Source of the DNA: Candidatus Mnemosynella biddleae
Lineage (GTDB): Archaea > Halobacteriota > Archaeoglobi > Mnemosynellales > Mnemosynellaceae
DNA: 64,000 nt
NCBI GenBank assembly: GCA_002011165.2
Contig: MTMI02000010.1
Span: 62,001 to 126,000, forward strand
Reading direction: 5' to 3'
Numbering within the stretch: position 1 is the stretch's first letter; every line of letters begins with the position of its first letter. A program made the position numbers and the translations under genes. The notes below the pieces were generated by a model that worked only from the letters and a program-made list of their open reading frames with translations, had not been told where the DNA came from and did not search any database. This document shows, in pieces, positions 1 through 64,000 of this stretch.

Positions 1-1002
1 TCGAAGCCTCCCTGCATTGTAAATAAGGGTTTCTCCCTCTGCAACTGTTCCAACAACAGCAAGAATGGGAACAAGATCGGGGATATCGGAGGCGTCGATC
101 TCAATTCCTTGAAGCTCCGAGGGATAAACTTTAACAACCCTGCTCTTGAGGTCCCATCCCACCTCTGCGCCCATGTCTCCGAGAATATCTATAATTGCGG
201 AATCTCCTTGTTCACTAGGTTCAAGATTTCTAACCCTCACGGAAGACTGGGTTACAACTGCACCACAGATTATAAATGCTGCAGAAGAGAAATCGCCTGG
301 AATGCGGAAAAAGTTTGGAAATTCAAAATATTGATTTCCCGAAACTTTGAATGTGTCAGTCCTTTCTTCGATTTCAATTTTTGATAGTTCAAGCATCTGG
401 AGGGTCATGTTGACATAGGGTCTTGATTCTATTCTCGAGGTAACGTGAATTTCTGTATCCTCTTCGGCCAGAGGAGTGGATATGAGAAGAGAGGAGAGAA
501 ACTGAGAACTTACATCACCAGAAATTGATGTCTCTCCACCTCTCAACTTTCCCTCTATCACAAGAGGTGCTGTTCCATCTCCTTTAGTTGAAATGACGTG
601 TGCTCCAAGCTCATTTAGAGAACTTATAAGAGGTGTATTCGGTCTCCTTCTTAAAGACTCATCCCCTGTGATGATAGATATTCCCTCAATCGTAGAGCAA
701 ACTCCAGTCATGAATCTCAGTGTTGTTCCAGAATTCTCTGCATTTATAACATCGTCAGGAAGAGAGGGAGAGCTTTCAACACCTCTAACTCTCAGAATGC
801 TTTCCTCTTCCTCGAATTCAATTTCAGCACCTATTTTCTCACAGGCTCGTATCGTTGCTTTAGTATCTCTGGAAATAAGAGGATTTTGAATTTCAGATTC
901 TTCACTAAGAGATGCCAAAACTATTGCTCGATGTGTGTAACTCTTTGAGGGAGGAGCCAAGAGTTCTCCAGATAGCTTGGACTTCTTTATTATTACCTTC
1001 AT
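1..1002 (-). CDS. aroA: 3-phosphoshikimate 1-carboxyvinyltransferase (EPSP synthase), C-terminus outside window
   Basis: Sixth step of the shikimate pathway: joins phosphoenolpyruvate to shikimate-3-phosphate in the cytoplasm. I read 334 codons from the ATG at 1002; the frame is still open at base 1, so the last 80 or so residues expected for a protein near 420 aa are missing. Visible family marks are the substrate-binding PSKSYTHRA near residues 18-26, NSGTTLRF at about 90-97, a DFSSAAF stretch near residue 230 and NAGRLR at the window edge, just before where the family's KESDR motif should follow. It is divergent from the metal importer that starts at 1092 and no partner pathway gene is visible. 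Identification is firm; only the end is unseen. Confidence 0.95.
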   Translation of the reverse strand, partial: MKVIIKKSKLSGELLAPPSKSYTHRAIVLASLSEESEIQNPLISRDTKATIRACEKIGAEIEFEEEESILRVRGVESSPSLPDDVINAENSGTTLRFMTGVCSTIEGISIITGDESLRRRPNTPLISSLNELGAHVISTKGDGTAPLVIEGKLRGGETSISGDVSSQFLSSLLISTPLAEEDTEIHVTSRIESRPYVNMTLQMLELSKIEIEERTDTFKVSGNQYFEFPNFFRIPGDFSSAAFIICGAVVTQSSVRVRNLEPSEQGDSAIIDILGDMGAEVGWDLKSRVVKVYPSELQGIEIDASDIPDLVPILAVVGTVAEGETLIYNAGRLR

Positions 1003-1061
1003 CAAACAGATTTCTTTTACATCTCCTATTTCATTCTTTGCCTCGCTTAAGATGAAAAGGA

Positions 1062-1070
1062 TTTTATAAA
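1062..1070 (+). promoter_or_regulatory. TATA box for the znuABC-like operon
   Basis: TTTTATAAA centred about 26 bases before the ATG at 1092. In archaea transcription starts roughly 25-27 bases past the TATA centre, so the mRNA probably begins at or next to the start codon (leaderless). No Shine-Dalgarno-like sequence precedes 1092, which fits. Confidence 0.6.
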
Positions 1071-1091
1071 GCCCAGATAAATCGAGAATTG

Positions 1092-1931
1092 ATGAAAAGA
1101 ATTCTCATATTCCTTCTGATAGCTCCATTGTTTATAGCTTTTCTCCTTACAATCACCTTTTACCAAGAAGAAGATGAAAGGATAAATGTTGTTGTAAGTA
1201 TTCCTCCCCTTAAAGAAGTTGTCGAAAGAATTGGTGGAGAACACGTTAAAGTTTCTGTTCTTATCCCAGAAAATTCAAATCCGCACATTTACGAGCCTAC
1301 TTTCGAGATGATGAAGGATGTGAGCGGAGCTGAGATATACGTTCATTTCGGAACTCTGGAATTCGAAAAAGAGTTCCTTGAGGAGATTTTCTCTCTGAAC
1401 AAGAACGTCTTGATCCTGAATGTATCGGAAGGTATTCAGATCGATGAAAGTGACCCTCATGTGTGGATATCACCTCTGAATGCAAAAATAATTTCAGAGA
1501 ACGTTTTTAGAACTCTTGCATCTCTAGATCCGGTTAATGAAGAAGTTTACCTGAATAACAAAGAAGCTTACCTGAAGGAGATCGAAAAGATTCACAAAGA
1601 GAACGAGCAGTTCTTCTCGAAGACGGAGGAGGATGTAATACTCGTGTATCATCCAATTTTAACTTATTTCTCAAGAGATTACGGACTCTCTCAAATTGTA
1701 ATTGAAGAGGAGGGAAAACCCCCGAGTATTAAAGACATCATTCATCTTAGGAGAATTGTGGAGGAAAAAGGAATTAAGAAGATGATAGTTCCAATTCAGC
1801 ATGATTCCGAAGACGTTAGAGTTCTCGCTGAAGAGTTAAACCTTAGAATCATCACTGTGAATCCTCTTAGTGAGGACTATCTGAATGCCTTGAAAGATAT
1901 TTCAAGAGCTGTTAGAGAGGCAGTAATATGA
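1092..1931 (+). CDS. znuA: Zinc/manganese-type ABC transporter, substrate-binding protein
   Basis: Cluster A-I (ZnuA/TroA-like) metal-binding protein, 279 aa, with an N-terminal hydrophobic segment (about residues 3-23) that acts as a signal peptide or membrane anchor. Likely metal ligands are His65 in NPHIYEP, His123 in DPHVW and His187 in YHP, in the order seen in ZnuA/MntA proteins. The His-rich loop typical of many zinc-binding ZnuA proteins is absent, so zinc versus manganese cannot be settled. A TTG one codon upstream is also in frame, but the TATA spacing favours ATG 1092. The stop overlaps the ATP-binding gene by four bases (ATGA), the start of a three-gene operon. Confidence 0.88.
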   Translation: MKRILIFLLIAPLFIAFLLTITFYQEEDERINVVVSIPPLKEVVERIGGEHVKVSVLIPENSNPHIYEPTFEMMKDVSGAEIYVHFGTLEFEKEFLEEIFSLNKNVLILNVSEGIQIDESDPHVWISPLNAKIISENVFRTLASLDPVNEEVYLNNKEAYLKEIEKIHKENEQFFSKTEEDVILVYHPILTYFSRDYGLSQIVIEEEGKPPSIKDIIHLRRIVEEKGIKKMIVPIQHDSEDVRVLAEELNLRIITVNPLSEDYLNALKDISRAVREAVI

Positions 1932-2683
1932 AGGGGGAAGTTGTTAAGCTCAGAAACGTAAGCTACTCCGTGAATGACAGAATAATACTTGAAGATATTA
2001 ACCTCTCGGTTAAAGAGAGAGATTTTCTCGCAATTATCGGACCAAACGGGGCCGGAAAAACAACGCTCCTTAAAATTATCCTTGGGCTTCTTGACCCCAG
2101 TGAGGGAGAGGTTAGAGTTTTTGGAGAAATTCCAAAAAAAGTCAGAAAACAAATAGGTTATGTTCCTCAACAACCTCCCTTTGATCTCAACTTCCCGATA
2201 AGCGTATTCAAAGCAACACTTTTAGCCAGATATCCCGGCGTCTTCAGAGGATTTGAAAGAGATGATGAGAGAAAAGTTTTAGAGGTACTGGAGCTTCTCA
2301 ACATAAGCAAACTGAGAGATAGACAAATAGGAGAGCTTTCGGGAGGTCAGCTTCAGCGAGTTCTCTTAGCCAGAGCTCTTGTACGAGATCCGAAATTACT
2401 TCTTCTGGATGAACCTACATCTCATATAGACTTTGAGGCAGAAAGATCGTTCTACGACCTTCTTGCAGAACTTAACCGAGAAATTACCATCATAATCGTG
2501 AGCCATGACATAAATGTCATTTCAATCTACAGCAAAACGGTGGCGTGTCTCAACAGAAAGCTCTTCTTCCATGGGGACAAAGAAGGTTGCTTTGATGTTC
2601 TCGAAGAAGTGTATCAAACGCCAATTGAGATCATAACCCACGGAGTTCCTCACAGAATTCTCAGGAGGCATGAAGATGATTGA
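1928..2683 (+). CDS. znuC: Metal ABC transporter, ATP-binding protein
   Basis: Cytoplasmic ATPase of the metal importer, 251 aa. It has a Walker A motif GPNGAGKTT (residues 38-46), the ABC signature LSGGQ (137-141), a Walker B ending in LLLLDEPT (about 157-164) and a switch His in SHD near residue 195. The start overlaps the end of the binding-protein gene, and its 3' end overlaps the permease by 14 bases, so the three proteins are probably translated in a coupled way. The order binding protein, ATPase, permease is the usual one for zinc/manganese importers. The metal remains inferred from family resemblance. Confidence 0.9.
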   Translation: MKGEVVKLRNVSYSVNDRIILEDINLSVKERDFLAIIGPNGAGKTTLLKIILGLLDPSEGEVRVFGEIPKKVRKQIGYVPQQPPFDLNFPISVFKATLLARYPGVFRGFERDDERKVLEVLELLNISKLRDRQIGELSGGQLQRVLLARALVRDPKLLLLDEPTSHIDFEAERSFYDLLAELNREITIIIVSHDINVISIYSKTVACLNRKLFFHGDKEGCFDVLEEVYQTPIEIITHGVPHRILRRHEDD

Positions 2684-3476
2684 AATTTTTCACTACGAGT
2701 TCGTGAGGAATGCAATAATCTCTTTGCTCATAGCTTCTCTCATCTCTGGAATTGTAGGAAGTTATATTGTCTCAAAGAGGATTGTACTCATCACTGGAGG
2801 AATAGCTCATTCTGCATTTGGAGGAGTTGGTCTTGGAATTTTTCTTGGAATCAATCCGTTTATGAGCGCAATTCCGTTTAGCATTCTTTCTGCAATCCTC
2901 ATAGGTTTGATTGGTATGAAATCGAAAAGGGATGAGGATGTTGCAATAGCTCTTCTCTGGACACTTGGTATGTCTCTTGGTATTCTGTTTCTGAACTTGA
3001 GCTCGGGATACGTCACCGATGTGCTCTCATATCTTTTTGGAAGCCTGATAACAGTTTCAAGCCACGAAACACTAATAATGGGCTTTACAGCACTTTTGGT
3101 ATTGATTATTTCATTCCTCTTTCACAAAGAATTCGAATCAATCTCATTTGACGAAGAATTTGCATTTCTTTCTGGAATTTCAGTTAGATTCTTCAACCTT
3201 CTTCTTCTCTCTCTTGTGGCACTTAGTGTGGTTATCCTTATGAAAAGCATTGGAATCCTTCTCATGATTGCAATTCTCAGCGTACCACCTTCAATAGCAA
3301 GAAGACTGACATATGATTTAAAGGAAATGATGATGCTATCTTTTCTTATCGCCTTAAACATCTCATTGTTTGGATTTCTCATTTCATACTTTTTGAGTGT
3401 TTCTCCGAGCGTTATCATAGTCTTAATCCTCTCAATCTCCTTTTTGCTTCTCCATTTCTGGGAAAATTTTTTGTAG
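2670..3476 (+). CDS. znuB: Metal ABC transporter, permease (ZnuB/TroC family)
   Basis: Integral membrane channel subunit, 268 aa, with about eight hydrophobic segments and the ABC-3 family look: a conserved GGIAHSAFGGVGLG stretch near residues 42-55 and a late cytoplasmic loop that would meet the ATPase. The start ATG at 2670 follows a strong AGGAGG (2663-2668) lying inside the ATPase gene; the short two-base gap leaves open that the second ATG at 2676 is used instead. It completes the importer operon and is followed seven bases later by a small DNA-binding protein gene. Confidence 0.88.
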   Translation: MKMIEIFHYEFVRNAIISLLIASLISGIVGSYIVSKRIVLITGGIAHSAFGGVGLGIFLGINPFMSAIPFSILSAILIGLIGMKSKRDEDVAIALLWTLGMSLGILFLNLSSGYVTDVLSYLFGSLITVSSHETLIMGFTALLVLIISFLFHKEFESISFDEEFAFLSGISVRFFNLLLLSLVALSVVILMKSIGILLMIAILSVPPSIARRLTYDLKEMMMLSFLIALNISLFGFLISYFLSVSPSVIIVLILSISFLLLHFWENFL

Positions 3477-3483
3477 TGAAGAA

Positions 3484-3822
3484 ATGAAAATTGATGATGA
3501 GATGTTCAGGAAAATAGAGAGTGAATTGGAAATTTTAGAAAGACACCTTAAGATATTGAGAATAGTGATTGAAAATGAGCCTATCGGAATACTGAAAATT
3601 TCAGAAGAAACGGGATTGTCGAATCACAAAGTGCGTTATTCTCTCAGAATTCTCGAGCATTTCGGATTAATAGAGCCTTCCCCACATGGAGCGGTTTTGA
3701 CTAAAAGAGCTACAGAAATTATCGCAAGATTCGACGAGGATTTAAGTGATATTACCGAGAGATTTGAGAGAGTGGAGAAAATAGCTCGAGAAATCGTAAA
3801 TCTCTTCAAAAAATCCCATTAG
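3484..3822 (+). CDS. Small winged-helix transcriptional regulator
   Basis: 112 aa. An N-terminal helical stretch is followed by a winged-helix region: an ISEETGLSNHKVRYSLRILEHFGLIEPS segment (about residues 39-66; key residues ISEETGLS and LRILEHFGLI) is a classic recognition helix and wing, with a basic ILTKRA-like turn after it. The C-terminal third is a predicted coiled helix. It lies seven bases after the metal permease, so it is probably co-transcribed and could control that importer, but no metal-binding residues (clustered His or Cys) are visible and it resembles a general archaeal regulator family rather than Fur, DtxR or Zur. Confidence 0.65.
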   Translation: MKIDDEMFRKIESELEILERHLKILRIVIENEPIGILKISEETGLSNHKVRYSLRILEHFGLIEPSPHGAVLTKRATEIIARFDEDLSDITERFERVEKIAREIVNLFKKSH

Positions 3823-3827
3823 AAATT

Positions 3828-3837
3828 TTTATATATT
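3828..3837 (+). promoter_or_regulatory. TATA box for tRNA-Asn
   Basis: TTTATATATT, centred about 50 bases before the tRNA, predicts transcription from around 3858 and a 5' leader of about 24 nt to be removed by RNase P. Confidence 0.55.
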
Positions 3838-3881
3838 TGTTTCAATATGAAGAACGAATGCAAGCGCCGCCATGATTCCGT

Positions 3882-3954
3882 GCCGCCATAGCTCAGCTGG
3901 TAGAGCGGACGGCTGTTAACCGTCAGGTCTGAGGTTCGAATCCTCATGGCGGCG
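3882..3954 (+). tRNA. tRNA-Asn (anticodon GTT)
   Basis: A complete 73-base cloverleaf: acceptor strands GCCGCCA (3882-3888) and TGGCGGC (3947-3953) pair over seven bases, discriminator G at 3954, D-arm with GCTC/GAGC, anticodon stem GACGG/CCGTC (3908-3912 and 3920-3924), loop CTGTTAA with anticodon GTT at 3915-3917, and a T-arm containing GGTTCGAATC. There is no intron and no encoded CCA end. Pyrimidine-rich DNA follows, suitable for termination. Confidence 0.97.
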
Positions 3955-4264
3955 TATCTTCACTTCCTTTTCCTTCAAAAATCTATTTCCAAGCACTTTA
4001 ACCTTTTTCCACCTTCAACTTCTTTCTAGCAAAAAAGGATGAAAATGCGGATTTAGGCGGAAAAAAACCATTTCGAGAGTTTTTCTGTAGTAACAGATAG
4101 TTTTTTATGCTCCATATCGGTATCTAATAATACACATTCGAAAAAATTAAAAAATAATGAGTATTATATGAGGTGACGGGTGACAAATAGAGGGGATATG
4201 GTAAAATGGGAAAAAAACCGTAAAAATTGGGTTAGGAGGATGATAAAGGGAAAGGAGGGATTAT
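3955..4264. other. 310-bp intergenic stretch between tRNA-Asn and speD
   Basis: No conserved gene is visible. It is A+T-rich with A- and T-runs. It should hold the speD promoter, but several TATA-like runs compete and I cannot pick one. A small open frame of uncertain meaning begins at 4180 and runs across the speD start (see findings). A GGAGG at 4254-4258, six bases before the speD ATG, is the ribosome-binding site. Confidence 0.5.
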
Positions 4265-4615
4265 ATGAAGGCACTGGGAAAACATATAATACTTGAACTT
4301 TGGGGGTGTGATGGTGATACACTTGATTCTCAGGAAGTGGTGGAGAGAGCACTGAGAGAGGCTACAGAAAAGTGCGGGGCCACACTTCTTCAAATCATAA
4401 CTCATAAGTTTTCACCACAGGGTGTGAGTGGGGTTGCAGTTATAGCAGAATCGCATATTTCGATTCATACATGGCCAGAATTGGGATACGCTGCTCTGGA
4501 TATTTTTACTTGCGGAGACGCAGACCCTTATCAGGGAATTCCCGTATTTAAAAAATACTTTAAGGCATCCAAAGCAAATATAGTTGAGATAAAAAGAGGT
4601 GTGAATTTTGAATGA
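4265..4615 (+). CDS. speD: S-adenosylmethionine decarboxylase proenzyme
   Basis: Makes decarboxylated AdoMet, the aminopropyl donor for polyamines. 116 aa, the usual size of the short prokaryotic (class 1B) enzyme. The ESHISIHTWPE motif (residues 62-72) contains the self-cleavage site between Glu62 and Ser63, where Ser63 becomes the pyruvoyl cofactor; His68 and Cys83 (in FTCG) match the processing and catalytic residues of the family. The gene overlaps or abuts speE, its pathway partner, and is preceded by GGAGG with ideal spacing. A branched-polyamine synthase in the same window (54288-55340) would also consume its product. Confidence 0.96.
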   Translation: MKALGKHIILELWGCDGDTLDSQEVVERALREATEKCGATLLQIITHKFSPQGVSGVAVIAESHISIHTWPELGYAALDIFTCGDADPYQGIPVFKKYFKASKANIVEIKRGVNFE

Positions 4616-5441
4616 AATGTTTTTCTGTGAGAGGCTTGGACAGGAGCTTCATCAGATATTCAGAATCAAAGAGATCGTATATTCTAAACAGTCAAGATAT
4701 CAAAAGATAGAAATTCTGAGATCTGAAAATTTCGGTATGATGCTCGTGCTTGATGGAGCAATTCAAACAACAGAAAGGGATGATTTTCTCTATCATGAAC
4801 TTCTCGTTCATCCCGTAATGCAAGCTCATGAATCCCCGAAAAACATTCTTATCATTGGTGGTGGGGATGGTGGCGCTCTTAGAGAGGTTCTGAAATATGA
4901 TATTGAGAGAGTTGATTTAGTTGAGATAGATGCTGAGGTAATAGAAGTTGCAAAGAAATATCTCCATAGAATTCACATGGGTTCTTTCGAGGACCCGAGA
5001 GTTGAGATACATCACGAAGATGGAGCGAAATTCGTGAAGAAGAAGGAGGAGGAATATGACATCATAATAATTGATGGACCAGATCCGATTGGCCCGGGGA
5101 AGGCTCTCTATACTAGAGAATTCTACTCTTCAATCAGATCCTCTCTGAAAAATAACGGATTTGTCGTTGCTCAATCCGAATCACCCATAAATCAAAAGAA
5201 GGAAATGGAAATGGTGATAGAAGGTATGACTCGAGCTTTCCCCAATGTGAGAAAATACTGGGGTGTTACCCTGAGTTATCCTGGATTTTTCTGGTGCTAT
5301 GCAGTAGGAAGCAATGGAAGAGATCCATCAGAAATACGAAATAAGAGTCGCGTGGAGACGAAATTTTACAAAAAAGAATTGCATTCGATTCTTTTTGACA
5401 TTTCTTTTCTCGAATTTCTTAGCTTTGATAAGGTGATTTAA
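4608..5441 (+). CDS. speE: Spermidine synthase family aminopropyltransferase
   Basis: Transfers the aminopropyl group from decarboxylated AdoMet to a polyamine acceptor. 277 aa from the TTG at 4608, or 274 aa from the ATG at 4617; a GAGGTG at 4596-4601 is better spaced for 4608, so both remain possible. It has the family's GGGDGGALRE nucleotide-binding loop (about residues 84-93), the LVEIDAEVIEV strand, and the catalytic IIDGPDPIGPG loop (Asp156 and Asp159). In thermophilic archaea these enzymes often prefer agmatine or longer amines to putrescine; the sequence alone does not tell which. It is coupled to speD and its stop overlaps the HAD gene by one base. Confidence 0.93.
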   Translation: MNEMFFCERLGQELHQIFRIKEIVYSKQSRYQKIEILRSENFGMMLVLDGAIQTTERDDFLYHELLVHPVMQAHESPKNILIIGGGDGGALREVLKYDIERVDLVEIDAEVIEVAKKYLHRIHMGSFEDPRVEIHHEDGAKFVKKKEEEYDIIIIDGPDPIGPGKALYTREFYSSIRSSLKNNGFVVAQSESPINQKKEMEMVIEGMTRAFPNVRKYWGVTLSYPGFFWCYAVGSNGRDPSEIRNKSRVETKFYKKELHSILFDISFLEFLSFDKVI

Positions 5442-6046
5442 TGATTAAAGGGATAGTTTTTGATATTGGAGGTGTCCTTTTTACCAATGGTACTGAAGAG
5501 GCGGTAAGGAGGATATCGAAAAAATTTAAAATTGATGAAAAGCTGGTTAAAGAGGTTTTTCAAGGTGATCTCGGAGAGAAATATAGAAAGGGAAAAATAA
5601 GCAGAGAGGAGTTCTGGAAATCTGCCAAAAAAATCTGGGGGGAATCGATTAACACAGAAGAGGCATCGAAAATATGGCACGAATCCTACAAGCCTCATGA
5701 AGAAATCTTCGAATTACTGGAAGAGCTGAGAAAAAAAGGATACAAAATGTTCTTTCTCTCTGATAGCACGGAAGAGAGGAACGAATATCTGCAAGAAAAT
5801 TATGGGTTTCTTAAATACTTCGAAGACGGAGTTTTCTCGCATGAGGTGAAGATGAAAAAACCAGAAAGGAGGATATACGAACTTCTCCTGAGAAAAACAG
5901 GATTAAAAACGGAAGAACTCCTTTTCATAGATGATAAGGAGGAATTTCTCGAACCAGCAAAAAAACTAGGAATGAAAGTTTTGCATTTTGAGACACCGAA
6001 GAAGCTTAAAGAAGATCTCAAAAAAATTGGAGTTATTTTTAAATAG
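5441..6046 (+). CDS. HAD-superfamily hydrolase (subfamily IA, YihX-like)
   Basis: Cytoplasmic phosphatase-like protein, 201 aa. Motif I is FDIGGV (nucleophile Asp8), motif II is LSDST near residue 107, motif III is the Lys in MKKPE near residue 140, and motif IV is FIDDKEE near residue 166. The cap domain lies between motifs I and II. The second Asp of the usual DxD is Gly, a pattern shared with the YihX/epoxide-hydrolase-like branch, so a mutase or beta-phosphoglucomutase role is unlikely. Its ATG overlaps the stop of speE (TAATG), so it is translated with the polyamine genes; the substrate is unknown. Confidence 0.8.
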   Translation: MIKGIVFDIGGVLFTNGTEEAVRRISKKFKIDEKLVKEVFQGDLGEKYRKGKISREEFWKSAKKIWGESINTEEASKIWHESYKPHEEIFELLEELRKKGYKMFFLSDSTEERNEYLQENYGFLKYFEDGVFSHEVKMKKPERRIYELLLRKTGLKTEELLFIDDKEEFLEPAKKLGMKVLHFETPKKLKEDLKKIGVIFK

Positions 6047-6070
6047 CGGTAAAAAGAAAAAGGAGATGAT

Positions 6071-6367
6071 ATGTGGGAGAAGAGTGACCAAAAGATATTT
6101 TCGTTTTTGCTAAGTTCTTCCGGGAATCTTGATATGCTAATTGCTCTTGAAAGGCTTGGCAGGGCTGAGATAGATGAGTGGATGAGAGAGGTAGAAGAGG
6201 AGGATAGATCAACTTTCAGAAAAAGACTTGAGGAGCTCATGAATTACGGACTCATTTCAAAAGTCGTTGAAGGAGATGACGTGAGAAAGGAGTATTACTA
6301 TCTCACTCCCAGAGGAGAGGGTTTTTTAGAGTTCATAAAAAGCGCCAAGAAGAGTTCAGAAAAGTGA
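6071..6367 (+). CDS. Small winged-helix-like protein
   Basis: 98 aa. The pattern is that of a one-domain winged-helix regulator: residues 20-65 include FRKRLEELMNYGLISKV (helix and turn), followed by a wing ending in YYYLTPRGEGFLEF, a strand-turn signature common in ArsR/MarR-like archaeal regulators. No ligand-binding residues are evident. It follows the HAD gene by 24 bases, with AGGAGATGAT directly before its ATG, and is followed by two tiny membrane proteins, so it may regulate or travel with them. The function is not known. Confidence 0.55.
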   Translation: MWEKSDQKIFSFLLSSSGNLDMLIALERLGRAEIDEWMREVEEEDRSTFRKRLEELMNYGLISKVVEGDDVRKEYYYLTPRGEGFLEFIKSAKKSSEK

Positions 6368-6384
6368 TCGGAGTGATTCTTTAA

Positions 6385-6645
6385 ATGGTCGCGGGAGAAT
6401 CATTCGAGATAATTTTAGGACTTTTGAGCAAGATCTCTGAAGAATCAGGTCACTGGATCGTTAGTTTTTTTGAAAAAATTACCGGAACCGATTTGCCTCA
6501 AACGCTTGAGTCCTCTGTGGGGATTCTTGTGCTTCTTACAATATTTCTTGGCATCGCTGAGTTTTCGAGAAAGATCCTCTGGTTTGTGGTTGCAGTTGGC
6601 TGGGCTCTCGTACTCTTGAGAATTGCCGTTGAAATGATAAAATGA
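6385..6645 (+). CDS. Small two-helix membrane protein, unknown
   Basis: 86 aa. The C-terminal half holds two hydrophobic segments (about residues 43-59 and 64-80) separated by a short charged EFSRK loop; the N-terminal 40 residues are amphipathic and soluble-looking. I do not recognise a family. It lies 17 bases after the winged-helix gene and 19 bases before another small membrane protein, all on one strand, suggesting one transcript. A coding reading is supported by continuous hydrophobic periodicity and the tight spacing rather than by homology. Confidence 0.5.
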   Translation: MVAGESFEIILGLLSKISEESGHWIVSFFEKITGTDLPQTLESSVGILVLLTIFLGIAEFSRKILWFVVAVGWALVLLRIAVEMIK

Positions 6646-6664
6646 AATTTCTGGAGGAGAAGAG

Positions 6665-6901
6665 ATGGAAACAGACTTAATTGGAGTCACAGGTCTAATT
6701 CTGATAACCCTAGGATTCGGCTACGAAATGGTTGGAACCGTAAAGAGGAAGAAATGCAATCTAAACAGGAATGTGCTCATACTCTTCATCATCGCTTCTC
6801 TTTTACTCTTTTATCACGCCTTCCAACTAAGAGACCTCGTTTTCATGTCCCTAAATCTCATCGTCACTTTCATAAATCTCGTGAACCTCTACTACTCATG
6901 A
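6665..6901 (+). CDS. Small three-helix membrane protein, unknown
   Basis: 78 aa with three hydrophobic stretches (about residues 5-23, 36-50 and 57-75) split by a basic GTVKRKKCNLNR loop that should face the cytoplasm. GGAGGAG lies six to twelve bases before the ATG, a good ribosome-binding site. No family is recognised. The stop region overlaps the end of the convergent molybdopterin enzyme gene by ten bases. With the 86-aa protein before it, it may form a small membrane complex. Confidence 0.55.
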   Translation: METDLIGVTGLILITLGFGYEMVGTVKRKKCNLNRNVLILFIIASLLLFYHAFQLRDLVFMSLNLIVTFINLVNLYYS

Positions 6902-8802
6902 ATTTTTCTCAGTTCCACCCAAGTGGAGTGATATGTGGAAGCTTCGCCGTAAACTTCATTCGTTTCGTCTGAAGTTAAGAAATTGACGTTTCTATCTCTG
7001 ATATTCCGAGGAAATGACTTATAAATGAGGGCGACATCCTCTGGAACGTCCTCTGTGAGCTTTACAATAGCTTTTATGCTTCCATTCTCATTAAACACTT
7101 CCACAAGCTCGTTTTCCCTGACTCCTCTTTTTTTAGCCTCAGTGGGATTCAAATAAAGAGATGCATCTGAAATACCGTGGATGTTTCTGTACTGACTTGT
7201 TATCGTAAGGTTCCAAGTAGGGGTTAACAACTTGAGACTCCCTCTCTCCCGCTTCACAGGTCTTGGGAGTGGACTTAATCCCCTCTCAACTGCTCTGTTT
7301 GAGTAAAATTCTATCTTACCGCTCTTAGTGTTATAAAATCTCCTCTTCTCTGGAATTTTAATAAATCCTCTCTCTTTGAGCTTCTCGTAATCAATTCCGT
7401 TCATTTCGAGAACTTTCCGAATAACCTCTTCATCACTTTCCTTCAAATGAGGATCATTTATTCCCATTCTTTCTGCAATCATTCTTGTTACCTCACTGTT
7501 GCTCTTTCCGAAAAGTTTAGCTAAAGGTTGGTTGAGAGCAATATATCGATGATAGAAAGAATCTGCTATGTCCAATCGTTCAAAAAAGGTATTAGAAGGG
7601 AGGACAACATGAGAATATAAGGCGGTTTCGGTAAAGAAAATATCATGAAGAATTACAAAAACTTCTTTCTCACGAACTGCTCTTCTGAGCCTATTTTGAT
7701 TTGGCAAGGATGCAAAAGGATTAGAGTTGTATATGTAAAGGAGTTTGATCTCGCCTCTTTCGATAAATTCGCAGAGCTTCATTTGAGGTATTTTTCTCAC
7801 TTCTCTCGATCTCAGAAATACTCCTTCCGCATAACTCTTATCAATTGAGTGACTGTAAATAAACCCGAAAGAGTGTCCCACGAGTGCAGGAAGGATTGAA
7901 ATTGCTCTTACCGCTTCTCCTCCACTTAAACTTCGCTGAAGACCATAACCTATGTGAATGATGCCCTTTTTTTCCGCATACTCGAAACTCAATTTCTCCA
8001 TCTCTTCTTTTCCTAACCCAGTCTCTCGAGAAAGAACATCTAAATCCAAATTAGAGACGTATTTCTTGAATTCTTCGAAGCCGTAAACGTTTTTCTCTAT
8101 GAAATCAGCATCGTAAAGTTCGTTCTCCACGATTATTTTAGCTATTCCCAACGCAAGAAAAATGTCGCTCTCGGGCTTAATTTGAATGAACCTTTCACAT
8201 CTTTTTGCAGTTTCAGTTCTGAGAACATCAACAACCCATCTCTCGATTCCAAATTTCTCTGCAAGTCTAAACCCGTGTAAGTTCGTCCAAAAAGGATTTA
8301 CTCCCCAATAAACTATGAGTTTTTGATTTCTCAATTCCTCGGGATCTAATCCAATAAAAGTTCCGTAAACATCTTTCAGAGCTTCTTTTCCCGCTCTACT
8401 GCATATTCCATCTTCAATAACGGAAGCGTTGAGATAGTGGAAGAGGCGAAGAGGGTATGCGTAATTAACTATTCCACGATCTCCTGCATAATTATAAACG
8501 AGAATGCTCTCACTACCATACTCTTCAATAACTTCTTTCATCTTTTCCGCAATTTTTGAAATAGCTTCATCCCACCCCACACTTCGAAATTTATCCTCTA
8601 GACTATCTCTTAGAAGCGGTTTCTTAAGTCTCTTAGTGCTGTGAAACCAAGAAGGGAGGAGATTTCCCTTGGGACAGAGAAACCCTCTCGTAATTGGATG
8701 GTCAGGGTTTCCTCTCACCACTAACCTCTCATCTTTCATCTGAGATAGAATAGCGCACGTGTCAAAGCAATCTCTCATGCAAACACTGAACATGGTTTTC
8801 AT
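6892..8802 (-). CDS. Molybdopterin-dependent oxidoreductase (BisC/YyaE-like, COG0243)
   Basis: 636 aa. The N-terminus carries a [4Fe-4S] ligand set C8-x3-C12-x3-C16-x26-C43, followed by the bis-MGD domains with typical VYWGVNPFWTN and VLPSNTFFE stretches and a C-terminal dinucleotide-binding domain. Cys134 in DGICSRAG is at the place where this family presents the metal ligand, so Mo or W coordinated by Cys is likely (inference). No twin-arginine signal is present, suggesting a cytoplasmic enzyme. There is no adjacent iron-sulfur or membrane subunit, so the electron partner and substrate are unknown. An ATG at 8793 is an alternative start and keeps all four cysteines. Confidence 0.85.
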   Translation of the reverse strand: MKTMFSVCMRDCFDTCAILSQMKDERLVVRGNPDHPITRGFLCPKGNLLPSWFHSTKRLKKPLLRDSLEDKFRSVGWDEAISKIAEKMKEVIEEYGSESILVYNYAGDRGIVNYAYPLRLFHYLNASVIEDGICSRAGKEALKDVYGTFIGLDPEELRNQKLIVYWGVNPFWTNLHGFRLAEKFGIERWVVDVLRTETAKRCERFIQIKPESDIFLALGIAKIIVENELYDADFIEKNVYGFEEFKKYVSNLDLDVLSRETGLGKEEMEKLSFEYAEKKGIIHIGYGLQRSLSGGEAVRAISILPALVGHSFGFIYSHSIDKSYAEGVFLRSREVRKIPQMKLCEFIERGEIKLLYIYNSNPFASLPNQNRLRRAVREKEVFVILHDIFFTETALYSHVVLPSNTFFERLDIADSFYHRYIALNQPLAKLFGKSNSEVTRMIAERMGINDPHLKESDEEVIRKVLEMNGIDYEKLKERGFIKIPEKRRFYNTKSGKIEFYSNRAVERGLSPLPRPVKRERGSLKLLTPTWNLTITSQYRNIHGISDASLYLNPTEAKKRGVRENELVEVFNENGSIKAIVKLTEDVPEDVALIYKSFPRNIRDRNVNFLTSDETNEVYGEASTYHSTWVELRKIHE

Positions 8803-9050
8803 TTGAGTGAGTTATTTTATTTCAAATTTTTTGAAGAACTGTGTCGAAAATCAAATGAACCTGGTTATGAGCGTTCTGAGAGCTTCTCTCGCGAAAAAAG
8901 TATGAGATCGGATATTTTTCACTACAGAGGCAATTACAAGGCACTATATGGAAAACATTTACGAGGGACTTCGACCAGATACTGAGAGGAGTGATACTCG
9001 AAAGGTTTCTTGAGGATGTTAAACAAGAACGGTGGATCCATCAACCTTAG
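8803..9050 (+). pseudogene. Decayed coding fragment, split over frames
   Basis: Protein-like sequence continues across frames. One frame gives a YRGNYKALYGKHLR stretch and stops; a second frame from 8967 gives DFDQILRGVILERFLEDV followed by KQERW, then a TAG at 9048. The second piece resembles the C-terminal segment of archaeal AAA ATPases with a DUF234-like tail, but that is a weak impression. No intact start or ribosome-binding site fits either piece. A 75-codon frame at 9032-9259 after it looks accidental. I call it a remnant with low confidence. Confidence 0.3.
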
Positions 9051-9435
9051 AACTCAAAATCTCTTTAAATCCTTCGGGAAGGGAAGGATTTATCCACTTC
9101 CAGGGCATTTCAACACATTCACTGCCTAAAAAAGGAAGTGGAGAGAATAGCATAAAAACATCCGAGGAGATCGTTCTGCCTCTCTATATTTACAAGTATA
9201 CAAGGCTGAAAAAACACATCCCCGCTGAGTGTTTTTTAATAAATCTCTCTGAAATCTGATTAACTTAATAAACTCTTTTAAACTGCCTGATTCTGTGGTG
9301 TAACCGTTATCAAACTTCAGTTCATGACGAGCTTATTTGATAATGGTCAATTCCGGAGAAAAAGGAACTGTGATATTCCTGATAAAATCCCTCTTCTGAA
9401 ATTCACATTTAGTCTCTCAAATTTTGTGACCCTGT

Positions 9436-9465
9436 ATTTTAGCGGTTTAACCAATATGACTATGT
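9436..9465 (+). repeat. Imperfect direct repeat, copy 1
   Basis: Shares TTTTAGCG, then TAACCAATATG after four variable bases, with a second copy at 9595-9624, about 159 bases away. The differences are few and clustered in the middle and at the end. Function unknown. Confidence 0.5.
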
Positions 9466-9594
9466 GAATAATCCAAAAACCGAACAACATTAGTTAAAGT
9501 AGCTAAATCTCCATGCAGATTTTATAATCACTAATTTGTGAGAAATTAAATAACCACGAACGATTTTAAGGTTTTAAAATGCGATTCATGGAAA

Positions 9595-9624
9595 TTTTAG
9601 CGATCTAACCAATATGCTTATTTG
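9595..9624 (+). repeat. Imperfect direct repeat, copy 2
   Basis: Second copy of the TTTTAGCG...TAACCAATATG motif found at 9436-9465. No third copy was noticed in the window. Confidence 0.5.
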
Positions 9625-9735
9625 GAGTTTTGAATGCTCTCATTATATTAGTTGTCTCCGCTCACATCCGCTTTTAGCTGGTTTTTTGTGAACATGTAAC
9701 AGCATTAACCCCTAAAGGAGCTCTGGAAGTATTCC

Positions 9736-9759
9736 TACATTTCTATGTGTAGAAATGTA
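9736..9759. repeat. Perfect inverted repeat, 10-bp arms
   Basis: TACATTTCTA and TAGAAATGTA are separated by TGTG, a perfect hairpin-forming repeat in the decayed region. A related sequence (ACATTTCTTTAAAGAAAT) follows at about 9833. Could be an old operator, recombination site or terminal repeat. Confidence 0.6.
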
Positions 9760-9834
9760 TGGTGATGGACCCGAAAACCTCCTTAGAGCTGAGAAATTTC
9801 GTGACTATCCTGATTTTTTGCCTCCTAAACCTAC

Positions 9835-9850
9835 ATTTCTTTAAAGAAAT
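9835..9850. repeat. Perfect 16-bp palindrome
   Basis: ATTTCTTTAAAGAAAT reads the same on both strands. It shares ACATTTCT with the hairpin at 9736-9759, as if both derived from one recognition sequence. Confidence 0.55.
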
Positions 9851-9936
9851 AGTATGTGCCACATACAAGGGGAGGAGTGAAATAAAATAACGAGGGCGTA
9901 AACCTCTGCTTACCATTTCACTGAGTGGGACTGAGA

Positions 9937-10089
9937 ATGGTTATGCCAAAAAAGAGGATTAATGTGAATATAGAAGAGAACCTTTACAATTGAGCTAAAG
10001 CCATGGGGGATTAACATCTCAGCTTTTCTGAAGAGCAGACTCAAAGAATTCCTAAAAGCCCGAAAATCAAATGGGCCCGGCCGGATTTG
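9937..10089 (+). pseudogene. Broken ribbon-helix-helix (CcdA-type antitoxin-like) gene
   Basis: Reading from the ATG at 9943 (or 9937) gives MPKKRINVNIEENLYN, then a TGA at 9991-9993, then AKAMG in the same frame, and, after a +1 shift in a run of five G residues near 10005, INISAFLKSRLKEFLKA. Joined, this is the beta-strand plus two helices of a small ribbon-helix-helix DNA-binding protein like archaeal CcdA-type antitoxins. One nonsense codon and one frameshift make it a pseudogene. The shifted frame runs into the 3' end of the neighbouring tRNA before stopping. No toxin gene is beside it. Confidence 0.6.
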
Positions 10090-10146
10090 AACCGGCGACC
10101 GCCCGGTTATGAGCCGGGTGCTCTGACCGGACTAAGCTACGGGCCC
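10072..10146 (-). tRNA. tRNA with CAT anticodon (probably tRNA-Ile2, else elongator tRNA-Met)
   Basis: 75-base cloverleaf on the minus strand: acceptor GGGCCCG (10146-10140) pairs with CGGGCCC (10079-10073), discriminator A at 10072, anticodon stem CCCGG/CCGGG, loop CTCATAA with CAT at 10111-10109, T-arm with GGTTCAAATCC. It is not an initiator: the first pair is G-C, not A-U, and the anticodon stem lacks the three stacked G-C pairs of initiators. The G-C-rich GGGCCC acceptor resembles archaeal tRNA-Ile2, whose C34 is converted to agmatidine by TiaS, also encoded here (56473). The Ile/Met choice is inference. Confidence 0.9.
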
Positions 10147-10194
10147 AAATAACAAAAAGTAATTATCCCCGAATGCTTTAAATTTTTCGGAGAG

Positions 10195-10788
10195 ATGAGA
10201 CTGAGAAAGCTAGAGATTATGCTCCAAAAATTGGAGGATATTCCAAGCCCTTCTCCATTTATTGAGCAGTATGTAACCCCACCAGAAATAGCTGCGAGAT
10301 TATTGTACTACGCTTATCTCAGAAATGAGCTTGAGGAGGTTGTGGATCTTGGATGTGGAAATGGAATTCTAGCAATAGGTGCTGCACTCTTAGGAGCCAG
10401 AAAAGTAACGGGAGTTGACATAGATGAGAAAGCAATCGAAGTTGCAAGAAGAAATGCCGAAAAATTGAGAGTAAATGTAAATTTCATGTGCTCTTCTGTC
10501 GAGGAGTTCAGATACGAAGATAGATGCACTGTGGTCATGAATCCGCCTTTTGGGGCGCAGAGAAAACATGCGGATAGAATCTTTCTGAAGAAGGCAATTG
10601 AAATTGGAAATGTAATCTATTCCATTCACAACAGAGGTAGCAGAGAATTCATCGAAAAATTCATTGCTCCCTCAAGAATTACTGATATATGGGTTGCAAA
10701 ACTTCCTATAAAGAGAAGATTTAAATTCCACAAGAAAGATAAAGTGGAGATCGAAGTCGAGATATACAGAATAGAGGTTCTGATATGA
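10195..10788 (+). CDS. Predicted RNA N6-adenine methyltransferase (Mettl5-like, COG2263)
   Basis: 197 aa class I AdoMet-dependent methylase. [20 protein letters not shown] (residues 47-66; key DLGCGNG) binds AdoMet, [11 protein letters not shown] is motif II, and NPPFGAQ near residues 116-122 is the catalytic motif IV typical of N6-adenine methylation. An acidic YVTPPEIAA stretch near residue 26 is characteristic of the Mettl5 branch, which in eukaryotes methylates one adenine of small-subunit rRNA; rRNA is the likely target here (inference). The stop overlaps csl4 by four bases (ATGA), placing it in an RNA-processing and transcription operon. Confidence 0.85.
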
Positions 10789-11348
10789 ATAACGGAAAAT
10801 TTGTGCTTCCGGGAGATCTTGTTGGAATTGCGGAAGAATTTCTCGCTGGAGATGGAGTTTATGAAGAGGGGGGGAAGTTAATAGCCTCTGTAACAGGGGT
10901 TGTGGAGATAGACGAGAAAGCCAAGAGAATATCTGTGAGACCTCTAGCGGGGGTTCCAGCGAAAATAAAGAAAGGTGATTTCGTTGTTGGGAGAGTTACT
11001 GATGTTAGAGAGTCTATTGCTCTTGTGGAACTTTCAAGGGTTAAACCAAATGAGACAAGAGAGGTGTCCAATGGTGGAATGGCGATAATCCACATCTCAA
11101 ATGTAAGGAAAGAGTACGTGAAGGATATGAATGAAGAGTTCTCTCCGCTGGACATAATAAAGGCGAGAGTTCTTGATGAGAGAACTCTACAGCTCTCGAC
11201 TGTGGGAAGAAGACTGGGAGTGATAAAGTCAATATGTCCTCATTGTAGAATTCCACTTAGAAGAAATGGAGATGCGCTCGAATGTCCAAAATGTAAAAAG
11301 AAGTTCAAAAAGAAAATCTCTGAAGATTATGGAACTGGAGTTCTGTAA
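10785..11348 (+). CDS. csl4: Exosome RNA-binding protein Csl4
   Basis: Cap subunit of the archaeal exosome, which degrades and tails RNA. 187 aa with three parts: an N-terminal barrel beginning [14 protein letters not shown], an S1 domain in the middle ([20 protein letters not shown] through IIHISNVR), and a C-terminal zinc ribbon with CPHC (about 150-153) and CPKC (about 167-170). Order and length match archaeal Csl4. It overlaps the methylase gene upstream and is followed 15 bases later by rpo11, a common archaeal arrangement linking RNA decay and transcription. Confidence 0.95.
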
Positions 11349-11363
11349 AGGGGGTCGAAAATT

Positions 11364-11645
11364 TTGGAAGTAAAGATAATGATGAAGACCGAGAACGAAC
11401 TGAAAATAGAGATAAAAGGGGAAGATCATACGCTTTTAAATCTTCTGAGAATTACTCTATTGGAATACCCTTCGGTGGAGACAGTATGGTACGACGTCTC
11501 TCACCCACTGGTCTCGAGCCCTCTTCTCTATCTAAAAACAAAAGATGAAGATCCAATAGAACTTCTGAGGAAGGTTTTGAAAAGGTTGAAAGAAGATCTT
11601 GACGAGATGGAGAACAAATTTAAAGAGGCTCTTAAAATTGGGTAG
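11364..11645 (+). CDS. rpo11: DNA-directed RNA polymerase subunit Rpo11 (subunit L)
   Basis: Small assembly subunit of RNA polymerase, dimer partner of Rpo3 and counterpart of eukaryotic RPB11. 93 aa from a TTG start at 11364, chosen because archaeal homologues begin MEVKI or MEIRI and a GGGGGT lies eight bases before it; the first ATG (11379) would cut off the first beta-strand. The family mark GEDHTLLNLLR is present near residues 19-29, with a long C-terminal helix (LLRKVLKRLKEDLDEM). It converges with rnp4. Confidence 0.93.
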   Translation: MEVKIMMKTENELKIEIKGEDHTLLNLLRITLLEYPSVETVWYDVSHPLVSSPLLYLKTKDEDPIELLRKVLKRLKEDLDEMENKFKEALKIG

Positions 11646-11648
11646 AGG

Positions 11649-11951
11649 TTACTTCCTATCGTAAGGATATCTTCTCTTGAATCCGCAATTAAGACATTCC
11701 ACAACTACTCTCTTTTTCTTAAGCCTTACTCTTGCGTTTTTTCCGAAAATGAAATATGAGTTGCATTTTCTGCAAAACCTTCTTCTCAGATTTTTTGGAA
11801 TCCTCACTCTGTATTTCATTGCTATTCTTCTCGCAAGAGCTACACAGCGATTACTTCTTTCCGGATGAGTTGAATGCCATTTTTCGGCTAACTCAAATAG
11901 CCTTTCGATTCTCTGAACTGCCATATCTCTGATCCACTCTCTTTTGTTCAA
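11649..11951 (-). CDS. rnp4: Ribonuclease P protein component 4 (Rpp21)
   Basis: Protein subunit of RNase P, which removes 5' leaders from tRNA precursors. 100 aa: two N-terminal helices (RIERLFELAEKW and CVALARRIAMKY) and a C-terminal zinc ribbon with CRKC (about residues 60-63) and CLNC (about 85-88). Very basic, as expected for an RNA-binding subunit. Its usual partner in archaea is Rnp1, present in the ribosomal operon at 32966. Convergent with rpo11 three bases away. Confidence 0.93.
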   Translation of the reverse strand: MNKREWIRDMAVQRIERLFELAEKWHSTHPERSNRCVALARRIAMKYRVRIPKNLRRRFCRKCNSYFIFGKNARVRLKKKRVVVECLNCGFKRRYPYDRK

Positions 11952-12001
11952 ACTACGACCTCCGCAAGCTTTTAATGGAGCGCTGAAGAGATTTAAATTT
12001 A

Positions 12002-12481
12002 ATGAGAACTTTAATCTTATATAAGTCCATTCATCATATGAATACAGAAAAAGTTGCGAAGGTAATTGCAGATGTCCTTCAAGCAGACCTGAAGGAACCT
12101 AAAGAGACTGAAGTAGAAGATCTTTCGAGCTATGATCTTATAGGATTTGGCTCTGGAATTTACTTTTCTAAGCATCACCGAGAACTTCTAGAATTTGCTG
12201 AGAGGCTTCCAAGAGCAAAAAAGAAGGCTTTTATTTTCTCCACAGCGGGATTTCCTTCAACGAAGTGGCATGGAGTGCTGAGAGAGATTTTGAAAAGTAA
12301 GGGATTTGAAATCTTGGGTGAATTCTGCTGTCGGGGATTCAATACACATTCTATTTTGCGTTTCATTGGAGGTATGAATAAAGGAAGACCAAACGAAGAA
12401 GATTTGGAAAAAGCAAGAAAATTTGCGGAAGAAATAAAGAGAGAGTTCACTCTACCCTATGCTCTGAGAGATCCTCAATGA
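12002..12481 (+). CDS. Flavodoxin-domain protein
   Basis: 159 aa flavodoxin fold. The FMN phosphate loop is YKSIHHMNTEKVAKVIA (residues 7-23), a variant of the usual TxTGNT with an SIHHxNT pattern; the later strands LIGFGSGIYF and AFIFSTAGFP place the isoalloxazine-binding loops. This form, close to HemG-like and archaeal flavodoxins, may serve as an electron carrier or an FMN reductase partner; the true reaction is unknown. A TTTTAATG run about 27 bases upstream suggests a leaderless transcript. Its last 35 bases overlap the end of the convergent dehydrogenase gene. Confidence 0.82.
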   Translation: MRTLILYKSIHHMNTEKVAKVIADVLQADLKEPKETEVEDLSSYDLIGFGSGIYFSKHHRELLEFAERLPRAKKKAFIFSTAGFPSTKWHGVLREILKSKGFEILGEFCCRGFNTHSILRFIGGMNKGRPNEEDLEKARKFAEEIKREFTLPYALRDPQ

Positions 12482-13331
12482 TGGTTACAATCCCAGAGTG
12501 ATCGTAGTCTCCTCTTTTCTTTTGGACCATTGACTTGAACATCTCATGAAGGATTTGAGTCACTGGAAGAACTGCACCGTATTCGGAAGCTGTTGAAACC
12601 GCTATCTTCAGATCCTTGAAATGATAGCTCGACTTGAAACCGGGTTTAAAATCGTGCTTCAACATCTTGGGAGATCTGGCTCTCAGCGCCCAGCAGTCTG
12701 CTGCACCCCCACTTATTGCCTTTGCAACTCTCTCGGGATTTACACCAGCCTTAGAAGCCAACATCAGGGCTTCTCCCACGATCTCAAGGGTTCCCGCAAC
12801 GATGATTTGGTTGCACGCTTTCGCAATCTGACCTGCTCCGTTCTCACCGACATGCACTATGTTGGAGCCGAGAGCTTCGAAGATGTCCCTATGAGCTTCA
12901 AAGACTTCTTTTTTGCCTCCGACCATGATCGAAAGAGTTGCGTTGATGGCACCTTCCTCTCCACCACTCACGGGTGCATCCAACATTTCAACTCCCTTCT
13001 CTCTTAGTTTCTCCGCAATTCTTTTCGTTACAACAGGAGAGATCGTACTCATGTCTATTACCGTCATTCCCTCCCTTACGCCCTCTATGACTCCTTCTTC
13101 TCCTAGAATTACCTTCTCAACATCTGGAGAGTCCGGGAGCATCGTAATTACAACATCACTCCTCTCCGCAACTTCTTTTGGAGAGAATGCCTCTTCAGCT
13201 CCTTCCTTAACAAGCTCCCTGACCGGATCTCTACTTCTATTGTGAACCACAAGCGGATAACCTGCTTTCAGCAAATTTCTCGCCATTGGCTTTCCCATAA
13301 TACCCAGACCAATAAATCCTATTTTCTTCAT
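12447..13331 (-). CDS. Beta-hydroxyacid dehydrogenase (3-hydroxyisobutyrate dehydrogenase/tartronate semialdehyde reductase family)
   Basis: NAD(P)-dependent oxidoreductase of about 294 aa. It starts MKKIGFIGLGIMGKPMARNL, the Rossmann GxGxxG motif; a GGTG six bases before ATG 13331 supports this start, and an in-frame ATG 39 bases further up lies within the preceding gene. DAPVSGGEEGA near residue 117 is the substrate-binding signature, and GQIAKACNQ near residue 168 holds the catalytic Lys. The neutral form HNRSRD after strand 2 suggests NADP+ preference. Physiological substrate (glyoxylate, succinic semialdehyde or hydroxyisobutyrate) is uncertain. It is five bases after an exported-protein gene on the same strand. 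Confidence 0.87.
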   Translation of the reverse strand: MKKIGFIGLGIMGKPMARNLLKAGYPLVVHNRSRDPVRELVKEGAEEAFSPKEVAERSDVVITMLPDSPDVEKVILGEEGVIEGVREGMTVIDMSTISPVVTKRIAEKLREKGVEMLDAPVSGGEEGAINATLSIMVGGKKEVFEAHRDIFEALGSNIVHVGENGAGQIAKACNQIIVAGTLEIVGEALMLASKAGVNPERVAKAISGGAADCWALRARSPKMLKHDFKPGFKSSYHFKDLKIAVSTASEYGAVLPVTQILHEMFKSMVQKKRGDYDHSGIVTIIEDLSEHRVE

Positions 13332-13336
13332 TTCTT

Positions 13337-14020
13337 TCACCTCAAAAACCTTTGATTCATCATGTCCCACTTATCGTCCATCACCGCAGAAACCATCGCA
13401 TTTTTCTCCACTGTTAAAACGACTTCATGGGGAGTTATAACCTGAAGAAGGATTTCGTCTGTCCTCTCTCCATAACCACTGTGCTTCGAACTAAATTCAT
13501 AAGTCAGAATGAGCTTCTCACCCTTCCTTTCCATCTTCACAAAATTGAGATCAAATCCATCGAAGGTATAAGTTGGAGATTTCTCGACGAATCTTTCGCC
13601 TATCTTCTTCCACTCCTCTTCGGAAAGTGTTTTTTCTGAGATAAGAGCGACGCTGTAGTGAAGAATCTTTCCTTTTTCGTCAATAATCCTTGTGTAAACC
13701 TCGTAACTCCTACCTTCCTCCTTCATCGCCCAGAGTCTCAGAGGAGCTGTTAAGGAGATGTCTTTCGCTACGCTTACCCCATGATATTCTAGAGTTTCGC
13801 CATCTTTCTCCGAGATGACGTAGTATCTTATTTCATAGGAGGATTGAAAAAGAGAGTTCGGCGTATAGTATAACACCATCTGATCGTCCACAACTCTAAC
13901 CTCAAGCTTGAATGATACCTCTGAGCTCTCAGCTACTTGATAGCTTTGAGTGATTGCTATTAAAGCCACTCCAATAATGATTATAGACAAAACAACAACT
14001 GCAACTGCATGGACCCTCAT
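13337..14020 (-). CDS. Exported or membrane-anchored protein of unknown function
   Basis: 227 aa. Residues 4-24 form one strong hydrophobic segment after MRVHAV, so the rest (mostly alternating beta-strand-like sequence) should lie outside the cell. There are no cysteines, metal motifs or repeats I can name. It sits directly upstream of the hydroxyacid dehydrogenase in the same direction and may share its mRNA, though the two roles have no obvious link. I do not recognise the family. Confidence 0.6.
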   Translation of the reverse strand: MRVHAVAVVVLSIIIIGVALIAITQSYQVAESSEVSFKLEVRVVDDQMVLYYTPNSLFQSSYEIRYYVISEKDGETLEYHGVSVAKDISLTAPLRLWAMKEEGRSYEVYTRIIDEKGKILHYSVALISEKTLSEEEWKKIGERFVEKSPTYTFDGFDLNFVKMERKGEKLILTYEFSSKHSGYGERTDEILLQVITPHEVVLTVEKNAMVSAVMDDKWDMMNQRFLR

Positions 14021-14130
14021 TTCAACAACCCCAGAAAAAATTAGAGTTCTCTTCTTAATTTAAAGTTTCTCAGGAATCACAACATCCTCTTCCACAAGAA
14101 AATTATAGATCCCCTTTCCATGAAATTTCT

Positions 14131-15141
14131 GTGAAAAGGCAAATTGTCTGGATAGGAAGAGATGTGGAATTACCGCTGATAGGATGCATAGCCTTTGGAG
14201 TGATCGATAGAGGCACGAATTTACTTCAAATTCGTCCAGCCTCAGGATGCAATCTCTGCTGTCCTTTCTGTTCTGTAGACGAAGGACCGTGCTCAAAAAC
14301 AAGAGTCACACAGTATTTCGTCGAAGTGGATTATCTCCTAGAGTATGCAAAAGCTCTAGCCAGAATGAAGAATTCTGAAAATCTGGAAATGCACATAGAT
14401 GGGTGTGGAGAACCTTCAATTCACCCAAATCTCAGTGATCTCGTTCAGGGACTTTCCGAAATCGAGAACGTCAAAATTATCTCGATGCAAACGAATGGAA
14501 CGCTTCTTAATGAGAGAGAAGTCGAAGAGCTCTCAGAAGCGGGTTTGACGAGATTTAATCTCACGATAAATGCTCTCGATGATGAGCTTGCGAAGATCCT
14601 TGCGGGAACCGAGAGATATGACGTTCACAAAGTTGTTAGAATTGCGGAAGCAATCTCGGAAAGTTCCTCAGATCTTCTCATTGCTCCTGTGTGGATGGAA
14701 GGAGTAAACGATTTAGAGATTTTGAAAATCATAGAGTTTGCGAAAGAAATAGGAGCTGGAAAAAACTTTCCTCCGCTTGGTATTCAGAACTATCTGATTC
14801 ACAGAATGGGAAGGAAGATGAAAGGAATAAGACAGGTTCCGTGGAGATTCTTCTACGAAAAGCTAAGAAAGCTGGAAGAAGAACACAAAATTAAGCTCAT
14901 TCTCTCACCAAAGGACTTTGGTATTGAGAAGATTTCACAGGTTCTTCCTTTGGCATTCAGAAAATTTGAAAAGACAACGGTTAAAATTGAAGCTCCAGGA
15001 TGGATGAAAGGAGAAGCTCTTGGAGTGGCCAGAGATAGAGTCATAACGGTTGTGGACGCTGAAAACATTGAGATGGGATCAAAAGTCAAAGTAAGAATTT
15101 TGAGCAATAAGCACAATATTTACGTTGCGAGAGCGGTTTAA
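14131..15141 (+). CDS. Radical SAM protein with C-terminal TRAM-like domain (COG2100)
   Basis: 336 aa. The cluster motif is C40-x3-C44-x2-C47 (GCNLCCPFC), followed by HIDGCGEPSIHPN (the GGE-like AdoMet loop) and SMQTNGTLL. The last 60 residues (IEAPGWMKGEALGVARDR onward) look like a small RNA-binding TRAM/OB domain, so RNA modification is a reasonable guess. This is a conserved archaeal family whose reaction I do not know. The start is a GTG at 14131; no in-frame ATG exists near by. Four bases overlap the convergent DUF429 gene end. Confidence 0.82.
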   Translation: MKRQIVWIGRDVELPLIGCIAFGVIDRGTNLLQIRPASGCNLCCPFCSVDEGPCSKTRVTQYFVEVDYLLEYAKALARMKNSENLEMHIDGCGEPSIHPNLSDLVQGLSEIENVKIISMQTNGTLLNEREVEELSEAGLTRFNLTINALDDELAKILAGTERYDVHKVVRIAEAISESSSDLLIAPVWMEGVNDLEILKIIEFAKEIGAGKNFPPLGIQNYLIHRMGRKMKGIRQVPWRFFYEKLRKLEEEHKIKLILSPKDFGIEKISQVLPLAFRKFEKTTVKIEAPGWMKGEALGVARDRVITVVDAENIEMGSKVKVRILSNKHNIYVARAV

Positions 15142-15680
15142 AGAGGAATGAGAATTTCTCCATCCTCTCCCGAAATCACCTCTGCCCTACCCTCGAGATT
15201 TAAAAGAACTGTGAGTGCGCAGATAGCAGCGTCAACCAGATGAGGATTGTCGAATCTCTCAAAATCCAAGTAATCTCTCAACTCCTTTTCAATCATCTTC
15301 CACCCTTCTTTTCTTCCTTTTTTCACTTTCGGAGCGATTCCAATAATTTTTCTGGTAGCAAACGGATAAACTTCGTAAACTTCAACCCCTTTTTTCCTAA
15401 GTTCTTCTGCAATTTTCTGACCTTTTTCTCCGATTTTAACGAAGAAAGATGCTCTCGGAGGAAAAAGAGGAATGCCTCTCATCAGCAAAATCTTTTCGCA
15501 CTCTCTGAACGATCCTTTCATTGGAAAGCTCAGCGGAGCGTCAATTCCCGCAAACTGCACTCTTGGATAATCTCCGAGAACTCCAAACTCTGTGACCTTC
15601 CTTCCCTCCACTGTCACGAACCATGAAGTTCTCAAACCTACGTCAATTCCCAGAATTTTTGGAGTTCCAGACCTCTTCAT
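15138..15680 (-). CDS. DUF429 family protein (predicted RNase H-fold nuclease)
   Basis: 180 aa. [18 protein letters not shown] near the N-terminus is the RNase H-like beta-hairpin with a candidate metal-binding Asp14, [10 protein letters not shown] provides a second Asp, and [16 protein letters not shown] at the C-terminal end supplies a third near residue 151. The ordering is that of DUF429/COG2410 proteins, predicted nucleases of unknown target. Its first 38 bases overlap the end of carB in the same direction, so it is probably translated by coupling with carB. No later in-frame start is plausible. Confidence 0.75.
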
Positions 15681-18600
15681 GGTACTCCTGAATGGATTTG
15701 ACCGTCATCTTCTTTTCCTTTATCGCTTCAATTGCCCTAACTGCAGCATAAGCTCCAGAAAGTGTGGTAATGTATGGAATTCCGTAGTCCACCGCAGCCC
15801 TCCTTATCATATACCCTTCGGCTCTTCCTCTCTTTCCACTCGGCGTATTTATGATTAAGTGAATCTGCTTATTTATGATTGCATCTATCACATTTGGTCT
15901 TCCCTGACTGACCTTCAGAATTCTCTCAACCTCTATTCCATAGCTCTCTAAGAACTCAGCAGTTCCTTCGGTTGCAACTATTCTGAAGCCCAGTTCTGAA
16001 ATCTTTCTCGCAAGATCAGCTGCTCTTTTATTTTTATCCCTTTCTCTCAAACTAATAAAGACGTTTCCCTCAACTGGGAGCTCCATCCCTGCCGCAAGTT
16101 CTGCTTTGTAATAAGCAACTCCAAAATCATAGTCTATTCCCATGACTTCACCCGTGGATCTCATTTCTGGCCCGAGGACTGGATCTACTCCGGGAAGCTT
16201 GATAAACGGAAAAACAGCTTCTTTGACTGCAACATGATCGAGCTTAAGTTTCTCCTTCACTCCGAGTTCCCTCAGTTTCTTCCCCATCATTAATTTTGCC
16301 GCGATTTTAGCCAGAGGAAGTCCTGTTGCTTTGCTGACGAAGGGAACTGTTCTGCTTGCTCTTGGATTTGCTTCCAAAACATAAACAATGTCATCCTTTA
16401 CAGCATACTGAATGTTGATGAGACCAACCACTTGAAGTTTTATAGCAATTTTTCTTGTGTAATTCACAATCTTCTCGATCACCTCATCACTTAGAGAGAC
16501 TGGAGGAAGAACGCAAGCAGAATCTCCACTGTGAACCCCTGCCTCTTCTATGTGCTCCATAATTCCACCGATAACAACTTCTTCTCCATCGCAGAGAGCA
16601 TCAACCTCAACTTCAATCGCATCCTCGAGGAACTTGTCGATAAGTATTGGCTTCTCAGGACTGACCTCAAGTGCTTCTTTAATATACCTCTCGAGAGTAT
16701 CCTCATCGTAAATGATTTCCATGGCTCTTCCCCCGAGCACGTAGCTCGGGCGAACAAGTACAGGATAACCTATTTTTCTTGCGATTTCCTTTGCTTCCTC
16801 AAGACTGAATGCTATTCCGTTCTCTGCCTGAGGAATTCCAAGTTCGTTCAGAAGCTTTGAAAAACGATCTCTATCCTCAGCTATGTCAATCGAGTCAACA
16901 GAAGTACCTAAAATCTTTGCCCCACTCTTTTCGAGGTCTCTCGCTATATTTAAAGGTGTCTGACCTCCAAACTGAACGATTACGCCTTCAGGTCTCTCGT
17001 TCTCGTAGATATTCATAACATCTTCATGAGTTATTGGTTCAAAATAGAGTCGATCAGAAGTATCATAATCGGTTGAAACTGTTTCTGGATTGCAGTTCAC
17101 CATAATGGTTTCATATCCTTCATCTTTCAAACTGAAAACAGCATGAACACAGCAGTAATCAAACTCTATTCCCTGACCAATTCTGTTTGGTCCTGCTCCG
17201 AGAATCATAACCTTTTTCCTCTCAGTTCTTATTGCATCGTTCTCGTGCTCATAGGAAGAGTAGTAGTAAGGTGTCTTCGCTTCAAATTCTGCTGCACATG
17301 TGTCAACCATCTTGTAAACTGCTCTGATTCCTCTCTTCTTCCTCTCCTCTCTGATCTCTTTTTCAGAGCATCCGAAAATGTAAGCCAGTTGTTTGTCTGA
17401 AAATCCGAGCCTTTTGGCTTCTCTGAGAACCTCATCAGGTATTTCGAAGAAGCTCTTCCTCTTTGCAATCTCCTTAAGTTTCTTTTCGAACTCCACGAGA
17501 TTTCTAATTTTCTCAAGAAACCACGGATCTATTTTTGTAAGCTCGTAGATCTCCTCGGTTGTGAAGCCTTTCTGATATGCGTAACGGAGGTAGAAAACTC
17601 TTTCAGCACTCGGAACCCTTAACTTCCGGATGATCTCTTCCTTTGTCACTTCTTTATCCTTTCCATCGGCTCCAAGACCATATCGAGCTATCTCAAGACT
17701 CCTAAGAGCTTTCTGAAGGGCTTCCTCGAAAGTTCTTCCTATCGCCATTACTTCTCCAACACTCTTCATCTGACTTCCCAGAGTCTGCTCTGCAGTTGGG
17801 AATTTATCAAAAGCAAACCGAGGAATCTTAACTACGACATAATCAATCGTTGGTTCGAAGCTTGCGGGGGTTTCCTTTGTTATGTCATTCGGAATCTCAT
17901 CCAACGTGTATCCAACAGCGAGTTTGGCTGCAATCTTCGCAATGGGAAAACCTGTTGCTTTTGAGGCCAAAGCAGACGATCTTGAAACTCTTGGATTCAT
18001 TTCTATCGCAACAAACCTGTCTGAAGAGGGATGAACCGCAAACTGGATATTACTTCCACCAGTCTCCACTCCGATCTCTCTGATGATGTCTATTGCAGCA
18101 TTTCTGAGTCTCTGATATTCCACATCAGTAAGTGTCTGAGCGGGAGCAACAGTAATGCTATCTCCCGTATGAACTCCCATGGGGTCGAAGTTCTCGATGG
18201 AACATATTATCACGACGTTATCTGCGAGATCTCTCATAACCTCAAGCTCGAACTCTTTCCACCCTATCACTCCCTCTTCTATGAGGACTTGATTGATCAT
18301 CGAGAGCTTCAACCCTCTTAAAACAATTTCTCTGAGTTCCTCCCTGTTGTACGCAATTCCCCCTCCGGTTCCCCCAAGAGTAAACGCTGGTCTAACAACA
18401 ACCGGATATCCGATCTCATCTGCAATTCTCAGGGCCTCATGCACATCACTGGCAACATCGCTCTTTGGAACGTCGAGACCTATGCGTCTCATAGCTTCTT
18501 TGAAGAGCTCTCTATCTTCCGCCTTCTTTATGGCTTCAGCTTTAGCACCTATCAGTTCAATTCCGTATTTTTCGAGAACCCCCATCTCATCAAGCTGAAC

Positions 18601-18897
18601 TGCAAGATTCAATGCAGTTTGACCTCCAAGGGTTGGAAGAAGTGCATCTGGAAGCTCTTTTTCTATAATTCTTGCGAGAATTTTGGCATCAAGAGGTTCG
18701 ATGTAAATTCTATCTGCCATATCCGGATCGGTCATGATTGTTGCTGGATTGGAGTTCACGAGAACCACTTCATAACCTTCCTCTCTGAGAGCTTTACAGG
18801 CTTGAGATCCAGAATAATCGAACTCCGCAGCCTGACCAATCACGATTGGTCCCGAACCTATGACCATGATCTTTTTCAGATCCTCTCTCCTCGGCAT
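15643..18897 (-). CDS. carB: Carbamoyl-phosphate synthase, large subunit
   Basis: Makes carbamoyl phosphate from bicarbonate, ATP and ammonia for pyrimidine and arginine synthesis. 1084 aa, full length and unsplit (some archaea have two pieces). Two homologous ATP-grasp halves are evident: [20 protein letters not shown] at the start and [20 protein letters not shown] near residue 555. The C-terminal MGS-like regulatory domain ([20 protein letters not shown] onward) is present and ends with an extra tail. It follows carA by four bases and carA follows purC with a four-base overlap. Confidence 0.97.
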
Positions 18898-18901
18898 TCC
18901 A

Positions 18902-19975
18902 TCACCATCTTTTAAGCATCTCTACAAATCGATCAAAGAAGAAATGAGTGTCATGAGGTCCAGGACCGGCTTCTGGATGATATTGAACGGTGATAAGGGG
19001 AAGTTCCTTGTGAACAAGCCCCTCAACTGTGTAATCGTTCAAATTTATTTGAGTGACTTCAAGCTCTTTCGGAATGGTTTTCTCATCCACCGAGAAGTTG
19101 TGATTCTGGCTTGAAATGAAGACTCTTCCTGTCTCAAAATCCTTCACGGGCTGATTGCTTCCGTGATGTCCAAATTTCAGCTTGAAAGTTTTTGCTCCAA
19201 GAGCTATTGCGGTTAACTGATGCCCAAGACAGATGCCAGCTAAAGGAATCTTTCCAACGAGATACCTTATCGCTTCAATAGTCTCTCTAACTCTTGCTGG
19301 GTCCCCCGGTCCATTTGAAATGAAGACTCCATCAGGATCCATACTGAGGATTTCTCTGGGAGGATAATCGTATGGAACGAGCGTAACATTAACTCCTCTT
19401 TTGAGAAGATGTCTCACTATGCTGTTCTTCACACCACAATCCATTAAAACAACTTCGAGATTTCCCTTGCTTTCGATTCTCTTCGGTTCAGAAACGCAGA
19501 CCTGAGGCACGAGGTCTATTTCTGAGATATCTGGCTGATCCCTTGCTTTCTTGATGAGCTCCTCCTTCTCAACATCACCGACTCCTATCACCGCTTTCAT
19601 TGAACCATAGATCCTTATCTTCTTAGTGAGCATTCTGGTGTCAACGCCCTCTATTCCCGGTATTCCGTGCTCCCTTAAAAGTTCATCCACATTCATCTCG
19701 CTTCTCCAGTTGCTTGGAGTTTTGCAGAGTTCTCTAACAACAAATCCCTCGACTTTCACTCCGTCACTCTCAAAATCCTCTCTGCAAACTCCATAGTTCC
19801 CAATGAGCGGATAGGTCATCATAAGAATTTGACCTTTATAACTGGGATCTGTGAGGGCCTCTACATACCCGGTCATGGACGTGCAGAAGACGATCTCGCC
19901 AAGAGCATCTCTCTCGGCTCCGAAAGCTTTTCCCTCAAGATATGTTCCATCCTCAAGAGCGAGAGCCGCCTTCAT
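18902..19975 (-). CDS. carA: Carbamoyl-phosphate synthase, small (glutaminase) subunit
   Basis: Hydrolyses glutamine and channels ammonia to CarB. 357 aa. N-terminal CPSase small-chain domain ([31 protein letters not shown]) is followed by a class I glutamine amidotransferase domain: GICLGHQL with the nucleophile Cys near residue 247, and the His-x-Glu of the triad in [10 protein letters not shown] near residue 332. Everything needed for activity is visible. Start ATG 19975 overlaps the purC stop by four bases. Confidence 0.97.
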
Positions 19976-20979
19976 TCCAGAACCTCTTTAAGCTCTTTCA
20001 CAACTCCTCTCAGAGGAGGTGAATCAAAAAGCTTCTTCCCGGTTATTTCATTGCAGAGGGATTTGTAGAGATCTGACACGAGGTCTCTGATTTCTTCTGG
20101 AAGTTTCGGGGGAGCTCCCGCAAGCTCTCTCCAGTTATCCTCGCCTTTGAACTTCTTCACTCTCTCATACCATTCAGTTTTTCTGTAATACTTCCTGAGG
20201 AATTCCTTGCTCACTTCGAAATCTTGAAACCTGAAACGACACTCATCTGGAGTTCCTATAGCATCAACAACCATGAAATTTCTGTTTTCGTCAAAGGCCA
20301 CCTCGATTTTTCCATCTTCATTCTCAATTCCAGCTCTCGAAACGTATTTTGTTATAAGCTCATCGACTCTGAGGGCTACTTTCTTTAGTTCTTCAAATTC
20401 CTCCGCACTCAATCCAGAGATATTCTGAGCTTCCTCATACCTCAAGTATCTGTCAACATCCTCGAGTTTCGTGCTGAAATCTATAATCGGCTTCTCGAGT
20501 CTCATATTAGGCCTTATTTCCTTCAAACCGAAATCCTCTGGTTTTACTTCTCCTTCTTTGATCCTCCTGAGAAGAGATGAACCTTCTGGAATACTGTTCC
20601 TGTAGATTATCTCAAGAGGGAGTAAGAAATTTCCTCCTAACTTGGAGAAAATTGAATAATCGTAGGTTCCATTCACTTTTTCCGGGTGAACGACTCTCAC
20701 AAGCTTGATTTCCATCACATTAGAGGGCTCATTCACTTCATCGAATCTTTTCAGCTTTCCTTCTTCAACGAGTCCTAAGTAATGAGTTGTGATCTTCTCC
20801 TCTTCAAGCTTCTCGAAAAAGAAAGCAGAGAGCATACAAAGAGATGCTCCCTTTCCCTCGATCTTATCCGGCATCTCACCGTAATCAAAGACTGAATAGC
20901 GATTGGAAAATACAAATCTTCCCAGACCGCTGGACTCTCCCGGTTCCTTCATAACCAGAAGATCTTTAACACTTCCCAA
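19972..20979 (-). CDS. purC: Phosphoribosylaminoimidazole-succinocarboxamide synthase (SAICAR synthase)
   Basis: Condenses CAIR with aspartate in purine synthesis. 335 aa, longer than the 240-aa bacterial form but like other long archaeal PurC proteins. Marks include FSNRYSVFDYGEMPDKIEGKG (the key SDRYSVFD-like ATP loop), VRVVHPEKVNG, IPEGSSLLRR and VVDAIGTPDECRF with the catalytic Asp near residue 240. It heads a purC-carA-carB run, joining purine and pyrimidine precursor synthesis. Divergent from the cupin gene; promoters for both lie in 20980-21062. Confidence 0.93.
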   Translation of the reverse strand: MGSVKDLLVMKEPGESSGLGRFVFSNRYSVFDYGEMPDKIEGKGASLCMLSAFFFEKLEEEKITTHYLGLVEEGKLKRFDEVNEPSNVMEIKLVRVVHPEKVNGTYDYSIFSKLGGNFLLPLEIIYRNSIPEGSSLLRRIKEGEVKPEDFGLKEIRPNMRLEKPIIDFSTKLEDVDRYLRYEEAQNISGLSAEEFEELKKVALRVDELITKYVSRAGIENEDGKIEVAFDENRNFMVVDAIGTPDECRFRFQDFEVSKEFLRKYYRKTEWYERVKKFKGEDNWRELAGAPPKLPEEIRDLVSDLYKSLCNEITGKKLFDSPPLRGVVKELKEVLE

Positions 20980-21047
20980 CTTAAGTCACCCCCGTGAGTT
21001 ATAGAAAAAGAGGCTAAAAAACTTTTGCATTGCGTTTTTAAGGAGGA

Positions 21048-21056
21048 TTTTTATAT
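21048..21056 (+). promoter_or_regulatory. TATA box for the cupin gene
   Basis: TTTTTATAT with a purine-rich AAGGAGGA just upstream in the TFB-recognition position. It predicts transcription from about 21078, so the GTG at 21063 would not be on the mRNA and the ATG at 21090 must be the start. Confidence 0.55.
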
Positions 21057-21089
21057 CAAAAAGTGCGAAATTCTTCGGGGTGTCGAAGG

Positions 21090-21506
21090 ATGAGAAGAGA
21101 AGATTTTCCTGAGGCGAGTGAAGAGGATAGAAAGAAATATGTCGTTAGAGCTTATGAAGAAATTCCTCTAACGGAGCTAACAACAGGGGCTTTCTCACAT
21201 CTTCTAAGAGGAAAGAACATACTCGTGAGCCTCCTCACGATGAAAGCAGGAAGTGTTTTTGAGCTTCACAGTCATCCACAGGAACAGATCATGATTGTGA
21301 TAGAGGGATACTGCGACGAGATAATTGATGGGAAGATCTATAGAGTGGAAAAGGGAGATGTCCTTTATCTGCCCCCGAACGTTGTTCATGGAGCTTTCAT
21401 AGGAGATGTAGACTGCAAAGTGATTGACATATTCTCTCCAGTCAGAGAGGATTACATCCAGAAGTATCTGGAACAGCACCCAGATGCGAAGGTATTTTTC
21501 ATTTAA
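21090..21506 (+). CDS. Cupin-domain protein
   Basis: 138 aa, a single cupin barrel. Motif 1 is HSHPQEQIMIVIEG (metal-binding His, His and Glu or Gln) and motif 2 is PPNVVHGAF (His), both in the order of metal-binding cupins related to small regulators or isomerases. The start is ATG 21090, preceded by GGGGTG at 21077-21082 with seven-base spacing and by a TATA box too close for the earlier GTG. The ligand is not known; such proteins often follow sugar or pectin metabolism but no such genes are near. It is followed 22 bases later by DUF554. Confidence 0.8.
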   Translation: MRREDFPEASEEDRKKYVVRAYEEIPLTELTTGAFSHLLRGKNILVSLLTMKAGSVFELHSHPQEQIMIVIEGYCDEIIDGKIYRVEKGDVLYLPPNVVHGAFIGDVDCKVIDIFSPVREDYIQKYLEQHPDAKVFFI

Positions 21507-21528
21507 ACTTCTTTCTCATTTTCGAAGG

Positions 21529-22197
21529 ATGATAGGCACTTTAATCAACGCGGGAAGTATATTGGCAGCATCTTTTTTGGGTATTCTCATAGGCGAGAGA
21601 TTGAATGAGAGTATTAGAAAAGCTCTGATGAATGTGCTCGGACTCCCTGTTATACTAATAGGACTGAAAATGGCTTTCGAAACGGATAACATCTTAATTC
21701 CAACCATAAGTATAGCTCTCGGAACGGTGATAGGAGAATTTATTGGAATTGAGAGAGGACTCGAATCAATCGGCGAGAGAATCGAGAGAAGAGTGAGGAG
21801 GGGGAGATTTACCGAAGGTTTCGTAACTGCAACGCTGATATACTGCGTTGGTCCCATGGCAATTCTGGGACCGATTCAAGAAGGACTTACGGGAGATAAT
21901 TCCATTTTGCTAGCCAAATCCATGCTTGATGGAGTGGCCTCTATAGCTCTCGCCTCAGCACTCGGAATAGGAGTTGCATTCTCCAGTTTAAGCGTCCTCC
22001 TCTATCAAGGTTTCTTCTCCCTTCTTGCTCTCCAAATAAGCTCTTTGATGAACGAAGCGATGATACACGAGTTCACAGCTACGGGAGGTCTTCTGATAGT
22101 GGGGATAGGAATAAACTTGCTCGAACTTAGAAAGCTTAAAGTTGGAAATATGCTTCCAGCTCTTGTAATAGCCCCTCTAATAGCTTTTGTGACATAA
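21529..22197 (+). CDS. DUF554 membrane protein (YdfK-like)
   Basis: 222 aa integral membrane protein with about seven hydrophobic segments. The signature MIGTLINAGSILAASFLGILIG, the mid-protein FVTATLIYCVGPMAILGPIQ-like stretch and a late GLLIVGIGINLLELRKLKVGN end are typical of DUF554, a widespread family of unknown transport role. The true start is ATG 21529, since a longer in-frame stretch reads back into the cupin gene. Upstream of the ATG only GAAGG is seen as a possible ribosome-binding site. It converges with tRNA-Ser. Confidence 0.85.
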   Translation: MIGTLINAGSILAASFLGILIGERLNESIRKALMNVLGLPVILIGLKMAFETDNILIPTISIALGTVIGEFIGIERGLESIGERIERRVRRGRFTEGFVTATLIYCVGPMAILGPIQEGLTGDNSILLAKSMLDGVASIALASALGIGVAFSSLSVLLYQGFFSLLALQISSLMNEAMIHEFTATGGLLIVGIGINLLELRKLKVGNMLPALVIAPLIAFVT

Positions 22198-22211
22198 AAA
22201 ATGAAAATTGA

Positions 22212-22307
22212 CGCCGGGAAAGGGATTTGAACCCTTGAGGGGCAAACGCCCCACAGGCTTTCTGTTCCCAACTCCAGGCCTGCGCCTTACCGCTCGACCA
22301 TCCCGGC
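22212..22307 (-). tRNA. tRNA-Ser (anticodon GGA) with a 12-nt intron
   Basis: Class II tRNA: acceptor GCCGGGA (22307-22301) pairs with TCCCGGC (22219-22213), discriminator G at 22212 as expected for Ser, long variable arm with GGGGC/GCCCC, T-arm AAGGG/CCCTT. The anticodon arm CAGGC...GCCTG (22282-22278 and 22258-22254) holds 19 bases instead of 7. Placing an intron at 37/38 restores loop CTGGAGA with anticodon GGA at 22275-22273. Mature length is 84 bases. The gene starts two bases after the cbf5 stop, so it is likely cut from the long operon transcript. Confidence 0.88.
22260..22271 (-). other. tRNA-Ser intron with relaxed bulge-helix-bulge
   Basis: Twelve bases, TTGGGAACAGAA, at the canonical 37/38 site. 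The fold gives anticodon stem, a central helix CTGG/ACAG (three pairs and one G-A), three-base bulges AGT and AAA, and a five-base loop; cutting after the second base of each bulge leaves exactly this intron. Splicing would need the tRNA endonuclease and the RtcB ligase at 39184-40605. Confidence 0.75.
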
Positions 22308-22309
22308 TC

Positions 22310-23290
22310 CTAAGACTTCCTCCAGATTTTCGGATAGGTTCCGCGGGGCATGATGACTCTCTCAATATCAACAGCGATGCCCCTATCTTCATTAATTACT
22401 TCATCGGCGGACTTTAAACTTTTCCCTATCGCTACAACCTCACCTTTCAGTGTGAAAATTCCTACAGTCATCCCGGGTTTTATCGTTCTCTCGACTTTAA
22501 GGATTCCGGGAATTGCAAGATCTGCACCATGACAAACTGCATCTACTGCACTGTCTTTAATGATGATCCATGGGAGGTGAATGAGAGCTTTTTCCATCGG
22601 TTTGATGACTTTTCTGATGATGCTCTCGTCACCTTCCTCCTTCCAAATAACATAAGCGTCTTTCAAATCCTGAAGATTGTAAAGTTCTTCCTCCGTGAAA
22701 GGTCCAGATTTTATTCTTCGGAGCTCAGCCATATGAGCTCCAACTAAGAGAACTTCCCCCATGTCATGACAAAGCTTTCTTATATATGTTCCAGCTTCGC
22801 ATTCAACCTCAAAGAGAACGTCCCTGTCCTCAATTTCCTTTAGAGAGATTTTATATATCTCTCTAATTCTGAGTCTTCTCCTCACAGAGGATTTCAATGG
22901 AGGTCGCTGGTAGATTCTCCCCTCGAACTGAGAGAAGATCTCTCTTAATCTTTCTTCTTTTACATTTCCGTGAAGACGCATTAAGCAAATGTAACCCTTC
23001 GGAGAATTAAGAAGTGCTCTCACTATCTTTGTTGCACTTCCGAGGAGAACTGGGAAGACACCCGTAACTTTTGGATCGAGAGTCCCTGTATGACCTGCTC
23101 TTTCAATCTCGAGAATTCTCTTCACCCAAGTGACGACCTCATGACTTGTCGGTCCACTGGGCTTATCCAAATTCACAACTCCATAGCGAAGAAGTTCCCC
23201 TACACTCCTATCCTCCGGTCGTTTCCCGTAGGATGGATCGGTTTCCTCTTCATCTCTAATCAAAAATTCCTTCTCCAATCCCTCTCTCAT
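22310..23290 (-). CDS. cbf5: tRNA/rRNA pseudouridine synthase Cbf5
   Basis: Catalytic subunit of H/ACA guide ribonucleoproteins, also able to make pseudouridine 55 in tRNA. 326 aa. The TruB-type catalytic loop is HTGTLDPKVTG (catalytic Asp near residue 72), with KPSGPTSHEV before it and GTYIRKLCHD after it; residues from about 245 to the end form a PUA domain (IIIKDSAVDAVCHGADLAIPGI). The start at 23290 overlaps cmk by four bases, and the stop is two bases before tRNA-Ser. Near the 3' end of the ribosomal operon, as in many archaea. Confidence 0.96.
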   Translation of the reverse strand: MREGLEKEFLIRDEEETDPSYGKRPEDRSVGELLRYGVVNLDKPSGPTSHEVVTWVKRILEIERAGHTGTLDPKVTGVFPVLLGSATKIVRALLNSPKGYICLMRLHGNVKEERLREIFSQFEGRIYQRPPLKSSVRRRLRIREIYKISLKEIEDRDVLFEVECEAGTYIRKLCHDMGEVLLVGAHMAELRRIKSGPFTEEELYNLQDLKDAYVIWKEEGDESIIRKVIKPMEKALIHLPWIIIKDSAVDAVCHGADLAIPGILKVERTIKPGMTVGIFTLKGEVVAIGKSLKSADEVINEDRGIAVDIERVIMPRGTYPKIWRKS

Positions 23291-23811
23291 CTCACCATCT
23301 CTTTAACTGCAAGAAATATTATGTTCACTATCGATTCACTATTCCACTTTGAGCTCTCAATTACGAGATCGTAGAAAGAAAGATCGTCGATATCTATCCC
23401 ATAATACTTCATATACCTCATCTTCTCGCTCTTCTCCCTCTCTGAAGTTTCTCGGAAGACTTCCTCATAGTTTCTCCCCTCTCTTTTCGCAATTCTCTCA
23501 ACTCTAACTTCAAATGGAGCTTTTAACCAGACTCTCAAATCTGCATTCACAAGTCTTGCGGAGAGTCTTCCTTCTATAACAATATCATCTTCCTTCTCAG
23601 AAATTTCCTTCTGAATTTCGTCTACCCTTCTATCAATCTCTGGATCAATTTCTGCTTTTCTGCTGAATTGAATTAGATTCATTCTCTGTTCGTTTGCCAT
23701 TCTTCTAAAGATTTCGCCAGCTGAAACGAGTTTGTAACCTAACTTATCGGCCAAACTCTTCGCCACAGTAGTTGTTCCAGAACCTGAGAGCCCGCTGATT
23801 GCGACTCTCAT
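23287..23811 (-). CDS. cmk: Cytidylate kinase (archaeal type)
   Basis: Phosphorylates CMP and dCMP. 174 aa. MRVAISGLSGSGTTTVAKSLA (key GLSGSGTTT) is the P-loop; IVIEGRLSARLV and REGRNYEEVFRETSERE (the lid Arg residues) are typical. The start is ATG 23811, which overlaps the stop of the preceding gene as TGATG; a longer frame reading back into that gene is not real. Cmk between an Oxa1/EMC3-like gene and cbf5 is the usual archaeal order. Confidence 0.93.
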   Translation of the reverse strand: MRVAISGLSGSGTTTVAKSLADKLGYKLVSAGEIFRRMANEQRMNLIQFSRKAEIDPEIDRRVDEIQKEISEKEDDIVIEGRLSARLVNADLRVWLKAPFEVRVERIAKREGRNYEEVFRETSEREKSEKMRYMKYYGIDIDDLSFYDLVIESSKWNSESIVNIIFLAVKEMVR

Positions 23812-24431
23812 CAAAATCCACCTACATTGAGGGTCTTTCTGATTATCTGAGAAATTCCGATGGAAGCGAAGAAATACCAGACTATCCACAGCTGAATCGG
23901 TCCTATGACTGGATGCATGAGAGTTAGTTCTCCTGCAATTGGGAAGAGGATTGCCTGATTGGGATGATTCTGTATGTAAAACCAAGCCCATATGAAGAGC
24001 GGGATGGTAACGATGACAATGTAGGCCATAGATCTCAATTGCATTCTCGAAGTTCTACTCTGAAGTTCCATAATTTCAGGCTGAATTTCCTCAAGTCTCT
24101 TCAAAAGGAATTTATTTTCTGTGGTCTGAGCCTCTTTCATCATCTTCTGGAATTCACTCATCTTCCACTGTGCCTCTTTTATCAAATCCCAATCCATCAC
24201 ATACTTCTGAATGATGGTAGAATACAGACCTGTGATAAGACCCAAGAGAAGAATCATGAGATGTGGGGGGAGACTCTCTGCTATGGGATCGAGCAGTGGA
24301 CTCACGAACTCGGCGATAGACTTTCTGAAGTCCTCGCCGAAAAGGAAGAGACCCAGCATCAATCCAAATCCAAAGCTCAGAATAAAGCGATCAACCCACT
24401 CCCTTGCTCTATTCCTCCTCTTCTTCATCAT
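23811..24431 (-). CDS. EMC3/TMCO1-type membrane insertase (DUF106)
   Basis: 206 aa membrane protein with three main hydrophobic regions (about residues 18-32, 55-75 and 135-160, with a further one near 180) and a cytoplasmic coiled coil rich in Met, KMSEFQKMMKEAQTTE, between the first two groups. This is the archaeal Oxa1/YidC/EMC3 family, thought to insert membrane proteins. It follows adkA with a four-base overlap and precedes cmk; together with secY two genes upstream it forms a membrane protein export group attached to the ribosomal operon. Confidence 0.9.
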   Translation of the reverse strand: MMKKRRNRAREWVDRFILSFGFGLMLGLFLFGEDFRKSIAEFVSPLLDPIAESLPPHLMILLLGLITGLYSTIIQKYVMDWDLIKEAQWKMSEFQKMMKEAQTTENKFLLKRLEEIQPEIMELQSRTSRMQLRSMAYIVIVTIPLFIWAWFYIQNHPNQAILFPIAGELTLMHPVIGPIQLWIVWYFFASIGISQIIRKTLNVGGF

Positions 24432-24982
24432 ACCACCAACGACTTCACGAAGTTTTCAACCGCCTCATCAAGACGATTGTCGTGATTCTTTATGATTGTT
24501 ACGATTGCACCCGTGAGAGTAGAGTAAACCATCGCGACCTTCCTATTCATTTCCTGATGTTCTTCAATATCCTCAAGAGGAGATTTCTCCCTCTTTCGAG
24601 ATTCATCTGAAATCCTTCTCCTCAATATTTCTTCAGGGTCTGCTTCCACAAGAATTATTTGCTTTGGTTTGAGGGTTTCGAGAACCCATTTTGGAAGACC
24701 AGGAAGATATCCTCTCGGGGTTCTCACCGTGCAGTGAGTGTCAACAAAAACTCTACCCCCCATCGAAGCTATTCTCTCGGCAGCTTCTTTTTGAATCTTT
24801 CTCTGAAGATCTTCTGGTAATTTTCTTATCTCGTCTCTATGTGAGACGAGACCTCTCTGAGAGGCAATCTCAAACATCACATCTCCATAATTCACGTAAT
24901 TTGCTTCAATTTTTTCAAGAGCTTTTTTAACAACAGTTGTACTCCCAACTCCGGGAATACCAGTAACAACGATCACGCCCAT
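24428..24982 (-). CDS. adkA: Adenylate kinase, archaeal type
   Basis: Interconverts AMP, ADP and ATP. 184 aa. The N-terminal VVTGIPGVGSTTV P-loop (residues 5-17) is that of the archaeal AdkA family, unrelated in detail to bacterial Adk; VDTHCTVRTPRGYLPGLP holds the AMP-binding and lid residues, and RRRISDESRKRE contributes catalytic arginines. Located six bases after secY in the common archaeal order secY-adkA-DUF106-cmk. Confidence 0.95.
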   Translation of the reverse strand: MGVIVVTGIPGVGSTTVVKKALEKIEANYVNYGDVMFEIASQRGLVSHRDEIRKLPEDLQRKIQKEAAERIASMGGRVFVDTHCTVRTPRGYLPGLPKWVLETLKPKQIILVEADPEEILRRRISDESRKREKSPLEDIEEHQEMNRKVAMVYSTLTGAIVTIIKNHDNRLDEAVENFVKSLVV

Positions 24983-24988
24983 TATTTC

Positions 24989-26470
24989 TCACTCCTTTCC
25001 TAGGAACTTTCTGAGGAATGGATACATCTCCATAACCTGTTCAGAGGCAATTTGCTCATAAAGTCTGTAAACTATACTTACTGTGAGGAGTAATCCAGTT
25101 CCGGTTGTATGTCCGACGGTTCCGAGGAGTGATGACAGTGCTGTGAGGAGGCCTATGATAAAACCTCCTATAACTGTAACTCTTGGTATATATCGTCGAG
25201 TTATTTTCTCTATTGCACCAATGTCTCTCCTGAATCCCGGTATCTGAAGACCGCTTCTCTTTATTTGCCTTGCTACGGCATCAGGACCCATATTAGCTGT
25301 TTCAACCCAGAAAATTGCGAAAACTATTCCTCCTGCTATCAGAATGAAGATGTCTGTGAAGAGATGTAGATAAATCTGCCAATCCTGAAGATGTGCGTAA
25401 TATTCCTGAGCTCTCACCAAAGAGGGAATCCAGTCATAAGGACCTCGAATCGGTGAGAGATAATAAACGAGCCCAGAGACTGCTCGAGTCCCCTCAAACT
25501 TTCCAAATATTTCTATACCCCGATTATAGAGTAGCAATCCGAACATCTGGACGTTGGCTTGAAGAGCTCTAACCAAGATCATCGGAAGGACACTTGCGTA
25601 AACGAGTTTCACGGGGAATTTTCCTCGAGCTCCCCTGACGGCGCTGTGAGCAATCGGAATTTCAACTCTCACACTCTCAACGTAAACAACAAGAAGAATT
25701 ATCAGGATCGTGGTTATCAGAGCCAGAACTCCTCCTTGAACGAGGAGGAAGAAAATTCCACGAGCTGAAAGGAGGAACGATGCTCCCATAGTATTTGCAA
25801 GATAGATCCATTTCGGAATCAATCCTATTGGAATTCCGTGAGTGTCAACCTCCCAGTTGAAGAATCCAGTGATAATAGCCTGAGAGATTCCGGCAACTAT
25901 GAAGAGTCCAACTCCAGAACCAATGCCCCACTTAGAGACGACCTCATCCATAAACATTATGAGGAGACCGCCTATGAAAACTTGGATGAAAATGAGAAGC
26001 GTGAGAGTTGAGAGAGAGATTCCAAGAGCTGAGGCAACTTCAGGATTTGGCTTGAGAAATCCCCCCCATATTTGTGGAAGAGTCTCCAAGATGATCATAA
26101 CAACTACGAGCCACTTCTGAGTGAGCTGAAAGAGTCTTTGATCTTCAGGATTGCTCAAATCAAGAGGAATCACTCTAGCTCCAACGAGAAGCTGAAGAAC
26201 GATAGAAGCAGTGACTATAGGCCCAATTCCAAGGAGAACTATCGAATTTCTTGCTCCAGCAAAAAAGGCTCTGTACATCTCAAAAAGATCCAAAGACTCC
26301 TCGGAAAGACCAAAAACTGGAATATTTGTGAGGACGAAATAAAGAAGAAGAATTCCAATGGTCCACTTCAGTTTTTCTCTAAAGTGAACGTGTCTATCAG
26401 GTTTTTTAACCGAGGGGAAAATCGAGAGAATGTTTAGAAGCTGTGATTTAAAATTCTGCTCTTCCTGCAT
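24989..26470 (-). CDS. secY: Preprotein translocase subunit SecY (Sec61 alpha)
   Basis: Protein-conducting channel, 493 aa with about ten membrane segments. It shows LTNIPVFGL (plug region), GIGSGVGLFIVAG, and the basic cytoplasmic loops ESVRVEIPIAHSAVRGARGKFP and DAVARQIKRSGLQIPGFR typical of archaeal SecY. Start ATG 26470 is preceded by GAGGAG with five-base spacing; the in-frame GTG at 26476 lies inside that site. It comes directly after rpl15 as in nearly all archaea. Confidence 0.97.
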   Translation of the reverse strand: MQEEQNFKSQLLNILSIFPSVKKPDRHVHFREKLKWTIGILLLYFVLTNIPVFGLSEESLDLFEMYRAFFAGARNSIVLLGIGPIVTASIVLQLLVGARVIPLDLSNPEDQRLFQLTQKWLVVVMIILETLPQIWGGFLKPNPEVASALGISLSTLTLLIFIQVFIGGLLIMFMDEVVSKWGIGSGVGLFIVAGISQAIITGFFNWEVDTHGIPIGLIPKWIYLANTMGASFLLSARGIFFLLVQGGVLALITTILIILLVVYVESVRVEIPIAHSAVRGARGKFPVKLVYASVLPMILVRALQANVQMFGLLLYNRGIEIFGKFEGTRAVSGLVYYLSPIRGPYDWIPSLVRAQEYYAHLQDWQIYLHLFTDIFILIAGGIVFAIFWVETANMGPDAVARQIKRSGLQIPGFRRDIGAIEKITRRYIPRVTVIGGFIIGLLTALSSLLGTVGHTTGTGLLLTVSIVYRLYEQIASEQVMEMYPFLRKFLGKE

Positions 26471-26472
26471 CC

Positions 26473-26910
26473 TCACTCCTCTACAACTGCTTTTCCACCA
26501 ACTTCTTCAATCTTTTCAATCGCTCTCTCCGAGAACTCCTTCGCAATTACAACTAATTTGTTTCTCACTTGACCTCCACCAAGAATCTTATCAACTCCAA
26601 GCTCGGATGCGCGAACTTCTATTATATCTCCTTCCCTTTTAGCAACACCAGAAGCAATGAGCTCTTCAATTTTCTCGTCAATCTCTCCAATGTTCATAAC
26701 TGCGAGCTCCTTCTCTACCTTGGGCTTGAATCCATGCTTACCAAAGGGTTTACCTATATGCCTTCCCATGAGCAGATATTTCACGAAATGATGCTTACAC
26801 CCTCCAGAAAATCCCCTACCTCCTCTATTTCCAGCTCCTCTTCTGTTCTTGTGAGTGCCACCTCCACATGTTCTGCTTCCGCGATATTTCTTAACTTTCT
26901 TTTTTCCCAT
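26473..26910 (-). CDS. rpl15: Large ribosomal subunit protein uL15
   Basis: 145 aa. The glycine-rich RNA-binding N-terminus (SRTCGGGTHKNRRGAGNRGG) and the C-terminal L18e/L15 fold (ILGGGQVRNKLVVIAKEFSERA) are both clear. Ends just ahead of secY. ATG 26910 has an AGGAGGTCACG run before it, giving a strong ribosome-binding site. Confidence 0.97.
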   Translation of the reverse strand: MGKKKVKKYRGSRTCGGGTHKNRRGAGNRGGRGFSGGCKHHFVKYLLMGRHIGKPFGKHGFKPKVEKELAVMNIGEIDEKIEELIASGVAKREGDIIEVRASELGVDKILGGGQVRNKLVVIAKEFSERAIEKIEEVGGKAVVEE

Positions 26911-26922
26911 GATCGTGACCTC

Positions 26923-27387
26923 CTAACGCATCTGTTTCAACAACTTATTTATCTCTTTTCCATAATATCCAAGAGCTCCGCCTTCTTTAAAAGTTTTCTT
27001 AAGTCCTCTATGACCTTTTCTTGGAGGATGTAACCTGAAAACAGGTATCAAACCTGTAATCTCCTTAATTGAGATCTCACCATTAACTATCGCTTTCGCA
27101 AGCTCACGTATGCCTCCATACCTCGTGTTATTTCTTACGTATTCATCAGTTAACCTTCTTCCTCCCCCGAGCCTTCCTCTTCTTCTGAGAAGAAGTTCCA
27201 TTGTCTCTGCATCAATTTCTCCCCATGCAACATAGTCCTTTACTTTCTGAATCATTCCTCTGTAATGCGGATTATCGTCCACAATCACACAGTGGTTCAC
27301 TCTGTTTAACCTGAGCATCCTAAGAGTATCCTCAACCTCTCTAGGAACATTTACAGTGCCCTTTAATCTTACGACCGCAAGTTTCAA
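26923..27387 (-). CDS. rpl30: Large ribosomal subunit protein uL30
   Basis: 154 aa, the long archaeal/eukaryotic form: a core beginning AVVRLKGTVNVPREVEDTL and a C-terminal extension containing RLHPPRKGHRGLKKTF and GALGYYGKEINKLL. Bacterial L30 ends after about 60 residues. Two bases separate it from rps5 upstream. Confidence 0.97.
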   Translation of the reverse strand: MKLAVVRLKGTVNVPREVEDTLRMLRLNRVNHCVIVDDNPHYRGMIQKVKDYVAWGEIDAETMELLLRRRGRLGGGRRLTDEYVRNNTRYGGIRELAKAIVNGEISIKEITGLIPVFRLHPPRKGHRGLKKTFKEGGALGYYGKEINKLLKQMR

Positions 27388-27389
27388 TT

Positions 27390-27998
27390 CTATCCCTCCA
27401 GTTTCCTGATCCTCATCGTGTTCTTCAAAGCATCGAAAGTAGCTTTAGCAAAATTTATAGTTGTTCTCGTCTCTCCGCTCGTCCAAGTCCACACATCTCT
27501 GATGCCAGCAAGCTCGAGAACCTTCTTAGCAGTTTGACCCGCAACTATTCCAAGACCTCTCGGAGCTGGTCTCAAAAGTATTGTAACACTTCCACATCTA
27601 CCCTCAACCTCGTAGGGTACAGAGTGCTTCTCATCACATCCGCACTCCCAAGAACCGCATCCAAGCTCCACTTTGGTAATATTCAACTTAGCATCTCTTA
27701 TCGCCTTTTTGATTGATTGGCCAACTTGAGTGTCCTTTCCAACACCCACTCCTATAAATCCGTTCATGTTTCCAACTGCAACAACTGCTCTGAACTTTAC
27801 TCTTCTTCCAGAATCCGTCATCCTCTGAACGAGATTTATGTCAAGAACCTCATCGGTGAGATCTGGGAGGAGCGTGTCAACTATCTCCACTTCCTTAATA
27901 GGATGCCCCGTTAGAAGAGCTTCCTCCATCGTTGTTATCTTCTCCTCTTTCACAAGTTTTCCAAGCTTTGTTTTTGGTATCCACTCCTCCAGTGTCAT
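27390..27998 (-). CDS. rps5: Small ribosomal subunit protein uS5
   Basis: 202 aa. Double-stranded RNA-binding half [21 protein letters not shown] (residues about 70-90) and C-terminal half [24 protein letters not shown] are standard. ATG 27998 overlaps the rpl18 stop as TGATG; a GTG one codon upstream is less likely. Archaeal insert [12 protein letters not shown] with three cysteines is present in the middle. Confidence 0.97.
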
Positions 27999-28513
27999 CA
28001 CTCTGCACCTCCGAAACTTTCGATTATCTTTCTCTTAACATTTTCAACGACTTCCCTCATATCCTCGGATATGTGCTCACCATAAATCCTAGAATCATCT
28101 GGAAGAATCTCGGGATTGTGAGGTATGTCAAGACCTGCCTCAAGTGCTCCTCTAAGTGCTGCATAAACTCTGTTACCTCTCGTGGGTCTTTGAAGGCCCA
28201 TGTCGAGGATTGCTTCTTCAAATCCCTTCTGGATTGCTCTTAAACCGCAGAGAAGACCAGTTAAATAAGCAGCAGGTGTGTTGGACGTGCTTCCAGAATA
28301 GCCGAACTTTCTGAGCTCATCCGAGGTTGCCATTGCCTCAGTTGTATCTCCACCCTCACGATAACATATCACCTGAGTGATGATCCTTCTTGTGGTCTTT
28401 CTGACAACAAATCTCGGTTTTCCAGACTTTAAAAGCTTTAATCGCTGTCTGTAATCGGTTTTAGCTTCCCTTCTCCTTCTCACAGGAACCCTATAATTTG
28501 GACCTTTAGCCAT
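27998..28513 (-). CDS. rpl18: Large ribosomal subunit protein uL18
   Basis: 171 aa, binds 5S rRNA with L5. [23 protein letters not shown] at the N-terminus and [17 protein letters not shown] in the core match archaeal L18/eukaryotic L5 relatives. Starts eight bases inside the rpl19e coding end (28506), so the two genes are coupled. Confidence 0.97.
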
Positions 28514-28970
28514 GGTTTTCCTCCACCATAAGGTTGTATGATCTTATATAAGCCTGAAGATGTGAGACGCTTCTGAACTCTCCTCCGCCCGCTTTTCTGT
28601 ATAATTTTCTGTAAGTTGATCTGTCGATCAGTCCCTTATCTCTTAACTCTCTCAGATAGCTTCTTAAAGCCCGTATCTTCTTTACCCATTGCCTCTTCTT
28701 TGGATCTCTGGCTCCTTTTGCTCCTTTTCTACTTCCCGGTCCTTTTCTATGCCCTTTACTCCTCTTAAGAGCTCTTTCTCTTGCACGAGCTCTGCTTACT
28801 CCTTTCTTAGGCTTCTTCTTTATTTTACCCTCTTTGATAAGTTCTCTAATGTCTTCTCTCGTAATTGCAGTTGCAATCTCCTCAAGTGCAGATGGATCAA
28901 ACCAGACCCTCTCAAGACCTACTTTCATTACTTCTGCTGCTAGTCTTCTTTGAGCTATGAGATTGACCAT
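28506..28970 (-). CDS. rpl19e: Large ribosomal subunit protein eL19
   Basis: 154 aa, present only in archaea and eukaryotes. [16 protein letters not shown] at the start, then a long basic helix rich in Arg, Lys and Gly ([16 protein letters not shown]), then LRRELRDKG-like and [12 protein letters not shown] end. Overlaps the rpl32e stop by one base. Confidence 0.96.
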
Positions 28971-29575
28971 CAGTCTTCCCTCCTCAGCTTGTTGAGGATC
29001 TTGATGCCAAGAGACTCAGCGTATTTCTCTATTTCAAGCCTCTTCTTTGTGCCAACAGTAGAAGCTATTCTCACAACCTGTCTTTCAGGATCGACAGTCT
29101 CAAGCTCCTGAACGTTCCTTACAAGAACTTCTTCATAACCAGAGGGATGAAGTCCTCTCACAACTCGAGGAGCACCGTAACCAACCTGAACAACATTTCC
29201 TCTTCCGGCAAACTTCCTTCTGAGCTTGTTGTGAATTCCTCTTGGCCTTCTCCAAGATTCGTCAAGAGATTTCTTTTTATGCGCCTGATACCTCCTGAAC
29301 TCAGGTTTCTTTTTCTTTAAAACCTCTCTTACTCTCAGAAGCCTCTCAAACTCTTTATCTACAGTAGCTTCTTCCTTGTAGATTTTCCCAAGTTGTTCCT
29401 TTATTTTTCTCGCCAGAGCTTCACCTATACCCTCCACTTTTGAGATCTCCTCGACTGTTGCTCTTCTGAGATCTTCCAAAGAACGGAATCCGGCTTCGTA
29501 CAGTGCTTCTGCCTTCTTCTTTCCTATTCCTTCAAGCTGAGTGAGCTGAGATATTACCTCTTCCTTCATCTTCAT
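28970..29575 (-). CDS. rpl32e: Large ribosomal subunit protein eL32 with N-terminal helix-hairpin-helix domain
   Basis: 201 aa. The C-terminal 130 residues, from about [17 protein letters not shown], are normal eL32. The first 65 residues contain two helix-hairpin-helix elements, [18 protein letters not shown] and [17 protein letters not shown], like the DNA/RNA-binding repeats of repair proteins. Similar extensions occur in eL32 of haloarchaea and some relatives, and they probably lie at the ribosome surface. The four-base overlap with rpl6 supports the long start, and no ATG sits at the domain border. Confidence 0.93.
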
Positions 29576-30102
29576 CCCTTCTCCACGATGTATATTCCAT
29601 CCTGGAAAACTCGAATATCGAGATCTTTCACCTTCGTTGCTTGCTCTATATTTGCAGCAGTCTGCCCAACTGCTTCTTTGTCTACTCCTTTCACCACCAG
29701 CTCATTTCCCTTGATCTCAACTTTCGTTCCTTCTCCAACTATCTTTGCAAACCTTGGATGTCTCTCTCCAAGAAAGTTTGAGATAACAACCTCATCTCCC
29801 TGAACTTTAACTTGAATGGGAAAATGAGAATAAACAATCTTCATCTTATACTCGTAACCTTCGGTAACACCCTTTATCATATTTCTTATGTGTGCAGCAT
29901 AGGTTCCAGCGATGGCCCTCTGCCTCCTTCTATCCTTCGTTACTCCAATGAAGACCTCATCACCTTCAACTCTGATCTCAACTCCAGGATAGGAGAGAGT
30001 TCTCGAGAGGGTTCCCTTAGGACCGGAAACAGTAACTTTATCCCCCTCAACATTTACCGAAACGCCTTCTGGAATCTTAACGACGAGATCTTTCACAACC
30101 AT
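29572..30102 (-). CDS. rpl6: Large ribosomal subunit protein uL6
   Basis: 176 aa with two similar domains ([23 protein letters not shown] and [15 protein letters not shown]). Start is ATG 30102, preceded by GGTGGGAG; an in-frame extension to 30258 would run back through rps8 and is not real. Confidence 0.97.
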
Positions 30103-30112
30103 CTCTCCCACC

Positions 30113-30502
30113 TCAATAAACGTATCCAAGCAGATGTCCTCCGACTCCGTGTTCTCTAGCTTCTTTATGGGACATGACACCTTTAGATGTGGTGAGTATG
30201 AGGATTCCGAACTCCCTTGCAGGAAGATATCTCTTCTCCCATTTCTCCGATTCGCCAAGTCTCATGGGAAATCTCGGTTTTATAGCGTTACAGTCATTAA
30301 TTCTTCCCAAGAGCTTTACTTTAAACTTTCCAGCTTTTTTATCATCTATAAACTCGAAATCACCTATGTAGCCATGCTCTTTCATGACTCTGAGAACGTT
30401 TCCGATTAACTTAGAAGCGGGTTCGATGATTACTTCTCTCTTCCCCGCCTTCTCAGCGTTTTTTATTCTTGCAAGAGCGTCCGAAAGCGGATCCATCAAC
30501 AC
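30113..30502 (-). CDS. rps8: Small ribosomal subunit protein uS8
   Basis: 129 aa. [17 protein letters not shown] at the start and [22 protein letters not shown] at the end are the conserved ends. Likely initiation at GTG 30502 (MLMDPL, as in relatives) after GGGGTGACAG; ATG 30496 is an alternative. Confidence 0.96.
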
Positions 30503-30517
30503 GATCTGTCACCCCTC

Positions 30518-30661
30518 TCAATTGTATTTTTCAAACCCCATCTCGTGAGCCACTTCTCTGAAACACTGCCTGCAGAGATAAATACCATACCTCCTTATCA
30601 ATCCTCTCTTTCTACCGCATCTCCTGCATTCATTAGCCCCTCTTCCGAATTTCTTTGGCAT
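30518..30661 (-). CDS. rps14: Small ribosomal subunit protein uS14 (zinc form)
   Basis: 47 aa, very short. Reading gives [20 protein letters not shown] and continues to ...GFEKYN. Cys12, Cys15, Cys30 and Cys33 form the zinc site of the archaeal C+ type. Its ATG overlaps the rpl5 stop region by one base, and it ends 16 bases before rps8, in the conserved order L5-S14-S8. Confidence 0.97.
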
Positions 30662-31167
30662 CACACCACCTCCACACCGAACTCCTCAGTGATGAATTTA
30701 ATTGCCTCCTCTTTGGTCACTCTATGAGAGCTTCCAATCTTGCTTCTCTTGATCTTTCTTCTTGCAACTCTGTAACCCGGTCTCGCAAGAAAGACGCACA
30801 CATCCATCCCAAAAATTCCAATCTCTGGATTGTAGCTCACATCTGGAAAGTCAATATGCTCCTCAATTCCAAATGAGAATGCTCCGTAATTGTCAAATTG
30901 CTTTGAGGAGAGGCGATTCTTTATTATTGGAAATGCTCTTCTCAGAAAATCAACCGCTCTCTCTCCTCTAAGTGTCACCTTACATCCTATGGGTTCTCCC
31001 TTCCTTATCCCGAAAGTCTGAATGGTTCTCTTTGCATAAGTTCTCACGGGCTTTTGACCGGTAAGAAGCTCAAGTACTTTTTCAGCATTTACAAGTCTCT
31101 GACCGCTCTCTCCAACTCCGATGTTAACAGTGACCTTGTCCACGTAAATCTTTCTCATTGGATTCAT
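30661..31167 (-). CDS. rpl5: Large ribosomal subunit protein uL5
   Basis: 168 aa 5S rRNA-binding protein. [19 protein letters not shown] and [17 protein letters not shown] match archaeal L5. Start ATG 31167 (MNPMRK) overlaps the rps4e stop by four bases. Confidence 0.97.
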
Positions 31168-31862
31168 TCTGCAATCACCTCAATAAGAGGTTCGTCTCTT
31201 CCCACGACGAAGACGTAATCTTCTATGGTCTCAAATTCCTCTCCATTAGCCGAAATGATGACTCTATTTGGCTGAGGTCCTCTGATAATTTTTATTTCCT
31301 TTATCTTTCCGAGAACTCCGATGTGCTTACCTCCAATCACAATCGCTAAATTTCCTTCCTTATATTCCACATGATCGAGGATTTTCTTATCCGGAAGAGA
31401 GATAAGAATGCTATCCTTAGTTGAATAGGAGTTATCTGCAAATATATTCGCTCCATCATGCAAATTCAGTTGTATTTTTCCACCTTTCACAACTGTTTTG
31501 TTTCTAATCTTACAAAGCTTTACATCGGGTCTTTCTGTCTCCACGAGTCTGAGAACTCCTCTTTTATCGTAAAGAACGCGATAATGCTTCTCAATTGAAG
31601 GAATTGAGACTACATCGAAGAGACCTACTGGAAACTTGTAATTCTTTCTGACAATCCCATCGACATAGATGTGTCCCTCGCTCAGAATTTTCTTAACTTC
31701 TCTCATGTTGTGAGCAAACTTCAAGACGTCTCTGAGCACTACAGCCAGAGGAAGCGAGGACTCCTGAGAATGTGGTCCTGGAGAGGGTTTGACGACCCAT
31801 TTAAACTCCTTTCTCGGTATTGCCCAACTTTTCGGTGCGGTTATTCTTTTTCTGTGAGCCAT
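31164..31862 (-). CDS. rps4e: Small ribosomal subunit protein eS4
   Basis: 232 aa. MAHRKRITAPKSWAIPRK, an S4-type RNA-binding middle (EVKKILSEGHIYVDGIVRK) and a C-terminal KOW-like motif (IVIGGKHIGVLGKIKEI) are the archaeal/eukaryotic S4e features. One-base gap to rpl24. Confidence 0.97.
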   Translation of the reverse strand: MAHRKRITAPKSWAIPRKEFKWVVKPSPGPHSQESSLPLAVVLRDVLKFAHNMREVKKILSEGHIYVDGIVRKNYKFPVGLFDVVSIPSIEKHYRVLYDKRGVLRLVETERPDVKLCKIRNKTVVKGGKIQLNLHDGANIFADNSYSTKDSILISLPDKKILDHVEYKEGNLAIVIGGKHIGVLGKIKEIKIIRGPQPNRVIISANGEEFETIEDYVFVVGRDEPLIEVIAE

Positions 31863-32219
31863 TTACTTCCCCCTCATCAAGACTTCTTCCCTCTTTTTAT
31901 CCTCAAGATTGAGCTTCACTATCATAACGTTCGAAGGATGAATCGGAAGAGGAGCTGTCGTTCCATCTGCTTTTGAGATTGTAACACCATCCACAGTTAT
32001 CCTATATCTCTTGAGATTAACTGAGAGAACCTTTCCCTCATGACCTCTGAAAGAGCCTCTCATAATCCTTACAGTATCTCCAGCTTTAACCTGAGCGTTT
32101 CTTCTCCCATACTTCCTCCGAAGTTCAGGGGAGAGAGTTGCCCTAACAAACTTCTGTCTCCTGTGAAGAGGAGCCTGATAGTAGGCTTTTCTTTGCTTTC
32201 TCGGTTGTCTCGAAGGCAT
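31863..32219 (-). CDS. rpl24: Large ribosomal subunit protein uL24
   Basis: 118 aa with a KOW motif ([19 protein letters not shown]) in the middle and a basic N-terminus [10 protein letters not shown]. Start ATG 32219 has GAGGTG six bases before it; the GTG at 32228 is inside that binding site and is rejected. Confidence 0.96.
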
Positions 32220-32229
32220 TTTTCTCACC

Positions 32230-32628
32230 TCACACTATCATCGTTGCTGCGGAAGCTATTTTCGGAAATCTCTCCACAACCTCTCTGGCAACCGGTCCCT
32301 TTATTTCACTTCCTTTCGGTTCTCCTTTCTCGTTCACGATCACCGCAGCATTATCCTCAAACTTGATTCTTATTCCGTCAGGTCTCCTGTACTCCTTTCT
32401 CTGTCTGATGATGACAGCATAGACTATCTGTTTTCTCATCTCGGGCGTTCCTTTCTTAACTGTTGCAATAACCATGTCTCCGACTCCTGCTTTCGGATAC
32501 CTGTTTCTCACTCCTTTATAACCCTTAACTTGGATGATCTGGATAACTCTTGCTCCTGTATTATCTACACACTCCAGTTTCGAGCCCGTATGAAGAGCTC
32601 TTGTAACTCTTGCTTTCTTCGCTCTCAT
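32230..32628 (-). CDS. rpl14: Large ribosomal subunit protein uL14
   Basis: 132 aa, the normal archaeal length. [20 protein letters not shown] starts it, and [18 protein letters not shown] is the conserved core. Start ATG 32628, with a four-base overlap into rps17; a longer frame upstream reads through rps17. Confidence 0.97.
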
Positions 32629-32960
32629 TCCTCGCCCCTCCTCTGCACCTCTATAACTACGAAATGCTTCGTTTTGCTCAGAGGTCTGCACTCCGCAATT
32701 TTAACAACATCTCCAACTTTAGCATTTATACACGGAGGATTATGAGCGTGCAACTTTGATCTCTTCTTGAGATATCTCTCATATTTCGGAACTTTTCTCA
32801 GGAGTTCTCTCTCAATTACCACAGTCCTCTGAGCTTTATCGCTTACAACCTTTCCGACGAAAATCTGACCTCTCACAGATAAAGTGCCGTGAAATGGACA
32901 GTTCTTATCGTTGCATTCTTCTTCTGGCGCTTTAACATCAATTCCGATATCTCTCGCCAT
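32625..32960 (-). CDS. rps17: Small ribosomal subunit protein uS17
   Basis: 111 aa OB-fold protein. [16 protein letters not shown] with [10 protein letters not shown] (archaeal cysteine insert) precedes the core [20 protein letters not shown]. Start ATG 32960 has GGTG six bases upstream; the GTG at 32969 overlaps that site. Follows rnp1 by five bases. Confidence 0.96.
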
Positions 32961-32965
32961 TTCCC

Positions 32966-33256
32966 TCACCTTATCCTGAACTTCTTCTTGAATTTGTTCT
33001 TTATTCTTAACTCTGGTCTCGAAATGAGGAGATCACCATTAACTCTAACGCAAACATCTCCTAGATCAAAGAGGAACGTATTCCCATGTTTGGGAATTTT
33101 TTTCTCTTTACCTTCTGAATCTATTATCAACATCTTTGCAGTTTCGTCAACAACGACTCCTCTAATTCCCTTCATCAAAGGATTTGTTGACTCCTCAACT
33201 TCAACCTTCAAACCGAGGAGTTCATGATATATCAAATTATCGGGTCTTATCTCCAT
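32966..33256 (-). CDS. rnp1: Ribonuclease P protein component 1 (Rpp29)
   Basis: 96 aa Sm-like barrel protein of RNase [21 protein letters not shown] and [17 protein letters not shown], with a C-terminal [16 protein letters not shown], match archaeal Rnp1. Its place between rpl29 and rps17 is the usual one in euryarchaea. ATG 33256 overlaps the rpl29 stop as TGATG. Pairs functionally with Rnp4 (11649). Confidence 0.94.
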
Positions 33257-33459
33257 CAAACCTCACCAAGTTCTCTTTGTATAGTTTTTATCCTCGCAAT
33301 CGCCTTTCTGAGCTCTTTTAATCTTCCGGGATTCTCAGGAGCTCCTCCTGAATACGCCATACCTCTCTCGGCTATGAGCTCTTCTTCAAGCTCCTCCAGC
33401 TTTTTCTTTCTTTCCTCAGGGGTCATTTTTCTTATCTCCTCAGCTCTCAGCACCGGCAT
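33256..33459 (-). CDS. rpl29: Large ribosomal subunit protein uL29
   Basis: 67 aa, two long antiparallel helices: LRAEEIRKMTPEERKKKLEEL and RLKELRKAIARIKTIQREL. Start ATG 33459 (MPVLRAEEIR) has GGTGAGGAGG before it. Its beginning overlaps the end of rps3 by 20 bases. Confidence 0.95.
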   Translation of the reverse strand: MPVLRAEEIRKMTPEERKKKLEELEEELIAERGMAYSGGAPENPGRLKELRKAIARIKTIQRELGEV

Positions 33460-34117
33460 CCTCCTCACCTCCGGGAGACTCAGAAGAGGTCTCCTGAAGT
33501 TCTTCCTTAACCTCGCCTTTTATCGCTTCCATTACTTCAAAGTGACCAGGAAGTTTCACACCAGGCGGAATGATTCTAACAACCACTCCAATGACTCCGA
33601 GTTTCTTCTTAGCAATTGCATAACCTTCCATCACAAGCTCCTCTGCAGGCTCTCCAGAATGAACCACATAGCCTGCGACGAATTTCTCTGTTCTTGCTCT
33701 TGGCCCTGTTAACTTTCCACTGATTCTTATTTCACATCCAATAGCTCCTGCATCCATGATTCTCTGGAGAGTTAAGAATCCAGCTTTCCTGAAATACCAT
33801 CCTCTCTCAAGAGCATTAGCAAGTCTCTGAGCCATAACCTGAGCATTTAGTTCTGGGTTCTCCACTTCTCTGACATCTATTTGGGGATTGTAAACTCCAA
33901 ACTCGTTTTTGAGTTTCTCTGTTATCTCTCTTATGTTCTGACCGCCTCTTCCTATCACCAGACCGGGCCTCTCCGCGTAAATCGTTATCTGGGTTCCGAG
34001 AGGTGTTCTGTTTATGTTCATTCCACCGTATCCTGCTTTTTCAAGAGTCTTCGCAAGATATTCGCTTATCCTAACCCTTCTGAATCCCTCTTCGACGAAT
34101 TTTCTCTCAACCGCCAA
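33440..34117 (-). CDS. rps3: Small ribosomal subunit protein uS3
   Basis: 225 aa. KH domain with the GxxG-like RPGLVIGRGGQNIREI (about residues 50-65), C-terminal domain GIEIRISGKLTGPRARTEKF-like stretch, and an acidic tail ending EDAGAES. Three bases after rpl22. Confidence 0.96.
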   Translation of the reverse strand: MAVERKFVEEGFRRVRISEYLAKTLEKAGYGGMNINRTPLGTQITIYAERPGLVIGRGGQNIREITEKLKNEFGVYNPQIDVREVENPELNAQVMAQRLANALERGWYFRKAGFLTLQRIMDAGAIGCEIRISGKLTGPRARTEKFVAGYVVHSGEPAEELVMEGYAIAKKKLGVIGVVVRIIPPGVKLPGHFEVMEAIKGEVKEELQETSSESPGGEEDAGAES

Positions 34118-34120
34118 TGA

Positions 34121-34579
34121 TCACACCTCTCTAAGAATTATTTCCACAGTTGTGAGGACTTTATTGTGAGGAGTTGCCCTTCCGTAAGCTCTCGGAATGA
34201 GACCTCTCTGAATTCTCCCCTTCTTTGCAGATGCATGCATGATGATGAGCCTTTCTGTATCAAGTCCCTTGTATTCAGCATTGCTTACCGCATTTTCAAG
34301 TACTTTGAGAACTGCTTTTGCAGCTTTCTGAGGATATCTTCCGATCTTCCACCCACTAAGTTCACTTCTATGTCCCACTTTCCTCTTGTGTCTCCTAAAT
34401 GGAATTGGGCGTCTCATCTCTATGACGTCACTCAGAAGCTTTCTGGCCTCCTGAACCTTCATACCCCTTATCGCATTGCAAATTTCAACAGCATGCTTGA
34501 AACTGATGGGCATCTCATAACCCATTGCCCTTGCGGTTGTTTCTGGATCTGTTTCAATCGAGTAATCAACCCTTCCCAT
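34121..34579 (-). CDS. rpl22: Large ribosomal subunit protein uL22
   Basis: 152 aa, lines the exit tunnel. ARAMGYEMPISFKHAVEICNAIRGM and IPFRRHKRKVGHRSELSGWKIGRYP are archaeal L22 features; the tunnel-hairpin region near AYGRATPHNKVLTTVEI is present. Confidence 0.96.
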   Translation of the reverse strand: MGRVDYSIETDPETTARAMGYEMPISFKHAVEICNAIRGMKVQEARKLLSDVIEMRRPIPFRRHKRKVGHRSELSGWKIGRYPQKAAKAVLKVLENAVSNAEYKGLDTERLIIMHASAKKGRIQRGLIPRAYGRATPHNKVLTTVEIILREV

Positions 34580-34590
34580 TTCCTAACACC

Positions 34591-35004
34591 TCACTTCAAT
34601 GGAACATACTTACTGCTTCTCGTCGCTCCAACTCCAGGTCCGCTGTGTTTCACTTCTTTTCTCGTAAGTGCAAACTCTCCGAGATAGTGTCCTATCATCT
34701 CAGGCATGATTGTGACTGGAACAAAAGTCTTTCCGTTGTGAATTTCAATCGTCTTTCCAACCATCTCAGGAAGAATTATCATATCTCTGTAATGGGTTCT
34801 CACAGGCTTATCCGAGTTTTTCACCTTGTTCAGGAAATTAACCAAGTGCTCTGGAAATCCTCTCTTTATCTTCCTTCTGGCTCTCGCTGGGAGGAGTTCC
34901 GCTAACTCTTCCAAGCTCATCTTCTTAAGTTCCTCCAGAGTGTAACCACGATATGTGAATTCCCTCTTCCATCTTGGCATCCTTTTCTCAGATTTCTTTG
35001 CCAT
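34591..35004 (-). CDS. rps19: Small ribosomal subunit protein uS19
   Basis: 137 aa. [15 protein letters not shown] at the N-terminus, and [25 protein letters not shown] plus [18 protein letters not shown] in the conserved core. Start ATG 35004 follows GGTGAGAGGG; a TTG/GTG three codons upstream is less likely. Confidence 0.96.
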
Positions 35005-35009
35005 CCCTC

Positions 35010-35723
35010 TCACCTCTTACCGGTTCTTCTCGCCGCTATGCTACCGACCTTTCTGCCCGGAGGTGCATTTCTGCTAACGGTCTTCGACTTTCCTGTGTGT
35101 TGATGCTTTCCACCACCAAACGGATGATCGACCGCGTTCATCGCAACTCCTCTGACTCTCGGCCACTTCGCAGCCTTGCTCTTCATTTTATGATATTTCT
35201 TACCTGCTTTTACGAATGGTTTATCTATCCTTCCTCCTCCGGCAACCACTCCTATGGCTGCCATGCATCTTGAACTGAGCCACTTCAATTCTCCGCTTGG
35301 AAGCTGAACGACAGTACGATCGCCATCATGGGCGACAAGCATTGAATAGGTTCCAGAAGCCCTGCAAAACTTTCCTCCATCCCCAGGTCTGGCCTCTATG
35401 TTATATATAGGTGTTCCCTCCGGAATCTCGCTAAGAGGAAGGACGTTCCCACTTTTTATTTCCGCTCCAGCACCTATCTGAATCTCCTGACCGACATGCA
35501 TTCCTTCACACGCCAATACGAAATCCTCGTGACCATCTTCGAATTCCACTCTTGCAATGGGGCTCGTCCTCGCAGGATCGTGAAGCAGTTCAATGACTTT
35601 TCCTTTAAGCATAACACCGTAATCTATCTTTGGATACCTGAGATCTGCTTTATATTTATGAGAGGGTGCAGTATATGTGGGACTTCCGCGACCACGATTT
35701 TGAGAGATAATTCTTTTACCCAT
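35010..35723 (-). CDS. rpl2: Large ribosomal subunit protein uL2
   Basis: 237 aa. [22 protein letters not shown] at the start; [23 protein letters not shown] and the conserved peptidyl-transferase-side [17 protein letters not shown] (His residues near 205-212) are present. Five bases before rps19. Confidence 0.97.
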
Positions 35724-35734
35724 TTTTTCTCACC

Positions 35735-35983
35735 TCAGAATAACCTCAATCTTGAGAGTATATCGTTTGCGGAATAATCCTTTGAGAGCTTTACGTAAGC
35801 TTTCTTTTCTCCTTTCGGTGTTATTGCAGTTCTCACTTTTTCAACCTTCACTCCAAATCTCTTCTCAACTTCTTTTTTGATTTCACTCTTCGTCGCTTTA
35901 ATATCAACTATGAACTGAAGTTCGTTGTTCTTCTCCGCATTTAGAGCAGATTTCTCAGTAACATATGGATACTTTATGACCAT
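35735..35983 (-). CDS. rpl23: Large ribosomal subunit protein uL23
   Basis: 82 aa, the normal archaeal length, near the tunnel exit. MVIKYPYVTEKSALNAEKNN and YVKLSKDYSANDILSRLRLF are typical. ATG 35983 overlaps the end of rpl4 by ten bases; an extension to 36022 lies inside rpl4. Confidence 0.95.
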   Translation of the reverse strand: MVIKYPYVTEKSALNAEKNNELQFIVDIKATKSEIKKEVEKRFGVKVEKVRTAITPKGEKKAYVKLSKDYSANDILSRLRLF

Positions 35984-36738
35984 CCCAGACCCTCCAGCTG
36001 ATTTATTGCAGAAACGCTCCAAACGGTGAGTCTTCCATAATGCGTTCCAGGAGCTAGAAGTTCAACATTGAGCTGATTTGCAGGAACGACATCCACACCA
36101 GGAAGATTTCTTAGAGCTTTTCTTACAGGGGATTCTGCACTTGAGATTACGAAGAGAGCGCTCTTCCTCTCCTTGTACTTCCTTCCTCTCCTTTTGCCCT
36201 TGCCAGCTCTAATCTTTATGCTCTCCCTCACCCGATTTACATCTTCAATTATTCCTGTCTCATTCAAGAACGGAATAACTTCCTTTGTTTTTTGAATTTC
36301 TTCAAATGCATCCTCAACGATGATTGGAAGAGGTGCAGTAAACCGATGACCGCGATTTCTAACATACTCTTCATTTGCGGTTGCTGCAATAGCAGACTTC
36401 AGAGCCAGAAGTTTTTCTTTCTTGTTTATCTTTTTCTCAAACTTTTTCTCCGGTTTCGGTGGATGTGCTCTTCTTCCTCCAACTGCCTGTGGAACGAGAG
36501 CTGCTCTGCTACTCTGTTTCATCCTCGGAACTCTCGAAACTCCATGACCGGTTCCCCAGTACTCAGTTACAATGTCAACTCCTGCATAGATGTAAGAACC
36601 ATATGGTTGTCTTCTCTTTGATTGAATTGAAAGGACTGCTCTCTTTATCAGATCGGGTCTCAGTTCGGTTTTGAAAACTTCTGGAAGCTCAATCTCTCCT
36701 ATTTCCTTACCATGAGCATCAAGCAACTTCGCCTTCAT
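35974..36738 (-). CDS. rpl4: Large ribosomal subunit protein uL4
   Basis: 254 aa, archaeal/eukaryotic L4 form. RRQPYGSYIYAGVDIVTEYWGTGHGVSRVPR and VPQAVGGRRAHPPK (tunnel loop) are present, as is the end NVELLAPGTHYGRLTVW. Five bases after rpl3. Confidence 0.97.
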   Translation of the reverse strand: MKAKLLDAHGKEIGEIELPEVFKTELRPDLIKRAVLSIQSKRRQPYGSYIYAGVDIVTEYWGTGHGVSRVPRMKQSSRAALVPQAVGGRRAHPPKPEKKFEKKINKKEKLLALKSAIAATANEEYVRNRGHRFTAPLPIIVEDAFEEIQKTKEVIPFLNETGIIEDVNRVRESIKIRAGKGKRRGRKYKERKSALFVISSAESPVRKALRNLPGVDVVPANQLNVELLAPGTHYGRLTVWSVSAINQLEGLGWS

Positions 36739-36743
36739 TCATT

Positions 36744-37679
36744 TCACCCCTGTTTAGATTCTCTGCTGACATAAAGTATCTGCGGAGCTCTTATCTCACT
36801 TTCACTCGCTCTGATCGCATCTCTCATCCTGACTAACCTCTTCCTCGGTCCAGGAACCGAACCTTTAATCAGCACGTATTCATTTCTCACAATCCCGTAT
36901 TTCACAAATCCTCCCTTTGGAGTTATCTCCTCCCCATTATCTCCGATCTTCAAAATCTTCTTGTTCAACTCAGTTCTCTGATGATAACCGGTTTGTCCCA
37001 TCTGAGGGACCCTCCAGCTCACTCTGGCTGGATGCCATGGCCCGAGAGTTCCAACATGTCTTCTTCTGCTCGATCTTCCATGCTTCTCATCCTGTGTCAT
37101 AACTCCCCATCTCTTCACAGGGCCCTGTGTTCCCTTTCCCTTGGTTACTGCGGAGACATCTATCAGCTGACCCTCTCTGAAGACCTCTCTGATGCTGACA
37201 TCTTTTCCAAGCCTCTCAGAAAGATATTCGAATTTCTCCTCAAGAGATCCTCCCACAGCTATCTCCATAAACTCGGGTCTCTTTTTGGGAACTCCACTAA
37301 CCATCTCGGGATGAGTATGAACAAGAGCTCTTATATCCTGAGTTCCATCTGGCATCTCAATCGAATCTTTCCCTTCTCTATCCTCTCCAACCACTCTCCA
37401 ACCGTAAGGAGTCTTGGCGTAATATCTTATTCCCGCTATGTGCATCGGAGGTGTTTCAACGACAGTTACGGGAACTGCCAACTCCATTCCAGAGGTACTG
37501 CTTGTTGGACTATCATCTACCATGATCACATGGGTCATCCCAGCTTTATATCCGGCAAATCCGAGTAATTTCACCTCTGAAACCTCAGGATACGATCTAA
37601 TTCTTGTTATCTCACTTTTTGCCCTCTTCCTTGGGCTGAATGCCAGAGATCCTCTTCTCGGTCTATACGGCGAGCTCAT
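36744..37679 (-). CDS. rpl3: Large ribosomal subunit protein uL3
   Basis: 311 aa. SPYRPRRGSLAFSPRKRA at the start; KGKGTQGPVKRWGV and GRSSRRRHVGTLGPWHPARV (the W-finger region) are archaeal L3 marks. Overlaps the SPOUT gene stop by four bases. Confidence 0.97.
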   Translation of the reverse strand: MSSPYRPRRGSLAFSPRKRAKSEITRIRSYPEVSEVKLLGFAGYKAGMTHVIMVDDSPTSSTSGMELAVPVTVVETPPMHIAGIRYYAKTPYGWRVVGEDREGKDSIEMPDGTQDIRALVHTHPEMVSGVPKKRPEFMEIAVGGSLEEKFEYLSERLGKDVSIREVFREGQLIDVSAVTKGKGTQGPVKRWGVMTQDEKHGRSSRRRHVGTLGPWHPARVSWRVPQMGQTGYHQRTELNKKILKIGDNGEEITPKGGFVKYGIVRNEYVLIKGSVPGPRKRLVRMRDAIRASESEIRAPQILYVSRESKQG

Positions 37680-38467
37680 TCAGTATCCTCCTTATCCTTT
37701 TTCTCGACTAAATTCATGATCGAGAGAGAGCACATGATTGCTTCCTCTGTCCTCACAGTTTCGGTCTCCTGATCTGGAATGAAATTCACAACCATGTGAA
37801 ATTTCTCCCAGTGATCTCTGGGAATTCCACCCAGAGGTGAGCCAAAGATTAGAGTGTATCCATTCTCCACATTCCACTTTTTAAGCTTTTCCAATGTTAC
37901 CACTTCCCCATACCTCGAAGTTCCTATGAAAGGTGGTTGAGAGAACTTCAAAGCAGAATCAAGACCCTCAACAATTCTCACACGGTAACCTCGATAAACT
38001 GGAACCTCCCTAATTATCTCTCCTTCCAGATTTCCTTCTTCTTTTAACCTGACTGTCACGCGTTCACCCACCTTTGCTTTACCTTTTGCGAGTGATGGGC
38101 TGTCGAGACCGACATCGACCCATACGCGGTCGTCAGATGCGACCTTTACGACTACTCCCTCTCGAAACTCCCTCCACTCGCTTTTCAGCGGATGATGAGA
38201 AGTTCTGAGTGGAGGGATAACTCCCGCATAGCGGAGCTCTTTTCTGCGGGGAAAGAGATATTTTTTCAGATACTGAGGAGTTTCTGCGTATTCCAGCACC
38301 GTTTTGAGAAAGGTGCTATCATCATACTGTAAGTCCCTATATATAATAATATCTGTCACTCTGAAAATTGCAAAAGCTCTGGCTATTTGCCCAACCTTAT
38401 AGGTTTTTAACTTCTCATCTTTGGTGTCTGCTGTGAAGGAAGAAGGAATAACCACGACTTTTCTCAT
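37676..38467 (-). CDS. SPOUT-family RNA methyltransferase (COG2106)
   Basis: 263 aa. An N-terminal strand VVVIPSSFTADTKD is followed by an OB-like insert (about residues 95-160: GVVVKVASDDRVWVDVGL) and a C-terminal trefoil knot region around LIFGSPLGGIPRDHWE, near residue 215, where AdoMet should bind. Relatives are conserved in archaea and eukaryotes (SPOUT1/C9orf114) and linked to rRNA. It lies directly before rpl3 in archaea generally, suggesting rRNA modification coordinated with ribosome synthesis (inference). One-base contact with the Lon-like gene. Confidence 0.85.
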   Translation of the reverse strand: MRKVVVIPSSFTADTKDEKLKTYKVGQIARAFAIFRVTDIIIYRDLQYDDSTFLKTVLEYAETPQYLKKYLFPRRKELRYAGVIPPLRTSHHPLKSEWREFREGVVVKVASDDRVWVDVGLDSPSLAKGKAKVGERVTVRLKEEGNLEGEIIREVPVYRGYRVRIVEGLDSALKFSQPPFIGTSRYGEVVTLEKLKKWNVENGYTLIFGSPLGGIPRDHWEKFHMVVNFIPDQETETVRTEEAIMCSLSIMNLVEKKDKEDTE

Positions 38468-39187
38468 TCACTCCACCAGAAGATATTTCATCGCTTCTCT
38501 TATATCAGAAACTTCAATTATTTTCAATCCATAGGAACTCATGTACTCTGTGAGGTTCAGATATGAAGGTACATAATAAACCTCGTATAAGGTTATACCG
38601 TGAAAACTTCTCTCTTTAACAACTTTCTCATAATACTTTATCTGAGATTGACCTTGAGGAAGGAGGAAAAGTTTCATTCCGTTCTGTGCTGCAGCCTGAG
38701 CTTTCTCTAAGATGCCCCCAACTTCTCCAATTCTCCCATCGCTTTCAATCGTCCCCGTTATCACCGCATCCTCTCTCACACTTTTGTTTTCTATTGCAGC
38801 AATCGTAGCTATCGTCATTGCAGCTCCAGCAGAAGGACCTCCGAGAAGTGTTCCATTAATTTGAAAGTCGAAAATTACATCATAAGTTGAAAGATCAACT
38901 CCAGTAACTTCGGAGGCGACCTTAACAGCTGTCTCAGCGGAATACTGGGTATCAGGTTCGATGAAAGGATTTGTATTTATGAGAACTCTTCCCTCGCCTG
39001 GAACAATCTGAACTCTCACTTCGCCGATGACCCCCTGATTATTCTGAGAGCTAACTGCAACTATATGGGCTGTGGAGGATCTCTCCTCAATGAGAGCGGG
39101 ATGAATTTGGGGAGCGAAAAGAGTTGCCCCAACGAGAATACCGAGAAGAAAAATTGAGACATGAGAGATGAGAAGTTCTTTTCTCAT
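38468..39187 (-). CDS. Archaeal Lon-like membrane-anchored serine protease (S16)
   Basis: 239 aa. One hydrophobic segment (residues 10-26) anchors it, then a Lon proteolytic fold. The catalytic Ser119 in GGPSAGAAM and Lys162 in [11 protein letters not shown] have the spacing of Lon Ser-Lys dyads. There is no AAA ATPase domain, so it is not full LonB but a stand-alone protease of the COG1750 type, orientation probably outward. Overlaps rtcB by four bases and shares its transcript; the target is not known. Confidence 0.85.
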
Positions 39188-40605
39188 CCCTTCGCGACCC
39201 CGAGCGGAAGCATCTTGGCAACTTTCAATGATATTCCAACGTTGTGAACAACATCCACGACGTCTTCGCTGGACTTGTAAACTCCAGGAGCCTCCTCGGC
39301 TATTACTGCTCCTGAAGTTGCTCTAACATAAATTCCAGCTCTAAGAAGATCTTGACGGATTCTCTCCCCTCTGAACGTCCTCTTTGCTCTTTCTCTGCTC
39401 ATAACTCTTCCCGCACCGTGACAGGTTGAACCAAAGGTTATCTTCATCGCCTCTTCAGTGCCTCTGAGCACAAAAGATGGAGTTCCCATGCTTCCAGGAA
39501 TGATCACGGGCTGACCGACCGCTCTATATTCCTTCGGAATATCTTCATTACCGGGTCCGAAAGCTCTTGTGGCTCCTTTTCTGTGAACGTAAACCTTTTC
39601 TCCATCGTGAACTTCGACTTTCGCAACGTTATGAGCAACATCGTAAACAAGATCCATCCCTAGATCCTCCTCACTCATTCCGAAGAACTTCTTGAAGCTC
39701 TCCCTCACCCAGTGAGTTATCAACTGCCTGTTCGTCCATGCGTAGTTTGCAGCTGCAACCATGGCTCCAAAGTAGTTTTCAGCTTCCTCCGAACCAATTG
39801 GAGCGCAGGCAAGCTGTTTATCTGGGAGTCTGATACCGTATTTCCTTGAGGCTCTTTCAAGAATTCTCAGATGGTCTGTACAAACCTGATGTCCGAAACC
39901 ACGAGATCCACAGTGAACCATCACAACGAGCTGATCCTTGAATAATCCAAATGTTTTTGCAGCGTCCTCATCGTAGATTTCAGCCACATACTGAATTTCA
40001 AGAAAATGATTTCCGCTCCCCAGAGTTCCGAGTTGCTGTCTCCCTCTATCCATCGCTTTCTGGCTTATCGCAGAGCTTTTTGCTCCTTTCATACTCCCAT
40101 TCTCTTCACAGAACTCAATATCCCTCTCGACTCCGTAACCATTTTCAACCGCCCATCTAACTCCTCTGTGAAAAATCTCCTCGAAATCGTCCTTAGAGAG
40201 CCTTATTCTGCTCTCCGAACCAACTCCAGAAGGAACCTCTCTGAAAAGAAGATCCACAAGATCCTTAATCTTCCCTTCAACATCCTTTTTTGTTAAATTG
40301 GTTCTTATGAGGCGGACTCCACAGTTTATATCGAAGCCAACTCCACCAGGACTAATGATTCCATCCTCTTCTCCGAAAGCTGCAACTCCACCGATCGGAA
40401 AGCCGTAACCTAGATGAACGTCTGGCATCGCCATGGAGTATTTCCTGATTCCCGGGAGAGTTGCGACATTAGCTATTTGTTCTATAGCTCCCTCTTCTAC
40501 ATCTTTGAGCATCCTTTCGGAAACGAAAAGTCTTCCGGGAACTCTCATTCCATCCTTATATTTCGTGGGAATTTCCCAAATGTATTTCTCGATTCTCTTA
40601 AACAC
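39184..40605 (-). CDS. rtcB: tRNA-splicing ligase RtcB
   Basis: GTP-dependent RNA ligase that seals 2',3'-cyclic phosphate and 5'-OH ends of tRNA halves. 473 aa without an intein (some archaeal RtcB genes have one). Metal ligands are seen in DINCGVRL (Asp92 and Cys95) and in the paired [16 protein letters not shown] and DVAHN stretches; [13 protein letters not shown] and STCHGAGR are the GMP-binding His loops. Needs archease for fast turnover, which is encoded just upstream (40618). An intron-bearing tRNA-Ser lies at the end of this same gene run. Confidence 0.97.
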
Positions 40606-40617
40606 TTTATCACCTCC

Positions 40618-41037
40618 TCAAATATCCACAATAACTTTAGCACTCCACACATCATCTCTTTTCTTAACCTCAAGCCCATGATAGGTTATCGCTTTTACAT
40701 AAGATTCGAAGATATGTCTCTTTGGGTCAACTTTTTCACCACATATCTTTGCAAAGAGCTTAAATGGATTTCCCTCATCTATCTCCACTTCAAACTTTTT
40801 AAAGATCATATTTTCAGCATCAAGCAAATAAAGAAACTCCGAAAGAAAATCGTAGAGGAGATCTTCAAGTGAGTCACCAGTAACCGAGAAAGAGTCATGA
40901 ATTTTGCACTCAATAGTTTCCAATGGAAGCATGATGCCCATTAAAGCCTCTGCAGACTCCTCAAAAAGCCTCTCGAGAGACTCCGCTCTGACGATGAACC
41001 CCACATCTGCGGTGTGATCGAAATACTCGTAGCTCAT
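40618..41037 (-). CDS. Archease (RtcB activator)
   Basis: 139 aa. The start MSYEYFDHTADVGFIVRAESL contains the conserved DHTADVG, with metal-binding Asp residues; SLEDLLYDFLSEFLYLLD and AITYHGLEV (His near 122) are archease marks. It aids guanylylation of RtcB. Twelve bases separate it from rtcB, and it is the first gene of the long minus-strand run, divergent from 41124; the operon promoter should lie at 41038-41110. Confidence 0.94.
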   Translation of the reverse strand: MSYEYFDHTADVGFIVRAESLERLFEESAEALMGIMLPLETIECKIHDSFSVTGDSLEDLLYDFLSEFLYLLDAENMIFKKFEVEIDEGNPFKLFAKICGEKVDPKRHIFESYVKAITYHGLEVKKRDDVWSAKVIVDI

Positions 41038-41123
41038 GCCTCTTGAAAATAAGCGAGAAGAGGTTAAAAACTCTTCTATGAGGAGAAACTATTAAAAACC
41101 CTTCTGCCAACACTCAAATCGTT

Positions 41124-41522
41124 ATGAAAGTTAAAGATGCGAAGAGAACTTCAACAAGCATTATAGTGAGAGGTACTTCTTCTGGAAGAATCACGCAGTC
41201 GATGGATCCGTTTTACGAACTCATGAGGAGGATCTTCAGAGAAGAAAGAACTGCGATGAAAGGAAAAAAGTTCATTATGATGATAGCAGAAAGAGAGAAG
41301 GAAGGTAAACCTCTGAAAACGAGTGACTGGGAGGAGATCATGAAAGAACTGGAAATGGATAGAAGCTCCTTCTACTCGATGAGGAACAAACTCCTCGGAG
41401 GAGGTCTAATCTCTATAAGAGGTGGTGAATATCACCTATCTGGTATGTTCAGCAAAGATCTCGTTGACATGGCTCGATGGTGGTGGTCCGCAGTACTGAA
41501 GAACGATCCTGAATCACTATGA
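41124..41522 (+). CDS. Unknown protein, possible winged-helix fold
   Basis: 132 aa, ATG 41124. Basic N-terminal 25 residues with [14 protein letters not shown], then helices ([14 protein letters not shown]) and a segment [39 protein letters not shown] whose helix-turn-helix and wing pattern (key [19 protein letters not shown]) suggests DNA or RNA binding. It ends with a WWW cluster. No family recalled. It converges with the winged-helix gene at 41517 and diverges from archease. Confidence 0.5.
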
Positions 41523-41927
41523 GTTCAGCTCTCTTTCAATCCATCTTCTCAAAGATTCGTCTTTAACTCTCTTTATCTCTCTTCTGATGTAACCTTTCAG
41601 CCTTTCTCTCACTTCTTCAGATTTCTCAACTCTGATTCTCTCGATAGTTCTTCTTATGAACTTCACAGAGGCCTCCTCATCTTCTTCAAGATTTTCAAGC
41701 TTTTTCAAAATCTCAAAGGTTCTCCTGCCCTTCTCGGTGATTTTCAGACTGCTTTTCTGAATCTCCACAAGCCCGAGTTTTTCGAATAATCTGAGAAGAT
41801 CGACAGTGTGAGCGAAGGAGCAATTTATTGATCTGGAGAGAAATGACGGATACGTGATTTCGAGAGAATATAGTAAAGAGAGGAGTTCATAGGGTTTCTT
41901 CTTAACAAAGAGATCAAGAAGTTTCAT
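41517..41927 (-). CDS. Winged-helix regulator with charged C-terminal helices
   Basis: About 136 aa from ATG 41927 ([16 protein letters not shown]), chosen because a TATA element at 41955-41962 would start transcription close to it; a longer frame to 42014 overlaps the divergent gene. Residues about 1-65 form a helix-turn-helix with wing ([28 protein letters not shown], key [15 protein letters not shown]). The rest is highly charged helix. It is divergent from, and may be paired with, the XRE-CBS regulator; a six-base 3' overlap touches the convergent 41124 gene. Confidence 0.6.
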
Positions 41928-41954
41928 TGAAAAGAGTTTGGAAGAAGGAAAATA

Positions 41955-41962
41955 AATATATT
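41955..41962. promoter_or_regulatory. Palindromic TATA element shared by divergent genes
   Basis: AATATATT is the same on both strands. It sits about 25 bases before the XRE-CBS start (41983) and about 30 before the winged-helix start (41927), so it could drive either gene, giving near-leaderless transcripts on both sides. Confidence 0.45.
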
Positions 41963-41975
41963 GGTTAATTACCAA
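41961..41975. promoter_or_regulatory. Operator-like inverted repeat
   Basis: TTGGT-TAATT-ACCAA, five-base arms, lies between the TATA element and the predicted XRE-CBS transcription start. A protein bound here would block transcription; autoregulation by the XRE-CBS protein is the simplest guess. Confidence 0.5.
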
Positions 41976-41982
41976 GAGTAAT

Positions 41983-42554
41983 ATGATGCTCTTACCCTCA
42001 CCGAGAGAACTCAAGAAGTGGAGACTTCAGCTTGGATTGACGCAGAAGGAGCTTGCAGAGAGAGCAGGGGTTAGTCAACCCCTCATAGCGAGAATCGAAT
42101 CCGGAGATATAGATCCGAAGCTCTCCACGTATTATAAAATAGTGAGAGCCCTTAAAGAATTTGAATCAGAGAGAGTTCTTCTGGCGAAAGATGTTATGAG
42201 TTCCCCCGTAATTTATTTGGAGCCACATGACACTGTGGAGCGTGCGGTTAGATTGATGGAAGAACATGAGATATCTCAGATACCGATCATTCAGGGATCG
42301 AGATGCATCGGGAGCCTCTCGGAGAATAAACTCGTTCAAATCATGTTATCAGAAGATGTGAAAAAGATTTCCAACAGGAATGTCATCGAATACGCGGAGG
42401 AGCCTTTCCCCGCTGTTTCGAAAAATGAGAAAATAGAGTCTATTGTCTCGCTTCTCGAGTTCAATCCTGCAGTTCTCGTAATGGAGGGGGAGAAGATCAT
42501 AGGAATAATAACGAAGCACGACGTGATAAAGCTTCTTCGCCCAGGTGTAAAGAG

Positions 42555-42558
<4 letters not shown>
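41983..42558 (+). CDS. XRE-family HTH regulator with two CBS domains
   Basis: 191 aa. Residues 8-60 are an XRE-type helix-turn-helix ([27 protein letters not shown]-like, key [21 protein letters not shown]), then two CBS domains (AKDVMSSPVIYLEPHDTVERAV from about 67 and FPAVSKNEKIESIVSLLEF from about 132). CBS pairs usually bind adenine nucleotides or AdoMet, suggesting energy-linked control of transcription. Relatives with this architecture occur across euryarchaea. Likely leaderless (ATG 41983 or 41986). It overlaps the next gene by four bases. Confidence 0.85.
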
Positions 42559-43761
<1,203 letters not shown>

Positions 43762-43812
43762 TCATCTCACCTTTTTAAGAGCTTTCTACAACTTTTTATA
43801 AAACATTTCCGA

Positions 43813-45240
43813 TTATTCTTTCCAGAATCCGGGGTAGAGGATCATAAGAAGTGGAAGAAGTTCGAGTCTTCCTGCAATCATACAGAAAACTAGTGTGAGC
43901 TTCGCAATCGGATGAAGAAAAGCAAAGTTTTCCGCTGGACCTACTAGACCCAAACCCGGTCCGACATTGCTTATGCAAGTAATCGAAGCGGAGAAACTTG
44001 TGATGAGATCATAGCCGAAGGATGTCAGAATGAGACTGGATGTAAGAAAGAGGAATATGTAAAGTAGGAAGAAGGAGACAACCGTATTGATTATTTTTTC
44101 ATCTACAACTCTTCCATTGAGACGGATTGAAGAAATTGCAGAAGGATGGATAGTTTTTCTGATCTCTCTCAGACAGTATTTCAAAATTAAAAGTATTCTT
44201 ACTGCCTTGATTCCTCCAGCAGTTGAGTTTGCACTTCCACCCATGAACATCAGATAGAAAAGGATTAACTTTGGCAACCATGACCACGAGTCAAAGTCTG
44301 CTGTTGCGAATCCGGTTGCACTCATGATTGAAATAGCCTGAAAAGATGAGAGTCGAATCGCTTCTTTGAGATTTCCAACCTCTGGAAAGATAGATACTGT
44401 GATTATGATTATTGAGATGAGCCCAAGGATGAGATAAAATCTGAACTCTTCGTCTCTTAGATAGGCACCAAATCTTCCTCGTAACGCCTTATAGTGAAGA
44501 ATGAAATTTGTGGAAGCTATGAACATGAAAAGTGTTATTGTATATTGAATGAGGGGAGAATAAAATCCTATACTTTCGTTCTTTGATGAGAAGCCTCCGG
44601 TTCCCATCGTGCTGAAAGTGTGAATGAAGGCGTCATAAAAAGGCATCCCCTCGAAAATTAAAGCGATGAGAAGAGAGATGGAGAAAAAGATGTAAATTTT
44701 CCAGAGAATCTTTGCAGTGTCTCTAATTCTCGGCCTAACCTTTTCCACATCTATCCCGGGAGCTTCCGCAGCAAACAGCTGACGACCTCCTACAGAGAGT
44801 TTCGGAAGGATCGCTATGAAAAGAACGATAATTCCCATTCCACCTATCCACTGTTCAAAGCTCCTCCAGAAAAGCAAACTCTTTGGCTGAACTTCGAGAT
44901 TCTCGATGATAGAAGCTCCCGTACCCGTAAATCCCGAAGTGCTTTCAAAAAGAGCGTCAACAAAACTGAAGTGATAGAAGAGATAGGGTATTGCTCCTAT
45001 GAAAGATGCGATAAACCACCCAAGCGATACAATCAAAAATGCTTCTTTGAGTGTGAGCTTTGCTGAGCTTTCGGTCAACTCGAAGAGCAAAAAACCTAAG
45101 GGAAAAGAGAGAACTGCTGGAAGGAGAAAAGCCAAGTGATTTTCATCGTAAATAAGACTCAGAATAAGAGGCACAGAGAGAAAAAGAGACATGGACATCA
45201 AAAGTATTCCGAGGGAGTTGATAACGTTCCTCCAATCCAA
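43813..45240 (-). CDS. trkH: Potassium uptake protein TrkH
   Basis: Potassium-translocating membrane subunit, 475 aa, with the four membrane-pore-membrane repeats of the TrkH/KtrB family. Filter sequences are GFTGTGASI (near residue 102), TMGTGGFSSKN (near 213), SATGFATADF (near 308) and ISNVGPGLG (near 422), each carrying the key Gly. The usual TrkA partner is not in the window. Convergent neighbourhood ends; it is 51 bases after tpiA's start on the same strand and may not share its transcript. Confidence 0.93.
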   Translation of the reverse strand: MDWRNVINSLGILLMSMSLFLSVPLILSLIYDENHLAFLLPAVLSFPLGFLLFELTESSAKLTLKEAFLIVSLGWFIASFIGAIPYLFYHFSFVDALFESTSGFTGTGASIIENLEVQPKSLLFWRSFEQWIGGMGIIVLFIAILPKLSVGGRQLFAAEAPGIDVEKVRPRIRDTAKILWKIYIFFSISLLIALIFEGMPFYDAFIHTFSTMGTGGFSSKNESIGFYSPLIQYTITLFMFIASTNFILHYKALRGRFGAYLRDEEFRFYLILGLISIIIITVSIFPEVGNLKEAIRLSSFQAISIMSATGFATADFDSWSWLPKLILFYLMFMGGSANSTAGGIKAVRILLILKYCLREIRKTIHPSAISSIRLNGRVVDEKIINTVVSFFLLYIFLFLTSSLILTSFGYDLITSFSASITCISNVGPGLGLVGPAENFAFLHPIAKLTLVFCMIAGRLELLPLLMILYPGFWKE

Positions 45241-45310
45241 ATAACCTCACCAAAAAGAGGAGGAGTTCGAACTCTTAAAAATCTTCTCCTTTTTGTAGAT
45301 CCTTTCGCAA

Positions 45311-45322
45311 GGTATATATATC
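45311..45322 (+). promoter_or_regulatory. TATA box of the proteasome beta gene
   Basis: GGTATATATATC, the strongest TATA match near 45380. Expected transcription start about 45342, giving a 5' leader of nearly 40 nt. Confidence 0.6.
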
Positions 45323-45332
45323 AGCAAGCTGA
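45321..45332. promoter_or_regulatory. Inverted repeat 1 before psmB
   Basis: TCAGC-AA-GCTGA lies at the edge of the TATA box, upstream of the predicted transcription start. It shares its arms with a second copy 34 bases away. Confidence 0.5.
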
Positions 45333-45354
45333 CTAAAGTGATAGACGTTTTTTG

Positions 45355-45367
45355 TCAGCACTGCTGA
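45355..45367. promoter_or_regulatory. Inverted repeat 2 before psmB
   Basis: TCAGCA-C-TGCTGA ends exactly one base before the ribosome-binding GAGGT (45368-45372). It shares arms with repeat 1; centres are about 34 bases apart, three helical turns. Confidence 0.5.
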
Positions 45368-45379
45368 GAGGTATGAGAG

Positions 45380-45985
45380 ATGAATAATGAAGGATACTAC
45401 AAAGGCACAACAACAGTAGGAATAGTTTGTAGCAATGGAGTTGTGCTTGCAACAGAGAAGAGAGCAACCATGGGAAATCTCATAGCAAGCAGAGATACAA
45501 AGAAGATTTACAGAATTGCTGATAGGATGGCTCTCACGACTGCGGGATCAGTTGGAGATGCTCAGAGAATAGCCAGACTTGCATCGGTGGAGCTCAAGCT
45601 TTACGAACTTCAGAGAAAGGCTCCAATGAGCATTAAAGCTGTCTCAACACTCATTTCGAATATTCTCTGGGAAAGCAGATACTTTCCTTATCTCATTCAG
45701 CTCATTATTGGAGGCGTAGACTGGAGCGGACCAAAAATTTTCTCGCTTGACCCAATTGGAGGTCTTCTCGAGGAGAAAAAGATTGTCGCAACCGGTTCTG
45801 GATCTCCAGTTGCTTACGGAGTTCTTGAAGATAGATATGACGATGAAATGAGCGTCGAGAATGGAGTTGATCTTGCGGTTAGAGCTCTAAGAGCTGCAAT
45901 GAAAAGAGATTCTGCTTCAGGAGATGGGATTGATATTGTAAGGATAACTCAGGAAGGATATTTCGAAGAATTCAGAGAGATTTGA
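45380..45985 (+). CDS. psmB: Proteasome beta subunit
   Basis: Catalytic subunit of the 20S proteasome. 201 aa: a nine-residue propeptide MNNEGYYKG is cut to expose Thr10 of [21 protein letters not shown]; Asp26-like and Lys residues of the active site follow (catalytic Lys near residue 42), and [11 protein letters not shown] and [11 protein letters not shown] are the other conserved points. The alpha subunit is not in the window. A TATA box and two related palindromes precede it. It is followed 31 bases later by fttA, a common archaeal neighbour. Confidence 0.96.
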
Positions 45986-46016
45986 AATTAGAGTCTCTAA
46001 ATTCTCAGCTGGGTCG

Positions 46017-47933
46017 ATGGCTGTGGGACAGGAATCAATTAGAGAGGAGCTGAAGAAGAAGATATCTGAAAAGTTACCTGAAGGAGTGAATATAACCGAT
46101 CTAGAATTCGAAGGACCGGAATTGGTGATCTACACTGACGAACCAAGAAAAATTGCAGATGATGCCAACTTAATCAGGTCTCTTGCAAAAGAACTCAGAA
46201 AAAGGATTGTCGTTCGGCCAGATCCAAAAGTTCTCGTACCTCCTGAAGAGGCTGTTGAAGTAATCAGAGAGATTCTTCCAGAAAATTCAGGAACACTTGA
46301 TTTCCATTTTGATCCAGAAACTGGAGAAATTCTAATAGAAGCCGAAAAGCCCGGTCTTGTCATTGGAAAACATGGTGCAAATCTCAGAGAGATAACGAAA
46401 AAAATCGGATGGACTCCGAGAGTTGTCAGAAAGCCTCCAATAGAGTCCTCAACCGTAAAGAATATAAGAGCGTTTTTCTTGGCAGAAAGGGACTCCAGAA
46501 AGGATGTTCTTAGAAAAATAGGACAGAGAATTCACAGGGAGATAACTTCAAAGGATCAATGGGTTAGAGTTACCGCTCTCGGGGGCTTCAGAGAAGTGGG
46601 AAGAAGTGCAGCACTTCTCTCCACTCCGAATTCGAAGATTCTCGTTGACTGCGGAGTAAACACAGGATCAGAGGAGAACGGTATACCCTATCTCTACATT
46701 CCAGAAGCTAACCCGATCTCGGAAATTGATGCAGTAGTAATAACTCACGCCCATCTGGATCACTGCGGTCTTGTGCCTTTACTTTACAAATACGGATATG
46801 ATGGACCGATTTACTGTACACCCCCAACAAGAGATCTTATGGTTCTGCTTCAACTTGATTACATAGATGTGGCGAACAAAGAGGGGAAGAGAGTTCCCTA
46901 TGATTCCTCACTCATAAGAGAGGCTTTAAAACACGTGATAACTTTGAACTATGGGGAAGTGACAGACATAGCTCCAGACATTAGGCTGACATTTCACAAC
47001 GCAGGCCACATCCTCGGTTCTGCGATAGCTCATTTCCACATAGGAGAAGGTCTTTACAACGTTGCATTTACGGGAGACTTCAAATATGAAAGAACCAGAC
47101 TTCTCGAACCCGCAGTTAACGACTTTCCGAGGCTTGAGGCTCTTGTCATGGAGGCTACCTACGGAGGGGCAGAGGACTTCCAGCCGTCAAGAAGAGAGGC
47201 AGAGGCTCAGCTCCACAAAATAATCAGAGACACACTCGACAACAAAGGAAAGGTCCTCATACCCGCCTTTGCAGTTGGAAGATCACAGGAAGTCATGATA
47301 GTTCTGGAAGAAGCTATGAGAAACGGAGTGATAGACGAGGTCCCGATTTACCTCGATGGAATGATCTGGGAAGCAACAGCGATTCATACAACCTATCCAG
47401 AATACCTCAATTCGGAGCTTAGAAACCTGATATTTCATCAGGGAGTTAATCCCTTCCTCTCTGAATATTTCAAACAGGTGGACTCAAACTCGATGAGAGT
47501 AGACATTCTGGATGATCCCGAACCGTGTATCGTTCTGAGCACATCTGGAATGCTTAACGGCGGCCCTGTAATGGAATATCTCAAAGCGTTTGCTCCGAAT
47601 GAGAAGAACACGTTAATTTTCGTCGGTTATCAAGCTGAGGGGACTCTCGGTAGAAGGCTTCAGAAGGGATGGGAAGAGATACCGATGAGTCATGAGGGAA
47701 GAACGATAACGATAAAGGTAAACATGAGGATAGAAACCGTTGACGGATTTTCGGGTCATTCTGATAGAAGACAGCTCATAGAATACGTGAGAAGAATGAA
47801 GGATAGACCTGAAAAGATGTTAACTGTTCATGGAGATGGTATGAAATGCATCGAACTGGCGAGCGCACTTTACAAGAAGTTTAAGGTTGAGACGAGAGCC
47901 CCAATGAATCTGGAGACGGTGAGATTCATCTAA
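46017..47933 (+). CDS. fttA: Transcription termination factor FttA (aCPSF1)
   Basis: 638 aa, the archaeal CPSF73-like ribonuclease that ends transcription. N-terminal KH domains (about residues 1-180, with [19 protein letters not shown]), then a metallo-beta-lactamase core with HAHLDHCG near residues 243-250 as zinc ligands, a beta-CASP domain ([11 protein letters not shown]-like [13 protein letters not shown] near 420) and a C-terminal [11 protein letters not shown] His motif. All catalytic residues are intact. Its stop overlaps the ABC ATPase gene on the other strand by four bases. Confidence 0.96.
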
Positions 47934-48685
47934 TCCACTGCTGGTATGACGTGCACCCTTCCGTTATTTTTGATGACGTGAAGCTTGGTCTCATAGACCT
48001 CAGCGAGCGTCTTCTCATTAAGAACATTCGATGACTTTCCAAAACTCACAATTCTACCATCTTTCATCATTAAAACTTTATCTGCAAAGCTCGCGAGAGA
48101 TGGATCGTGCTCGCTCAGTATTACAGAGATGTCTTCTGAGATGTCTCTGAGAATGCGATAAAGCAGTATTTTATTTTTTATATCCAGATTGGAGGTCGGT
48201 TCATCGAGAAGGAGAACCCTCGGTTCCTGAACAAGTGCTCTCGCAATTAAAACAAGTTTCAGCTGACCGCCGCTAAGGTGTGTATAGGGTCTCTCCGCAA
48301 GATCAGAAATCCCAAGTTTTTCGAGAGTTCTCATAGCAACTTCGTAATCATTCTTAGTAGGAGTTCTGAAACCAAGATGCGGAGCTCTTCCCGCTATCAC
48401 CACATCTATCACGCGATAGGGAAAGGACGGAACATGCATCTGAGGAACGTAACCGAGAATTCTTGCAAGTTCCCGGCGATTGCAGTTTCTAAGATCAAAA
48501 GAATCGACGTAAATGCACCCCTGAGACTTCAAAATGTATGCAAGGCATTTCAACAGAGTGGTCTTCCCACTTCCGTTAGGACCGAGAATAGCGAGGATTT
48601 CCCCTTTTCTCACTTCAAAAGATATGTTTTCTATTTTGAAGTCTCTATAACTGAACCTCAAACCCTCAACCCTAACTCCATTCAT
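47930..48685 (-). CDS. Corrinoid/iron-type ABC transporter, ATP-binding protein
   Basis: 251 aa of the FecE/BtuD family. Walker [10 protein letters not shown] (residues 34-42), signature LSGGQ near 137, Walker [12 protein letters not shown] near 157-167, switch His in SEHD near 190. The starting region overlaps the permease end by 14 bases. Together with the permease and the lipoprotein it makes a complete importer whose cargo (cobamide, haem or ferric chelate) the sequence cannot settle. Last gene of the operon. Confidence 0.92.
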
Positions 48686-49691
48686 ACATCGCCCTCCTCA
48701 TCAGGTAGAGGAATACTGGAGCTCCGATCAGGGTGGTTATTATTCCAACTGGTATTTCGAAAGTCCACAGTGTTCTTGAAATCAGATCGGCAAGAAGCAT
48801 GAATGAGGCTCCTACTGAAAGTGAACTTGGCAGAAGAATCTTAGGATTGGATCCAACTAGGAACCTAGTCATATGGGGTGAGATTAGACAAACCCATCCT
48901 ATTATTCCAGTCACAGAAATAACTGAGGCGGTCGCAATTGACGCTAAGAGAATTACCAGCATTCCCTCCCTCTCAACATCAACACCGAGGGCTTTCGCCT
49001 CTTCATCTCCCATAGATAACAAGAAAATTCTCCATCTCAATATCAGAAGACCGAAGATTCCAAATATAGCAAGAGGAGCTGAAGTAAATACATCCCCCCA
49101 AGTTATCGTATGAAGTCTTCCGATAACCCAAGCAACAATCGTCTGAGTCTTCTCAGGTTCAACTAGGATCTGAACCAAAGAGAGCAACCCAGAAAATAAA
49201 GCTGAGACAATTATTCCCGCTAAAATCAGAGAGATAGGTGAGAACTGACCTCTAAATTTTGCCATTGAAAGGGTTAAGAAGATTGCAATCAATGCGAAGA
49301 GAATGGCAGATGGCTGGGTTAAAAAGAAGTAACCCGCTCCAAACAGAGCAATAGATAGAGAGGCCCCAAATGCAGCTCCCGAAGATATCCCGAGTATATA
49401 AGGACTTACGAGAGGATTTCTCAAAGTCGTTTGCAATGCAGCCCCAGAGACTCCCATGCATGCTCCGAAAAGCATAGCTTCTATGGCTCTCGGCAATCTA
49501 ATATTCAAAAGCACAGACCTTTCAATTGTTTCTTCAAATAAACTTGAAGGTAATTCAACTATTGAGAGATGATATCTTCCAACACTCAAGTAAATTATGA
49601 AAAATAAGAGTGGAAGAAAGAGCAATCCGAACTTATACTTCAGAGACCCCGAACTCTTCCCGAAACTCTGTGCAAACTTCATCGACACCAT
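48672..49691 (-). CDS. Corrinoid/iron-type ABC transporter, permease
   Basis: About 339 aa, FecCD/BtuC family, with roughly ten hydrophobic segments. LLNIRLPRAIEAMLFGACMGVSGAALQTTLRNPLVSPYILG (key RLPR and QTTLRNPL) is the family signature and GWVCLISPHMTR the loop contacting the ATPase. Start ATG 49691 has GAGGTG four bases ahead; TTG 49703 and ATG 49682 are alternatives. Thirteen bases after the binding-protein gene. Confidence 0.9.
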   Translation of the reverse strand: MVSMKFAQSFGKSSGSLKYKFGLLFLPLLFFIIYLSVGRYHLSIVELPSSLFEETIERSVLLNIRLPRAIEAMLFGACMGVSGAALQTTLRNPLVSPYILGISSGAAFGASLSIALFGAGYFFLTQPSAILFALIAIFLTLSMAKFRGQFSPISLILAGIIVSALFSGLLSLVQILVEPEKTQTIVAWVIGRLHTITWGDVFTSAPLAIFGIFGLLILRWRIFLLSMGDEEAKALGVDVEREGMLVILLASIATASVISVTGIIGWVCLISPHMTRFLVGSNPKILLPSSLSVGASFMLLADLISRTLWTFEIPVGIITTLIGAPVFLYLMRRAMYEWS

Positions 49692-49716
49692 AGAGCACCT
49701 CAAACTATTTCATTTC

Positions 49717-50757
49717 CTAAACCTCTGATAGATTGAAATCTTCCTTCAGCTCTGTGTAAAGTCCGTTAACACCATAAACGAACCTGAAAATGTCGTTTGC
49801 CTCCTTTTCAACGTCATAGCTGAACTTATCTGGATGTAGAGCTTTTGCGTACGCCATAACATCTATCACAAAAGCCTCAGGATACCATCCAACCCAACCA
49901 ATGAGCAGTTTGTAAACTTTCTTCTCTTTCACAGCTTTTACTGCCTGCCAGTTTGAATCATTCAGAAGATCTTCTGGATTGCTCTTTCCAAAGGCATGAA
50001 GAATTATAATGTCTGGATTCCATTGAAGCACGTGCTCCATAGAAACTGTGACCCAAGGTGGTTTAACATCGGGCATATTTTCGTGGACAACGTTTATTCC
50101 TCCGGCATATTTAGTAGGCGAGCCGGCCCACGCATGAGCAATGAGTACTGAATCTGCTCTGGTTTCGTAGACTTTCGGCTTCTCTGAATCAGTTATCTGA
50201 GAAGTTACGCTCGTTACCGCATTCATTTTCTTTTCGAGATACGATTTTAGCTCCTGAGCTCTTTCTTCCTTCCCCACAACTTTTCCAATGAGTGATATGA
50301 TTTCTAAGCTGAACTCGTGCTCCGGTGGAGGAGTGACTCTGACGCAAACAACTGGTATACCAAAACTCTCCTGCAGTTTATTTGCGAGCTCAATATCCTC
50401 AGTTCTCACGAATACTACATCTGGTTTAAGTTCAGCAAGCTTTTCTAGGCTTAGAGTCCCACGAACTGAGCTCCCGACATCAGGTGTCGTATTTATTTCC
50501 TCAGGAAAAGCTCTCAACAATATGGGGTCTCTTTTACTATCTGTATCCAAACCAATGAGTTTATTCTGAACGCCCAGTGCAAAAAGCACTCTCGTTGCCT
50601 CTGGCCACAGACTGACGATTCTCTCGACTTTACCAACCTCCACCTCTCTTCCAGCTTGATCAATGATTTTTACCGTAGCTTCTTTCTGCTCCACACACCC
50701 AGTAAAGAGAGTTCCGATGAGAAACAGAGAGAGGATGAAAACCGCAGTCTTTTTCAT
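49717..50757 (-). CDS. Corrinoid/iron-type ABC transporter, substrate-binding lipoprotein
   Basis: 346 aa periplasmic-binding protein of the BtuF/FhuD class. N-terminal signal ending in LFTGCVEQ (lipobox with Cys21) suggests a lipid-anchored protein outside the membrane. It has two domains joined by a long helix; RIVSLWPEATRVLFALG and AELKPDVVFVR are typical of the family. Lone His and Trp-rich stretches near SMEHVLQWNPD do not identify the ligand. ATG 50757 overlaps the radical SAM gene by four bases. Confidence 0.9.
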   Translation of the reverse strand: MKKTAVFILSLFLIGTLFTGCVEQKEATVKIIDQAGREVEVGKVERIVSLWPEATRVLFALGVQNKLIGLDTDSKRDPILLRAFPEEINTTPDVGSSVRGTLSLEKLAELKPDVVFVRTEDIELANKLQESFGIPVVCVRVTPPPEHEFSLEIISLIGKVVGKEERAQELKSYLEKKMNAVTSVTSQITDSEKPKVYETRADSVLIAHAWAGSPTKYAGGINVVHENMPDVKPPWVTVSMEHVLQWNPDIIILHAFGKSNPEDLLNDSNWQAVKAVKEKKVYKLLIGWVGWYPEAFVIDVMAYAKALHPDKFSYDVEKEANDIFRFVYGVNGLYTELKEDFNLSEV

Positions 50758-51797
50758 TCTATGTCAACCTCCATTCCCATTTCCTTAACGAGTCTTGTAG
50801 TCAGAGGAAGTAGATTCACAAACTCCAGCCCATTATATCTGGCTACAATTGCTCCAGCATGAGGAGTTCTCCACGCATTTGCTCTGTGGATATGAGCTCC
50901 GAGATGAATTGCTCTGTTAGCTCCAGCCATAATCCACAGTGGAAGAAGTTTCGGATCATTCATCATGCCACCAAAAGATATGTCGGGAGTTCTCAGCACG
51001 AGTCTTGCAATTGCTCCGGCTTTTGCAACTTCAAATGGATTTGCCAGAGGTTTGCTCTGAAATGGTGTTCCAAGAATCGGATTCAATCCGGTAATGCAGA
51101 CGTGACTGAGATTCTCAAACTTTTTTAACCAGAAAAGATGGTTCACATAGTCTTCATAACTGCTTCCTATTCCCACCATCATGACGCTTGTGAGTCCCAA
51201 ACCAACTTCATTTATCTCCTCTGCAAGCTTCATTCTGGCTTCAAGGCTATCTCCGGGTTTTGCATCTCTGAAGACTTCTGGATTAATCGTTTCAAGACTG
51301 CTACATACCTCCGTGACTCCCAGCTCTTTCAGCCTTAGCAAATCCTCTCTAGTTAAAGATGGTCCAACGTTTACCCATACGTCCATTAAAGAGACTTTTT
51401 TAATGGCTTTCGCACTATTGATTACCTTCTCACAGGCCCCTTCTCGAGGGGTTCCGCCACCAATTTCCACTCTTTTCGTTCCGGTTTCAGCAATGAGTTT
51501 GGCTCCGAACTCAATTTCCTCGATTGTTAAAGTCTTCTCAGCAAAATCCGAGCGATTTCCAGCAGATCTACTACAGTACTTGCATGGCGGTTCTGTGTCG
51601 CATGAAGTTATAGAACCAATGAAACCATCAAATTTAAATATAGCTCCCTTTTCGTTATCTCTCACTTCTGATGCCACTTTCATGAGCTCTGATAACTCAG
51701 AAACGCCTCTGACACCTTTAAAAAGCTGAAGAGCTTCTTCTCTTCTAATTTCATCACTTTCAGCATTTTTAAGTATATTTATTATTAATTCTTTCAT
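50754..51797 (-). CDS. BioB-like radical SAM protein with CX5CX2C motif (HmdB/HcgA-like)
   Basis: 347 aa. Cluster ligands are Cys66, Cys72 and Cys75 in SCDTEPPCKYCS, that is CX5CX2C rather than the usual CX3CX2C; this spacing is known from HmdB/HcgA, which builds the guanylylpyridinol cofactor of Fe-hydrogenase. VEIGGGTPREG is the GGE-like loop, and SSLETINPEVF and ITGLNPILGTPF follow as in BioB-type barrels. No Fe-hydrogenase or other hcg gene is in the window. First gene of the operon, translationally coupled to the importer. Confidence 0.8.
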   Translation of the reverse strand: MKELIINILKNAESDEIRREEALQLFKGVRGVSELSELMKVASEVRDNEKGAIFKFDGFIGSITSCDTEPPCKYCSRSAGNRSDFAEKTLTIEEIEFGAKLIAETGTKRVEIGGGTPREGACEKVINSAKAIKKVSLMDVWVNVGPSLTREDLLRLKELGVTEVCSSLETINPEVFRDAKPGDSLEARMKLAEEINEVGLGLTSVMMVGIGSSYEDYVNHLFWLKKFENLSHVCITGLNPILGTPFQSKPLANPFEVAKAGAIARLVLRTPDISFGGMMNDPKLLPLWIMAGANRAIHLGAHIHRANAWRTPHAGAIVARYNGLEFVNLLPLTTRLVKEMGMEVDIE

Positions 51798-51802
51798 AGG
51801 TT

Positions 51803-51819
51803 GTAATACTGAGTAATAC
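51803..51819 (-). promoter_or_regulatory. Direct repeat in the promoter of the radical SAM/ABC operon
   Basis: GTAATAC occurs twice, separated by TGA, between a TATA-like TTTTAAATA (51822-51830, minus strand) and the start at 51797. Bound protein here would cover the transcription start. Confidence 0.45.
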
Positions 51820-51939
51820 GCTATTTAAAAGTTTCTCATAAAAACTCCAAGCTCAAATGAATGCTCAGTAAAAGCATAAAAAGAACAAAGCTTGGTAAAT
51901 AGAAGAAGGAAAGTAATTAAATGAGAAAAAGAGGAGATT

Positions 51940-53577
51940 TTACATCCCCTCGCCCATCTCAGACTTCAGCTCTTCTTCACTCATCTTCTTCGCTGCTATA
52001 ACGTCATCAATTCTCAGAATCATCACTGCAGCTTCTGTTGCAGAACGAATGGCCTGAATCTTCACCTTTAATGGCTCAATCACTCCTTCTTTAACCATGT
52101 CAACGACTTCTCCAGTAAAGACATTTAATCCGGCGGATTTATCTCCTCTTTCGTGAGCTGCTTTGAGATCAACGATTGCGTCAATTGGATCCAATCCTGC
52201 ATTCTCTGCGAGAGTCTTTGGAATGATCTCCATAGCCTCTGCAAATGCTTCAGCTGCAAGCTGTTCTCTACCTGAGAGAGTTGATGCAAACTCTCTCAGT
52301 CTCAGAGAGAGTTCGATTTCTGGAGCTCCTCCTCCGGGGAGGATTTTCTTCTCTTCAAGAACGTTTGCAACTACGTGAAGCATATCATTCATTCCTCTCT
52401 CGAGCTCATCCACGACGTGCTCAGTTCCTCCCTGAAGTAAGATTGTCACCGACTTCGGATTCTCGCATCCCTCGACAAAGACCATCCTGTCATCTCCGAC
52501 CTTTCTCTCTTCCACAAGCTCTGCCTTTCCAAGATCCTCTGCAGAGATGGAATCAATCTTTGTTACGATCTTTGCACCAGTCGCTCTTGAAAGCTTCTCC
52601 ATATCACTCTTTTTCACCCTTCTCACTGCGAGGATTCCGGCCTTCGCGAGATAGTGCTGAGCCAGATCGTCAATTCCCTTCTGACAGAAGACTACATTTG
52701 CTCCGCTTTCTTTGATCTTTTCAACCATTTCTTTTAGGATTCTTTCTTCTTCGTCAAGGAAGGCTTTGAGCTGTTCTGGAGAGGTGATTCGTATCTTCGC
52801 ATCGGTTTCAGTATCTTCAACCTCAAGAGCAGAGTTTATAAGGGCTATCTTCGCATTCTCAACTCTCTTTGGCATTCCTGGATGGACGACTTCTTTATCG
52901 ATCACTATTCCGTTGATGAATTTGGAATCGCTTATGCTTCCTCCAACTTTTTTCTCCATCTTCACATTTTCAACGTCAATTTTTCCGTCTTCATCTATCA
53001 CTGTCTTTACTGCCTTAACAGCAAGTTCAGCGAGATATTCTCTCGCTCCTTCTGGACTCTTTCCAGTTATCGAAGTAGTGGCTATTTTCTTCAGAAGCTC
53101 ATCTAGATCCTTTTCCTCCTTAACTTCCACTGCCAACCCCTGAAGAACTTCCTCGGCTTTTTTCGCCGCTATCTTGTAACCTTTTGCAATGACAGTGGGA
53201 TGAACCTCATTATCCAGAAGCTCCTCAGCTTTCTTCAGAAGCTCTCCCGCAAGAACAACTGCAGTTGTGGTTCCATCTCCAACTTCCTCATCCTGAGTCT
53301 TCGCAACCTCCACCATCATCTTCGCAGCGGGATGTTCGATGTCCATCTCTTTAAGAATCGTTGCTCCATCGTTCGTTATCACAACATCTCCGAGAGAGTC
53401 AACGAGCATCTTGTCCATTCCTCTTGGTCCGAGAGTGCTTCTGACCGCTTCAGCCACGATCTTCGCTGCCATTATGTTCATCTCCTGAGCATCTCTGCCT
53501 CTCGTCCTCGTGGTTCCTTCCTTCAGAATCAACACAGGCTGACCGCCGAGATAACCATACTGAGCCTGACCGCGCAT
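51940..53577 (-). CDS. Thermosome subunit (group II chaperonin)
   Basis: 545 aa. ATP-binding motifs [28 protein letters not shown] (residues about 42-70; key GPRGMDK and NDGATIL) and [13 protein letters not shown] near 98, apical-domain TGAKIV, and the [13 protein letters not shown] stretch near 412 are present. The C-terminus is short, ending MGEGM. Conserved Asp residues for ATP hydrolysis are intact. GGAGGTG (53584-53590) lies six bases before the start, and the promoter below precedes it. Normally paired with a second subunit, not in this window. Confidence 0.96.
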
Positions 53578-53620
53578 AACTCACACCTCCTGAATTCTAC
53601 ACATCACGTAATTTGTAGTT

Positions 53621-53630
53621 CTATATAAAC
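53621..53630 (-). promoter_or_regulatory. TATA box of the thermosome gene
   Basis: GTTTATATAG on the minus strand, about 50 bases before the ATG at 53577; transcription is expected near 53600. Heat-regulated archaeal chaperonin genes often have repressor sites next to this element, but I could not pick one out. Confidence 0.6.
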
Positions 53631-53860
53631 TTAACGTAATAGAGGTTCTGACGCGTCTTAATGTATTTCGTCTTGCAAAAGTTGAGCATAACAAAGCGGA
53701 GCCACATATACAAATAGTAAGTGACCGAGAGCGAGTAAACTATAGTCGTAAGCACTCGGACATATACATAGAAAGACCACTTTCGAATAGATGTATTTCT
53801 CTATTCCGGCTTTCTTATAACTTTATTGACCCTCAAATGAGCTTAGATGGCGAAGATTGA

Positions 53861-53872
53861 CCTAAGCTTAGG
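53861..53872. promoter_or_regulatory. Perfect palindrome upstream of a TATA box
   Basis: CCTAAGCTTAGG ends about eight bases before a plus-strand TATA element, GAATATATAAA (53880-53890). AGCTTAG also occurs at 53840-53846. The arrangement resembles an operator or activator site. Confidence 0.4.
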
Positions 53873-53910
53873 TAACAGTGAATATATAAATTTAATCTTT
53901 TACACTTTAA

Positions 53911-54036
53911 ATGAACCCCATAACTCCAACGCCTACGTTCCAACAGAGCCCGTATAGAGTGTCACCAATATTAAGGTATTACACTGAGAACAAAAATCCT
54001 CCAAATCTTAATTATGAAAACCGATTAACCTTCTGA
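53911..54036 (+). CDS. Candidate 41-aa leaderless small protein
   Basis: Open frame of 41 codons starting MNPITPTPTFQQSPYRV and ending TF, rich in Pro, Asn, Thr and Tyr. Its ATG lies 25 bases past the centre of the TATA element at 53880-53890, the spacing expected for a leaderless archaeal mRNA, with a palindrome just upstream. Composition differs strongly from the Glu/Lys/Ile-rich genes around, so chance is possible. No relative is known to me. Confidence 0.25.
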   Translation: MNPITPTPTFQQSPYRVSPILRYYTENKNPPNLNYENRLTF

Positions 54037-54061
54037 GAGATATGAAGTCATGATGTAAGGA

Positions 54062-54222
54062 TCATTCTCTTTTTTGTTTTAATTTTCGTAGCACATCAAA
54101 TAAATGTATGTTTGTTTTTCTTGGATACGTCTTGTTTAGAGACCAGATTCTCACCAAAGCAAAACCGGTGTGAATTCTAAAGATGCCTTTAAGATCTGAT
54201 ATAGTTTTCTTTGAGTGTTCAT
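54062..54222 (-). pseudogene. Decayed winged-helix protein fragment
   Basis: Starts well, with GGGGTG (54230-54235) seven bases before ATG 54222 and 23 codons beginning MNTQRKLYQILKASLEF, then a TGA. In the other two frames the sequence continues with GENLVSKQDVSKKN and then HLFDVLRKLKQKRE before a final TGA. Put together this reads like a helix-turn-helix with its second helix. At least two frameshifts are needed, so the call is tentative. Confidence 0.3.
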
Positions 54223-54287
54223 AATATATCACCCCTATTCTTTTTACTTAACCATAGAGTTGATTTCCGAGAAATTTCAGGAGTTAT

Positions 54288-55340
54288 TCAAGTCGTCGAG
54301 CTCTCCTCGTCATCATAGAGCTCTTTTCCTACTTTCAGCTCATCTTCAAAGCCCTTTGAATTTTCAAGAGTTTGAATTCTGAAGATCGAACTCTTATACC
54401 AATTATGTTTTGGAGTTGTTTTCACAGGAATGAGTCTCCACGCCTTTGTGCTCTCAACATATCCCCAGTTAGTGTACTCGTTGAAATCTTTTATGATATC
54501 TGTGATCACAACGTTGAACTCATTGAGAAGGATTTTCTCGATCCCCCTCCACTTATCAGCTGAACTTTCCACTCTTGTCAATCCAAAGTATCCTGAACAT
54601 CCTGGTCCCTTGAGAGTTGCAATTCCTCTTCCAACAAAAGCCCTTATTGCCTCGAGAGTTTCTGGGGGATCTGTTATGAAGCTATCAAATTTCCCTCTTG
54701 CATAATCTGGAAGGGGTTCTCTCAAATCGAAAACGAAAATATCAATATTTTGAAAGCCAATTTCATCGGCAATTTTCTCTATAAATTTAATTAATCTCTC
54801 ATCTATATCAAGAACTGCAATTCTCTTTGGTAAATTGCTCAGCATCAACGCAACACTCATCAAATCGTCATCACCGAGAACGAAAATTTCTTTTCCTGCA
54901 AGATCTCCTCTCGCATGCATCAATGCAACTCTTGCAATAACAGTTTCTGGAGTTACGAAAGCCTGATCAAATTCATGACGAGGTTCGGGTCTTCCAAAAA
55001 CCAGCTCGGAAAATTCCTTCAAAAGCTCATCATAAACTTTCAAATTAAGTCCTCTTCCACCACAAACTTCGCAAAAAAGTTTCTCCCGTTTGTAAATCCC
55101 GAGAGTCTCGATGAGCTTCAAACCCTCATCGCTCAAACTTACACCGTTACTGAGATCCACATACCCTCTTCGCTCAAGAACTTCGAGTATTTTTGCTACG
55201 AGAGGAAGAGGTTCTCCACTGAGTTCAACAATCTCCCAAATATCCTGAGAACTCAAAAGCGCACTGATAACATTTTCAACACTTCTCTCATAAACAGGAA
55301 TTCCGATTTCCTTTCGAACCTCTTCGACTATTTCTTCCAA
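54288..55340 (-). CDS. bpsA: N4-bis(aminopropyl)spermidine synthase (branched-chain polyamine synthase)
   Basis: Adds two aminopropyl groups to the central nitrogen of spermidine, making branched polyamines that protect nucleic acids at high temperature. 350 aa. An N-terminal winged-helix-like part with a Cys pair (CEVCGGRG near residue 90-97) precedes a Rossmann domain with LGDDDLMSVAL near 150-160 and the catalytic FITDPPET near 222-229. This is the former DUF43 family. It takes its donor from SpeD (4265) and its acceptor from SpeE, both 50 kb away in this window. Usually an indicator of thermophily. Confidence 0.93.
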   Translation of the reverse strand: MEEIVEEVRKEIGIPVYERSVENVISALLSSQDIWEIVELSGEPLPLVAKILEVLERRGYVDLSNGVSLSDEGLKLIETLGIYKREKLFCEVCGGRGLNLKVYDELLKEFSELVFGRPEPRHEFDQAFVTPETVIARVALMHARGDLAGKEIFVLGDDDLMSVALMLSNLPKRIAVLDIDERLIKFIEKIADEIGFQNIDIFVFDLREPLPDYARGKFDSFITDPPETLEAIRAFVGRGIATLKGPGCSGYFGLTRVESSADKWRGIEKILLNEFNVVITDIIKDFNEYTNWGYVESTKAWRLIPVKTTPKHNWYKSSIFRIQTLENSKGFEDELKVGKELYDDEESSTT

Positions 55341-55480
55341 ACCCTCACCTCCTCTAAATCACTGAAAGATCATTTCCAGATTTACACAAAAAAATTTAAG
55401 TTTTTTGGGGCTTGGACGCTCAATGAGATCTGAAAAGAGAGAACGAGATTTAAAAAGCTCCTGAAAATTTCCGCAATTGT

Positions 55481-56422
55481 TTATGTTTCGCTTCTCTCAT
55501 AAATTATTTCGATTAGCTCATCAGAACTACTCATTTTCTTTAACTCATCTTTATTGAGGACGGGATTACCCTCTATAGTTTTCGAGGAGAGGGGAGACTC
55601 CACAACGAATAAAGAGAGTGCATAGGCAACTTCTGAGATGCTTCTTAGCAACCTCGCCCTCTTTCTCAAAGCATCTATTCTTCTATGAATTGCAACAAGA
55701 AGAGTTAAAGACTCATCTTTTGATATCGTGTCAAATGGGGAGTGAAGTGTTGGCAAAACATCGAATCCCATTTGTTTGAATCTCTCAACAACCATTCTTT
55801 CAATCTCGTTAAGTTTCTTTTCTATCCCTTCCTCAATTTCCATGGGCCTTTGAATATTCAAAAAATCTATGCTCTTTATCAAAATCGTTCCAAGTATTTC
55901 CTCAAGCCTCAGAGCATTCTCTATCGTTGCATCCATTCCCTCTTCGTACTTGCTTATCGTTCTTCTCGAAGTCCCGAGATAGGATGCAAGATCGCCCAGT
56001 GAGAGTCCCTCCCTGAGTCTTCTCTCCCTCAACTTCTCCCCGTCAAGAGAGACGTAAAGTCCACCAGGAGAAGAGTAAACAGCAGGAGGACAGTTCTCCA
56101 CAAGATAATCGTAAAGGGTTTCTGCATTAACTGAAGGGATGTCATAGCGGTAATATACAACTCCCCTCTCGAGAGGTCTGAGACCGACCCTCTCACCGAC
56201 AATCACAGGAGATCCGCTTAAATAAGCTGCTATCCTCTTCATCTCCTCAGCAATTTCTCTGTTGATGCCATCTATGTTCGAAAGAATCTTCAAAAGTACG
56301 AGAATTTCATCCTTTCTCGCAGCTAAGTCGAAGCTCCTCGAACGTGAGGAGCAAACTTCGGAAACTGTAAAGCCAGCCTCGTAAAGTACTTCAAGTGTCC
56401 TCTCAATGAGGAGATTCTTCAT
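55481..56422 (-). CDS. HTH-type (Cro/C1) archaeal transcriptional regulator
   Basis: 313 aa from ATG 56422 (MKNLLIERTLEVLYEAGF); an upstream extension to 56521 would overlap tiaS. A first domain (about residues 1-110; LKILSNIDGINREIAEEMKRIA) resembles a restriction-endonuclease-like or wHTH fold, then a Cro/C1 helix-turn-helix at about 150-180 (LREGLSLGDLASYLGTSRRTISKYEEG), then a helical tail. This is a conserved archaeal family of putative regulators of unknown targets. Divergent from tiaS with only 50 bases between starts. Confidence 0.82.
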   Translation of the reverse strand: MKNLLIERTLEVLYEAGFTVSEVCSSRSRSFDLAARKDEILVLLKILSNIDGINREIAEEMKRIAAYLSGSPVIVGERVGLRPLERGVVYYRYDIPSVNAETLYDYLVENCPPAVYSSPGGLYVSLDGEKLRERRLREGLSLGDLASYLGTSRRTISKYEEGMDATIENALRLEEILGTILIKSIDFLNIQRPMEIEEGIEKKLNEIERMVVERFKQMGFDVLPTLHSPFDTISKDESLTLLVAIHRRIDALRKRARLLRSISEVAYALSLFVVESPLSSKTIEGNPVLNKDELKKMSSSDELIEIIYERSET

Positions 56423-56472
56423 ACAAAGGATTAATATGAGGGTGTTTTTTATTTTAAATTTACTGAAAAAGC

Positions 56473-57681
56473 ATGTGGATAGGAATAGACGATACGGATT
56501 CAAGAAAAGGTATGTGTACAACTTTTATCTTAGCAGAAGTTTTAGAAGAGTTGGAAAAATTCAAAATAGCCTCTTTTCCGAGACTGATCAGACTGAATCC
56601 AAACATTCCCTTCAAGACAAGAGGTAACGGAGCAGTGGCAATTGAGGTACTCAACTGGGATGAAGAATGCAAGGAGATCATCCTGAATGCTGTCGAAGAG
56701 TATGCTGAAATGGATGACGAAAATACTCACCCCGGAGTGGTTTTTGCAAAAAACTCTGAGAATTACAGAGAGCTCTATCACAGAGCTCTTCACGAAGTTC
56801 TCAGTGTTGATGAGGTGAGGGAACTCATATCCTCGAACAAAGACGAATATTACGGTTTCAAAAAGATGAGGGGCATAATAGGCGCTGCTTCTGCGATAGG
56901 AGCGAATCTGAGTGATTACACATATGAGCTCCTTGCTTATAGATTTCCGGAGAAATGGGGTACTAAGAGGTTCGTTGACGAAGAGAGCGTCTTCAAAGCT
57001 GATGAGATGACATTTCCAAAAACTTGGGACAACGTAGACAAGGAGAACAGAGAGATCGTTATAGCTCCGAACTCTCCCGATCCAGTGCTCTTCGGAATAA
57101 GGGGAGATGACCCCGCTTACATATTCTTAGCCTATCAGACCATAAAGAGCGAAGAGATTTACAAGGAAGTTCTCTTCATAACCAATCAGGGGACTGATGC
57201 CCATATAGAAAGAGGGATGCCCCAAAGAGAGTTTGGTTCCTATGCCTTTATCGGAGAGGTCACCTGCGAACCATATGAGATTCCTGGAGGTCATGTGTTC
57301 ATGGAGGTAAATGGAATCAAATGTGCTGCATTTGAACCAACGAAGCAGTTCAGAAATGTCGTGCGAAAATTGAAAAAAGGCGATCTCGTTGAAGTTTATG
57401 GAGGATTTAAGAAGAATACCCTGAATCTTGAGAAAATCAGAATACTCAAACTTAAAGAATTTGAAGAGGTAAATCCTCTCTGTGAATACTGCAACAAAAG
57501 AATGGAATCAATGGGAAGAAATAAGGGATTCAGATGCAAGAAATGTGGGAGAAGGAAAATGAAAAGGGAGAGTGTAAGGATTGAGAGGGAGGTTTCACCA
57601 GGGTTTTATGAGGTTCCTCCCTCTGCAAGAAGACATCTAGCAAAACCCCTTGCAAGAATTCTTCAAGAGAGAAGTTTGTGA
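56473..57681 (+). CDS. tiaS: tRNA(Ile2) 2-agmatinylcytidine synthetase TiaS
   Basis: Attaches agmatine to C34 of the CAU-anticodon tRNA-Ile so that it reads AUA. 402 aa. It starts MWIGIDDTDSRKGMCTTFI (the TCKD/DDTD motif, kinase-like), with FKTRGNGAVAIEV and GIRGDDPAYIF following, an OB-fold part (KGDLVEVYGGFKKNTLNLEKI) and a C-terminal zinc ribbon with CEYC and CKKC (near residues 336-355). Its substrate is probably the tRNA at 10072-10146. Agmatine also links it to the polyamine pathway. Its last bases overlap the lrp gene end by 19. Confidence 0.95.
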   Translation: MWIGIDDTDSRKGMCTTFILAEVLEELEKFKIASFPRLIRLNPNIPFKTRGNGAVAIEVLNWDEECKEIILNAVEEYAEMDDENTHPGVVFAKNSENYRELYHRALHEVLSVDEVRELISSNKDEYYGFKKMRGIIGAASAIGANLSDYTYELLAYRFPEKWGTKRFVDEESVFKADEMTFPKTWDNVDKENREIVIAPNSPDPVLFGIRGDDPAYIFLAYQTIKSEEIYKEVLFITNQGTDAHIERGMPQREFGSYAFIGEVTCEPYEIPGGHVFMEVNGIKCAAFEPTKQFRNVVRKLKKGDLVEVYGGFKKNTLNLEKIRILKLKEFEEVNPLCEYCNKRMESMGRNKGFRCKKCGRRKMKRESVRIEREVSPGFYEVPPSARRHLAKPLARILQERSL

Positions 57682-58121
57682 ACCGGTACCTTTCCAGTCT
57701 CTTTTATAGTGTTCAGAACCACGAAAGTCTCAGTTCTTTGAATCCTCTCAATTTTCTGAAGAGACTTTATAAACTTATCGAGATCTTCAGTGTTCCTGAA
57801 TTTGGCGAGAATTATAACGTCAAAATTTCCTGTCACGTCGTAAACTCCGAGAACATTCTCATTTTTGGATATCTCTTTTTCCACATCAATCAAAGATGGA
57901 CCGGTTGCGGAAACTCCTATCAATGCGGTTATTCCAAACCCGAGCTTTCGGGAATCAACTTCTGGGATGAAGCCCTTTATGATTCCTTCTTCCATCATCT
58001 CATTTACCCTGTTAATCACCGTATTCACTGATACACCTAAATTTTCGGCAACCTTTCTGAATGACATTCGCCCATCTTTCATTAACAGTTCGAGAATTTT
58101 CACATCGGTTTCATCTACCAT
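57663..58121 (-). CDS. Lrp/AsnC-family transcriptional regulator
   Basis: 152 aa from ATG 58121 (MVDETDVKILELLMKDGRM); a longer in-frame reading to 58178 would include the TATA region and is rejected. Helix-turn-helix residues 19-40 (RKVAENLGVSVNTVINRVNEM), then an RAM/AsnC ligand domain (GVYDVTGNFDVIILAKF). Its TATA element (58145-58153) lies 25 to 28 bases ahead of the ATG, so the mRNA is probably leaderless. It is divergent from glnA and is a natural candidate to control it. Confidence 0.88.
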   Translation of the reverse strand: MVDETDVKILELLMKDGRMSFRKVAENLGVSVNTVINRVNEMMEEGIIKGFIPEVDSRKLGFGITALIGVSATGPSLIDVEKEISKNENVLGVYDVTGNFDVIILAKFRNTEDLDKFIKSLQKIERIQRTETFVVLNTIKETGKVPVHKLLS

Positions 58122-58144
58122 ATTTTTAATTTTTATTCGTTCAG

Positions 58145-58153
58145 TTATATAAA
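58145..58153 (-). promoter_or_regulatory. TATA box for the Lrp-type gene
   Basis: TTTATATAA on the minus strand, correctly spaced for a transcript starting at or near 58121. TTTGCAC at 58156-58162 (plus strand), part of the site shared with glnA, lies just upstream. Confidence 0.5.
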
Positions 58154-58200
58154 CATTTGCACAGTGGTAGATAAACATCTAATGACAATGTTCAGGAAAG

Positions 58201-58210
58201 GTATATATAG
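58201..58210 (+). promoter_or_regulatory. TATA box of glnA
   Basis: GTATATATAG, 25-30 bases before an expected transcription start near 58232 and 48 bases before the glnA ATG. Confidence 0.6.
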
Positions 58211-58215
58211 GAGAG

Positions 58216-58227
58216 GTGCAAATGCAC
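58216..58227. promoter_or_regulatory. Inverted repeat between glnA TATA and start
   Basis: GTGCA-AA-TGCAC sits just downstream of the TATA box, where a bound repressor would block polymerase. A matching half-site, TTTGCAC, is at 58156-58162. The nearby Lrp-type protein is the likely binder (inference). Confidence 0.5.
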
Positions 58228-58248
58228 TGCGATGTAAAGGTGATGTGA

Positions 58249-59577
58249 ATGGAAAGGGATGTTAAGAAAGCGATTGACAGGGTTTACGAAATGGTTGAAA
58301 AGAACAATGTGAAGTTCATAAGACTCTGGTTTACCGATATAAATGGAATGCTGAAGAGCTTTGCGATTCCTTCCAAAGAACTTGACAATGCCCTAACAGA
58401 GGGAATGGGTTTTGATGGCTCTTCGATAAATGGATTTACGAGAATAGATGAGAGTGACATGATTGCAAAACCCGACCCAACGACCTTCCAGTTACTTCCA
58501 TGGAGAGAAGGAGTCGCAAGAATGTTTTGCGACATCTATAACCCAGATGGGACGCCCTTTGAGGGTGATCCAAGATATGTTTTGAAGAGGAACCTTGAGA
58601 AGCTTGCGGAAGAAGGATACACCTATTACGTTGGACCGGAACTTGAGTATTTCTATTTCAAGAGCGATAAAGCAACAGAGGTTCTCGACTATGGAGGATA
58701 CTTCGACCTAACAACTCTGGATGCAGCAAGCGACTTGAGAAGAGATACTATACTTGCACTTGAGAAGATGGGAATCAGCGTAGAATACTCTCACCACGAA
58801 GTGGCTTATTCTCAGCACGAAATCGATCTTAGATATGCGGATGCTCTGACCATGGCTGATACAGTGATGACATACAGAATTGTTGTTAAAGAAATTGCGC
58901 AGAAATACGGCGTTTACGCAACATTCATGCCAAAACCGATAGCGGGAATAAATGGAAGTGGTATGCATACACATATGTCAATTTTCAAAGGAGACAAGAA
59001 CATTTTCTTCGATGCGAATGATGAATACTATCTCTCGGACTTCGCGAAGCACTTCATAGCAGGTGTTCTAACCCATGCTCCAGAATTCACAGTAGTGACT
59101 AATCAGTGGGTTAACTCTTATAAGAGGCTTGTGCCTGGTTATGAAGCTCCAGTTTACATCTGTTGGGCAAGAAGAAACAGAAGTGCTCTTGTGAGAGTTC
59201 CGCTTTACAAACCTGGAAAGGAAAAAGCGACGAGAATAGAAGTGAGATCTCCTGATCCAGCCTGTAACCCCTATCTAGCATTTGCGGCAATGGTTGCAGC
59301 AGGAATGGCAGGTGTTGAAGGAAAATACGAGCTACCAGAACCTATTGAAAAAGATGTCTACCACATGAGCGAAGAGGAGAGAGAGAAACTAGGAATTACG
59401 TCCCTTCCCGGAAGTCTCATCGAAGCAGTCCGCATCTTTGAGAAAAGTGAACTGATGAGAAAGACACTTGGAGATCATGTATTCTACAACTTCATAGGAA
59501 ATAAAAAGGCAGAGTGGGACAGATACAGAGTAGTTGTCCACCCATACGAAATAGAGACTTATTTACCAATACTATAA
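58249..59577 (+). CDS. glnA: Glutamine synthetase, type I
   Basis: Assimilates ammonia into glutamine. 442 aa, the GSI-alpha length; the adenylylation loop of GSI-beta is not apparent. DGSSINGF near residues 56-63, GPELEYFYF (metal Glu) near 124, INGSGMHTHMS (His and Gly) near 242, and VPGYEAPVYICWARRNRSALVRVP near 306-330 (Arg ligands for the phosphate) are all present. AGGTGATGTG before the ATG supports initiation at 58249. Regulation is probably through the palindrome at 58216 and by glutamine itself. Confidence 0.97.
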   Translation: MERDVKKAIDRVYEMVEKNNVKFIRLWFTDINGMLKSFAIPSKELDNALTEGMGFDGSSINGFTRIDESDMIAKPDPTTFQLLPWREGVARMFCDIYNPDGTPFEGDPRYVLKRNLEKLAEEGYTYYVGPELEYFYFKSDKATEVLDYGGYFDLTTLDAASDLRRDTILALEKMGISVEYSHHEVAYSQHEIDLRYADALTMADTVMTYRIVVKEIAQKYGVYATFMPKPIAGINGSGMHTHMSIFKGDKNIFFDANDEYYLSDFAKHFIAGVLTHAPEFTVVTNQWVNSYKRLVPGYEAPVYICWARRNRSALVRVPLYKPGKEKATRIEVRSPDPACNPYLAFAAMVAAGMAGVEGKYELPEPIEKDVYHMSEEEREKLGITSLPGSLIEAVRIFEKSELMRKTLGDHVFYNFIGNKKAEWDRYRVVVHPYEIETYLPIL

Positions 59578-59587
59578 GTTCTTTCCT

Positions 59588-61423
59588 TTATTTCTCCTCT
59601 TTTTTGTAGAAATCAAGAACTCCGGGTTTTCTTTTTTCCGAAATTATTTTTTCTGCAATTTCGCAGTGAACTCTTGCAATGTCGCTTCTCGTCAGAATTC
59701 CAAGTATCTTATCTTTCTCCTTTCTATCCACAACAATAAGACGACCGACTCCATATTTTACCATCCTTCTCAAAGCATCCTCAAGAGACTCTTCCGGATA
59801 AGCGGTGATGACGTCTCTGCTCATTACATCTGAGACTTTAACAGAATTGCGTATTTCTTCGGAAATTTCCTCAGCATCCGAAATCGTCACGATTCCGATA
59901 ACTTTCCCGTCTTTAACCACTGGATAACCGTGGTGACCGGTTCTTTCGAAAAGATCGACAACTTTCGAGCAAGTGTCCTCTGGAGAGACGGTGAGAACTT
60001 CTGGAGTGTATGCATTTCTCACTGTAACGAACTCGAGAATGTCTATTGCGAGTTCTCTTCTATGAACAGGAGATTCCACTCTGCTTTTCACTTGACTCGG
60101 ATATATCGTTCTATCCTTTGTAAGAGCGTAAGAAATCGCCACAGCAGTCATCAAAGGAGCGAGGACATCCAAATTTCCGGTCATCTGAGCTATCATAACT
60201 ATTGCAGTCAGGGGAACGTTGGCTACTCCTGTGAGGAAGGCTCCCATCCCTACCACAACAAAAGCGCTTTGAGCTCCCAGTATTTCGGGATTGAAAAGAC
60301 CGAAAAGTTGAGCAGTGAAAGCTCCGATCATTCCCCCCAAGAATATTGAAGGTGCGAATACTCCCCCTGCACCTCCAGAGCCAATAGTAAATGCAGTGGC
60401 AAGCATCTTCATGAAAATGAGGGATAAAATCAAAAGAAGATCCATTCTTCCGTCTATTGCCATCTGAACCCATCCATATCCAGTTCCCATGATTTGAGGG
60501 AAGGAGAAAGCAATTGAAGAAACAAAGAAGGCTCCTAAAAGCGGTCTGAACCTAATGGAGATTCCTGAGGCACCAAATATATCATTCTTTATGAACTCGA
60601 ATATTCTTATGAAGAAACGAGATGCAAGAACGCAGAAAATTCCAAGGACTGCGAAAAACGGAAGATGCCAAGGAGAGAAGTGATAGGAAGGAGTTGAGAA
60701 TATAGGAGTCCATCCGTAAAACGATGCGAAGAGAGAATATGAGACAACGGAAGAGACGAAAGCAGGGATAAGAGCCTCGACTTCCATATCCTCTCTGTAA
60801 AGGACTTCCAGAGAGAAGATGGCTCCTCCGAATGGAGCTTTGAAGATTGCTCCGATTCCGCCAGCAACCCCGCAAAGAAGCATAATCCTTCGTTCCTTTT
60901 CATCGAGTTTTAAAAGATCTGAGACGTAAAGTCCGATGGCTGCGCCGACATTTGCTGTAGGTCCTTCCCTTCCAGCACTTCCTCCAGAGCCAACAGTAAA
61001 GCAGGGAAGCAAAATTCTTGCAAAAATTTCCCTAAGAGTAGAAGATTTGCCTCCGAGATGAAAGATTCGAATTACCACATCTGTCTCTGAGCTTGAAGCT
61101 TCAGGAGCAAGATAGTAAATAGTGAGACCTGTCAAAATAGCTCCAATGAGTGGGGAGAGTAAATACTGATAGGGAATTCTGGGTATTTCTGGAAGATTTG
61201 CAATAGAAATTCTCGATATTTCGCCTGAAGAAGAGGGGACTTCAAAACCGCCGAAATAGGAGAGGAGAAATTGGGTGCTTAAATCCAGAAGAGAATACAG
61301 TACTATTGCTGCAACTCCAGAAAGAATTCCAATTAAAACGCTGAGGAGAAAAATTTTTTCGATTCTCAGAAGAGATGTGTCATATTCTATTATTTTCCGG
61401 AAGATTCTCCTCAGATTTATCAC
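59588..61423 (-). CDS. ClC-family chloride transporter with C-terminal CBS pair
   Basis: 611 aa. The membrane part has about a dozen hydrophobic helices with GSGGSAGREGP near residues 146-156 (key gating Glu), GGAFTAQ-like GGVFAPSIFLGG near 350 and a GMGAFLTG near 395. The last 130 residues hold two CBS domains (TVSPEDTCSKVVDLFERTG and ISDVMSRDVITAYPEESLEDAL-type), which usually bind nucleotides. Whether it is a proton-coupled exchanger or a channel depends on residues I cannot align exactly. Its start overlaps the stop of the VUT-family gene by one base. Confidence 0.9.
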   Translation of the reverse strand: MINLRRIFRKIIEYDTSLLRIEKIFLLSVLIGILSGVAAIVLYSLLDLSTQFLLSYFGGFEVPSSSGEISRISIANLPEIPRIPYQYLLSPLIGAILTGLTIYYLAPEASSSETDVVIRIFHLGGKSSTLREIFARILLPCFTVGSGGSAGREGPTANVGAAIGLYVSDLLKLDEKERRIMLLCGVAGGIGAIFKAPFGGAIFSLEVLYREDMEVEALIPAFVSSVVSYSLFASFYGWTPIFSTPSYHFSPWHLPFFAVLGIFCVLASRFFIRIFEFIKNDIFGASGISIRFRPLLGAFFVSSIAFSFPQIMGTGYGWVQMAIDGRMDLLLILSLIFMKMLATAFTIGSGGAGGVFAPSIFLGGMIGAFTAQLFGLFNPEILGAQSAFVVVGMGAFLTGVANVPLTAIVMIAQMTGNLDVLAPLMTAVAISYALTKDRTIYPSQVKSRVESPVHRRELAIDILEFVTVRNAYTPEVLTVSPEDTCSKVVDLFERTGHHGYPVVKDGKVIGIVTISDAEEISEEIRNSVKVSDVMSRDVITAYPEESLEDALRRMVKYGVGRLIVVDRKEKDKILGILTRSDIARVHCEIAEKIISEKRKPGVLDFYKKEEK

Positions 61424-62124
61424 TACGCCTTGCTCACCTCCACTGAGAGTTTGTCCCGCATCACAAAAGAGGCAAAATAGATGAAGGGTGTGTCCAGAAG
61501 TGCAATCAGAACCTTAACCAGATACTGACCTAATATCATGTTCAAAAGAATGGCTCCCGGAAGCCCATAGAATGCTATCGTTATGAAAATTGCTGTATCC
61601 ATTAACTGAGAGACCATTGTAGATGCATTGTTCCTGAACCAGAGATGCTTTCCTTCAGTCTTCCTCTTCCAGAAGTGGAAAGCTATGACGTCATGATGCT
61701 GAGAGATCACGAAAGCAATGAGAGAGGCGAGAACGACTCTCGGAGCAAATCCAAAGACTGAGTTAAATGCAAATAGCTGTTCTTCTCTCATGAAAGGAGC
61801 AGGAGACCAAGAAATGGCAATGAAAACTATGAGAATCATCAAAACGTTCGCAATCAATCCCGAGTAAACTGCTTTCAAAGCCATTCTCTTACCGTAAAAC
61901 TCACTTAGGATGTCCGTTATGAGAAAGGTTGTGGAATAAGCAATGACTGCAGATGGAACTACAAAAGGACCGAATGAAACTAGTTTGAAAGCTATGAGAT
62001 TGGCTATGACCGTAAGAGATGCAAAAACCCCTATTAAAATCTCCGGTCCATACTCTTTCGCTACATATGAACATAGAGCTACAGACCCGAGGACTAGAAT
62101 TATCCATGCCACAACCTCAATCAT
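61423..62124 (-). CDS. VUT-family transporter (queuosine/archaeosine precursor, YhhQ-like)
   Basis: 233 aa with about six hydrophobic segments. VPSAVIAYSTTFLITDILSEFYGK (key FLITDILSEFYG) and SQHHDVIAFHFWK, with the conserved His residues and TxxSQLMDTAIF, are typical of COG1738. In bacteria it imports the queuine precursor preQ0 or preQ1; in archaea preQ0 goes to archaeosine in tRNA, so the same role is likely (inference). Upstream 62125-62240 is shared with the divergent FrhB-like gene. Confidence 0.88.
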   Translation of the reverse strand: MIEVVAWIILVLGSVALCSYVAKEYGPEILIGVFASLTVIANLIAFKLVSFGPFVVPSAVIAYSTTFLITDILSEFYGKRMALKAVYSGLIANVLMILIVFIAISWSPAPFMREEQLFAFNSVFGFAPRVVLASLIAFVISQHHDVIAFHFWKRKTEGKHLWFRNNASTMVSQLMDTAIFITIAFYGLPGAILLNMILGQYLVKVLIALLDTPFIYFASFVMRDKLSVEVSKA

Positions 62125-62270
62125 CCAATCACCTCACAGAGGGCAAATGAGCATTATCATTCGTTACAAAATCTCTCCTCGCAGTTTTTGAGAGACTATT
62201 GCGGAGTTAAGTAGATATAATATTAAAAAGTTGTCGTTAAATGAGTAATTCAGAAGATGAGGTGATAGAA

Positions 62271-63341
62271 ATGGAGAAATATGGAGCCTTCGTTCAGCTT
62301 AAGAAGGAGGTTATAGATACAGGAATTTGCTGTAAAGATGGAGCTTGTGCAGCTTTCTGTCCAACTGGAGCAATAATTTTCGAGAATGGAAAACCAACAC
62401 TCAGAAAGCCTTCAGGAAAGGGCGTTGAGGGAAGATGCATCCAGTGTGGTCTATGCTACAATGTCTGTCCAAGGACAGAAGCATATGTAGAGGAGGTCAA
62501 GGAGAAATATAACGGGGATCTCATTGGAAGTTATCTCGGGATTCATGTATGTGAAGCGGTGGATGAAGAGATAAAGAAGAGAGCTCAAGATGGTGGAGTT
62601 GTAACCGCACTCCTGAAATATGCAATGGATAAGAACCTAATTCATGGAGCGATAGTCGCAAAAAGAGATAAACAGTGGAGATCTTATCCACTTCTTGCAA
62701 CCAGCGTTGAAGAGATTCTCGATGCTGCGGGTACCAAATACACGATCTCATCGAATTACCTCGCGCTCACGCCGTTCAAAGAGGTTTTGAAGAGGTTTGA
62801 AGAGAGAGAGATTCCCGAGAGCTGGATAAAGCTTGCATTCGTCGGAACTCCCTGTCAGATGCTTCCACTGAGAAAATCGGAAGTTATAGTAGATGGTGCA
62901 AAAATAAGACCGGCCAATTTAATTGATTTTACAATAGGACTCTTTTGCATGGAGAATTTCGATTATGAAAGAATTATAGAAGAGAAGGTTGTAAAAGAAC
63001 TCGGAATTTCTCTGGAGAAAATAAAGAAATTCGACATAAAGGAGGGTAATTTCAAGATTTTCGCCAACGGAGATATCACCGAAATTCCGCTGAGCGAGCT
63101 CAATGAGTACGTTGCAAAGGGTTGTAAGGTTTGCTCGGATTTCGCAAGTAACTTCTCAGATATCTCAGTGGGAAGCGTGGGATCGTCGCCCGGGAAATCC
63201 ACAGTGATCATTAGAACGGAGAAAGGTATGAAAATCTATCTTGGAGCTCTGAAAGAAGGATACATAAGAGAAGTTCCCGAAACGCCAAAAGTTAAGGCGA
63301 TAAAGAGACTTACAAAGGTGAAAAGTAAAAGACATGACTAA
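62271..63341 (+). CDS. F420-dependent oxidoreductase, FrhB/FpoF-like beta subunit
   Basis: 356 aa from ATG 62271, which has GAGGTGAT four bases before it; an ATG at 62241 (leaderless, TATA at about 62215) would add ten residues. The N-terminus is a two-cluster ferredoxin: CCKDGACAAFCPTG and CIQCGLCYNVCPR. The rest is the FrhB core with AQDGGVVTALLKYA (flavin/F420 loop) and FVGTPCQMLPL, CSDFASNFSDISVGSVGSS. FrhB proteins pass electrons between F420H2 and iron-sulfur clusters; the partner (Fqo complex, Fsr-type or other) is not in the window. Consistent with Archaeoglobi or methanogens. Confidence 0.87.
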   Translation: MEKYGAFVQLKKEVIDTGICCKDGACAAFCPTGAIIFENGKPTLRKPSGKGVEGRCIQCGLCYNVCPRTEAYVEEVKEKYNGDLIGSYLGIHVCEAVDEEIKKRAQDGGVVTALLKYAMDKNLIHGAIVAKRDKQWRSYPLLATSVEEILDAAGTKYTISSNYLALTPFKEVLKRFEEREIPESWIKLAFVGTPCQMLPLRKSEVIVDGAKIRPANLIDFTIGLFCMENFDYERIIEEKVVKELGISLEKIKKFDIKEGNFKIFANGDITEIPLSELNEYVAKGCKVCSDFASNFSDISVGSVGSSPGKSTVIIRTEKGMKIYLGALKEGYIREVPETPKVKAIKRLTKVKSKRHD

Positions 63342-63742
63342 TCAAAAATGACCTCTCCGGTCTCGGATACATAAATCCGAAGAGGTTCTTTAACAATTCT
63401 TTTTTCTATTTTTCCCGGCACGGATTTCCTTATATGCTCCACAAGCTCCACGAAGCCGTATTTTACTTTTATACCCTCTTCATTGGATTTATTGAAAATA
63501 AGTGGAGGAATATCCATTATATCTGTTCCCTCTTTAATTTCTATTTCAACCTTCGAATTTATTTTCTTCCATTCTTCTATCGTTTTCAGAGCTCTTTCTA
63601 TATTCCTTCTGGCTCTTTTCTCTATAACACAAATATTCGCCCTTGTCGTATTCAAAATTTCTGCGATCTCTTTTTGAGAGAGGCCTCTTGCTCTAAGCCT
63701 GAGAACCCTTATTTGCTCATCTGTCAGAAATGGTCGCACCAT
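63338..63742 (-). CDS. tfx: Tfx-family DNA-binding protein
   Basis: 134 aa from ATG 63742. Helix-turn-helix near residues 14-55: QIRVLRLRARGLSQKEIAEILNTTRANICVIEKRARRNIERA (key GLSQKEIAEILNTTRANI). The C-terminal part is the Tfx-specific domain. The founding member binds the formylmethanofuran dehydrogenase promoter in methanogens. No such genes are here, but its neighbour is F420-linked. It overlaps the end of the FrhB-like gene by four bases, in convergent orientation. Start chosen at ATG rather than the preceding GTG. Confidence 0.9.
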   Translation of the reverse strand: MVRPFLTDEQIRVLRLRARGLSQKEIAEILNTTRANICVIEKRARRNIERALKTIEEWKKINSKVEIEIKEGTDIMDIPPLIFNKSNEEGIKVKYGFVELVEHIRKSVPGKIEKRIVKEPLRIYVSETGEVIFD

Positions 63743-64000
63743 CACTTTTTATTTTTCGCTAGGAGATAATAAATAATTCTTGGTGGGGGTTCTGTAAACT
63801 TATTGCTGGTATAAACGTTTGCAGGTATCTGAAATTTCGTCGAAGAACGTAAATTGTAGAAGAGCGCGGAAAAATGCCGACACAGATGCCCGTTATTAGG
63901 CAATGTTACGTTTTCTTCTCAAATGCGAGCACATAGTGCAAAACGCCCATACTCGCCACTCAATCTAAAACTTGCATCCCCACACCAACAAATTACAGTT
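63743..64000. other. Right edge, no gene recognised
   Basis: 258 bases upstream of tfx. A TATTTATTATC run (minus strand, about 63762-63772) could be the tfx promoter. Beyond it I see no supported gene in any frame and no RNA structure. Confidence 0.4.

Follow-up and report, generated by a model that had tools for sequence, protein, structure and literature searches.

The window, the whole 64,000-nucleotide stretch of DNA that was analyzed, carries a four-gene operon at 47930–51797 on the minus strand, in which the gene of an HcgA/HmdB-like radical SAM protein (rSAM) is followed by those of a substrate-binding protein (SBP), a permease, and an ATPase (Table 1). The last three form the complete gene set of a type II (FecBCD-type) ABC importer. 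The rSAM and SBP genes overlap by 4 nt and the permease and ATPase genes by 14 nt. The original prediction had the gene positions, strand, and order right, including the four-base overlap of rSAM with the binding-protein gene, and its domain assignments were upheld by Pfam. The source genome is complete (1.50 Mb) and belongs to the class Archaeoglobi; its nearest relative is Candidatus Mnemosynella bozhongmuii (L031), whose rSAM is 77% identical. Thermosome and beta-CASP genes flank the operon in both and are syntenic. In M. bozhongmuii (L031 2586-4421), a methyltransferase, a PNPOx-like gene, and a second binding protein lie between the SBP and permease genes; the window has 13 nt at this place (49703-49717), a clean loss or absence of these three genes.

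Table 1. Features of the operon and its upstream region in the window.
Feature	Position	Strand	Basis
HcgA/HmdB-like radical SAM protein (rSAM), operon gene 1	50754..51797	-	347 aa; Pfam-confirmed domain
Peripla_BP_2 substrate-binding protein (SBP)	49717..50757	-	Pfam
FecCD-family permease	48672..49703	-	PF01032, 293 bits
ABC ATPase	47930..48685	-	PF00005, 105 bits
C66-x5-C72-x2-C75 codons, [4Fe-4S] cluster motif	51573..51602	-	40/40 family proteins
H298-x-G-x-H302-x-H304 codons, possible extra metal site of importer clade	50886..50906	-	12/12 importer-clade proteins
GTATTAC-TCA-GTATTAC, NikR-type half-sites, direct repeat just before rSAM start codon	51803..51819	-	sequence
TATA-like element CTTTTAAATA, directly upstream of half-sites	51822..51831	-	read from sequence; putative

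HmdB/HcgA forms 6-carboxymethyl-5-methyl-4-hydroxy-2-pyridinol, a precursor for the FeGP cofactor. HcgA makes this pyridinol by itself out of a small metabolite (PMC10100467). rSAM shares with HcgA, its nearest characterized relative, the CX5CX2C motif and a BioB-like barrel; its AlphaFold model (pLDDT 92.1) shows a full barrel of the BioB/HydE/PylB kind, and the rare cysteine spacing singled out beforehand proved to be real and invariant across the aligned family proteins, genuine HcgA among them. The best curated model for rSAM is TIGR03957 (HmdB), but its score of 179.5 bits is below the cut-off of 320.9, compared with 523.1 bits for L171, a genuine HcgA encoded in an hmd-hcg cluster. A tree of 45 proteins places the five genuine HcgA in a clade of their own (support 100/99), with the window rSAM outside, and the remaining family members in a separate group (93/90). 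rSAM falls into a 12-member clade (99/95) drawn from Archaeoglobi, Methanothrix, Baldrarchaeota, Thermoproteota, Desulfobacula, and a bin labelled Aerophobetes; deeper joins are unsure because of long branches. Model score and tree mark rSAM as kin of HcgA/HmdB rather than a member. All importer-clade proteins carry HxGxHxH near the C-terminus, which is absent in HcgA and reads Y/C in the Archaeoglobi genus g3; H298, H302, and H304 may form an additional metal site. A phmmer search of the source genome with the Hmd and Hcg proteins of a real hcg-hmd cluster, in which four contigs of 1–1.8 kb were read as N, found no hmd or hcg genes, and the best match of the HcgA query was rSAM itself. The lack of hmd and hcg genes near the operon thus extends to the genome as searched, apart from this match, and the absence of hmd and hcg genes refutes an Hcg function for rSAM.

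Two further observations concern the family. The CX5CX2C proteins of genus g3 (L049-L054) form a divergent subfamily of at most 36% identity and have no importer genes next to them; in L054 the g3 gene lies near CooS and oligopeptide/nickel-type transporter genes. A Thermoproteota family member (L234 9594-10349) is interrupted by stops or frameshifts and followed by part of a binding-protein gene, suggesting a decaying copy or poor assembly.

The conservation of the rSAM–importer pairing was surveyed with neighboring genes called by phmmer using the window and locus proteins. Leaving out genuine HcgA and genus g3, and counting some closely related loci, an importer component lies within about 1.5 kb of rSAM on the same strand at 27 of 29 loci; beside genuine HcgA there was none (0/5 loci). 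The paired loci span Archaeoglobi, Methanosarcinales, Baldrarchaeota, Thermoproteota, Desulfobacula, and Firmicutes, which is more than chance would give, and the proposal that the pairing might be private to the source genome is refuted. Two loci lack the pairing: L208 sits on a contig of 3.7 kb, and the neighbor at L232 is an unclassified membrane protein. The S-component-like gene of L232 had no Pfam or NCBIfam match. The family itself is sparse, occurring in 16 of 394 sampled genomes of the phylum, besides five HcgA carriers, and in 0.3–1.5% of the genomes sampled in four other phyla. The importer type varies and rSAM stays constant: most importers are FecBCD, with NikA/NikB-like components in L040, L042, and L168 and an ECF importer in L039. 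The S-component gene of L217 matches PF09605. Adjoining the Desulfobacula rSAM is a TonB receptor that scores below cut-off in all heme, siderophore, and B12 models.

Other genes recur beside rSAM. An O-methyltransferase-family gene adjoins it in Archaeoglobi (Mnemosynella), Methanothrix, Methanosarcinales, and one Firmicutes genome, and cupin and PNPOx-like genes accompany it at some loci. LarC (above cut-off), CbiM, and NikA/NikB-like genes are near in L042, CobN in L034 and L043, and FmdE and DUF364 in L221 and L168. A role in heavy-metal chelation has been proposed for DUF364 (PMC2954201).

We then asked what the window importer carries. Against the equivalog cut-offs, it scored 25.3/234 bits for BtuF, 218.4/461 for BtuC, and 138.1/281 for BtuD, all below. 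It has the type II superfamily and gene set in common with BtuFCD, but a separate FecBCD set elsewhere in the genome fits the corrinoid models better (BtuC 321.8 bits, BtuF 116.8 bits), and BtuFCD was rejected as the best label for the window importer. In fold, the SBP most resembles 4hn9, MolA, YiuA, and H. pylori CeuE/NiuB; BtuF was not among its 50 best fold matches. This speaks against BtuF as a close relative; molybdate or iron would still fit. Riboswitches, B12 included, gave no match at the gathering score across eight loci, and a single snoRNA match in the window is attributed to chance. The original prediction had envisaged a new job on an imported pyridinol, corrinoid, or metal chelate. 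A corrinoid role is not supported by model scores, fold, or riboswitches. The best fit is a new function linked to uptake of a metal chelate, and kinship to HcgA makes pyridinol chemistry plausible.

By analogy, the closest working precedent for the window operon is H. pylori NiuBDE (CeuE/FecDE), a FecBCD-type nickel importer whose promoter was pulled out with NikR and is a NikR target (PMC5140060). The SBP matches its fold at TM 0.72–0.82. NiuBDE differs in having no reported radical SAM gene and in belonging to a bacterium with an outer membrane. At the profile level, SBP is closer to MolA (molybdate; 124 bits) than to CeuE/NiuB (71 bits), a sequence-level result that speaks against nickel.

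The operon's upstream region bears directly on the metal. Between the putative TATA-like element and the rSAM start codon sits GTATTAC-N3-GTATTAC. NikR half-sites have been published as GTGTTAC, with GTaTTAC given as a variant (PMC545781). The motif was first sought as a candidate chosen beforehand, and the ranking over all words came later: among 6053 words counted in 120-nt regions ahead of nine importer-clade rSAM genes, GTRTTAC ranks first. It is present at eight of these nine loci versus a background of 1.3% (p = 6.5e-15), and at five of six after related lineages are collapsed; before the rSAM genes of Desulfobacula (L038), L034, and L235 it is absent. The window rSAM is the sole one of the source genome's 1477 ORFs with two half-sites upstream, and its pair is one of two anywhere in that genome. 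Across 17 genomes, half-site pairs show no genome-wide enrichment (33 vs 37 in a reversed control), and only their location, not their number, is informative.

The geometry of the window operator departs from that described for the delta-proteobacterial NikR regulon (nikMNQO, nikKMLQO): the half-site is the same, but the two window copies are directly repeated 3 nt apart instead of forming an inverted or everted pair with a 13/14-nt spacer. They could be bound by another ribbon-helix-helix regulator. The published palindrome (N12-15) was found in five of 60 relatives, mostly inside or away from relevant genes; Archaeoglobi therefore do not generally use that form. The everted form GTAACAC-N14-GTGTTAC, published for Desulfotalea (PMC545781), occurs in the Thermoproteota locus L232, where nikR and the rSAM unit diverge across it. 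A second lineage with nikR at hand is Met33H (L039/L217), with the gene order S-component, rSAM, CbiQ, EcfA, nikR and half-sites ahead of the S-component gene and of a divergent cbiM. Half-site pairs also stand ahead of cbiM (L216 and L217) and of a second FecBCD set (L215). This last operon, in Baldrarchaeota G395 (L215 8632-12374), has pairs before its binding-protein and permease genes, and its final gene encodes a radical SAM protein of another kind (CX3CX2C, 245 aa).

nikR is present in nine of 10 distant genomes, and Desulfobacula, which is without nikR, is also without the motif. The source genome encodes NikR (contig C7:167665-168090) with the nickel ligands H, HxH, and C conserved, as they are in all four NikR proteins inspected, along with one CbiMQO set and a CooS. 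McrA, sought as a sign of nickel demand, is absent from this genome. The original prediction had left the metal open; the operator sequences and nikR neighbors now point to nickel, and the NikA/NikB-like, LarC, and CbiM neighbors of rSAM lend support. We consider nickel a rather likely cargo.

On this basis, we propose, with a probability of roughly 0.47, that the window operon serves NikR-controlled nickel acquisition, in which rSAM builds a nickel ligand and the importer takes up the complex. The operon, its importer linkage, and the half-sites are seen in the sequence, and NikR binding, the metal, the ligand, and the reaction are inferred. When nickel is short, NikR would come off the GTATTAC sites, which lie between the start codon and the TATA-like element, allowing joint expression of all four genes. 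rSAM, with its CX5CX2C [4Fe-4S] cluster and SAM, would then build a small nickel ligand from a common small metabolite, perhaps a hydroxy-pyridine by analogy with HcgA. Outside the membrane the binding protein would catch the nickel–ligand complex, which the FecCD permease and ATPase would bring in. In relatives, the methyltransferase, cupin, and PNPOx-like protein may tailor the ligand; the source genome keeps only rSAM and the importer, so one enzyme must suffice there.

The same nickel framework also accommodates the reverse chemistry, in which the importer brings in a foreign nickel chelate or tetrapyrrole and rSAM cleaves or remodels it inside the cell, freeing nickel. Radical-SAM haem breakdown releases iron in some anaerobes. 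Motif enrichment and nikR neighbors apply equally to this alternative, which is favored by the missing exporter and by a window cluster of just one enzyme and an importer; the ECF S-component adjoining rSAM in L217 likewise suggests import of an organic molecule. HcgA chemistry, the O-methyltransferase, cupin, and PNPOx-like neighbors, and DUF364 near rSAM in L168 and L221 instead favor ligand synthesis: HcgA, the only characterized close relative, builds a ring (PMC10100467), the accompanying genes are of a tailoring type, and relatives with bare CbiM/NikA-type importers need no chelate breakdown. We therefore regard breakdown as somewhat unlikely; given nickel, rSAM would make a ligand rather than break one with modestly better odds than even.

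Slightly less likely still is import of another metal species (cobalt/corrinoid, molybdate/tungstate, or an iron chelate), the half-sites then belonging to that metal's regulator. FecBCD importers carry all these cargoes, zinc may be the metal sensed by some NikR homologues of archaea (PMC3087415), and the MolA-leaning SBP profile and the CobN, FmdE, and DUF364 neighbors point the same way. The better BtuFCD set elsewhere, the missing riboswitch, and the place of BtuF outside the 50 best folds weigh against it, as do nikR genes with intact nickel ligands adjacent in two lineages and the LarC, NikA-like, and CbiM neighbors. It is scarcely credible that rSAM is a genuine HmdB/HcgA supplying the pyridinol of the FeGP cofactor, with an importer next to it by accident: its best curated model and rare motif agree, but its score, its place outside the HcgA clade, and the conserved importer linkage do not.

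Staphylopine/pseudopaline-type metallophore systems rely on opine chemistry and a dedicated exporter. As in these systems (for pseudopaline, see PMC5719457), the window encodes a putative ligand-making enzyme with a chelate importer; the opine enzymes are unrelated to radical SAM proteins, however, and no ligand exporter gene was seen in the clusters. Of the components of a metallophore system, an importer is thus present and rSAM is a candidate synthase. In the open-licence papers searched, no description was found of an rSAM–importer–NikR unit, nor of any radical SAM enzyme linked with nickel uptake or NikR; the only archaeal nickel/cobalt importers that had been reported were Nik/CbiMNQO, NikABCDE, and NiCoT (PMC2667541). 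The linkage of rSAM to metal-chelate importers, and apparently also to NikR, in many unrelated microbes points to an undescribed way of gathering nickel, in which rSAM probably makes a small nickel-binding molecule; its dismantling is less likely. A broader scheme is tentative and on the doubtful side: a sparse, widespread anaerobic nickelophore system under NikR control, in which an HcgA-like rSAM makes a nickel ligand of the pyridinol type and the complex is taken up by the host's ABC or ECF importer, of whatever kind. If so, the chemistry for nickel shortage would be the older one, and HcgA with its FeGP-cofactor synthesis would represent a sister branch of it.

Nickel acquisition by anaerobes in sulphidic settings is poorly known, and methanogens and CO users need nickel (PMC10617489). 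The family would add a FecBCD-type nickel importer to the archaea and supply the first enzyme candidate for an oxygen-independent nickel ligand. HcgA, itself tied to nickel shortage via Hmd (PMC3087415), would gain relatives with a clear physiological cue.

Three further observations were made in passing. At the Firmicutes loci L221 (13294-14343) and L223 (14292-15341), the importer is accompanied by another radical SAM protein, distinct from the first; L221 also has DUF364/DUF4213 and FmdE genes. A single GTAACAC lies 10 nt before an agmatinase/arginase-like gene outside the window (contig C9:221630) and may be chance. The surroundings of the genuine HcgA gene at L172 (around 9567-10658) include two nikR genes, both no more than 6 kb away, which fits nickel control of Hmd.
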